Below are positions 1-35,227 of a stretch of 35,227 bases of DNA, in pieces (positions within the stretch are counted from its first letter, which is position 1; each line of letters starts with the position of its first letter). Made by a program: the position numbers and the translations under genes. The notes under the pieces were generated by a model. That model was given only the letters and a program-made list of their open reading frames with translations. It was not told where the DNA came from and ran no database searches. The stretch spans positions 1-35,227 of the forward strand of contig WLWV01000008.1 of the NCBI GenBank assembly GCA_012103395.1. Direction: 5' to 3'. Origin of the DNA: Gammaproteobacteria bacterium (GTDB lineage: Bacteria; Pseudomonadota; Gammaproteobacteria; Arenicellales; Poriferihabitantaceae).

Positions 1-130
1 ATGGCTCAACATTCAATACTAAAGCCTGAAAAACCGGCTTTGGCTTCGCTCTCTACGTTCACTCCGCCAAAGCCAATAGCGAAGCTGCAATAGAAAGCTA
101 AATTACAGACCTCAGATTACACTACCCTTT
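1..130 (+). repeat. Left copy of a dispersed repeat (inverted relative to the right end)
   Basis: The first 130 bases match the reverse complement of 35099-35225, with long identical blocks at the outer edge, around the hairpin and at the inner edge, where both copies end in ACTACCCTTT. By eye identity is about 80% outside a diverged stretch near 75-98. The copy holds a perfect 9-bp inverted repeat, GGCTTTGGC (36-44) with GCCAAAGCC (66-74), around a 21-base loop. The outer boundary lies beyond the window, so full length is unknown. It resembles a REP- or MITE-like non-autonomous repeat; that class is inference. Confidence 0.8.
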
Positions 131-314
131 AATGTACATTAGAAACACGCCTATAGTTATGTGTTATTGAATGCGCTTCACAATATGCACAAGGAGGGTA
201 CATATGTAACGTTTCAATTAGTAGGGCTGGTGGGTGCTTATTTATTTGGCTGTTTGTCCGCCGGATTGTGATATCCTTTGCCGTAACTTACATTCGTGTT
301 TAACCGTTATCCCT
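131..314. other. Non-coding leader upstream of bamC
   Basis: This stretch separates the repeat from bamC. It contains no gene I recognise. dapA, the usual upstream partner of bamC in many gammaproteobacteria, is absent. It does contain a strong ribosome-binding site followed by a start codon that runs straight into a stop (191-209, listed separately). No clear sigma-70 promoter was seen. Confidence 0.5.
191..209 (+). promoter_or_regulatory. Strong Shine-Dalgarno followed by start-stop (ATG TAA)
   Basis: AAGGAGGG at 191-198 is followed six bases after GGAGG by ATG (204-206) and immediately by TAA (207-209). The spacing is ideal for initiation, yet nothing can be translated beyond one residue. 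Such start-stop elements can hold ribosomes on a leader. It lies about 105 bases upstream of the bamC start. A regulatory role is inference; it may be a remnant of a disrupted gene. Confidence 0.35.
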
Positions 315-1064
315 ATGTCTAGTTCTCGTTTATCCGTGGTGAATTTCTTCGTCTTATTCGTGCTGTTTTTTTCCCTAGCGGGTTGCAGTACATCTGAGAA
401 ACGTTCCACATCGCAAGAAAATCCAACTCAGTATAATAAGAAGCTCGGCGTTGATAAGTCTACTCGTGTAAAAAAGTATATTGAAGAGAGGCAACGCTCC
501 TCCTCGTTATCTCTACCTCCAGATTTACTGGAGTCATCGAATGCCGCGATATTGGAAGGATATAATAATAGTAAACAATTGCTGGAAAAACAGGTGCTGC
601 CAGAGATTGTGGGAGCAAGAATTGTATCGACTGGCGACAACCGATGGTTAGAAATTGAGGCGCCGGCGGAGGAGGTCTGGAAACGCTTAGCAGATTATTG
701 GGCTAGTGAGCAGGTGAGCTTGTCTACTTTTAAGCCAGCAGCAGGACTAATGGAAACTGATTGGATTGAGGACATCCACGGTGTTACCGGGACAAAAAAG
801 ATGGCTATGGCACTCTTTAATCGTATAGTGGGGCAAGGTACGTCACATGATAGATATGCGATGCGCTTGGAGAGAGCTTCCGAAAACCGGACGAAGGTAT
901 TTGTCTCACACAGAGCTACAGTAAAGAAAGAACAAAGTGGCCAATCTCCCAAAAAGTTGGCGAACTTTGATTGGGTTCAGGTTTCGGACAACCCGGAGAA
1001 AGTCGCCGAGCTGCTGCAGTTGATTATTTTGCTTTTCGATTCCTCCCGTTTTAACGATACATAG
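315..1064 (+). CDS. bamC: Outer membrane protein assembly lipoprotein BamC (short, single-domain form)
   Basis: BamC is an accessory lipoprotein of the BAM complex, which inserts beta-barrel proteins into the outer membrane. The chosen ATG gives a 249-residue protein with a lipoprotein signal peptide: charged start, hydrophobic stretch from about residue 8, and lipobox LAGC with Cys24. An in-frame GTG at 234 would add 27 residues ahead of the signal and is rejected. The LSLPPDL segment, then RWLEIEAPAEEVW and GLMETDW, match the BamC N-terminal unstructured segment and first helix-grip domain; SHRATV and the DNPEKVAELL helix close that domain. E. coli BamC (344 residues) has a second helix-grip domain that is missing here, and only 55 bases separate the stop from the next gene. 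dapA does not precede it and purC is about 21 kb away. Family is clear; the short form is unusual. Confidence 0.85.
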   Translation: MSSSRLSVVNFFVLFVLFFSLAGCSTSEKRSTSQENPTQYNKKLGVDKSTRVKKYIEERQRSSSLSLPPDLLESSNAAILEGYNNSKQLLEKQVLPEIVGARIVSTGDNRWLEIEAPAEEVWKRLADYWASEQVSLSTFKPAAGLMETDWIEDIHGVTGTKKMAMALFNRIVGQGTSHDRYAMRLERASENRTKVFVSHRATVKKEQSGQSPKKLANFDWVQVSDNPEKVAELLQLIILLFDSSRFNDT

Positions 1065-1119
1065 AAGTATAAAAGCTTTTAAGGACTAACTTTCATAAAC
1101 TGCCTTCCCTTTTTTTGTT

Positions 1120-2313
1120 ATGACGGAACCCACTCGTCTCGATAACGCTCGGGTGTTGATCTATAGCCATGATACCTTTGGTTTAGGTCACCTGAGAAGG
1201 TGCCGAGCTATTGCTCACGAGCTTGTTGGACGATACAAGGGAATATCCGTCCTTATCCTTTCCGGATCTCCCGTAATTGGTAGTTTTGAATTCCGTGCTA
1301 GGGTGGATTTCGTTCGAATTCCAGGTGTGATTAAATTGAAGGATGGTCGATATACGTCTTTGGGGTTGCATATCAATCTAGATCAGACTATGGCCATACG
1401 AGAAGCAATCATTTTAAAAACAGCGGAAGTTTTTGACCCTGATCTTTTTATTGTGGATAAAGAACCTTTAGGTCTTGAGGGCGAGGTCCGTGAGACGTTA
1501 AAGATGCTGCAGACGAAAGGAGTTAAGACGGTACTGGGAGAACGGGATATCATTGATGAAAGTCGATCTCTACAAAGAGAATGGGGAATGAAGGCTGCTC
1601 TACCTGCTTTAAAAGATCTCTATGATGAAATATGGGTTTACGGTCTAAAATCATTCTACGAACCATTTCAAGGGCTTGGGCTTGAGTCCGATATCTATGA
1701 CAAGACTTTCTTTACTGGCTACCTTAAGAGATCTTCTATCGATGATTGTGTAAAACCAGATATCGAGGAACCCTATATCCTTGTCACCCCAGGCGGTGGT
1801 AAGGATGGAGAAGAAATGGTTGAGTTGGTATTTGAAGCCTATCAGAAGTCAAAAGAACTGAGTACCGCTGTAATTTTCATACTTGGGCCGTTTATGAGTG
1901 AAGATAAACGTGAGTATTTTAAGCTCTTGGCTGAGTCTATCGATTTGTTTACTGTGTTTGACTACCATAACCGAATGGAATCTCTCATTGAGAATGCTCA
2001 GGGGCTGGTAACGATGGGTGGTTATAATACTTTCTGTGAAATTTTGAGCTTTAATAAGCCGACTATTATTATTCCGCGTTTCGAACCACGTACTGAGCAG
2101 CTAATAAGGGCAAGAAGAGCTACCGAGCTTTCTCTCGTAACAATGTTAGAGCCTGAGAACTTTAATTCTGAGAGCCTGATTCCGCTGATTAAGGGCTTGT
2201 CGAGTCAGCCTAAGCCTCACGACAACCTTTTGCCGGGAATGTTGGATGGAATGGATCAGGTATGTGAACGGGTTGTGGCTCTCATGATATCCACTGTTCA
2301 GGACGCCTCCTGA
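1120..2313 (+). CDS. MurG-like glycosyltransferase family protein (COG4671 type), first of a tandem pair
   Basis: Predicted GT-B-fold glycosyltransferase of 397 residues. The N-terminal half opens with LIYSHDTFGLGHLRRC, the glycine-histidine motif after the first strand that this family shares with MurG-type enzymes. The C-terminal half has GPFMSEDKREYF and then MGGYNTFCEIL and IIIPRFEPRTEQLIRA, the nucleotide-sugar binding region. There is no signal peptide or membrane segment, so it is probably cytosolic or peripheral on the inner membrane. It starts 55 bases after bamC and is followed 42 bases later by a second member of the same family and then a polysaccharide deacetylase, suggesting one operon. 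Donor and acceptor sugars are unknown. No strong ribosome-binding site precedes the ATG. Confidence 0.75.
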   Translation: MTEPTRLDNARVLIYSHDTFGLGHLRRCRAIAHELVGRYKGISVLILSGSPVIGSFEFRARVDFVRIPGVIKLKDGRYTSLGLHINLDQTMAIREAIILKTAEVFDPDLFIVDKEPLGLEGEVRETLKMLQTKGVKTVLGERDIIDESRSLQREWGMKAALPALKDLYDEIWVYGLKSFYEPFQGLGLESDIYDKTFFTGYLKRSSIDDCVKPDIEEPYILVTPGGGKDGEEMVELVFEAYQKSKELSTAVIFILGPFMSEDKREYFKLLAESIDLFTVFDYHNRMESLIENAQGLVTMGGYNTFCEILSFNKPTIIIPRFEPRTEQLIRARRATELSLVTMLEPENFNSESLIPLIKGLSSQPKPHDNLLPGMLDGMDQVCERVVALMISTVQDAS

Positions 2314-2355
2314 ATATTCTGAATAACTTGGGTTAGAGACAGGAGTTTCCTTGCC

Positions 2356-3612
2356 GTGATGAAACCTGACGGCACACATAAGCCTCCACGGCAAGAATTG
2401 GACGGTGCTTGTACAACAGGCATCGACGCCCCAGACAACTCTGGTTCAGCTAACTCACTTAAGATTGCTATTTACGTTCAACATTTGCTTGGCACCGGCC
2501 ATCTAGTTCGAATGATGGCTCTGGCCGATGCTCTGTCCGAGCGAAATCACTCTGTTTTGCTAGTGTCAGGAGGAGAATTAAAACATAACCGAACTCGATC
2601 CTATGAGTTCGTTCAGCTACCAATCACAAAAACTGCGCCGGGAGATTTTAGACAGCTTCTGGATCAACAAGGACTACCGGTTGATGAGTTCTGGAAGCAG
2701 TCAAGGACAGAGCAGCTATTGGATGCTGTTCTCAGTTTTGAACCGCAAGTGTTGATTGTCGAGACATTTCCGTTTGGTCGTAGGCAAATGAGATTTGAAC
2801 TGATGCCCCTACTAAGCAGCATAGAAAAAATGTCACCGCTACCGCTAGTGGTTGCTTCTATTCGCGATATTCTCCAAAGTCGAGCGCCTAAGAGAAACCG
2901 GGAAACAGTGGAATTACTGCAATCAAGCTTTGATGCCGTTTTGGTTCACGGCGACCCGAGCCTCGCACCGCTGTCGGCATCGTTTCCTTTATCGCATCAA
3001 ATTGAGCCCTTGTTACATTACAGTGGGTATATTAATCAATCGCGTCGTGTATTCGGTAAACAAGGAGCGGTGGGTCTTGGAGGAGATGGTTTTAAAGAAG
3101 TCATTGTATCGGCTGGCGGTGGCGCTGTTGGGATGAACCTATTGTTGACTGCCATAAAAGCAAAACCGTTGTCGATACTAAAAGACGCCGTATGGCGTAT
3201 TATGATTGGCAAAAACTTAGAGGCTCAGGATGCCAACTTACTTCGGTCTATGGCGAATGATCAGATCTTAGTTGAAGAGAATAGGTCGGACTTTCCGTTG
3301 TTGCTGCATCGTTGTGAGCTATCGATTTCTCAATCGGGATACAATTCCTGTCTGGATATTATTCACGCCAAAGTTAGATCCGTGATGGTTCCTTTCTCTG
3401 CGGATGGAGAAACTGAGCAATACCAAAGAGCACAAATTCTAAGTGAAAAAGGTCTGGTGGTGTTGTTACCAGAATCTGCACTAACCCCACAGAATCTCGC
3501 TGCTGCGGTGAACAAGGCCATGAAGCAGTGGATATCGCAGGATTTAACAATAGAAACGAACGGGGCCGAAAAAAGTGCGATGATAATAGAGCGGCTTGCT
3601 CAGAGATGCTAA
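2356..3612 (+). CDS. MurG-like glycosyltransferase family protein (COG4671 type), second of a tandem pair
   Basis: A 418-residue GT-B-type protein, clearly related in layout to its upstream neighbour but strongly diverged. After about 30 variable residues, IAIYVQHLLGTGHLVRMMAL repeats the glycine-histidine motif. In the C-terminal domain, SAGGGAVG is followed by SISQSGYNSCLDII and VPFSADGETEQYQRA, equivalent to the donor-sugar region. The start is GTG at 2356 or ATG at 2359; the upstream GACAGGAG favours GTG by spacing. It is followed almost directly by the deacetylase gene. The pair probably adds two different sugars or forms a heteromer; this is inference. Confidence 0.72.
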   Translation: MMKPDGTHKPPRQELDGACTTGIDAPDNSGSANSLKIAIYVQHLLGTGHLVRMMALADALSERNHSVLLVSGGELKHNRTRSYEFVQLPITKTAPGDFRQLLDQQGLPVDEFWKQSRTEQLLDAVLSFEPQVLIVETFPFGRRQMRFELMPLLSSIEKMSPLPLVVASIRDILQSRAPKRNRETVELLQSSFDAVLVHGDPSLAPLSASFPLSHQIEPLLHYSGYINQSRRVFGKQGAVGLGGDGFKEVIVSAGGGAVGMNLLLTAIKAKPLSILKDAVWRIMIGKNLEAQDANLLRSMANDQILVEENRSDFPLLLHRCELSISQSGYNSCLDIIHAKVRSVMVPFSADGETEQYQRAQILSEKGLVVLLPESALTPQNLAAAVNKAMKQWISQDLTIETNGAEKSAMIIERLAQRC

Positions 3613-3616
3613 AAAA

Positions 3617-4393
3617 ATGAACGAAGAAAGCGTATCGTGCCTCTATGAGGAATTGGATGAATGGAACTTTATCGGAGAGGAAGCAACTTTTTGGTGGAGG
3701 GATGATGATGCTCAAGCTTCGACTCCTGAACTTGAAAAGCTATTAAATTTATCGAGTCGGTTTTCGGTTCCAATCTCTTTAGCGGTCATTCCCGATAATC
3801 TTGATTCGTCGTTAAAGGACTGTATTGACAAAAATTTTAATATCACGGTTCTGCAGCACGGCTTTTCTCATCGAAATCATGCCGAGGTTCATCAAAAAAA
3901 ACAGGAGCTAGGTAACCATCGCATGGCTAGCGAAATTTTCGATGAACTACGTAAGGGAATGTCGAAACTACAAAGTCATTTTGGTGACGCTTTCTGTCCT
4001 ATTCTAGTACCACCTTGGAATCGAATTGATTTCTCTTTGGTGAGCAGTTTACCCAAAAATGGGTACAAAGGTGTATCAACATTCAAGCCAAGAGCGTGCT
4101 TAGAACCCGAGCATGGCTTATGGGTGGTTAATACTCATGCTGACATTATGAGCTGGAAAAAAGGTAAAAGGTTCATAGGAGAAACGTCCGTTGTTGAGCA
4201 GTTGGTAACACATCTGAAGAGTAGGCGTGAGGGAGCTTGTGATTCTACAGAGCCGACTGGATTATTGACCCACCATCTCGTGCACGATGTGGCAGCATGG
4301 CAGTTCTTGAATGATCTTATTGCGCTAATGGATGAGCACCCTGCGGTAAAGTGGATGGACGCTAAATCGATATTTCAAACTCGCTGGCGCTAG
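3617..4393 (+). CDS. NodB-type polysaccharide deacetylase family protein
   Basis: Predicted carbohydrate esterase 4-like (NodB fold) protein of 258 residues, likely removing acetyl groups from an amino sugar in a glycan or glycan precursor. The metal-site motifs are WWRDDDA (about residues 26-32, with the Asp cluster), HGFSHRNH (about 81-88) and VPPWNR; THHLVHD near the C-terminus is the last motif. There is no signal peptide, so action in the cytoplasm or on a lipid-linked intermediate is likely. The ATG at 3617 lies just past the preceding stop; an in-frame TTG at 3596 would overlap that gene by 17 bases. It converges with the GT4 gene, overlapping it by four bases. It belongs to the tandem-glycosyltransferase operon. 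Confidence 0.78.
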   Translation: MNEESVSCLYEELDEWNFIGEEATFWWRDDDAQASTPELEKLLNLSSRFSVPISLAVIPDNLDSSLKDCIDKNFNITVLQHGFSHRNHAEVHQKKQELGNHRMASEIFDELRKGMSKLQSHFGDAFCPILVPPWNRIDFSLVSSLPKNGYKGVSTFKPRACLEPEHGLWVVNTHADIMSWKKGKRFIGETSVVEQLVTHLKSRREGACDSTEPTGLLTHHLVHDVAAWQFLNDLIALMDEHPAVKWMDAKSIFQTRWR

Positions 4394-5565
4394 TCCTTCG
4401 GATTATCAAATGGGGCCCTAGGTTGCAGATGCCTCATTATTTCTTTTCTCAGAGTCTCAGCACCGTTTTCAAGCAAATGCTCAGTTTGGTATTTTGTCAA
4501 AGAACAAGCGGACATCTCAGCGATTTTTGTCGGACAACTTAGAATATCATCAATTGCCTTTGCCATTTTTCCTGCATCAATATCATCGACTAAAATCCCC
4601 GTTTTTTCATGTTCAACAATTTGTGCGATCCCACCGGTTCGCCCAGCGATCACGGGCAGTCCTGAGGCGAGTGATTCAAGAACCGACATTCCAAAGGCTT
4701 CATTGATTGCCGGCCATAGAAAAATATCACTGCAATGAAGGCAGTCTTCTATGTATCCTTTTTCTTGAACACCAAGAAAATGGACGTTGTTTTTGTCACC
4801 AAATGCATTTTTGATTTCCTCTTGGGCAGGACCATCTCCGATGATTAACAATTGCCAGTCTTTTCGTTCAACCAAGCTCATGGCATCAGCTAGCATTAGA
4901 TAGGACAGGAGTTTGCTATCTCGGCGCATCATACCCACACAGCAAAGCCAATACTGGTTCTCACTAATATTTTTCTCTGTCGCGATACGTCGACGTAGTT
5001 CTGGTTTGCGGGATAGATGTGGAGAAGTTTTAAGGAAGGGTTTTAAAGCAACGAGGTGCGTTTTTGGGTCAGCTAGCTGAGTCAAACAATCTCGGTCATT
5101 GGGATTAAGGATGAAGACTGCCTGAGCTTGTTTTAATGCCTTCAACGAGCAATCGTAACCATGTTTCCACTTACCATTCCTTTGCTTAGGAGCCATGGAT
5201 GCTTCGGCGACAAAATAAGGTATCGAGAGTGCTTCAGATACCATTGGGCCAATCCAATCAGGTGCCTTATGATAAAGATGATAAGTGAACCACGCATCTG
5301 GTTTTTCTGAATCTGGTTGTCGAGAATAATATTCGATCAGTTCCGAACCCTGTTTAAGTCCGACGCCCTCAATCCGTTTTTGTTCGACAATATTTCCTTG
5401 GCCTTCCCAACTTCTGAGTTCACTTGCCAGTTCAACTTTAAATCTCGCATGCTGTAATGCCTCAATAAGCAATTGGGCAATATATCGATCACCTGATGGC
5501 ACTCCATGATTTGGGGATTTCATCGGTGCATAAAAGGCGATCTTCAGCGACGGAGGTAATGGCAT
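4390..5565 (-). CDS. Glycosyltransferase family 4 protein
   Basis: Retaining GT-B glycosyltransferase of about 391 residues. The N-terminus LKIAFYAPMKSPNHGVPSGD is the typical first strand and glycine loop. The C-terminal domain has WLCCVGMMRRDSK, IIGDGPAQEEI, then EAFGMSVLESLASGLPVI and TGGIAQIVEHEKTGILV, the EX7E donor-binding region. The ATG at 5565 places the first strand a few residues in; an in-frame TTG at 5634 would add 23 residues and leave only 27 bases to panB. The gene faces the deacetylase and is divergent from panB. Its place beside the COG4671-type pair suggests it works on the same glycan. Substrate unknown. Confidence 0.8.
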   Translation of the reverse strand: MPLPPSLKIAFYAPMKSPNHGVPSGDRYIAQLLIEALQHARFKVELASELRSWEGQGNIVEQKRIEGVGLKQGSELIEYYSRQPDSEKPDAWFTYHLYHKAPDWIGPMVSEALSIPYFVAEASMAPKQRNGKWKHGYDCSLKALKQAQAVFILNPNDRDCLTQLADPKTHLVALKPFLKTSPHLSRKPELRRRIATEKNISENQYWLCCVGMMRRDSKLLSYLMLADAMSLVERKDWQLLIIGDGPAQEEIKNAFGDKNNVHFLGVQEKGYIEDCLHCSDIFLWPAINEAFGMSVLESLASGLPVIAGRTGGIAQIVEHEKTGILVDDIDAGKMAKAIDDILSCPTKIAEMSACSLTKYQTEHLLENGAETLRKEIMRHLQPRAPFDNPKD

Positions 5566-5645
5566 GTGCACAGTATAATGTGTCTTTCTTCTCTGGCATG
5601 ATCGTTCGATGTCTTGGATAATATCATTATTCAATCACGGGAATT

Positions 5646-5653
5646 CCTTAAGG
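5646..5653. promoter_or_regulatory. Palindromic CCTTAAGG that can serve as Shine-Dalgarno on both strands
   Basis: CCTTAAGG reads the same on both strands. On the plus strand its AAGG is eight bases before the panB ATG at 5662, which supports that start. On the minus strand AAGGA lies about ten bases before the alternative TTG (5634) of the GT4 gene. The panB use is well supported by spacing; the second use is speculative. Confidence 0.45.
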
Positions 5654-5661
5654 TTATTTAT

Positions 5662-6480
5662 ATGTCAGTTCAGACCAAAAAAGAGAAACGTATTACCATT
5701 AATACGTTGAAAAAAATGAAACAGTCTGGTGAGAAATTTTCAGCATTAACTGCATATGACTATTGTGGAGCCTATGCGGCAAGTGATGCGGGTGTTGACG
5801 TATTGTTAGTAGGTGATTCGCTCGGCATGGTTATTCAGGGGCACGATAGCAGTCTACCCGTCACAATTGAAGACACTGCCTACCACGTCCGTTGTGTAAA
5901 ACGGGGTAATCTTGGTTCATTGCTGGTCGCAGATCTGCCTTTCATGAGTTACTACACAGAATCAAAAAGTTTAGAGAATGCCGCGATACTAATGCGGGAA
6001 GGAGCTCAGATGGTGAAGCTTGAGGGAGGGGCTTGGCTCGCCGAAACGACCCGCTTGTTGAGTGAAAGAGGGATTCCCGTTTGCGCTCACATGGGGTTAA
6101 CCCCTCAGTCAGTAAACCATCTGGGTGGATATCAGGTGCAGGGAAGAGACCCCGAGCAAGGGCAAACCATTCTCAAGGAAGCTAAAGTGTTGCAGGATGC
6201 CGGTGCCAGTGTGATCTTGATCGAATGTGTCCCTGCTCATTTGGGTGAATTATTGACACAAAGTCTCGAAGTGCCTGTGATTGGAATCGGGGCTGGAGCA
6301 GGCACTGATGGCCAAATATTGGTATGGCATGACCTTTTAGGTCTTTATCCGGGGAAGGCGGCAAAGTTCGTCAAAAACTTTCTTGCCGGTAGTGACGACG
6401 GGATTCAAGGTGCTTTGAGAGACTATGTGTCCGCTGTGAAAAACGGTACCTTCCCGGACTCAGAACACAGTTACTTGTAG
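5662..6480 (+). CDS. panB: 3-methyl-2-oxobutanoate hydroxymethyltransferase (ketopantoate hydroxymethyltransferase)
   Basis: PanB transfers a hydroxymethyl group from 5,10-methylene-THF to 2-oxoisovalerate, making ketopantoate, the first committed step of pantothenate and CoA synthesis in the cytosol. The 272-residue protein (E. coli 264) has the TIM-barrel hallmarks: SALTAYDYCGA, LLVGDSLGMVIQGHDSS (metal-binding Asp52), LVADLPFMSY, GAQMVKLEGG, CAHMGLTPQSVNHLGGY, ILIECVPAHL and GIGAGAGTDGQILV. The start at 5662 has an AAGG ribosome-binding site eight bases upstream; an in-frame start at 5614 is less likely. panC and panD, frequent neighbours, are not in the window. It is convergent with the DmdA/GcvT-like gene. 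Confidence 0.95.
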   Translation: MSVQTKKEKRITINTLKKMKQSGEKFSALTAYDYCGAYAASDAGVDVLLVGDSLGMVIQGHDSSLPVTIEDTAYHVRCVKRGNLGSLLVADLPFMSYYTESKSLENAAILMREGAQMVKLEGGAWLAETTRLLSERGIPVCAHMGLTPQSVNHLGGYQVQGRDPEQGQTILKEAKVLQDAGASVILIECVPAHLGELLTQSLEVPVIGIGAGAGTDGQILVWHDLLGLYPGKAAKFVKNFLAGSDDGIQGALRDYVSAVKNGTFPDSEHSYL

Positions 6481-6626
6481 ACCCACTACCCTTAGGTTTA
6501 GGTTATCCAGCCAAAGTGCCGGTTGTACCGCCCCTTTCCATGCTATTTTGAACGCAATCGTTAAGGAACAGGGGCTTTTAAAAAGTGAAAGGCGGGAAGT
6601 TGCTTAGTGCAGAGTAACAAGCAGAG

Positions 6627-7811
6627 TTAATCCCTGGTTGGTATCATCACTCGTTTCCCTCTTGGGATTTCCGCCTGTTTGTCATACAAAGGTAAGGAAG
6701 CAAGCTTTCCAGGATGCAGTGTACCGTCTGTGCATTCGATAGTGACTTCCAAGCCTTCGGGATTTCCACTTTTATGCATCAAGGCTATGCCGATACCCTG
6801 CTTCAGGTAAGGAGAATGCGCGCCGGCTGTAATGGCACCGATGGATTGATCCCCCGATTTTATTTCACCGCCAATGTGTGGTTCACCACCTAGGCAAGTT
6901 ACGCCAGTTAGACGTACTTTCCTAGGAGCTTTTTCCAAAGCAGCTTTGCCGATGAAGTTCGGTTTGTCCATGTCGACGAACTTCCCAAGGCCTACTTCAA
7001 ACGGGTTAGTGAAACGGTTGAAGTCAGAGCCAGCATTGAGGATCCCTGCTTCTATCCTTCGAATGTGCATGGAATCGAGTCCGAATAAACTAATACCAAA
7101 AGGGGCCCCTTTTTCGGTGAGGTGTTGCCAGAGCGCATTTACATTATGATGTTGCTCAGTGTAGAACTCCCAACCAAGTTCATTGGTGTATCCCGTTCGT
7201 GTAATGATGACTTCTTGGCCGCCGAACTTTACTTTAGCAATACCAAAATAGCCGAATGGTTCAGGCATCCCATCATCAGAGGCCGCCTCTAGAATCTGCA
7301 TTGCTGTGGGACCTTGTACTTGAGAAACATTAATTTGTGGATCGGAGATCTCGACATCCATACCGATGCTGTGAGCGCGCGCCCAGCCGTAAAAATCACC
7401 ATCTGCCTGGACGTGCCAAAAGCAATCCTGAGCGATTCTAAGAAATACACCATCTGTGATTAAACCGCCGTCTTCATAACAAGCGAGTCCATAGCCACAT
7501 CTACCTACTTTTGCTTTGGTAATATCTTTAGTGAACAGCTTATTCAACAATGCCTCGGCATCTGGGCCTTTAAACTGGAGGGGTAACTCGCCCGTGTGTA
7601 GGACAGCCGCTTTTTGTCTCAATAACCAATATCCCTCTTCGGTATCAATTTTATCGAAGCAACAGGCCATAAAGCGACGGTTATACACGGTGTAATGTGG
7701 GCCATATGGACGTTCAATTTCATGGTATCGATGTCGTGACATATTGAAATCCCAGCCGGAGCCTGGGATTGTGGATACGAGATCTCTAGTTTTTCCATCG
7801 CCCGATTGCAT
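6627..7811 (-). CDS. GcvT-family, DmdA-like tetrahydrofolate-dependent methyl/aminomethyltransferase
   Basis: A 394-residue member of the glycine-cleavage T-protein family, which moves a one-carbon unit from a substrate to tetrahydrofolate. Order: N-terminal leader to about 35, then YTVYNRRFM, the GcvT beta domain with LQFKGPDAEALLN, DGGLITDGVF and WHVQADGD, then SQVQGPTAM, TRTGYTNELGWEFY, RIEAGILNAGSDF, PFEVGLGKFVDMD and a C-terminal barrel with HSPYLKQGIGIALM. The YTVYN start, ADGD, EVGLGKF and HSP segments resemble DMSP demethylase (DmdA) more than true GcvT, as I recall those sequences. No gcvH or gcvP is near. AAAAGG lies about nine bases before the ATG. A LysR gene is divergent and may control it. 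Exact substrate (DMSP, a methylated amine, or other) is unresolved. Confidence 0.75.
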   Translation of the reverse strand: MQSGDGKTRDLVSTIPGSGWDFNMSRHRYHEIERPYGPHYTVYNRRFMACCFDKIDTEEGYWLLRQKAAVLHTGELPLQFKGPDAEALLNKLFTKDITKAKVGRCGYGLACYEDGGLITDGVFLRIAQDCFWHVQADGDFYGWARAHSIGMDVEISDPQINVSQVQGPTAMQILEAASDDGMPEPFGYFGIAKVKFGGQEVIITRTGYTNELGWEFYTEQHHNVNALWQHLTEKGAPFGISLFGLDSMHIRRIEAGILNAGSDFNRFTNPFEVGLGKFVDMDKPNFIGKAALEKAPRKVRLTGVTCLGGEPHIGGEIKSGDQSIGAITAGAHSPYLKQGIGIALMHKSGNPEGLEVTIECTDGTLHPGKLASLPLYDKQAEIPRGKRVMIPTRD

Positions 7812-7894
7812 GAAGTGGTACCTTTTCGTGAAAGTTAATAAAGCGGCTCAAACATACCAAATTGTAAATGCGGTTGGACAGCACCGAAAACCAT

Positions 7895-7985
7895 TGACAA
7901 GTCAGCATTCAAGAAGGAGGTTAACATTGAAATAGATATGACACTAATGACAAAATGGAGGGAATTTATAAAGTATATGTCATAT
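7895..7985. promoter_or_regulatory. Candidate LysR operator region with repeated TGACA motifs
   Basis: The intergenic space between the DmdA-like and LysR genes has TGAC-N2-GTCA (7895-7904), two ATGACA direct repeats (7938-7943 and 7947-7952) and a reverse TGTCAT (7978-7983). ATATGACA (7936-7943) and TGTCATAT (7978-7985) form a perfect 8-bp inverted repeat. LysR regulators often bind dyads in the shared promoter of a divergent target. The motifs are seen; binding is inference. Confidence 0.35.
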
Positions 7986-8000
7986 TGCCATGAGACTTGA
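7915..8000 (+). other. Strong Shine-Dalgarno with a tiny leader ORF overlapping the lysR start
   Basis: AGGAGG (7915-7920) sits six bases before TTG AAA TAG (7927-7935), a two-codon minigene. In another frame, a 24-codon reading frame open from ATT 7926 (first ATG at 7938) ends at TGA 7998-8000, overlapping the LysR ATG at 7990. The LysR gene itself has no good ribosome-binding site. A leader that couples translation to lysR is possible; coding is unproven. Confidence 0.25.
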
Positions 8001-8877
8001 TACTGAATCACTCCGAACACTAAAAGCCATTGTCGACTCTGGCAGCTTAACTTTGGTCTCCAGAATACTGTCCATCACACCATCGGCGGTTAGTTGGAAG
8101 TTAAAGCGTTTAGAGCAGAGTGTTGGTAGGAAACTGATTCATCGGGATGGTCACACTATTGAGCCAACTGCGGATGGCAAACAGCTCCTTAGCTATGCTG
8201 AAATCATTCTTAGCACTCATGACGAAGCCGTACAGCAATTCTGTTTATCTGATCTCCAAGGGAGAATCAGAATAGGGATAACAGATGACATTGTCGTAAA
8301 ACAGCTGCCCAAGTTCATTGAAGGGTTTCAACGTCGTCATCCAAAGGTGAGATTGGAACTGAAAGTTGAACAGCAACTTACATTACTGAATTGGTTTGAT
8401 CAGCGCCAGATCGATGTGGCAGTGTTGCCTCTTGAGCCTCATAGGATCAGAGAGGAAGATACTCATTTGTGGGATGATGAGCTGATCTGGATCAAAAACA
8501 AAAATGTTGAATACTCGTTGGATGGCCCCGTTCCGCTGGTCACCTTTTCACCAAATTGTACTTATCGAAACGCCGCTATTGAGATGTTGAACGAAAATGG
8601 GGTTGACTACTATATCTGTATGGAGTGTCCAAGTCTCCAAGGAATCCGTACTATTATCTCATCAGGAATGGGGGTGACGTTGATTAATCGAGGGCTGATG
8701 GACCAAAGCCACTCTGAGTGGCCTCAGGGGGAAGTTTTTGCGATGGAGAGAAAAGTAACGTTCATTGCTCGTGCCACACCGCTGCTACCTCAACGCTTCA
8801 GAGAAATTATCGTTAATGAGTTGAAATCAGCATTAGTTGAAAATCCCAAGTCCAGTCGAAAATCACAGCTTCTCTAG
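7990..8877 (+). CDS. LysR-family transcriptional regulator
   Basis: A 295-residue LysR-type regulator. Residues about 1-60 form the winged helix-turn-helix: LDTESLRTLKAIVDSGSL, then ITPSAVSWKLKRLEQSVG and LIHRDGHTIEPTADG. Residues from about 88 (GRIRIGITDDIV) form the periplasmic-binding-like effector domain, with VDVAVLPLE-type strands in between. It is divergent from the DmdA-like gene across 178 bases, the classic arrangement for a regulator and its target. An in-frame stop just upstream (7969) fixes ATG 7990 as the only normal start, although it lacks a close Shine-Dalgarno. Its 3' end overlaps the convergent GT4 gene by 15 bases. The effector is unknown. Confidence 0.9.
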   Translation: MRLDTESLRTLKAIVDSGSLTLVSRILSITPSAVSWKLKRLEQSVGRKLIHRDGHTIEPTADGKQLLSYAEIILSTHDEAVQQFCLSDLQGRIRIGITDDIVVKQLPKFIEGFQRRHPKVRLELKVEQQLTLLNWFDQRQIDVAVLPLEPHRIREEDTHLWDDELIWIKNKNVEYSLDGPVPLVTFSPNCTYRNAAIEMLNENGVDYYICMECPSLQGIRTIISSGMGVTLINRGLMDQSHSEWPQGEVFAMERKVTFIARATPLLPQRFREIIVNELKSALVENPKSSRKSQLL

Positions 8878-10107
8878 CAGCTGATACAGGTCTTGGTGAT
8901 TACTGTTCATATCGAATGCCGATTGCACGATTTTGCTTCCGGCAAGCCCCTGTTTCTTTCGAAGAGAAGGGTTCTGAATGAGTTGAATAATTGCGTTGCT
9001 TAATGCTGTGTTGTCCCTCGATTTTACCAACAATCCGTTAGTCGAATGTTGAATGAGCTCGGGAACACCGGAAATGTCGGTTGAAATTACAGGTAGCCCC
9101 TGACTTTGAGCTTCAACCAATACATTGGGCAATCCATCTCGATCACCGTGTTCATCGATTTGACAGTTAAGTACGAAGAGGTCCGAAGACTGGTAGTGCT
9201 GCAACACGGTTTGTTGTGATTGCGGTCCGAGCCATTGTATTTTTCGCTCGATTTGTCGTTCCGTAGCTTGTCTTTTGAGCTCTTTCAACAAGGGTCCTCC
9301 ACCGATGTGAACGAATGTCCAATGTATGTCTAGGGGTAAACCTGCGAGCGCGCACAGCAAATCGGCATAACCTTTTTTGGCAACTGCTCTGCCAACACTT
9401 AATAAGATGACGGGTTGGTCGGGGTTGTCACCAATGCGTTCACTAAAGCTTGGTTGCGAGAGCGAAAAACGGCTGAGATCTAGACCGTGGTAGTTAAGCT
9501 TTATCTTCGCTGGCGTTTTGCTAATACTTCTTAAGTACTTCGTATTGGCTAATGTGCAAGTGGTAAGCCACTTGCACATATCAATTTTCTCCACTAGTTC
9601 CCACTCAGGGCTGGTCCAAATGTCTTTTGCATGAGCTGAACAGGCCCAGGGGAGCTGTCTAATTTCGCAGGCATATCGTGCCACGGAGGCAGGAGTGTGC
9701 AAAAAATGAACATAGACTCGTGGTATGTGCTGTGGAAGCTCTGCTGCCAGTACCGTCGCTTGCCCTAAACGCCGGACACGACTAGCTGTTCGGTCTCTTT
9801 TAAAATCTAACCACCAATTACCCAATACTCCAGACTTGGCAATTTGCTTACGCTTTTTCCAGATTGACCTAAAGAGCCTAAGTGGCTGTTGGTAGAGATA
9901 CTCAGGCAAGTACACCACGTTTGCATCGATTTCGTCGTGAATAGGGTGTGTCTTACTATCGGTAGGGCGCCTTAGTGAGTAGAGCGTAATGTCAAAACCG
10001 TGTTTTTCCAGTGAACGAATTTCCTGAGCAATAAACGTTTCGGACAATCTGGGGTAGCCTTTGAGCACAATGGCTAGTGGTGTACGCATAGGGGTCTGAA
10101 AATCCAA
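8863..10107 (-). CDS. Glycosyltransferase family 4 protein (WcaL-like)
   Basis: A 414-residue GT-B glycosyltransferase. The start LAIVLKGYPRLSETFIAQEI is the pattern of exopolysaccharide enzymes such as WcaL, followed by VHFLHTPASVARYA and ACSAHAKDIW. The C-terminal domain has ILLSVGRAVAKKGYADLL, FVHIGGGPLLKEL, DGLPNVLVEAQSQGLPVIST and ISGVPELI, the donor-sugar site. No membrane segment is evident, so it would act at the cytosolic face. It lies 99 bases downstream of the importer operon on the same strand, and its 3' end overlaps lysR by 15 bases. A second ATG six residues in is an alternative start. It contains a perfect 12-bp hairpin. It may share a pathway with the other glycan genes at 1120-5565. 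Confidence 0.82.
   Translation of the reverse strand: MDFQTPMRTPLAIVLKGYPRLSETFIAQEIRSLEKHGFDITLYSLRRPTDSKTHPIHDEIDANVVYLPEYLYQQPLRLFRSIWKKRKQIAKSGVLGNWWLDFKRDRTASRVRRLGQATVLAAELPQHIPRVYVHFLHTPASVARYACEIRQLPWACSAHAKDIWTSPEWELVEKIDMCKWLTTCTLANTKYLRSISKTPAKIKLNYHGLDLSRFSLSQPSFSERIGDNPDQPVILLSVGRAVAKKGYADLLCALAGLPLDIHWTFVHIGGGPLLKELKRQATERQIERKIQWLGPQSQQTVLQHYQSSDLFVLNCQIDEHGDRDGLPNVLVEAQSQGLPVISTDISGVPELIQHSTNGLLVKSRDNTALSNAIIQLIQNPSLRKKQGLAGSKIVQSAFDMNSNHQDLYQLLEKL
9552..9579. repeat. Perfect 12-bp hairpin inside the GT4 gene
   Basis: ATGTGCAAGTGG (9552-9563), loop TAAG (9564-9567), then CCACTTGCACAT (9568-9579): a 28-base perfect stem-loop fully inside coding sequence. In the gene's frame it encodes Met-Cys-Lys-Trp-Leu-Thr-Thr-Cys-Thr-Leu. 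Such a long exact arm is unlikely to be needed for coding. It could arise from template-switch correction during replication or act on the mRNA. Confidence 0.85.
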
Positions 10108-10206
10108 GAGTGTATAAAATGCAGTAGAGCAACCGGTCTAAATACATGATTAGGGTTGACGGCTTGCTCCGCTATTGAGTGTCCGTCGCATTGGTGATCG
10201 AGATGC

Positions 10207-11379
10207 CTATTTGTAGGGGTCTGCAGCGTCCCGTAGCCCATCTCCAAAGAAGTTAAAAGCCAAAATAATCACAACTACGGGTAAAACAGGCAAGATAAGC
10301 CATGGATAAAGTGCGATTACATTAATATTTTGAGCCTCATTAAGTAGCACGCCCCAACTCGTAATCGGCGGTCTCAATCCCAACCCCAGAAAGGATAATG
10401 CGGTTTCTCCCAGAATCATGCCGGGTATTGAAAGCGTGGCGGAGGCGATAATGTGACTGGAAAACCCGGGCAAGAGATGTTTGGAGATAATCCTACTTGG
10501 TTTTGCTCCCATTAGCTTTGCCGCCGTGCAGTAATCTTCTTCCCTTAAGGCGAGTAGTTTGGAGCGCACGGCGCGAGCTAGTCCAGTCCAGTCCAATAAG
10601 GCGAGGATGATGGTAATGCCGAAAAATACCAGAATGGGGCTCCATGTTACCGGTAGGATAGCGGACAGGGCCATCCACAAAGGCAACTCTGGAAATGATC
10701 GAATAATCTCAATGGTTCGCTGAACCACTGAGTCGACCCACCCACCATAGTATCCCGCCAAACCACCAAGCAGCAGTCCGAGAAACAAACTGACAATTAT
10801 GCCGCCTAAACCAATCAAGAGCGAAATTCTAGCGCCATAGACAATTCGGGAGAAAACATCTCGGCCTAATCGGTCTGTTCCGAAAACAAAGAACGTGGCA
10901 TCTTCAGCAGGACAAACAAAATGAAAATTGGCATCAAAGATCCCCCAAAACTGGTATTCATCACCTTGACATAAAAAACGAAGTGGATGTACTTTTTCAA
11001 GGTTAGGCGTGTACTCCCTTTTCAGGTTCTCCATGTCTAGGTAATAGTCATAGCCGTATACGAACGGCCCAATAAACGCGCCTTCGTGGAAAAGATGGAC
11101 TCTTTGTGGTGGTGCGTAAATGTACTCAGTATTGCGAGTGTGTAGATTATAGGGAGAGACTAATTCGGAAACGAGTGTCGATGCGTACATGATCAGCAGT
11201 ATCAAACCAGAGAAAACCGCTAATTTATGCCTCTTTAGCTTCCACCACATGAGCTGATGGCGAGATGCAAAGAAATACTTTTCCTGTTCGGCGCTGAGTT
11301 TTTCGACGGAAAGAGGGTCGAACTTCGCCGTTGAGGTATAGTGCTTTGTATTCGCTTCACTGTTTCGCTGAGAGTTCAT
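10207..11379 (-). CDS. Peptide-type ABC transporter permease (OppC/YejE-like)
   Basis: Inner-membrane permease of 390 residues, second of the two channel subunits of an oligopeptide-family importer. A cytoplasmic N-terminus of about 50 residues leads to the first membrane helix (KLAVFSGLILLIMYASTLV). A long periplasmic segment of roughly 95 residues follows, ending in FVFGTDRLGRDVFSRI, then five more helices. The EAA loop that contacts the ATPase is GLARAVRSKLLALREEDYC with AAKLMGAKPSRII. The long first loop is a YejE-like trait. GGAGGAGA lies just before the ATG, and ATGA overlaps the upstream permease stop (11376-11379), indicating translational coupling. Substrate unknown. Confidence 0.88.
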   Translation of the reverse strand: MNSQRNSEANTKHYTSTAKFDPLSVEKLSAEQEKYFFASRHQLMWWKLKRHKLAVFSGLILLIMYASTLVSELVSPYNLHTRNTEYIYAPPQRVHLFHEGAFIGPFVYGYDYYLDMENLKREYTPNLEKVHPLRFLCQGDEYQFWGIFDANFHFVCPAEDATFFVFGTDRLGRDVFSRIVYGARISLLIGLGGIIVSLFLGLLLGGLAGYYGGWVDSVVQRTIEIIRSFPELPLWMALSAILPVTWSPILVFFGITIILALLDWTGLARAVRSKLLALREEDYCTAAKLMGAKPSRIISKHLLPGFSSHIIASATLSIPGMILGETALSFLGLGLRPPITSWGVLLNEAQNINVIALYPWLILPVLPVVVIILAFNFFGDGLRDAADPYK

Positions 11380-12374
11380 TGTATCTCCTCCCCATAGAGT
11401 CTGATTCTAGGGTCAAGCCAAGCGAGCAACAGATCTGAAATCAACATTCCGACCACTGTCAGTATTGCCAGAAATAGTAAGAAAGTGCCCGCTAGATACA
11501 TATCTTGACTCTGCAATGCATTCAGAAGCATTGGTCCAGTGGTTGGTAAAGAAAGCACAATAGCTGTTATTTCAGCTCCAGAGATAACACTAGGCAGTAG
11601 ACTGCCTATGTCAGCGATAAAGAAGTTCAAAGCCATGCGCAAGGGATATTTCATCAACAATTTTGAAGGTGCTAACCCCTTGGCTTTGCCGGTGAGTACA
11701 TATTGTTTTTCCAATTCATCAAGTAGATTGGCTCTAAGTCTTCTAATCATCCCCGCTGTGCCTGAAGTACCAATAACGATGACGGGTATCCACAAATGCT
11801 CTAAGACAGACTTGAACTTGTTCCAACTCCAGGGTTGATCCATGTACTGCGGATCCATGAGGCCGCCTATGGAGGTGCCAAACCAAACATTCGCGAAATA
11901 CAACATCACCAATGCCAGTAGAAAATTTGGGATAGCTAGCCCCAAAAATCCTAGGAGAGTTAGCCCATAATCTCCCCAACTGTATTGATGAGTGGCGGAA
12001 TAGATGCCAATAGGGAATGCGATGGCCCAGGTGAAGATGATCGTGATAATAGAAACGATGATGGTCAACCAGATGCGGTCGCCCATCACTTCTCTTACAG
12101 GTAGGTCGTATTCAAACGAGTAACCATAATCTCCGACAAAAAAACCAGTTACCCAGTCATAATATTGCAGAAGAAAGGGTTGATCCAATCCATATTGTTG
12201 TCTCAGGAATTTGATCTTATCCGGGTCAACGGATTCTCCCTGGCTTTCAAGCTCGGCGATATGCGTTTCAAGATAGTCTCCCGGGGGGAGTTGAATGATG
12301 ACAAAGATGATGAAGCTGATTGCCAACAAAGTTGGGATCATCGTTAATAGGCGTCTTAGAACGTAATAAAACAT
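11376..12374 (-). CDS. Peptide-type ABC transporter permease (OppB/DppB-like)
   Basis: Inner-membrane permease of 332 residues. It begins YYVLRRLLTMIPTLLAISFI, the conserved first helix of DppB/OppB proteins. The periplasmic part contains LRQQYGLDQPFLLQYYDWV and GDYGYSFEYDLPV; the EAA loop is ANLLDELEKQYVLTGKAKGL with PSKLLMKYPLR; the C-terminus LLLAWLDPRIRLYGEE is typical of the family. Six membrane helices are expected. It starts nine bases after the binding-protein stop and overlaps the next permease by four bases, so it is the third gene of the importer operon. Confidence 0.9.
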   Translation of the reverse strand: MFYYVLRRLLTMIPTLLAISFIIFVIIQLPPGDYLETHIAELESQGESVDPDKIKFLRQQYGLDQPFLLQYYDWVTGFFVGDYGYSFEYDLPVREVMGDRIWLTIIVSIITIIFTWAIAFPIGIYSATHQYSWGDYGLTLLGFLGLAIPNFLLALVMLYFANVWFGTSIGGLMDPQYMDQPWSWNKFKSVLEHLWIPVIVIGTSGTAGMIRRLRANLLDELEKQYVLTGKAKGLAPSKLLMKYPLRMALNFFIADIGSLLPSVISGAEITAIVLSLPTTGPMLLNALQSQDMYLAGTFLLFLAILTVVGMLISDLLLAWLDPRIRLYGEEIQ

Positions 12375-12383
12375 AGACTTAAT

Positions 12384-14345
12384 TTATTCCTGGTTTTCGA
12401 ACCAAAATGTGTCTGGTTTATATACGCCGAAATACGCCGTGGGCTCCCAGCCGAAGCTGGCTGTTTCCGGCACATTCTTCAGCTTATTATTGACCACTAT
12501 GGGTTGCGGGACGCCACAAATGAGCCCAATACTGAAAACTTGTTGGGCGTTAATATCAAGAATCTCATGCCAAATTTCAGTTCTCTCATCGAGACGACTT
12601 GATTCACTCCATTGGTGATAAAGTTCCATCAATCGCTGACCTTCGGGTATATCTGGAGCTTCTCCTACACCACCGTTACTTTCAGCATATTGCCCCCACT
12701 TAGGCCATTGAAGTTGATTTTGGTGGGTAGGGGCGAAAGATTCCGGGCTCATGTTCGCTGTCGGAGTTCCGTTGTCGATGCCGTTGAACATTGCCATCAT
12801 GGCCTCGCCCGAAAAAACTCTCTCCCGAAACACCTCGCGTTGAGAGGGCTTTGTGTGTAATTTAATTCCCACTTTTTTCCAACTTTCCCCCACCAACTCA
12901 AGAATGTCGGTTTCCTCTGTGCTTTCTCCTGCGGTTTGTAGGATTATCTCTACAGGTTCACCATTTTCCATCAATCGTATACCGCGGTCATCTCGATCAG
13001 TTAGCCCGAGTGCATCCAGCATTTTATTTGCTTGGTCGATATCATAATGAGCCCAAGCAGTCTGATACTCAGGCTTAAACAGTGAACATTGTGGAAGTAC
13101 AGTATTATTGGATTCAAGCGCTAAGCCGAAATAGATCACCTGATTGATTTCCCGTCGATTAATGCTAATGGATAGCGCACGGCGAAAATTAGTGTTACGA
13201 ACCAGTTTTCGCCAAATCGGATTGTTGCTATTCAAATTAGGATATATTGCAAGCTGTGCACCAGTCCCGTTACTCCACAATCGCACAGAAAAATCGTTGC
13301 GTTGTTCGCCGCCCTTAAGAAAAGTGTAATTATCCAAACGAATGTACCGCCCTTGCAGATCAGATTCTCCAGCCCCGGTTTTAGCGGCAACAAGGCTTTT
13401 ACTGGTAATCTGGATGATGACTTCATCAATATATGGTAGCTGGTGGCCTGCTTCATCGACTCGGTAATAATAAGGATTGCGAGTAAAAACAAACCGTTCT
13501 GATGGTGGGCGAGTGGTATTCACCCAAGGTTGCAGCATCGGTAATTTGGGGTTGTCGTTTTTATACGGGTGATTATGTCGATGATGCAGTCCAGCCCAGT
13601 TTCTCACGCCAGTCTCCTCAACGAGCGCTGCTAGCTTTTCTTCGTTAGCATAGCTGATATGGAATTGTTTAGAATAGTGTTTTGGGGCGTAAAGAAATAG
13701 TGGCCTTGGGCCCGCAATAGCAGGCAGGAAAAATGGATTTGGTTTTTGCCAGCTATATCGTACCGTTGTGTCATCTGGAAATTCGACTATAGGCGGCTCG
13801 TCATTAACCAGTAATGCTTTGGGAACGCCAAAAGGATATAGCTCATCGTTGTTTAGTACGTCTTCCCAAAAGTATTTAAAATCTTCACTGGTAAAGGGTG
13901 CACCGTCTGACCATTTATGGCCTTTACGTAAGTGAAAAGTAAATATTCGGCCTTCTTGAACGTCAAAACTTTTCAAAATATCTGCTTTAAATGCAAGGGT
14001 TTCATCATATCCCACTAGTCGGGAATATCCATAAACCATCATCATTCGAATATCTTTGGTACGACCCATTAACATCCTTAATTGGCCGCCATGTTTACCG
14101 CTTGTCTTACCTGTTTCTACCAGATTGACAACTTGAGGTTCCAAAGGCAATCTGTTGGAAATAGGGGGTGGAGTAGGTTTTTTAAGTCGCTGAAAATTCT
14201 CACTATTGAAGTAGTCAGTATCAATATAGGTTTGGCTGTTCGCCCATGAACATGAAACAAATGCAAGCGTGCTCACAATGAAAAAGAGCGTGGAAATCGG
14301 TTTCACTAGGAAGTCGGTGAGCGAGAGTAATGCCTGCTTAGTCAA
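12384..14345 (-). CDS. ABC transporter substrate-binding protein, family 5 (peptide-type)
   Basis: Periplasmic solute-binding protein of 653 residues, larger than DppA/OppA (about 535-545). A signal sequence with a hydrophobic core around residues 15-32 (ISTLFFIVSTLAFVS) is followed by SWANS; cleavage after Ala is likely, though Cys32 makes a lipoprotein reading possible. Family 5 features are FTFHLRKGHKWSDGAPFTSE, PYYYRVDEAGHQLPYIDEV and NTNFRRALSISINRREI. The start is TTG overlapping the ATPase stop (TTGA, 14342-14345), with GAGGG well placed upstream. It should define the importer's ligand, probably a peptide or peptide-like compound; YejA-like systems import longer peptides. Confidence 0.88.
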   Translation of the reverse strand: MTKQALLSLTDFLVKPISTLFFIVSTLAFVSCSWANSQTYIDTDYFNSENFQRLKKPTPPPISNRLPLEPQVVNLVETGKTSGKHGGQLRMLMGRTKDIRMMMVYGYSRLVGYDETLAFKADILKSFDVQEGRIFTFHLRKGHKWSDGAPFTSEDFKYFWEDVLNNDELYPFGVPKALLVNDEPPIVEFPDDTTVRYSWQKPNPFFLPAIAGPRPLFLYAPKHYSKQFHISYANEEKLAALVEETGVRNWAGLHHRHNHPYKNDNPKLPMLQPWVNTTRPPSERFVFTRNPYYYRVDEAGHQLPYIDEVIIQITSKSLVAAKTGAGESDLQGRYIRLDNYTFLKGGEQRNDFSVRLWSNGTGAQLAIYPNLNSNNPIWRKLVRNTNFRRALSISINRREINQVIYFGLALESNNTVLPQCSLFKPEYQTAWAHYDIDQANKMLDALGLTDRDDRGIRLMENGEPVEIILQTAGESTEETDILELVGESWKKVGIKLHTKPSQREVFRERVFSGEAMMAMFNGIDNGTPTANMSPESFAPTHQNQLQWPKWGQYAESNGGVGEAPDIPEGQRLMELYHQWSESSRLDERTEIWHEILDINAQQVFSIGLICGVPQPIVVNNKLKNVPETASFGWEPTAYFGVYKPDTFWFENQE

Positions 14346-16204
14346 TGTGGGTCCCTCGATCTGACGAAATGATTGGGTTCAACTTCAATGAGAGAATATC
14401 GTCCATCGGATTTTTCCTGGTATTCATCAGGCCACAATAAATCGGCTCCGGGTTCACTAATAAGGTCGAAGTTAAGCGGGGTGTTGAGATCGGGAACGGG
14501 GATCGAGGACAATAATGACTTTGTATAGGGGTGAATTGGGTTCTCGAATAATGCTTTCCTATCTGCCACCTCAACGAATTTGCCTTTATACATTACCGCA
14601 ATTCGATCAGAGATATAGTCCACTACGGCGAGATTATGGGTGACAAATAGGTAGCTCAAACCTAATTCAGTTTGCAGGTCTTTCATCAGGTTTAGAACCT
14701 GAGCCTGAATTGAGACATCAAGAGCGGAAACCGGCTCATCACAAATGAGAAGTTCCGGCTGTAATGCCAATGCACGAGCAATACCGATACGTTGTCTTTG
14801 CCCACCTGAAAAGCTATGTGGGTACCTCCTGAGGTATCTTGAATCAAGGCCCACGAGTCGCATTAATTCACTGGCCGCTTCGATTTGGTAATCCATATTG
14901 CCAAGATTATGAATTACCATCGGTTCACGAATGATGTCAAATACGGTCATGCTGGGGTTTAAAGACCCAACGGGATCCTGGAAAATATATTGCACCTTAC
15001 ATCGATATTCGAATAGGGCCTCGTTATCAAGTTGTTCCACGTTCATTGGCGAGCCGGAGTCGTCGAAGATAATATTGCCACTGTCGGGTACCAGTGCGCG
15101 AACAAGCATCTTACTAAGTGTTGACTTCCCGCTACCACTTTCTCCCACCAATCCAAGCGATTCTCCTCGATAGAGGTCAAAGTTAACATCGTCCACGGCG
15201 ATGACTCTGGGCGCATTGGTTTGGAATGACCAGGCATGACTTCTGGCACCGAAACTCTTATTTAGGTTACGGACACTTAAGATAATCTTGGACTGGTTCA
15301 CTTGATTGAGGTTGTTTCTACTTTTCAGAAACTCGCCCACCTCAGCCTTAATTTCTCTAAGGGGAGTCAGTCGCTCACCAGGCTTTAAGTTGAATCTTGG
15401 TACGGCATGCAGTAATGCCTCAGTATACCTATGCTGAGGATCGTTGAAGATATGTTCCACAGTGCCTGATTCCATCACTTCTCCATGGTAGATAACCACG
15501 ACTTCATCCGCCACGTTCGCCACGACTCCAAGATCATGAGTGATCATCAATACCGCCATATTCAGCTCGGTTTGGAAGGATCGAATCAGTTTTAAAATTT
15601 GTGCCTGAATAGTGACATCCAGAGCGGTCGTCGGCTCGTCGGCGATAAGCAATGAAGGGTGACAGATCAATGCCATAGCAATCATCGCACGTTGCCTCAT
15701 TCCCCCAGATAACTCAAAGGGATAAAGATTCACTGCCATTTCGGCGTTTGAAAAGCCCACAAGCCCCAGCATTTCAACGGTGAGGTTCAATCCTTCTTTT
15801 TTGCCAATCTCCTGGTGCAGAAACAGCGCTTCACTGATTTGGTCACCAATGGTATGCAAAGGCGAAAGTGAGACCATCGGCTCCTGAAAAATCAACGAAA
15901 TACTACCCCCACGCAAATCTCGCATGGCCTCGCTATCAGGATGAAGGTTGGTAACATCAACATCGACTAATTGTTTTTCCTCATCGTTGAGGATAATACT
16001 TCCCGCGGTAATCTCACCATTCGCTGGTAACAGATTCATGATTGCCTTAGAAATGACAGACTTACCAGAACCTGATTCACCAACTAATGCAACCGTTTTC
16101 CCCCGATAAAGATCGAATGACACACCCTTAACCGCATCCACATTGGTGCCGTGGACGTGAAATTTAACAGAAAGGTCTTGAATTGAGAGTAGAGGCTTTA
16201 GCAT
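14342..16204 (-). CDS. Peptide-type ABC transporter ATP-binding protein with two fused ATPase domains (YejF-like)
   Basis: A 620-residue protein joining two ABC ATPase domains that are separate genes (DppD and DppF types) in many operons. Domain 1: Walker A GESGSGKS at 42-49, signature ELSGGMRQR near 164-172, Walker B LLIADEP near 185-191. Domain 2: Walker A GESGSGKS at 354-361, signature SFSGGQRQR, Walker B LLICDEPVSALD. Each is followed by the oligopeptide-family C-terminal extension (DPQHRYTEALL; NPIHPYTKSLL). It energises import through the two permeases below. It is first in the four-gene importer and lies 67 bases after the oxygenase gene on the same strand. No clear ribosome-binding site precedes ATG 16204. 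Confidence 0.93.
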   Translation of the reverse strand: MLKPLLSIQDLSVKFHVHGTNVDAVKGVSFDLYRGKTVALVGESGSGKSVISKAIMNLLPANGEITAGSIILNDEEKQLVDVDVTNLHPDSEAMRDLRGGSISLIFQEPMVSLSPLHTIGDQISEALFLHQEIGKKEGLNLTVEMLGLVGFSNAEMAVNLYPFELSGGMRQRAMIAMALICHPSLLIADEPTTALDVTIQAQILKLIRSFQTELNMAVLMITHDLGVVANVADEVVVIYHGEVMESGTVEHIFNDPQHRYTEALLHAVPRFNLKPGERLTPLREIKAEVGEFLKSRNNLNQVNQSKIILSVRNLNKSFGARSHAWSFQTNAPRVIAVDDVNFDLYRGESLGLVGESGSGKSTLSKMLVRALVPDSGNIIFDDSGSPMNVEQLDNEALFEYRCKVQYIFQDPVGSLNPSMTVFDIIREPMVIHNLGNMDYQIEAASELMRLVGLDSRYLRRYPHSFSGGQRQRIGIARALALQPELLICDEPVSALDVSIQAQVLNLMKDLQTELGLSYLFVTHNLAVVDYISDRIAVMYKGKFVEVADRKALFENPIHPYTKSLLSSIPVPDLNTPLNFDLISEPGADLLWPDEYQEKSDGRYSLIEVEPNHFVRSRDPH

Positions 16205-16271
16205 AGGATAATTCAGGATCTCATTGTTCTAAGGGTTGGTTGCGGTTTGGAGTAACATTGCTTTCGCCAAG

Positions 16272-16970
16272 TTAGCTAAAACCGTAGTTGTAACGCAATT
16301 CCTTGTCACCGTTAACTTGGGCGTGGAATGAAACAATGATACGGTCTTCCTTGCCTTGATAAGGGAAAACCATGTGCTTTAAATGAGAGGGAAAAATAAC
16401 CAACTTGCCATCTTCAGGGTAAGAGTCATGATCATCGTCCATAAGGTAGTAATTCCCTAGGTCACCGTGTCCACCCGCACCATATTCCATGTTGGGGCCA
16501 TAAAATCGAGTAATACCATTGGGCATACCATTTTCATGGAGGTCCGAAATAGATTTACTGGCGGACCCAGACTGAACATAGTAAACACCGGACCAAGAGC
16601 AATTGCCGTGTATGTGTGTTTCATGGAATCCGAAGTTGTTACTAATTTGAAACCACATTCCTGTTATGTCGATATTAATTGATTGGGGTTGACTCCAATA
16701 GGATTGATTAAGTTCACTTGCGATCGCAAAAATATTGTCCATGATAAATTTTGTCAGATCATCGACGGCCGTATTTTTTAGGCCTTGTGCGAAATTATCC
16801 GGGCTGGAATACACACTTCCTGTTTTCCCGGGGTTTTGTTGCTGATATTCCCGAAATAGCTTGATCAGCTCAGGATTAATCTGTTGATACTTGCCGAATT
16901 TGCGAGTCAATATGCTCACAGGCCACAAGTGCTGGATATATGGGTTCTTTGGATTTGCTTTTTTTGACAC
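16272..16970 (-). CDS. Putative 2-oxoglutarate/Fe(II)-dependent oxygenase (TIGR02466-like)
   Basis: A 232-residue protein with a double-stranded beta-helix oxygenase pattern: ITGMWFQISNNFGFHETHIH, then CSWSGVYYVQ, ITRFYGPNM, GKLVIFPSHLKHMVFPY and EDRIIVSFHAQV. The early His residues and the PSHLKH His are the likely iron ligands; the Arg in EDRI is the likely 2-oxoglutarate contact. These are the features of the putative 2OG-Fe(II) oxygenase family (PF13759/TIGR02466). There is no signal peptide, so it is cytosolic. It starts with GTG, 38 bases after thrC, and precedes the peptide importer, so it may modify an imported compound. Substrate unknown; the two metal ligands should be verified by structure prediction. 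Confidence 0.7.
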   Translation of the reverse strand: MSKKANPKNPYIQHLWPVSILTRKFGKYQQINPELIKLFREYQQQNPGKTGSVYSSPDNFAQGLKNTAVDDLTKFIMDNIFAIASELNQSYWSQPQSINIDITGMWFQISNNFGFHETHIHGNCSWSGVYYVQSGSASKSISDLHENGMPNGITRFYGPNMEYGAGGHGDLGNYYLMDDDHDSYPEDGKLVIFPSHLKHMVFPYQGKEDRIIVSFHAQVNGDKELRYNYGFS

Positions 16971-17008
16971 CGAAACTACTCTTTAAATGAGAGATATATT
17001 GGTTGGCT

Positions 17009-18385
17009 TCAACCAACAATGGCTTTTACTTTTTCTACATCATTTTCAACAGTGGTCATCTTTTCTTTTTTGGTTAGCAGATCACCCAGATGAGCTGGTA
17101 AGGGGATGTTGACACCAATTGCATTTTTTACGGCATCCGGAAACTTGGCAGGATGAGCCGTTCCAACGACGATCGTGGGGGCTGTGTTATCGTTCTCAGC
17201 GTTTGCTGCGGCGACGCCAATCACGGAATGTGGGTCGATGATTTCGCCACTGGATTGATAGATACGACGAATCTCGTCACTAATTTTTTCGTCACAAAAA
17301 CGATGGGCGCTAAAATCCTGTTGAGCTTTGTTTAGGGTGGTGGTGTCAATGCTAAATTTCCCATCCCGATTAAGCTCAATCATACAACGATTAAGCTCTT
17401 CGTGATTCCGGCTAAACAACTCAAATAGGTATCGCTCAAAGTTGCTGGATATTTGTATATCCATACTTGGTGATAGCGTTGGGTGTACCCCGGTTTGTTC
17501 CATACAGCCAGTTTGGAAGAAGCGGGTAAGTATGTCATTTCTATTCGAGCCAATAATCAATCGGTTGATTGGTAACCCCATTTTCTTGGCGATATAACCG
17601 GCTAGAATGTTGCCGAAATTGCCCGTGGGCACTGAGAAGTTAACCGCTCGATCGGGTGCGCCCAATGACAAGGCTGCCCAGAAATAGTAAACCACCTGGG
17701 CGGCTATTCTTGCCCAGTTGATGGAATTTACCGCAGATAACGAATGCTTTTTGCGAAAGACTGGATCATTGAACATCGCCTTGACCATGCTTTGACAATC
17801 GTCAAATGTGCCGGCGACGGCAAGGTTATGAATGTTCTTGTCTGTGATGGTCGTCATCTGTCTTCGTTGAACCTCTGATACTCGTCCTGCTGGATGAAGC
17901 ATAAACAACTCAACAGCGTCGAGTCCCCTTACTCCTTCTATGGCCGCAGAACCAGTATCACCAGATGTGGCCCCTACAATCGTGCACCTAGCATTATTTT
18001 GGCGAAGAAAGTGATCGAATAGCTGACCCAAAAATTGTAACGCGAAATCTTTGAATGCAAGGGTAGGACCATGGAATAACTCCATGAAAAAGAGATTGTT
18101 ATCCAGTTGCTTTATTGGCGCAACGGCATCGTGATGAAATCCGCGGTAAGCGCGCCCTGCTAATGTCGCGAGTGTTGATGATTGGATACAGTCCCCGGTG
18201 AAGTGCTGCATAATTTCCACAGCTAGGGTAGGGTAGTCCATGCCCCTAAGTTTTCGAATGTTGTCTGTGGATAAAGAGGGCCATACTTTGGGCAAATAAA
18301 GTCCACCATCTTCAGCTAACCCTGCCAATGTGGCTTGTTTGAAATCCAGGACGGGTGCTTCTCCTCTCGTACTAATGTATTCCAC
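17009..18385 (-). CDS. thrC: Threonine synthase
   Basis: ThrC converts O-phosphohomoserine to threonine with PLP in the cytosol. The 458-residue protein opens with YISTRGEAPVLDFKQA and AEDGGLYLP, as in the longer bacterial ThrC class. FFMELFHGPTLAFKDFALQF carries the PLP lysine (Lys112). GATSGDTGSAAIEGVRG and FSVPTGNFGNILAGYIAKKM bind the cofactor phosphate and substrate. The start codon is GTG with GAGAG about five bases upstream. hom and thrB are absent from the window. It heads a long run of minus-strand genes, but whether the oxygenase and importer share its transcript is not known. Confidence 0.95.
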   Translation of the reverse strand: MEYISTRGEAPVLDFKQATLAGLAEDGGLYLPKVWPSLSTDNIRKLRGMDYPTLAVEIMQHFTGDCIQSSTLATLAGRAYRGFHHDAVAPIKQLDNNLFFMELFHGPTLAFKDFALQFLGQLFDHFLRQNNARCTIVGATSGDTGSAAIEGVRGLDAVELFMLHPAGRVSEVQRRQMTTITDKNIHNLAVAGTFDDCQSMVKAMFNDPVFRKKHSLSAVNSINWARIAAQVVYYFWAALSLGAPDRAVNFSVPTGNFGNILAGYIAKKMGLPINRLIIGSNRNDILTRFFQTGCMEQTGVHPTLSPSMDIQISSNFERYLFELFSRNHEELNRCMIELNRDGKFSIDTTTLNKAQQDFSAHRFCDEKISDEIRRIYQSSGEIIDPHSVIGVAAANAENDNTAPTIVVGTAHPAKFPDAVKNAIGVNIPLPAHLGDLLTKKEKMTTVENDVEKVKAIVG

Positions 18386-18728
18386 GAAAACTCTCTACAA
18401 ATAAATCCTATTCTATCACCCTGAAAACCGGAGTAGAACCGATGTCGGTATTAATGCGGCGAAATCAGGGGTGTTGTGTGCTTTGAGTAATGCGATACTG
18501 GGTTGCCTTTCAGACTGGTAGGTTCGAATATCGGTATTAGGTGTTTTCTTTGAAGCCTAAACTGCTGGCCTGTTTTGACATCCCTTGATATAAGGTATAA
18601 AAGCAGTTCAAAAAAGTGATGATGTATTTAGTGTGTTGGCATAGTTGGTCTGTATCTCGGCTGTTGCATCAGTGAACTCATCAATCTAATGTATTTATTA
18701 TTTAGAATCAGTGGAAATACGTCGATCA
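18386..18728. promoter_or_regulatory. Divergent promoter region between thrC and nadC
   Basis: This 343-base gap holds promoters for both genes. Toward nadC, TTGACA (18575-18580) and TATAAA (18596-18601) look like a sigma-70 pair, though the 15-base spacer is short. ACCGA-N2-TCGGT (18438-18449) is palindromic, and TCGGTATTA occurs twice (18445-18453 and 18531-18539), which suggests a regulator site. Only very short reading frames are present and I call none of them genes. Confidence 0.4.
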
Positions 18729-19610
18729 ATGGAAAACAGCCTATCGAGTACAGTGAATCCCCCCTTCGTTGCGCTACCGAATGAAAAAGATATTCATGAT
18801 GTGGTTGTACGCGCTCTTAAGGAGGACGTGGGTGCCGGAGATCTTACAGCAAATTTAATTGGAGCCAGTTCCCATTCAGAATCAAGGTTAATATGCCGCG
18901 AACCTGCTGTGCTTTGCGGTGCTGCCTGGTTCGAAATGGCGTGCAATCTTGTGGACGGAGATTTGGTGCTGGATTGGCATCGTGGGGATGGAGATCTACT
19001 TGTATCAGAGACCGCGGTATGTACTGTATCAGGTAGATCAAGATCAATTTTAACCGCAGAGCGTACTGCGATTAATTTCCTGCAAACACTTTCCGGCACA
19101 GCTACAACTACTCGCAACTATGTCTTGCAGATTGAAGGCACGAACACCCGTGTATTGGATACTCGAAAAACCTTGCCAGGGATGCGCTTAGCTCAGAAGT
19201 ACGCGGTTGCGATTGGAGGAGGTCAAAATCACCGAATTGGGCTGTTTGATGGAGTGCTGATAAAAGAAAACCACATCGCTGCCGCTGGGTCTATTCAGGC
19301 CGCAGTGCTTCAAGCCAGAGAACATGCGGGTGATTGTCAGCTGCTTGAGGTCGAAGTTGAATCACTAGATCAACTTAACGAAGCTATTGACGCAGGTGTG
19401 ACTCGTATTATGTTGGACAATTTTGATCTAGAAATGATGAAAAAGGCAGTTGAAATCAACAACGGTTTTGCTGAGATTGAAGTTTCTGGGAACGTAGAGA
19501 TCTCCAATATGCGGTCAATTGCAGAAACCGGGGTCAACTACATTTCTGTTGGAGCGCTAACAAAGCACGTTCGTGCTATCGATTTTTCACTCAGGATGAC
19601 CAATATCTAG
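18729..19610 (+). CDS. nadC: Nicotinate-nucleotide pyrophosphorylase (quinolinate phosphoribosyltransferase)
   Basis: NadC makes nicotinate mononucleotide from quinolinate and PRPP, releasing CO2, in de novo NAD synthesis. From ATG 18729 the protein is 293 residues. Recognisable parts are ALKEDVGAGDLTANLI, ERTAINFLQTLSGTAT with the following TR-rich segment, DTRKTLPGMRLAQKYAVAIG, GGQNHRIGLFDGVLIKENH, LEVEVESLDQLNEAIDAG and the C-terminal barrel strands EIEVSGNVE and YISVGALTKH. An in-frame GTG at 18711 would add six residues. Its 3' end overlaps the convergent rluD by 24 bases. nadA and nadB are not in the window. Confidence 0.95.
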   Translation: MENSLSSTVNPPFVALPNEKDIHDVVVRALKEDVGAGDLTANLIGASSHSESRLICREPAVLCGAAWFEMACNLVDGDLVLDWHRGDGDLLVSETAVCTVSGRSRSILTAERTAINFLQTLSGTATTTRNYVLQIEGTNTRVLDTRKTLPGMRLAQKYAVAIGGGQNHRIGLFDGVLIKENHIAAAGSIQAAVLQAREHAGDCQLLEVEVESLDQLNEAIDAGVTRIMLDNFDLEMMKKAVEINNGFAEIEVSGNVEISNMRSIAETGVNYISVGALTKHVRAIDFSLRMTNI

Positions 19611-20591
19611 CACACCTTCGTCATTCAAGGGATAAGAAGTTCCAGCATCATCCGATAGTGAGCGAATCAGGTCTAGCATATCTTTGGGTAGGGGTTGTGT
19701 CCATTCGAGCCATTCATTTGACATGGGGTGAGCTAGGCTAAGTTGCTGGGCATGAAGTGCTTGCCTGTTAAATGCTCTCAGATTTTCCATTAGCTCGGAA
19801 GTTGGGTTGGTGGGCAGCCTTATTCTGCCACCATAGGTGGAATCTCCGGTCAGAGGGTGTCCTCTCCAACTCATATGAACCCTGATCTGATGCGTTCTTC
19901 CTGTTTCAAGTTGTGCTTGGATCAAAGAATGGCAGCGAAATTTTTCGACGACGCGAACATGAGTGATAGCAGGTTTGCCGTTATGAGTGACCGCCATTTT
20001 TATTCGATCATGTCGATGACGTCCTATCGGTTCATTAATGGTTTCGCCGGAAACCATGACACCATTTGCTACGGCAACGTATTTTCGACTCATTGAGTGA
20101 TTTTGGAGTTGAGCAATCAGAGACTGTCGAGCACGTTCGGTTTTCGCTACCACCAACAATCCAGTAGTGTCTTTGTCAATTCGGTGCACGATACCCGCTC
20201 TTGGTAATATGCCAAGTTCAGGTTCCAGATAGAGCAGTCCATTTAGCAAAGTTCGATCTGGATTTCCCGCTCCAGGATGAACGACCATTCCTGCTGGTTT
20301 GTTAATGACCAAAATTTCATCATCTTGATATATGACGTCAAGGGACATATTCTGAGCTACAAAATCCACTGATTCCGACTCAGGAACACGAATATGGAGC
20401 ATTTCACCTCCCCCGAGTCGCTGCTTTTGTTTGCAAACCTGATTGTCTACGAGGATTAGGCCGTCCTTCAGCCAGTGCTGAATAGTTGATCGAGAGTAGC
20501 CAGATAACAGCTCGCTGAGCGATTTATCAAGCCGATAACCAGACATGCTTTGTGGAACAGGAATAAAAAACTCTGATTCAGAATCCGACAT
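19587..20591 (-). CDS. rluD: 23S rRNA pseudouridine synthase RluD
   Basis: RluD makes pseudouridines 1911, 1915 and 1917 in helix 69 of 23S rRNA, important for ribosome assembly. The 334-residue protein has an N-terminal S4 RNA-binding domain (about residues 18-75; YRLDKSLSELLSGYSRSTIQ) and a catalytic domain with ILVINKPAGMVVHPG and HRIDKDTTGLLVVAK; Asp139 is the catalytic aspartate and matches the E. coli position. LETGRTHQIRVHM and HPLTGDSTYGG complete the family motifs. It is divergent from bamD, the arrangement also seen in E. coli. Family members RluA and RluC are excluded by length, the S4 domain and this neighbourhood. Confidence 0.95.
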   Translation of the reverse strand: MSDSESEFFIPVPQSMSGYRLDKSLSELLSGYSRSTIQHWLKDGLILVDNQVCKQKQRLGGGEMLHIRVPESESVDFVAQNMSLDVIYQDDEILVINKPAGMVVHPGAGNPDRTLLNGLLYLEPELGILPRAGIVHRIDKDTTGLLVVAKTERARQSLIAQLQNHSMSRKYVAVANGVMVSGETINEPIGRHRHDRIKMAVTHNGKPAITHVRVVEKFRCHSLIQAQLETGRTHQIRVHMSWRGHPLTGDSTYGGRIRLPTNPTSELMENLRAFNRQALHAQQLSLAHPMSNEWLEWTQPLPKDMLDLIRSLSDDAGTSYPLNDEGVLDIGHPE

Positions 20592-20770
20592 AGTGATGAA
20601 CTTGTGGCAAAATACCGATCTCCATTACATATCAAATATTTGAGCAGGTTCTTTTTTTCTCAAGCGATGTCATTGATTAGGGATTTAGACTAGTCGTTGT
20701 AGCAGTGAGAAACCGTGATAATCGGGAACCTCCTCTCAGGTGAATGATTCTACGACATATTGATAAACAC

Positions 20771-21661
20771 ATGCGAAAGATAAATTGGTCAAATTTAAGT
20801 TGGGTCATCGTTTTGCTCTCTGCTCTAGTTGTTTCTGGTTGTGCTGGAACAAAGAAAAAAGAGGCGATGCTTGAAAATATGACAGCGGAAGAGATGTACA
20901 TATATGCCCAAGAAAGTATGTCTCGAAAAAACTGGCTGACTGCCGTTGAGCGATTGCGTAATCTGGAAGCAAAGTACCCTTATGGAAAATATGCTGAACA
21001 GGCGCAGCTTGATACGGTCTATTCCTATTACAAGAACCGCGAAACTGGGCTTGCTATTTCTGCTGCTGATCGATTTATTCGACTTCACCCTACCCACGAT
21101 TCAGTTGACTATGTTTATTATTTGAAAGGACTTGCAAGTTATGAAGAAGATAAAACAGTTTTTGGTCGCTTAAGTGGTCAGGATGATTTGAGTGACCGAG
21201 ATGCGAGTTTAACATCTAAAGCCATGGAAGCCTTTAAAGAGGTCTACACGTTGTTCCCCGATAGTCGATATGCTCCCGATGCCAGAGCTCGGGCGAAATA
21301 CTTGCTAAATGCGTTGGCGAGACATGAAATCGCGGTTGCCAACTATTACTATACGCGTAATGCCTATGTTGCTGTGGTCAATCGAGCCAAGGGTATTCTT
21401 GAGAATTACTCCAGTACATCATCAGTGGAGCAGGCATTGGCCTTGTTGACATTTAGTTACCAGAATATGGGGTTGGCGGACCTGTCTGCAGATACCCGAA
21501 GAATTTTGGAACTTAATTATCCTAACAGTACTTTTCTGTCAGAGTCTGCTGAAGATGTGGTCTTCACAAACTGGTATAGTGCGGCAGCGAAAAAAGAGAA
21601 CAAAAGCGGGCAACGAGTCAAAGGTTGGTTTTCATCTTTGGTTGATCGGTTTCGTGACTAG
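20771..21661 (+). CDS. bamD: Outer membrane protein assembly factor BamD
   Basis: BamD is the essential lipoprotein of the BAM complex, binding BamA and substrate barrels at the periplasmic face of the outer membrane. From ATG 20771 it is 296 residues (E. coli 245) with a signal peptide ending in VVSGC (Cys24 lipidated). It then has five TPR-like repeats: MTAEEMYIYAQESMSRKNWL, YGKYAEQAQLDTVYSYY, DYVYYLKGLASYEED, FPDSRYAPDARARAKYL and EQALALLTFSYQNMGL. ATG 20744, with AGGTGA directly upstream, would add nine residues and cannot be excluded. The C-terminus is about 50 residues longer than in E. coli. It is divergent from rluD; a small hairpin follows the stop. Confidence 0.93.
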   Translation: MRKINWSNLSWVIVLLSALVVSGCAGTKKKEAMLENMTAEEMYIYAQESMSRKNWLTAVERLRNLEAKYPYGKYAEQAQLDTVYSYYKNRETGLAISAADRFIRLHPTHDSVDYVYYLKGLASYEEDKTVFGRLSGQDDLSDRDASLTSKAMEAFKEVYTLFPDSRYAPDARARAKYLLNALARHEIAVANYYYTRNAYVAVVNRAKGILENYSSTSSVEQALALLTFSYQNMGLADLSADTRRILELNYPNSTFLSESAEDVVFTNWYSAAAKKENKSGQRVKGWFSSLVDRFRD

Positions 21662-21667
21662 TTGGTC

Positions 21668-21688
21668 AATTCGGCTTTTTACCGAATT
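21668..21688 (+). terminator. Possible stem-loop terminator after bamD
   Basis: AATTCGG (21668-21674) and CCGAATT (21682-21688) form a perfect 7-bp stem with a T-rich loop, seven bases after the bamD stop. No T run follows the stem, so it is not a textbook intrinsic terminator. It lies between convergent bamD and purC, where termination is expected. Confidence 0.35.
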
Positions 21689-21829
21689 CTTAACTAGTGC
21701 CCGGGCCATTTGTGCTAATCCCCTTATGATTCGATTCCAGAAATATTGTTGGGTGACGAATATTCCATCACCCGTATCCAATTAAGCTGTCAATAGAGCT
21801 GGTTTTGTTCTAAATCGCGGTATCTCTTT

Positions 21830-22714
21830 TCAGTGAGATGTCAAAATGCGCTCCGCTTGGGTGTATTTTTTCGCGGTTTTCTGAATGATTTCATCGGGCA
21901 ATACAGGAGCTGGGTGAGTTTTGTTCCAATCCAGTGTTTCCAAATAGTCTCGAATAAACTGTTTGTCAAAGCTGGGCGGGCTGGTGTTGGACTCGTATTG
22001 ATCCATTGGCCAGAAGCGAGATGAATCTGGCGTAAGAACTTCATCGATCAAATGTAACTTCCCATTGTTGTCGAGCCCGAATTCAAACTTGGTGTCGGCG
22101 ATGATAATCCCCCTTTCTTTTGCATATTCCGCAGCTTGAGTATAGATTTCTATACTACAGTCTTTCACTTGGTGTGCTAGATCCGGTCCGATCAAGTCGA
22201 CGGTCTGATCGAATCCAATGTTCTCGTCATGTGCGCCCATTGCTGCTTTGGATGAGGGTGTATAAATGGCGTTCGGCAACTGATCGGCCTGTTTCAGATT
22301 CTGAGGCAACGGAATTCCACAGATTTCACCGGTTTGCTGATAATCTTTCCAGCCGGATCCGATGATATAGCCTCTCACGATGGCTTCTATTGGGAGTGGT
22401 TTCAGTTTCTTTACGATAGTTACTCGATCACCCAAGCGTTGGATTTGCTCAGAGGTAAGCACTTCTTTCGGATCAAAGTTGCTCAGATGGTTTGGAATAA
22501 GAGATTGTGTTTTATCGAACCAAAAGTTAGCTACTCGAGTGAGCACGCCGCCTTTCCCTAGTATCGCTTGGGACAAAATAACATCAAAAGCGGAAAGTCG
22601 ATCACTGGCAACAATGAGCATGTGATCATCGTCCAGATGATAAATATCTCGAACCTTGCCTCGGTGAATGAGCGCTAGTTGCGACAAGTTGCTTTCGAAT
22701 ATAGATTGGATCAT
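21830..22714 (-). CDS. purC: Phosphoribosylaminoimidazole-succinocarboxamide synthase (SAICAR synthetase), long Ade1-like type
   Basis: PurC joins CAIR and aspartate with ATP to give SAICAR in purine synthesis. The 294-residue protein is of the longer type, close in motif pattern to yeast Ade1, rather than the 237-residue E. coli form. Visible motifs are HRGKVRDIYHLDDDHMLIVA, SDRLSAFDVIL, PIEAIVRGYIIGSGWKDY, YTPSSKAAMGAHDENI, IIIADTKFEFG and DEVLTPDSSRFW. It lies 86 bases after parC on the same strand and is not next to bamC, unlike the dapA-bamC-purC arrangement of many gammaproteobacteria. No ribosome-binding site is obvious. Confidence 0.95.
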   Translation of the reverse strand: MIQSIFESNLSQLALIHRGKVRDIYHLDDDHMLIVASDRLSAFDVILSQAILGKGGVLTRVANFWFDKTQSLIPNHLSNFDPKEVLTSEQIQRLGDRVTIVKKLKPLPIEAIVRGYIIGSGWKDYQQTGEICGIPLPQNLKQADQLPNAIYTPSSKAAMGAHDENIGFDQTVDLIGPDLAHQVKDCSIEIYTQAAEYAKERGIIIADTKFEFGLDNNGKLHLIDEVLTPDSSRFWPMDQYESNTSPPSFDKQFIRDYLETLDWNKTHPAPVLPDEIIQKTAKKYTQAERILTSH

Positions 22715-22800
22715 TGTTTTGGAGGGGGTAGACTAATTTTAGTAGGGCAAACTTAAGCCGTTATCAGTTATCTTGCTGGCTCGTGCTCTTTATCCGTATT

Positions 22801-25089
22801 TTATCTCGTTTCCTTGATAACGGTTTGTATCGCGTGAGGCTGTCTAAAACCTTTAGGTAGGAATTTTCCGCGTTGGGCACGTGTGCCTGAATAGTCGTCC
22901 AATTCAGAAGATTTGAATGTTAGATGTCGCTTACCACTGTATATTTTGATTTTATCCATTTCTTGGAAGATACTAGCTCCGATGACATTTTCTTCTCCAA
23001 TGGCATATTTTGCAGCAGGAATGTTCATCATTTTAATGCCTTTTCCCTTTGATAGATGGGGTAGTTCAGAGACAGGGAAAACCAACAATCGCCCTAAATT
23101 AGTGAGCACTGCAACTTTACTATGGCGAAAGTCGACAACCATTGTTGGAATCATGACGCGGTTTTCTTCTTTCACTCTTAGGCTAGCCTTCCCGGCTTTG
23201 TTGCGTGTGTTGATATCACCAAGATTGGCGACAAAACCATATCCCATATCACTGAAAAGCAAGTATTCAGTACTTTCCTGCCCCTTCATCAGTCCAACAA
23301 AAGTGACGCCAGGTTTCGGATTAAAGCTGCTGCTCAGTGGCTCACCAAAGCTCCGAGCTGAAGGCAGGGTGTGAGGCGACAAACCATAAGTCCTACCGTC
23401 AGAATCAATGGTCAATAGTAAATCGTTGGTTTTGCACTGAATTGAACATTGATATTGGTCTCCAGATTTAAAGTTTAGGTTTTCCGCATCAACATCGTGC
23501 CCCTTGGCGGCTCTTATCCAACCTTTTGAAGAAAGGATGACAGTGATGAGCTCGGTTGGTATTAGCGTGTTTTGATCCATGACTTTTGCAGCATGTCGTT
23601 CGACAATTTTGGAGCGTCTTTCGTCGCCGAATTCATTCGCGTCGGCAAGTAATTCATCCCGAACTAGATTTCTTAATCGAATTCGGGATTTCAGCAGTCC
23701 ATCCAAATACTTTCGCTCTTTTTCCAGTTCTTCTTGTTCACCGCGAATTTTCACTTCTTCCAGTTTGGCTAGGTGTCGCAGCTTTAAATCAAGAATCGCC
23801 TCGGCCTGTTGCTCAGATAAATTGAATCGAGAAATCAGTATAGGCTTTGGATAGTCCTCATTCCTAATAATGCGAATGACCTCATCTATGTTCAAAAAGG
23901 CAATCAGTAAGCCATCTAGGATATGCAATTTTCCAACCACTTTCGTGTGGCGAAATTGCAAACGTTTCGTGACTGTTTCAACCCGATATTTCAGCCATTC
24001 TTCGAGTAATGTCTTGAGATCATAGACTCTTGGGCGCCCATCTAATCCAATAATGTTGAAATTAACTCGATAGCTTTTTTCAAGATCAGTGGTGGCAAAG
24101 AGATGGTGCATCAAAGCGTCAGGGTCTATTCGATTTGATCTCGGTTCGATCAATAGCCTTGTTGGGTGTTCATGATCTGATTCATCACGCAGATCAGAAA
24201 CCATAGGCAGTTTCTTTGCTAACATTTGTGCTGCTATTTGCTCCTGAATCTTACTGCCAGAGACTTGATATGGGAGCGCGGTCACAATAATGTTATTCCC
24301 TTCTTTCACCCATTTAGCGCGTTGTCGAACAGACCCATGACCGGTGCGATAAATGGCTTTTATATCTTCAGGGGTAGAGATAATCTCAGCGTCTGTTGGA
24401 AAGTCAGGACCTAGGATGTGCTCACATATTTCGTCAAGGCCAACGTTTTTATCTTCGAGAATACGAATGCATGCGCTCACAACTTCACTAATATTGTGAG
24501 GTGGGATGTCAGTGGCCATACCCACAGCAATGCCCGAGCCACCGTTGAGTAAAATATTAGGTAACCTTGCTGGCAGTAACGTGGGTTCTTCCAGTGTGCC
24601 GTCAAAGTTAGGTGCCCAATTCGTTGTTCCTTGTCCTAATTCTTGGAGCAACAGATTGGCATATCGAGTCAATCGGGACTCGGTATAGCGCATAGCGGCA
24701 AACGACTTGGGATCGTCTTGGCTACCCCAGTTGCCTTGTCCGTCCACAAAGGGATATCGATAACTAAAGGGCTGAGCCATTAGTACCATTGCTTCGTAAC
24801 AGGCGCTGTCGCCATGTGGATGGAATTTGCCTAAGACATCCCCCACAGTACGTGCAGATTTTTTGAACTTTGCCGCAGCATGCAATCCAAGATCTGACAT
24901 TGCGTAGATGATTCGCCTTTGCACTGGCTTCAGTCCGTCAGCAAGACTTGGCAAAGCCCGGTCTAAAATGACGTACATCGAATAGTTCAGGTAGGCCTTT
25001 TCAGTAAACTCCGCCATTGGTAGTGATTCCAAAATAGCGGGGCTAGTCAAAAGATCAGATTGTGCAGATGGTGTGTTTTTTCTCGACAT
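22801..25089 (-). CDS. parC: DNA topoisomerase IV subunit A
   Basis: ParC with ParE decatenates daughter chromosomes. From ATG 25089 it is 762 residues (E. coli 752). It has [40 protein letters not shown], then [10 protein letters not shown] with the active-site Tyr135, and [18 protein letters not shown] coiled segment with [19 protein letters not shown] closes the core, and beta-pinwheel blades occupy the C-terminal third. The quinolone-resistance positions Ser95 and Glu99 have the residues of susceptible E. coli (Ser80/Glu84). The reading frame continues upstream to 25218, but that part has no ParC similarity and would overlap the divergent gene at 25169. parE is not in the window. Confidence 0.95.
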
Positions 25090-25168
25090 TAATGAGAGGG
25101 GAAATATAAAATCAGCACGGATTATAACGGACTGAACTATCGTATGACTGAAATAAATAGAATAGATT

Positions 25169-25717
25169 ATGGCCTTAACTGAAGACGCTTCACCCCAGAT
25201 TAAAGGATTGCTTATCAACGGATGCGCACCGATGATGGTTGACGAATTACTCGGCCTTTTGGATGAAGCAGCAATTCATTATGACGTGCTGCATCATGAA
25301 GCATTGAGGACTGTGGAAGATGCCAAAGCGATTCGACCAGAAACCGATTATGGCCACACTAAAAATCTTTTTGTGAGAAATAAGAAAGGAAAAATGTGGC
25401 TGCTGGTATTGCATGAAGATCGAACAGTGGATCTAAAAAGTACCGCTGTTCAGTTATCCGCGGGCCGTTTTTCTTTTGGTAGCGAGGAGCGATTAATGAA
25501 ATATTTAGGCGTGATTCTAGGAGCTGTGAGTGCGTTTTCGATTCTAAATGATGTTACGGGGCAAGTGTGTTTCGTTGTTGATGAAGCTTTGATGTCACAC
25601 CCCAAATGGCACATTCACCCACTGGACAACAAGCTGACCATTACCGTCGAGCGAGAACCATTACTGGCATTTTTAGCGGAAAAAGGACATGGGTACGAGA
25701 TCCTAAAACCATTGTAA
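25169..25717 (+). CDS. YbaK/ProX-type aminoacyl-tRNA editing protein
   Basis: Trans-editing proteins of this family hydrolyse tRNA mischarged by prolyl-tRNA synthetase (for example Ala-tRNA(Pro) or Cys-tRNA(Pro)). The 182-residue protein carries the whole domain: [87 protein letters not shown] and [13 protein letters not shown]. The KNLF segment and a His-Pro-x-x-Asn-type loop are characteristic; the pattern fits the stand-alone ProXp-ala/PrdX group best. It is divergent from parC with about 80 bases between starts. No strong ribosome-binding site is seen; an internal ATG near 25232 is a possible shorter start. Substrate specificity is not proven. Confidence 0.87.
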
Positions 25718-25745
25718 GAGGTAGGTAAAGTGGTTTCGGTTTGAA

Positions 25746-26273
25746 TTACTTCTCAAGCAATCGCGGCATCATTTCAACTAGATTGCAGGGGCGAGTTCGG
25801 TAATCCAATTGGTGTGAGATGAGTCTTTCCCAGGCAAGTTTACAAGCCCCCGTTGAACCAGGTAACACAAACACATAAGTGCCGTTCGCCACCCCGGCAA
25901 GCGTTCGGGATTGTAGTGTTGAGGTGCCGATATCATCATAGGAAAGCACTCTGAACATTTCACCAAAACCGTTGAGTTGCTTATCTAGTAGTGGACTTAT
26001 TGCTTCAGGCGATCCATCACGGCCACTCACTCCCGTTCCGCCGGTCGTAACAATTGTTTGAATCTCTGGATCAGCGATCCATTTCGAGACAATGGCACGA
26101 ATTTGATAGATATCGTCGGGTACGACGACTTTGTCATATAAGTGGTGTCCATCATTCGTGAGTCGTTCTACTAGGGCTTTTCCCGATTTGTCTTCAGCTT
26201 CCGTGCGAGTATCCGAAGCAGTGAGGATTGCGATATTGACTGGAATAAATTCCCGTGGACTCTGATTGGACAT
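25746..26273 (-). CDS. moaB: Molybdenum cofactor biosynthesis protein MoaB
   Basis: MoaB belongs to the MogA/MoaB family that adenylylates molybdopterin before metal insertion. The 175-residue protein has VNIAILTASDTRTEAEDKSG, IQTIVTTGGTGVSGRDGSPE (molybdopterin-binding loop TTGGTG) and FVLPGSTGACKLAWE (LPGSTGA), the order expected of MoaB. It is divergent from moaD-moaE, with 80 bases between start codons. moaA, moaC, mogA and moeA are not in the window. In E. coli MoaB is thought to be inactive or redundant; its activity here is not known. Confidence 0.93.
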   Translation of the reverse strand: MSNQSPREFIPVNIAILTASDTRTEAEDKSGKALVERLTNDGHHLYDKVVVPDDIYQIRAIVSKWIADPEIQTIVTTGGTGVSGRDGSPEAISPLLDKQLNGFGEMFRVLSYDDIGTSTLQSRTLAGVANGTYVFVLPGSTGACKLAWERLISHQLDYRTRPCNLVEMMPRLLEK

Positions 26274-26353
26274 ATGGATGAAGAGCTAGTGATTGTTTGG
26301 TGATATATTATCTCAAAATAGATCTTTCAAATATTACTTTTTTAATCAGTACT

Positions 26354-26584
26354 ATGCCCATTTCAGTAAAGTGTTTTGCCAGTCTCAGGGAGAGGCTCAA
26401 TGTTGATAAAATGTCAGTGCCATATGAAAGCGAAATGACGGTACAGGATGTGTGGCAACAGATGACGAATCAATCTCCGCCCGATAATCTACTGTGCGCG
26501 CGTAACCACGAATATGTCAATTTCGCGGAAACCGTTCGCGATGGTGATGAAATTGCTTTTTTCCCTCCTGTCACCGGAGGTTAG
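26354..26584 (+). CDS. moaD: Molybdopterin synthase small subunit MoaD
   Basis: MoaD is the ubiquitin-like sulfur carrier of molybdopterin synthase; its C-terminal glycine is thiocarboxylated and donates sulfur to precursor Z. From ATG 26354 it is 76 residues, beginning PISVKCFASLRERLN and ending EIAFFPPVTGG with the required Gly-Gly. An earlier in-frame start at 26297 would add a 19-residue hydrophobic tail not found in the family. The last two glycine codons form the GGAGG Shine-Dalgarno of moaE. It is divergent from moaB. Confidence 0.92.
   Translation: MPISVKCFASLRERLNVDKMSVPYESEMTVQDVWQQMTNQSPPDNLLCARNHEYVNFAETVRDGDEIAFFPPVTGG
26576..26580 (+). promoter_or_regulatory. Ribosome-binding site of moaE formed by the Gly-Gly codons of moaD
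   Basis: GGAGG at 26576-26580 lies eight bases before the moaE ATG (26589). The same bases read GGA GGT in the moaD frame, its invariant C-terminal Gly-Gly, followed by TAG. A ribosome finishing moaD uncovers this site, so synthesis of the two synthase subunits is likely coupled. This spacing also fixes the moaE start. Confidence 0.8.
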
Positions 26585-26588
26585 GGAA

Positions 26589-27026
26589 ATGAAAATTGAA
26601 ATAAGATCGGAGCCTTATGATCCTTGGCTAGAGATCAGCCTCTATCAGGAAAGCGGTGGGTTGACGCCCGGGAGTTTCGGTGCATGCTCAGCGTTTGTTG
26701 GGACCATGCGCGACTTTAATGATGGTAGTGCCGTATCTGTGATGGAATTAGAACATTATGAGGGAATGACGGAGCAGCAGCTATCTAACCTAGCGCAGGA
26801 GGCACAGGCTAGTTACGGATTACTCGATGTGTTGATTCTCCACAGGGTCGGAAAAATTAGCCCGAATGATCCTATTGTCTTAGTGGTCGCTTGGTCGGCA
26901 CACCGAGCGGCAGCATTTGATGCCTGTCGAGATATGATGGAATTACTTAAATCTAAAGCGACGTTCTGGAAAAAGGAAACCCGACCTGATGGACACCGAT
27001 GGGTTAGTCAGAACACTTCGGGATAG
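26589..27026 (+). CDS. moaE: Molybdopterin synthase catalytic subunit MoaE
   Basis: MoaE is the large, catalytic subunit of molybdopterin synthase, which converts cyclic pyranopterin monophosphate to molybdopterin with sulfur from MoaD. The 145-residue protein has GACSAFVGTMRDFNDGS, MELEHYEGMTEQQL, LILHRVGKISPND, VVAWSAHRAAAFDACRDMME and LKSKATFWKKE; the last segment contains the active-site lysines, with one Lys expected to contact the MoaD tail. The ATG at 26589 has GGAGG eight bases upstream; longer in-frame starts lie inside moaD. It is convergent with the metallopeptidase gene. Confidence 0.95.
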   Translation: MKIEIRSEPYDPWLEISLYQESGGLTPGSFGACSAFVGTMRDFNDGSAVSVMELEHYEGMTEQQLSNLAQEAQASYGLLDVLILHRVGKISPNDPIVLVVAWSAHRAAAFDACRDMMELLKSKATFWKKETRPDGHRWVSQNTSG

Positions 27027-27141
27027 CCATGTGCCTAACTTCTGGCTACCCCAGGATGTTCTGTTAGACGGATGTTTTAGATTATCGCTTTGAAGAAGCG
27101 GCGCTTGGATTCTGAGTTGATTGCAAGTGTGAATATGGCCA

Positions 27142-27978
27142 TCAGGAAAAAGTATCACATTGGATAATGTCGCCGGTTTTTAAACCCACCGAAAACCATT
27201 TCTGTCGCTGCTTAGCTGAGCCATGTGTAAAGCTTTCTGGAACCACGTATCCTTGGGATCGTTTTTGTATCGTATCATCACCAATCGCTGCTGCTGCTAC
27301 CATTCCTTCTTCAATATCGCCTTCCTCCAGCAGATTGCGTTTTCTATGGGCATGATTAGCCCAAACCCCAGAGAAGCAATCGGCCTGAAGCTCCATGCTG
27401 ACCTGGATGGCATTGCCCTCTGTTTGGCTCGCTTGGGCTTGGGCTTTTCTGACTTGAGCTGAGATACCTAGCAGTGTTTGCACATGATGTCCAACCTCAT
27501 GGGCGATGACATAAGCTTGGGCAAAGTCACCTGGCGCGCCGAATTTGTTTTTTAATTCTTGGTAAAAAGAGAGATCAATATAGAGCTTTTGATCTCCGGG
27601 GCAATAAAAAGGCCCCATGGCTGATTGGGCGTGACCGCAAGCAGACTGTACGCTCCCTGAGAACAGAACTAATATTGGTTCGCGATAAGTTTGGTTACCT
27701 TGGGCGAAAATATCTTGCCAAGTGTCTTCTGTATCAGCGAGTACCACTTTCACAAAGTCGACCAGTTCGGTGTTTTGATCTGAGGTCTGGGTCGAAGTGG
27801 AAGATGAACTACCGAGCCCTCCACCAACTTGTAATATGGTTCTTGGATCAATGCCAAACAAAACCGCAATGACAACCATAACCAGCATTCCAATCCCACC
27901 ACCTGCGACTTTACGCCCGGGTCTTCTACCTCGACGATCTTCCAGATTCTGACTTCTTCTACCTTTTTGCCAACGCAT
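27142..27978 (-). CDS. ypfJ: Neutral zinc metallopeptidase, YpfJ family
   Basis: A 278-residue member of the YpfJ family (PF04228). A basic, Arg-rich N-terminus of about 25 residues precedes one membrane segment (GIGMLVMVVIAVLFGI, about 28-43), so the catalytic domain is probably periplasmic. A Ser/Thr-rich linker (about 57-70) follows. The catalytic domain has SACGHAQSAMGPFYCPGD, then YVIAHEVGHHVQ with the HExxH zinc site at residues 160-164, ELQADCFSGVWA (third zinc ligand region), and a C-terminal FTHGSAKQRQKWF segment. The physiological substrate of YpfJ is not known. It is convergent with moaE and has no strong ribosome-binding site. Confidence 0.92.
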   Translation of the reverse strand: MRWQKGRRSQNLEDRRGRRPGRKVAGGGIGMLVMVVIAVLFGIDPRTILQVGGGLGSSSSTSTQTSDQNTELVDFVKVVLADTEDTWQDIFAQGNQTYREPILVLFSGSVQSACGHAQSAMGPFYCPGDQKLYIDLSFYQELKNKFGAPGDFAQAYVIAHEVGHHVQTLLGISAQVRKAQAQASQTEGNAIQVSMELQADCFSGVWANHAHRKRNLLEEGDIEEGMVAAAAIGDDTIQKRSQGYVVPESFTHGSAKQRQKWFSVGLKTGDIIQCDTFS

Positions 27979-28176
27979 AAGCTAATTTCTCTTTCAGACT
28001 TGATGTTTTGAACGCCGATGACGTCAATCATGCTCGGCGCGGGTATTGATGTGCGACGTTCCGCTATTGGGATTTTATATCAAACAGGTTGAGTCTGGCA
28101 GCATTCAAAGGGGCTTACTTGGTGGAAATATCAGCTGGTAAATATCCGTGTGCTTCAGACTTAAGGTAGCGGGAAT

Positions 28177-28704
28177 TTAGAGTAACGGTTGAACCATTTG
28201 GTGAAGTCCCTCGGCATCAATTTTCCCCATTGTTGAACTGACTAGCTTGCCATTTCTATCAAATACGACGGTATAGGGAAGAGCGCCTGAGTGTGAGTTG
28301 CCGTGTCTGGCTAACAGCTCGGTACCATTGGCTATAGCCACCAAAGAGGGATAATTAATTCCAATTTGATCGCCAAAAATACGTGTAGCATCGAGAAGAT
28401 CATGGGCCACCCCGAGCACTTGCACGCCTTCTTTTTCCATGCGTTGCTGGTATTCTATCAACATGGGGATTTCTTCTCTGCAAGGAGGGCACCAGGTCGC
28501 CCAATGGTTAACTACCACTACCTTCCCGAGCCACTCCTCGCCGTGTCTTAACTGACGGTTAATATCGGGTAGATGCAGTTCATTGATCATAACCGAACCG
28601 TCCACGGTATTCGGAGTCTCAGGGAATTTTTGTTGACCGAAATAGGCGCCAAGTAACCCACCTAGAAGGCTAATGAGGATCAGGATAATGACTTTCTTGT
28701 TCAC
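28177..28704 (-). CDS. TlpA-like periplasmic thioredoxin-family protein
   Basis: A 175-residue membrane-anchored thioredoxin-fold protein. The N-terminal hydrophobic stretch (VIILILISLLGGLLGAYF, about 5-22) has no clear cleavage site, so it likely anchors the protein in the inner membrane with the domain in the periplasm. The active site is WATWCPPCREEIP, with Cys72 and Cys75; the CPPC motif and cis-Pro segment GALPYTVVFD fit the TlpA/ResA-type reductases. It begins with GTG overlapping the dsbD stop (GTGA, 28701-28704), so it is translated together with DsbD, its likely electron donor. Targets might include cytochrome c maturation or other disulfides; this is inference. Confidence 0.87.
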   Translation of the reverse strand: MNKKVIILILISLLGGLLGAYFGQQKFPETPNTVDGSVMINELHLPDINRQLRHGEEWLGKVVVVNHWATWCPPCREEIPMLIEYQQRMEKEGVQVLGVAHDLLDATRIFGDQIGINYPSLVAIANGTELLARHGNSHSGALPYTVVFDRNGKLVSSTMGKIDAEGLHQMVQPLL

Positions 28705-31076
28705 AGTTTCGACAGTATGTCCATAAATTGAGCAGTGTTCTTGTAACCATAAAAATGGTGCTGCTTGAGCTCATTTCCTGAGCTATCGAGAAACAACACG
28801 GCAGGCGGTCCGAATACATTGAATTTTTTCTTGAGAGCGCTTCGATCTTGGTCCTGAGGGTTTGTTACATCGATTTGCAAGGCAATGAAGTCATTTCGCA
28901 GAATGCCCTGAACTCCTGGGTCGCTGAAAGTCGTTTTCTCCATTCGGACACAGTCTGTACACCAATCGGCATAGTAATCAATAATCACGTTTTTATTTTC
29001 AGTGTTTGCACTCGCTAATGCTGTCTCAAGCTCCTGCAAATTGTCGACGCGTTGAAATTCAAAATGATCTTGTTTGTCCCTAGAAGAATTAGAGGGTTGG
29101 GAAATTAAAGACTGAGGTAATGGGTTAAACACATCCCTTTGTCCGAGAAAAGCCCCTACCAGTGCGATAATGCCCCAGAGTAGAAGAATAATGCCGACAC
29201 CCTTTTCAAGCTTTTCCCATCCTGTCAATGTGCCCGAATCTGATTGGAGAGAGCCAAGATATATACTGAGGATAACTAAAAAGCTGCCCCACAGGAATAG
29301 TGTTGGTACTGCGGGTACAGATTCCAGCAAGTAAATGGCAACCGCGATCAACATAATGCCGAATATGTTTTTAATTCCATTCATCCAATTACCTGCTCGA
29401 GGGATAAGATAACCCGCTCCGAAGCCTAGTGCTATTAATGGAATCCCCATTCCCAGTGCCATGGCGAACATGATTTGTGCTCCTAAAACAGGATCTTGCT
29501 GGGACACGGCTATGCTCAGTGTTGAAATTAATATCGGCGATACACAGGCGCCGATGATCAGTGCGGATATGAGCCCTAAAAGCAACACCAAGGGAATGGA
29601 ACCTCCCATGCTGCCTGATGTCTGTTGCAGCCTCGATTGAATGAAAGATGGCATCTGTAGGTTAAACACGCCAAACATACCTAATGACATCACTAGAAAT
29701 AGTGAACTGAGAAAACCAATGGCCCAGATGTTTTGGAAATAGGATTGCAGCTGGTCACCTGTTGCTCCAGCCAAAGCGCCCATGGCAGCATAAGTGATTG
29801 CCGTGCCTAGGACGTAGAATACAGAGAGGATTCCACCTCTCGTTTTGTTGAGTTTTTCGCCTTGTCCCACAATGACACTAGACAAAATGGGAATCATGGG
29901 CAACACGCACGGTGTAAAAGAGAGTAATAAACCAGCAAACAGGGCACCGGCCAATACAGCAAAGAGAGATGCCATATTTGGATCGTCATCTTTTGCTTTG
30001 CTGCCCACAGTGGTTGGAATTGCTGTCTCCGCAGAGGTGTCACTGTTCCCCGGGTTCAAAAAGCCAAGATCAAAACGTTTACTGACGGGCGAGTAACAGA
30101 TCCCATCTTCCGCACAGCCCTGATAGCTGACCTCAAGTGCCTGTGCCGGTTGTCCGCTTAAACTTATCTCAATAGGAACGCTAAAATCACTCTTAAATAC
30201 AGAAACTTCGCCGAAATACTCGTCCTCTTTTATGGTTCCTTCTGGTAGAGAGATATCGACAATTTGGTGATTTTGATCAGTGTGAAAGTCGATTTTATCC
30301 CTATAAAGATAGTATCCCTTTTCGATCTGGAATATGGCATTAATCACTGCTGTGTCACCTATCTGGTCTGATGCAGAGACGGTTAATCTAAATGCATCAT
30401 CAACATCAAGGAACTCAGGTTGCTCGAATCCTGCTGCTAGTAAATTTCGAAGGTCATTGACGTCATTGACTGCATTGAGCTCCAAACTCGTATCTTCAAA
30501 TAGTGTTGGTGAACTGTTTTCATCCGCTGATTCGATAGAGGGCACATTAGTAGCCAATACTTTCTCATTGAGAAGCTCTGGCGCTTCAATTTCTTCTTGC
30601 TTATTTTCGTTGGGAGTGAGGGAGGTGTTAGGTGTAAAAACGATTTGATGTTCCATTGGTGGATAGCACACGCCAATGGGTTCATTACATCCTTGGCCGT
30701 TTGCTACCAATGTATATTTTTCGTGGGGATCAGAAGACAAAGGAATGACGGTGGAAAATTGATCGGTATATACCTCTACTTGCCCAAACAAGTCATCTTC
30801 CTTAATATGGCCATCAGGAAAATCAGGGGCACTGTTAGCGATGTCGTTGCCAATGAGCGTAAAACTCATCTTATCGCGGTACATATAATAATTTTTGGCG
30901 ATTTCCCACTGAATTTTTATATGCTCCTCATCGACGACTTTGGCACTGAATACAAATGCTTCTTCTGCCGGTAATAACTCGTTGTCGGAAGCATTATCGT
31001 CAGATGCAAGGGAGTTCGTGGCGCTAAAGAAAACGCTAAAACAACTAACAAGAAATAGTTTCGCAATCAATTTCAT
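28701..31076 (-). CDS. dsbD: Thiol:disulfide interchange protein DsbD with duplicated N-terminal alpha domain
   Basis: DsbD carries electrons from cytosolic thioredoxin across the inner membrane to periplasmic reductases. This 791-residue protein (E. coli 565) has a signal peptide (about 1-24) and two successive alpha domains. The first (about 38-150) has YYMYRDKM and redox Cys130/Cys137 in GCNEPIGVCYPP; the second (about 225-340) has YYLYRDKI and Cys321/Cys327 in GCAEDGICYSP. The membrane domain (about 366-645) carries Cys390 (SFTPCVLPMIP) and Cys511 (IGACVSPILI). The C-terminal thioredoxin-like gamma domain (about 665-791) has DYYADWCTDC with Cys706/Cys709. The extra alpha domain and its one-residue-wider cysteine spacing are unusual. 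It is co-translated with the TlpA-like gene. No clear ribosome-binding site precedes the ATG. Confidence 0.93.
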   Translation of the reverse strand: MKLIAKLFLVSCFSVFFSATNSLASDDNASDNELLPAEEAFVFSAKVVDEEHIKIQWEIAKNYYMYRDKMSFTLIGNDIANSAPDFPDGHIKEDDLFGQVEVYTDQFSTVIPLSSDPHEKYTLVANGQGCNEPIGVCYPPMEHQIVFTPNTSLTPNENKQEEIEAPELLNEKVLATNVPSIESADENSSPTLFEDTSLELNAVNDVNDLRNLLAAGFEQPEFLDVDDAFRLTVSASDQIGDTAVINAIFQIEKGYYLYRDKIDFHTDQNHQIVDISLPEGTIKEDEYFGEVSVFKSDFSVPIEISLSGQPAQALEVSYQGCAEDGICYSPVSKRFDLGFLNPGNSDTSAETAIPTTVGSKAKDDDPNMASLFAVLAGALFAGLLLSFTPCVLPMIPILSSVIVGQGEKLNKTRGGILSVFYVLGTAITYAAMGALAGATGDQLQSYFQNIWAIGFLSSLFLVMSLGMFGVFNLQMPSFIQSRLQQTSGSMGGSIPLVLLLGLISALIIGACVSPILISTLSIAVSQQDPVLGAQIMFAMALGMGIPLIALGFGAGYLIPRAGNWMNGIKNIFGIMLIAVAIYLLESVPAVPTLFLWGSFLVILSIYLGSLQSDSGTLTGWEKLEKGVGIILLLWGIIALVGAFLGQRDVFNPLPQSLISQPSNSSRDKQDHFEFQRVDNLQELETALASANTENKNVIIDYYADWCTDCVRMEKTTFSDPGVQGILRNDFIALQIDVTNPQDQDRSALKKKFNVFGPPAVLFLDSSGNELKQHHFYGYKNTAQFMDILSKL

Positions 31077-31449
31077 TTCGATAGTTTAATCGATAGTCTA
31101 AGGGGTGTCGGAAGATAGGTCGTCAAGTGTAAATAGACTCATTGTTTCTGTTGAAGTTCATAGGCCGAAGTTCAACAAGAAACTGATCAACTTGCAATAT
31201 CCCATAACGCTGGATGAGCGTTGTTTATATGTATGACTGTGTCGATACAGTGAGGGTGCTAAAGTCACTTTTACGACATTGAAAAGTTGGTATATTTTAA
31301 GCAATAGTGCTGTTAATTATTCTTTTAGCCCCCATAGATTGTAACTTGGTCTAATATAACCGTTTCTGTCTCCAGTCGATAAGAGGCAAGCTGCGATCCG
31401 TTCCCGACTCTCCACCATTTACTAGCACGTTTATTACTGATATACCGCT
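31077..31449. promoter_or_regulatory. Divergent intergenic region between dsbD and the hydrolase, with several hairpins
   Basis: This 373-base gap separates divergent genes and holds no recognisable gene. Just before dsbD is a direct repeat of TCGATAGT (31078-31085 and 31090-31097). Three stem-loops follow: TGTTGAA/TTCAACA (31149-31177), AACGCT/AGCGTT (31206-31222) and ACTGT/ACAGT (31236-31251). The first also has GAAGTTCA in direct repeat. The series could be a small RNA, leader or regulator sites; no consensus promoter is convincing. Confidence 0.35.
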
Positions 31450-32262
31450 TTGGAAGAATTCAATCCTCACGATGATCGGCTAATTTCCATTGAATTGTCA
31501 AATGGGCAGATTTGCTATGGGCATCAATATAATTACCGTCCAGATTCTCAGTCTATTGGCATCTTTGTTCATGGGTTCAGATCATCCAGTAAAGGTACAA
31601 AGGCGAGCTACTTTCGTCAGCAGGCCCAAATAGCGAGTCAGCACTGGATCGATTTTGACCTGCCGTGCCACGGCAGGAGTGATGGAGTATTTCGTTCTTT
31701 CCGTATAAGTTATTGTTTGGAAGCGCTTGTGAAAGTCATCGACTCCGTTGGGAATACGCCTATCGTATTGGTCGGTTCGAGTATGGGTGGGTGGTTGTCT
31801 ATATTGGCAGCGATACGCCTTTTAAGCCAGAGGAATCAGACTCATATTGAGCATGAAAAGAGCCAAATCAAGGGCGTTGTGCTAATTGCACCGGCTTTCG
31901 ATTTTGTGGAGCACTATTTTCGCGAAAAGATGAATGTGGATAAGCATTGCTGGGAAAGTGTGGGAGTGATGGGGTTCGATGATGCCTATGATAATGAACG
32001 ATTTTTTCTTGATTTTGGTGTTTTGAAAGATGCTAGTAAGCACTCGGTGTTGAAAAACGTTTGGGAGTTCAACTTTCCAACACTGATTTTTCATGGAGAA
32101 AAAGACGATGTGGTTCCCATTTCAATTAGCCAACGATTTGTCGGGATTGTGCAAGGAGAAACCCCGGTGAACCTGGAGATAATTCAAAAAGGTGATCATT
32201 CACTAAATGATCACTTGGCGCATTTTTGGGCTGGTATTGACGGTTGTTTTCGAAGATCATGA
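31450..32262 (+). CDS. Alpha/beta hydrolase (serine hydrolase)
   Basis: A 270-residue alpha/beta-hydrolase fold protein, probably an esterase or lipase of the lysophospholipase/thioesterase-like type. The oxyanion-hole motif HGFRSSSKG begins at residue 41, the nucleophile elbow GSSMGG gives Ser111, the acid is in LIFHGEKDDVVPI and the catalytic His in KGDHSLND. The segment DLPCHGRSDG has Cys where most relatives have Gly (LPGHG). No signal peptide is present. The start is an uncertain TTG; nearby ATGs are out of frame. It lies 39 bases before fxsA on the same strand. Two strong palindromes lie inside the gene. The substrate is unknown. Confidence 0.82.
   Translation: MEEFNPHDDRLISIELSNGQICYGHQYNYRPDSQSIGIFVHGFRSSSKGTKASYFRQQAQIASQHWIDFDLPCHGRSDGVFRSFRISYCLEALVKVIDSVGNTPIVLVGSSMGGWLSILAAIRLLSQRNQTHIEHEKSQIKGVVLIAPAFDFVEHYFREKMNVDKHCWESVGVMGFDDAYDNERFFLDFGVLKDASKHSVLKNVWEFNFPTLIFHGEKDDVVPISISQRFVGIVQGETPVNLEIIQKGDHSLNDHLAHFWAGIDGCFRRS
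31659..31677. repeat. 19-base GC-rich palindrome inside the hydrolase gene
   Basis: CCTGCCGTG (31659-31667), a central C, then CACGGCAGG (31669-31677) form a perfect odd palindrome. As RNA it folds as a 7-bp GC-rich stem with a five-base loop. It encodes the LPCHGR part of the fold's conserved turn. Confidence 0.8.
32190..32216. repeat. Hairpin near the 3' end of the hydrolase gene
   Basis: GTGATCATT (32192-32200) and AATGATCAC (32206-32214) form a perfect 9-bp stem with loop CACTA, extended to 11 pairs by one G-T wobble and one A-T pair. It overlaps the codons of the catalytic-His segment GDHSLNDH, where repeated Asp-His codons help create it. It lies 46 bases before the stop codon. Confidence 0.75.
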
Positions 32263-32301
32263 GCCAGATTGAAATGAAATTTATGAGAGAGGTTTGATGG
32301 A

Positions 32302-32757
32302 ATGAGGATACTTTTTTTACTGTTTTTAGCTGTCCCAATCATTGAGATTTACTTGTTGATTGAAATTGGTAGTCAGATCGGCTCCGTGCTGACGATATTT
32401 CTTATTCTGTTTACGGCAGTACTAGGCGCTTTTTTAGTTCGAGCCCAGGGCTTTGCAACGTTTGCCAAGGTGCAGATGCAGCTGGCCAAAAGTGAATCAC
32501 CGGCTATGGAGGTGATGGAGGGAATCTGTCTTTTTCTAGCAGGAGCGCTATTACTTACTCCAGGGTTTTTTACGGATGCTGTGGGTTTTCTTTGCCTAAC
32601 TCCCCCGCTGCGAAAGCTAATGATTAGCGCTCTTGTTCGTCGAAGCATGGAAAGAAATAAAAATGGCTTTTATGATCTTAGGCAAGGGCAGGGGCAGAGG
32701 GTGAACAAAGCGCCAAAGGGTCGAATTATCGACGCTGAGTTTAAAGATTTAGACTAG
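32302..32757 (+). CDS. fxsA: FxsA family membrane protein
   Basis: FxsA is a small inner-membrane protein; in E. coli its overproduction relieves phage T7 exclusion by the F plasmid, but its cellular function is unknown. The 151-residue protein starts with two or three hydrophobic segments (ILFLLFLAVPIIEIYLLI; VLTIFLILFTAVLGAFLV), then QLAKSESPAMEVMEGICLFL and ALLLTPGFFTDAVGFLCLTP, which is the FxsA signature region, followed by a charged cytosolic tail. GAGAGG lies nine bases before the ATG; an ATG six bases earlier runs into a stop. It follows the hydrolase by 39 bases. groES-groEL, which neighbour fxsA in some relatives, is not in the window. Confidence 0.93.
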   Translation: MRILFLLFLAVPIIEIYLLIEIGSQIGSVLTIFLILFTAVLGAFLVRAQGFATFAKVQMQLAKSESPAMEVMEGICLFLAGALLLTPGFFTDAVGFLCLTPPLRKLMISALVRRSMERNKNGFYDLRQGQGQRVNKAPKGRIIDAEFKDLD

Positions 32758-32821
32758 CGATTTGAATTTGCTCAGTGGAGAACTACTCTACAAGCCCAAG
32801 ATCATTTTTGCGTAGGTAAGT

Positions 32822-32837
32822 TTGGATATCTATCCAA
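32822..32837. terminator. Palindrome overlapping the end of the ABC-F gene
   Basis: TTGGATA (32822-32828) and TATCCAA (32831-32837) flank TC in a near-perfect 16-base palindrome that overlaps the ABC-F stop codon, between convergent fxsA and yheS. It could help stop transcription from either side, but lacks a T run. Confidence 0.25.
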
Positions 32838-34788
32838 GTTCGGCGCTACACTGCTCAAACTCATCGCTTGTTTCATACCACTTTGTTTCAACATCTAGCA
32901 GTTGACATTTGATGTGCGCATGCTTTTGCGCAATAACGGTGATCTGGGCAGAATCATGGGTTTCAAAAGTCTTTGGATCAGATAAGATTTTACTAATCGC
33001 GTCATATTCTATTTGTAGTTCAGCCATTTTTCGTTCCAACTGTTTGATCTTATTGGACAGCGGTTTTAGCTTTTCCCTTTGTTGAGCTTGGCGCTGGCGC
33101 TTTTCTTTTCTGCTTGTTGCCGATGCTGGTTGGGTATTGTCATTTTCTGTTTTTCCCGATACCGTCATCTGTGTTTCCAACGAACTCGTCATGGATGAAG
33201 GATCTGTTAACGTGTTGTTTCGTTGGTCCTTTGTCCATTTTATGTAGTCTGACATATCTCCATTTAGTGGTTGAACCTGTTTATCATGAACCAACAGTAA
33301 TTGATCAGTAACAGTATTTAGTAAATGCCGGTCATGGGAAACCAGTATGATGGCGCCTTCGTACTGTTGGATTGCCATGGTTAATGCATGTCTTATTTCA
33401 ATGTCCAAATGGTTTGTGGGCTCATCGAGTAACAAAAGATTAGGGCGTTTGAAAATCAGCACTGCCAGTGCCAGTCGGGCTTTTTCACCACCGGAGAATT
33501 GACCAATAAGCTGATTTATATGATCTCCGTGAAACCCAAAACCACCAAGATAGGTTCGCAGGACTTGCGACTTTTCTTTCGGGTAGTGAGATTGTATTTG
33601 CTGTAAAGGTGTGTTTTCTGGATCAAGCTGTTCTAATTGGTGTTGAGCGAAATAACCAATATTCAGATGTTTCGTTTCCACTCGATTGCCATTTAGTAGC
33701 GCCAATTCGTTAGCCAGTACCTTGATTAGTGTGGATTTTCCTGCGCCGTTTCTACCCAGAAGGCCAATGCGGTCTCCGCTGCTGAAAGACAAGGATAAGT
33801 TATCGAGCACAATATTATCTCCATAACCGGCTTGGACTTTTTCGAGTCTTAGGATGGGGTCAGTGATGGGCTTGCTTTCAAAAAATTGAAATTTGAACTG
33901 TGAGTTAACATGCGCTGGGGCGATGAGTTGCATCTTTTCCAATGCTTTTATGCGGCTCTGTGCTTGTCTTGCTTTTGTCGCCTGGGCACGGAAGCGTCGG
34001 ATATAGTCCTCCATGTGTTGGACTTGGCGCTGTTGTTTCTCATATACCGCTTGTTCATTGGCAAGTAGTTCAGCTTTGGTTCTCTCAAACTGGGTGTAGT
34101 TGCCGGTGTAACTTCGTATTGTTGTCCCATCAATGTGTAGAATTCGCTGGCAAACGCCATCGATGAACTCTCTGTCATGTGATATTAGAATGATCGTGCC
34201 TTTGTATCGCTTAAGCCATGTCTCTAACCAGACAATGGCATCAATGTCTAGGTGATTGGTTGGCTCATCAAGTAGTAATATGTCCGACGGACAGATCAAT
34301 GCTTGGGCGAGATTGAGTCGGACTCTCCACCCTCCAGAAAATGAACGAGTTGGCATTTCAAGTTGGTGATTATCAAAGCCCAATCCACTGAGAATCTTAG
34401 CTGCCCGGGACTTAATGGAATAGCCATCCATGTCTTCCATTCGCGTAAGTAACCGCGATAGGTCATTATTCTGGTCGGAGTGGTCTAGGTTATCTATTTT
34501 CCTTTCTACTTCCCTAAATTCCTTATCACCATCAATTACATAATCCAGTGCGCTCGCGTTGCTGTGAGGTGTTTCTTGAGCAACATGTGAGATCTTCATC
34601 TTTGTGTTTATCTCAAAATCTCCTGAATCAGCAGAAAGAGTGGACATCAAAAGCCCAAGCAAACTGGATTTTCCACTGCCATTATCACCTACTAAACCAA
34701 TTTTCTCACCATTGTGTAAAGTTAGATTCACATCACTAAACAAAATACGAGCGCCACGGCGTAGTGAAATGTTCTTGAACAAAATCAT
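32830..34788 (-). CDS. yheS: ABC-F family ATPase, YheS type
   Basis: ABC-F proteins bind the ribosome and affect translation; they are soluble and do not transport. The 652-residue protein (E. coli YheS 637) has two ABC domains joined by a linker. Domain 1: Walker A GDNGSGKS at 35-42, signature FSGGWRVRL near 150-158, Walker B LLLDEPTNHLDID. The P-site tRNA interaction motif region, a charged helical linker with QHMEDYIRRFRAQATKARQ, spans about 240-290. Domain 2: Walker A GRNGAGKS at 345-352, signature FSGGEKARL, Walker B LLLDEPTNHLDIE. The C-terminal about 110 residues form a charged coiled-coil tail. The near-identical motif string to E. coli YheS separates it from Uup, EttA and YbiT. It is convergent with fxsA. 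Confidence 0.9.
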   Translation of the reverse strand: MILFKNISLRRGARILFSDVNLTLHNGEKIGLVGDNGSGKSSLLGLLMSTLSADSGDFEINTKMKISHVAQETPHSNASALDYVIDGDKEFREVERKIDNLDHSDQNNDLSRLLTRMEDMDGYSIKSRAAKILSGLGFDNHQLEMPTRSFSGGWRVRLNLAQALICPSDILLLDEPTNHLDIDAIVWLETWLKRYKGTIILISHDREFIDGVCQRILHIDGTTIRSYTGNYTQFERTKAELLANEQAVYEKQQRQVQHMEDYIRRFRAQATKARQAQSRIKALEKMQLIAPAHVNSQFKFQFFESKPITDPILRLEKVQAGYGDNIVLDNLSLSFSSGDRIGLLGRNGAGKSTLIKVLANELALLNGNRVETKHLNIGYFAQHQLEQLDPENTPLQQIQSHYPKEKSQVLRTYLGGFGFHGDHINQLIGQFSGGEKARLALAVLIFKRPNLLLLDEPTNHLDIEIRHALTMAIQQYEGAIILVSHDRHLLNTVTDQLLLVHDKQVQPLNGDMSDYIKWTKDQRNNTLTDPSSMTSSLETQMTVSGKTENDNTQPASATSRKEKRQRQAQQREKLKPLSNKIKQLERKMAELQIEYDAISKILSDPKTFETHDSAQITVIAQKHAHIKCQLLDVETKWYETSDEFEQCSAELG

Positions 34789-34841
34789 TCTTGGTTTACT
34801 TTAATAGTGTGTATTTATGCTTGGAATCATGGTACGCCCCT

Positions 34842-34867
34842 TTGTTCTTAACGATTGTTCTTAACGA
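34842..34867. repeat. Tandem 13-bp direct repeat
   Basis: TTGTTCTTAACGA occurs twice without a gap (34842-34854 and 34855-34867). Replication slippage or a regulator site upstream of yheS are both possible. Confidence 0.9.
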
Positions 34868-34935
34868 AGGCAACGTGCGCGGGATTCTAGTTTCCTTTGA
34901 TCTCGTTCACAGTATTCCAGAAGAAATGGGTGTGA

Positions 34936-35082
34936 ATGAACGAAAAGATCAATTTAGAGGATTGTGAACTTGCCCGGGCTTTGGAGCGGAAAATCAACTT
35001 TTATCTTAGATTCTCTTTTAAGGCATCTCTGAATGAGCCATGTCTGAATAAGCCATGGTCGATCAATTTGAATCCCAAATAG
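34936..35082 (+). CDS. Possible small ORF of 48 residues (unrecognised)
   Basis: An open frame from ATG 34936 to TAG 35080-35082 encodes 48 residues beginning MNEKINLEDCELARALERK, with a cationic middle and Asn/Pro-rich end. The 15-bp tandem repeat lies in its frame and produces LNEP-C-LNKP. There is no strong ribosome-binding site; AGAAG lies about 15 bases upstream. I recognise no family. It may be a chance frame or the remnant of a larger gene cut by the repeat element. Confidence 0.2.
   Translation: MNEKINLEDCELARALERKINFYLRFSFKASLNEPCLNKPWSINLNPK
35028..35057. repeat. Tandem 15-bp direct repeat
   Basis: TCTGAATGAGCCATG (35028-35042) is followed directly by TCTGAATAAGCCATG (35043-35057), 14 of 15 bases identical. 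The unit is a multiple of three and sits in frame within the short ORF, as expected after slippage. Confidence 0.85.
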
Positions 35083-35098
35083 CCCACCTCATCGTTAC

Positions 35099-35225
35099 AA
35101 AGGGTAGTGTACCCTGAGGTCTGTAATTTATTTCTTTAGCGATGTTCGTTTGGCTTAGGCGAAGTGAGCGTAGCGAACGAAGCCAAAGCCGGTTTTTCTG
35201 GATTAGGTGTTGAATGTTGAGCCAT
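35099..35225 (-). repeat. Right copy of the dispersed repeat (inverted relative to the left end)
   Basis: The reverse complement matches 1-130, sharing the outer block ATGGCTCAACATTCA, the block around GGCTTTGGC and the inner block that ends ACTACCCTTT. The hairpin arms are GGCTTAGGC (35152-35160) and GCCAAAGCC (35182-35190), with one mismatch compared with the perfect left copy. Two further bases at the window edge show that the element continues outward. Confidence 0.8.
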
Positions 35226-35227
35226 CA

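Follow-up and report, generated by a model that had tools for sequence, protein, structure and literature searches.

The 4.4-kb region at positions 1120–5565 of the window (by which we mean the whole stretch of 35,227 nucleotides that was analysed) raises the question whether two diverged glycosyltransferases, a NodB-fold deacetylase and a converging glycosyltransferase of the GT4 type form a pathway of their own. The original prediction had taken them for a self-contained set of three or four genes that may modify a lipid, a small glycoside or a protein. Our analysis shows them to be part of a larger locus, and the boundary drawn around them turned out to be too narrow: a second GT4 gene (8863–10107) and the genes for an Opp-like importer (10207–16204), which lie 3.3–10.6 kb beyond the region, belong to the same system (Table 1). 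The window thus contains two groups, one of GTa, GTb, DAC and GT4x and one of GT4y and the importer genes, which are separated by panB, a GcvT-like gene and a LysR gene.

Table 1. Genes of the glycan locus in the window, with positions, strand and basis of assignment.
Feature	Positions	Strand	Basis and remarks
GTa, GT28-type (GT-B) glycosyltransferase	1120..2313	+	PF04101, predicted GT-B fold, rhizobial/Ruegeria orthologues
GTb, second, diverged GT28-type glycosyltransferase	2356..3612	+	PF04101, S. meliloti PPP-cluster orthologue
DAC, cytoplasmic CE4/NodB-fold deacetylase (predicted)	3617..4393	+	ORF open from 3596; AlphaFold fold and motifs
GT4x, GT4 glycosyltransferase	4390..5565	-	ORF open from 5634; PF00534
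GT4y, second GT4 glycosyltransferase	8863..10107	-	PF00534
permC, Opp/Dpp-type ABC importer permease	10207..11379	-	PF00528 and OppC_N; adjoins GT genes in relatives
permB, Opp/Dpp-type ABC importer permease	11376..12374	-	PF00528 and BPD_transp_1_N
SBP, family-5 (cluster C) solute-binding protein, N-terminal hydrophobic segment	12384..14345	-	PF00496
ATPase, fused OppD-OppF-type importer ATPase	14342..16204	-	two ABC_tran domains

The open reading frames of the four genes in the region lie where they had been predicted. GTa and GTb both score above the curated cut-off of 22 bits for PF04101 (Glyco_tran_28_C; 41.7 and 43.1 bits, respectively) and share 22% identical residues, which bears out their description as two diverged transferases encoded side by side. 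GTa, which is 45–46% identical to its orthologues from rhizobia and Ruegeria, is predicted to adopt a GT-B fold (pLDDT 84.8). Its nearest solved structures are GT-B transferases, including the antibiotic glycosyltransferases CalG1 (Foldseek E 2.4e-13) and OleD, and UDP-GlcNAc 2-epimerases came about as near in the structure search. More specific assignments were rejected, namely an identity as MurG (TIGR01133), for which GTb reaches 29.7 bits against an equivalog cut-off of 250 and GTa is not among the matches, and membership in the MJ1255/VC2487 family TIGR00661, for which GTa reaches 45.2 bits against a subfamily cut-off of 195.9. A literature query combining COG4671 with "glycosyltransferase" returned no papers. 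GT4x and GT4y match PF00534 with E values of 1.6e-28 and 2.1e-34, respectively, and the likely start of GT4x at 5565 coincides with the end of the region as originally drawn. The GT4x and DAC reading frames are convergent and overlap by 4 nt. The DAC frame opens with a TTG at 3596 and its first ATG, at 3617, lies 4 nt past the GTb stop codon; in many relatives, GTb and DAC overlap by 4 nt. None of the proteins GTa, GTb, DAC and GT4x has an N-terminal hydrophobic segment, in line with the predicted lack of signal peptides, and they are therefore likely to act in the cytoplasm. Promoter-like sites showed no excess over shuffled sequence, and terminator-like sites showed a slight one.

For DAC, sequence searches were of little help: comparison with Pfam yielded no significant match, none to PF01522 and a weak one to DUF2334 (E=0.0056), and no match was obtained in the PDB. 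The S. meliloti orthologue, too, stays below the cut-off for PF01522 (17.7 vs. 23.1). The AlphaFold model (pLDDT 92.5) shows a CE4/NodB barrel that aligns with CE4 structures at VIA Z scores of 15–19 (best 19.4 over 222 residues, rmsd 2.8). Residues D36/D37/D38, H88, H92, R143 and H226/H227, which make up the DD, HxxxH, R and HH motifs, are invariant across 13–16 relatives and occupy the positions expected for metal binding and catalysis, so that the assignment as a NodB-fold deacetylase with intact metal motifs holds. In the order to which the organism belongs, many genomes lack DAC, which is present in 21 of 60.

The importer encoded farther along the window consists of two permeases, a binding protein and a fused ATPase in which both nucleotide-binding domains carry canonical Walker A, signature and Walker B motifs. 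All importer genes have clear Pfam superfamily matches (PF00496 with E 4.6e-58 in the case of SBP) despite scores below the cut-offs of the NCBIfam Opp equivalogs, which were not reached by permB (239.9 vs. 450), permC (268.6 vs. 350) or SBP (81.9 vs. 650). The nearest solved structures to SBP are 5ipw (E 1.2e-78) and 7ver (E 2.6e-65), the latter being SPH1118 from Sphingomonas sp. A1, which like SBP is a large cluster-C binding protein of an Opp-annotated importer and which binds pectin oligosaccharides, although it had earlier been annotated as a peptide binder (PMC9314435). A specificity of the importer for uronates by analogy with SPH1118 was considered and found no support: the arginines that contact the acidic sugar in SPH1118 at positions 57, 438 and 496 (Arg57, Arg438, Arg496) are not conserved in SBP in a sequence alignment. 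Of the sugar-binding residues compared, SBP retains only the position of Arg466, and the position of Trp594 is occupied by Trp or Phe in the SBP family. A shift of the alignment by three residues may pair Arg57 with Arg100, which is invariant in SBP.

Do these genes travel together? We searched 398 genomes of Pseudomonadota for GTa (E<=1e-60), SBP (E<=1e-100) and an ABCB-type ABC protein that recurs near the locus in relatives (E<=1e-80), and found all three in an identical set of 27 genomes, after two further genomes with a weak GTa homologue (32–35% identity only) had been set aside. The 27 genomes span eleven families, and the hypergeometric probability of the co-occurrence of GTa and SBP, calculated without regard to relatedness, is ~1e-38. 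Matches to the DAC profile occurred in 26 of the 27 genomes, in the two with the weak GTa homologue and in six others. Among 59 near relatives, GTa is present in 39, accompanied by the binding protein in 37 of these and by the ABCB-type protein in 36; no genome has SBP or the ABCB-type protein without GTa, and the genes often reside on different contigs. The locus occurs in Alpha-, Beta- and Gammaproteobacteria, and its carriers include rhizobia, roseobacters and lineages associated with sponges. Together with the gene neighbourhoods described below, this genome comparison confirms that the trio of two transferases and deacetylase co-occurs far beyond chance.

The ABCB-type protein comprises ~880–916 amino acids and is exporter-like, resembling ABCB/MsbA. 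Its gene lies outside the window, on another contig of the same genome. The predicted lack of a flippase or other transport component accordingly applies to the 4.4 kb viewed, but not to the organism, which has the importer farther on and the ABCB-type gene elsewhere. The nucleotide-binding domain of the ABCB-type protein is degenerate in nearly all copies: a GK[S/T] Walker A motif is kept in 2 of 38 aligned copies, and in most of them D or E stands after GK or GR; the signature SGGQ is replaced by S-x-x-Q-R-Q-K, and Walker B mostly contains N or S in place of D. A short motif of the helical subdomain recurs as repeats within an insertion of ~280 residues. It was unexpected to find a presumed exporter that is strictly co-inherited and yet has a degenerate ATPase domain, whereas the ATPase sites of the importer are intact. 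In the genome from which the window stems, the contig encodes only residues 3–310 of the ABCB-type protein (308 residues), with a stop codon 119 nt before the contig end, and in a sister genome of the same genus the gene has two in-frame stops. The apparent interruption may stem from problems of the assemblies, from an inserted element or from loss of the gene in this genus; because of it, the organism may not export its product via the ABCB-type protein.

The genetic environment in relatives gave a consistent picture. A search of plasmid records with GTb retrieved 260 records, mostly from Rhizobium and Sinorhizobium, in which the importer genes (fused ATPase, binding protein of ~635 residues, two permeases) are directly followed by GTa, a GT4 gene and GTb; in most cases, genes for an ABC protein of ~900 residues and for a cNMP-binding protein come next. 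Families that recur in the order of the window organism comprise the four transferases GTa, GTb, GT4x and GT4y, the importer with its four genes, DAC, the ABCB-type and the cNMP-binding protein, further a class III cyclase, a histidine phosphatase and a few rarer ones. We also counted genes within 10 kb of GTa in 80 loci from titled genomes, many of the loci being cut by contig ends, and found GTb in 64, GT4y in 62, GT4x in 52, the deacetylase in 49, the histidine phosphatase in 42, the ABCB-type protein in 38 and the binding protein and the cNMP-binding protein in 36 each. In the commonest alphaproteobacterial layout, genes for a methyltransferase, the cNMP-binding and the ABCB-type protein share one strand, and the opposite strand carries GTa, GT4y, GT4x, histidine phosphatase, GTb, deacetylase, ATPase, binding protein and permease. 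Most alphaproteobacterial loci have GT4 genes situated between GTa and GTb, and the tandem arrangement of GTa and GTb is therefore a largely gammaproteobacterial, lineage-specific layout; all four transferases belong to one set. Among the recurrent neighbour families, no Wzx/Wzy, no ABC-2 pair (KpsMT/Wzm-Wzt) and no processive GT2 synthase was recognised.

The closest link to a phenotype is provided by S. meliloti, where the orthologues are 51% (GT4y, over 402 aa), 48% (SBP), 46% (GTa), 38% (GTb and GT4x) and 37% (DAC) identical to the window proteins and are encoded on pSymB near 837 kb in strain 1021. In an annotated S. meliloti strain, the order is GT4x, deacetylase, MBL-fold protein, DUF3095, UDP-sugar dehydrogenase, cyclase, polysaccharide lyase, importer, GTa, GT4y, GTb, methyltransferase, ABCB-type and cNMP-binding protein; the match to GT4y is the GT4 gene between the two GT28-type genes. 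We assigned smb locus tags to these genes by gene order. Beside GT4x lie genes for MscS, a GT4, a sulfotransferase, an aminotransferase and a PIG-L deacetylase and, farther away, another sulfotransferase, which fits the descriptions of smb21242–smb21249 (PMC5498481) and smb21248/smb21250 (PMC12542648), and GT4x was therefore placed as smb21252. The annotation of smb21257 as a truncated adenylate cyclase (PMC12542648) agrees with the cluster. The stretch smb21252–smb21271 is the locus for a presumed, uncharacterised product named PPP, "phazolicin-protecting polysaccharide" (Travin et al. 2023, PMC10128002). In a Tn-seq experiment, fitness in the presence of phazolicin was strongly lowered when the transposon had inserted into any of nine genes from smb21252 to smb21271, and for smb21252 and smb21265 mutants the phazolicin MIC fell from 1.47 to 0.18 ug/ml, i.e., they were ~8-fold more sensitive (PMC10128002). 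Seven of the nine genes are up-regulated under attack by Myxococcus (PMC10315480). The locus thus shields S. meliloti against a peptide antibiotic; that PPP is a polymer is deduced from the genes and the phenotype. Accordingly, the system cannot be called undescribed, as it had been originally. Its close homologues have been assigned to a named glycan, PPP, but the view that the pathway of the trio has no assigned product structure still stands.

From these lines of evidence, we consider it likely that the window holds two halves, biosynthesis and import, of an envelope-glycan locus of the PPP type. The absence of DAC from many genomes of the order, the apparently interrupted ABCB-type gene and the poor conservation in SBP of the sugar-binding residues of SPH1118 count against this reading. 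Judging from folds and motifs, GTa, GTb, GT4x and GT4y would build the glycan on the cytoplasmic side, and DAC would deacetylate one of its N-acetylated sugars in the cytoplasm. The gene content suggests that the ABCB/MsbA-like protein, encoded elsewhere, would help to move the glycan to the envelope; there, to judge by how the S. meliloti mutants behave, it may act as a barrier at the cell surface. The Opp-like importer would most probably return fragments or precursors of the glycan for recycling or length control; a return of fragments fits with the polysaccharide lyase that adjoins the importer in S. meliloti. Gene content, orthology, co-inheritance and the predicted deacetylase and GT-B folds are the observed part of this scheme, and the sugar composition, the order of steps and the substrate and direction of both transporters are its conjectural part. 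It is conceivable, if rather doubtful, that the locus represents a distinct route to an envelope glycan, in which the Opp-like importer is obligate because it brings glycan back or provides a precursor from the periplasm, and in which the ABCB-type protein has lost a normal ATPase site and transport is driven or gated otherwise, possibly via the cyclic-nucleotide-binding partner.

Other explanations were weighed against the same data. A short oligosaccharide could be attached to a membrane lipid or lipid anchor and flipped by the MsbA-like protein without any polymer being formed. The failure to recognise a polymerase, Wzx/Wzy or an ABC-2 pair among the recurrent families, the ABCB/MsbA-like nature of the export-type partner and the absence of signal peptides from the transferases would agree with this, but the UDP-sugar dehydrogenase and the polysaccharide lyase beside the S. 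meliloti importer suit a uronate polymer better, and we regard a glycolipid as unlikely. The strict co-inheritance of the importer with the transferases would also be expected if an external small molecule or peptide were imported, decorated by the transferases and the deacetylase and re-exported as a glycoside by the ABCB-type protein, be it as a secreted natural product or as a detoxified compound, and CalG1 and OleD are indeed among the closest folds to GTa. Such fold matches are, however, general to GT-B enzymes, and the 2-epimerases are about as near; furthermore, the recurrent genes of the loci include no biosynthetic core and no acyl or peptide-modifying enzyme, and the S. meliloti data point toward an envelope barrier, so that there is little to recommend this explanation. 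Finally, the genes between the two groups in the window might indicate that importer and transferases are independent and merely shared by genomes with a large metabolic repertoire. Given the identical genome sets across eleven families, the single operon-like cluster that rhizobia share with other Alphaproteobacteria and the co-occurrence even where the genes are unlinked, we consider independence highly improbable. What makes an envelope-glycan locus of the PPP type interesting is that it is strictly coupled to an importer and has an odd ABCB-type partner, rather than that it forms an undescribed three-gene pathway; judging from the recurrent neighbour families, its architecture is unlike that of classic capsule routes. 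Through these two co-inherited components, anonymous glycosyltransferases become a defined and testable system, and the gene set provides a parts list for PPP.

How does the locus compare with systems that are already known? The msbA2 operon of S. meliloti (SMb21188–SMb21191) encodes glycosyltransferases and an ABC exporter and has been proposed to serve an unknown polysaccharide (PMC3687685). It was considered as the source of the rhizobial homologues and rejected, as it consists of different genes at a different position: SMb21188 is located at 938 kb of pSymB, ~100 kb from the present cluster, and the operon contains an acyltransferase and no importer and is not orthologous. In an Escherichia plasmid locus of KS-P079 (NZ_AP025755), GTa-like, GT4y-like and GT4x-like genes occur in a row together with an ABC transporter, but identities are only 32–35%, and the locus differs in having an AlgE-type outer-membrane exporter, a nucleotide-sugar dehydrogenase and two phosphotransferase-like genes and, in the stretch seen, no Opp-like importer. 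Compared with the PPP locus, the window genes are split into two groups by panB, the GcvT-like and the LysR gene, the cNMP-binding protein, cyclase, UDP-sugar dehydrogenase and polysaccharide lyase are not encoded nearby, and the organism has its interrupted ABCB-type gene on a different contig. Common to both are the transferases GTa, GT4y, GTb and GT4x, the deacetylase and all four genes of the importer; an orthologue of the ABCB-type protein is represented by the 308 residues encoded outside the window. The window carries a rearranged gammaproteobacterial member of the PPP-type envelope-glycan loci, a known kind of locus that is as yet chemically uncharacterised.

The nucleotide-binding domain of the ABCB/MsbA-like protein, the exporter-like partner that is co-inherited with the GT28-type glycosyltransferase GTa and the Opp-like importer, is degenerate in nearly all of the copies compared (L046, L096 and 36 further ones), and ATP hydrolysis by this protein is doubtful. 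The protein also carries an insertion of about 280 residues, which repeats a motif resembling V-x-[ED]-N-[LI]-L-F-G. The copy of the ABCB-type gene in the genome from which the window comes runs into a stop after about 308 codons, 119 nt short of the contig end, and the sequence in which it ends may be a mobile element. Its counterpart in the sister genome contains two in-frame stops close to codon 190.

Two small conserved proteins were also seen in the relatives. The c12 protein (about 213 residues) adjoins the gene for the cyclic-nucleotide-binding protein in L047 and relatives and has no Pfam match; its HD-rich motifs, YHDLNH and WFHDVIY, look like those of an HD-type phosphohydrolase. The other, of about 172 residues and with N-terminal hydrophobic segments, is present in many alphaproteobacterial loci (L187 and 15 others), and a Pfam search with it gave no significant match.

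Coordinates of features in the window and related loci
Feature	Locus	Position	Strand
ABCB/MsbA-like gene	L046	15614-18262	+
ABCB/MsbA-like gene	L096	16532-19282	+
ABCB-type gene, window's own genome	L104 (G000:C291)	8219-9261	
ABCB-type gene, sister genome	L105 (G001:C42)	4166-6706	
c12 gene	L047	7205-7846	
Gene for ~172-residue protein	L187	15938-16456	
MscS-type channel gene	L046	3060-5621	
MscS-type channel gene	L188	1423-3771	
MscS-type channel gene	L097	9175-11529	
MscS-type channel gene	L207	2243-4363	
panB block	window	5614-8877	
Escherichia plasmid locus	L101	8010-17152	
S. meliloti genes before importer	L103	3538-7649	

Three genes lie between those for the GT4 glycosyltransferases GT4x and GT4y in the window: panB, a GcvT-like gene that stands alone, and a gene for a LysR regulator. 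panB occupies the same place in several relatives, and the two GT4 genes are adjacent in most others. MscS-type mechanosensitive channels are repeated neighbours of PPP-type loci in several lineages, including S. meliloti.

Plasmid NZ_AP025755 of Escherichia has a possible polysaccharide export locus, in which diverged GTa-, GT4y- and GT4x-like genes lie side by side. With them are genes for an ABC transporter, a nucleotide-sugar dehydrogenase, two phosphotransferase-like proteins and an outer-membrane protein of the AlgE type. In the S. meliloti cluster, the genes immediately preceding the importer encode a UDP-sugar dehydrogenase, a cyclase and a polysaccharide lyase of family PF14099, a hint that the polymer contains uronate.
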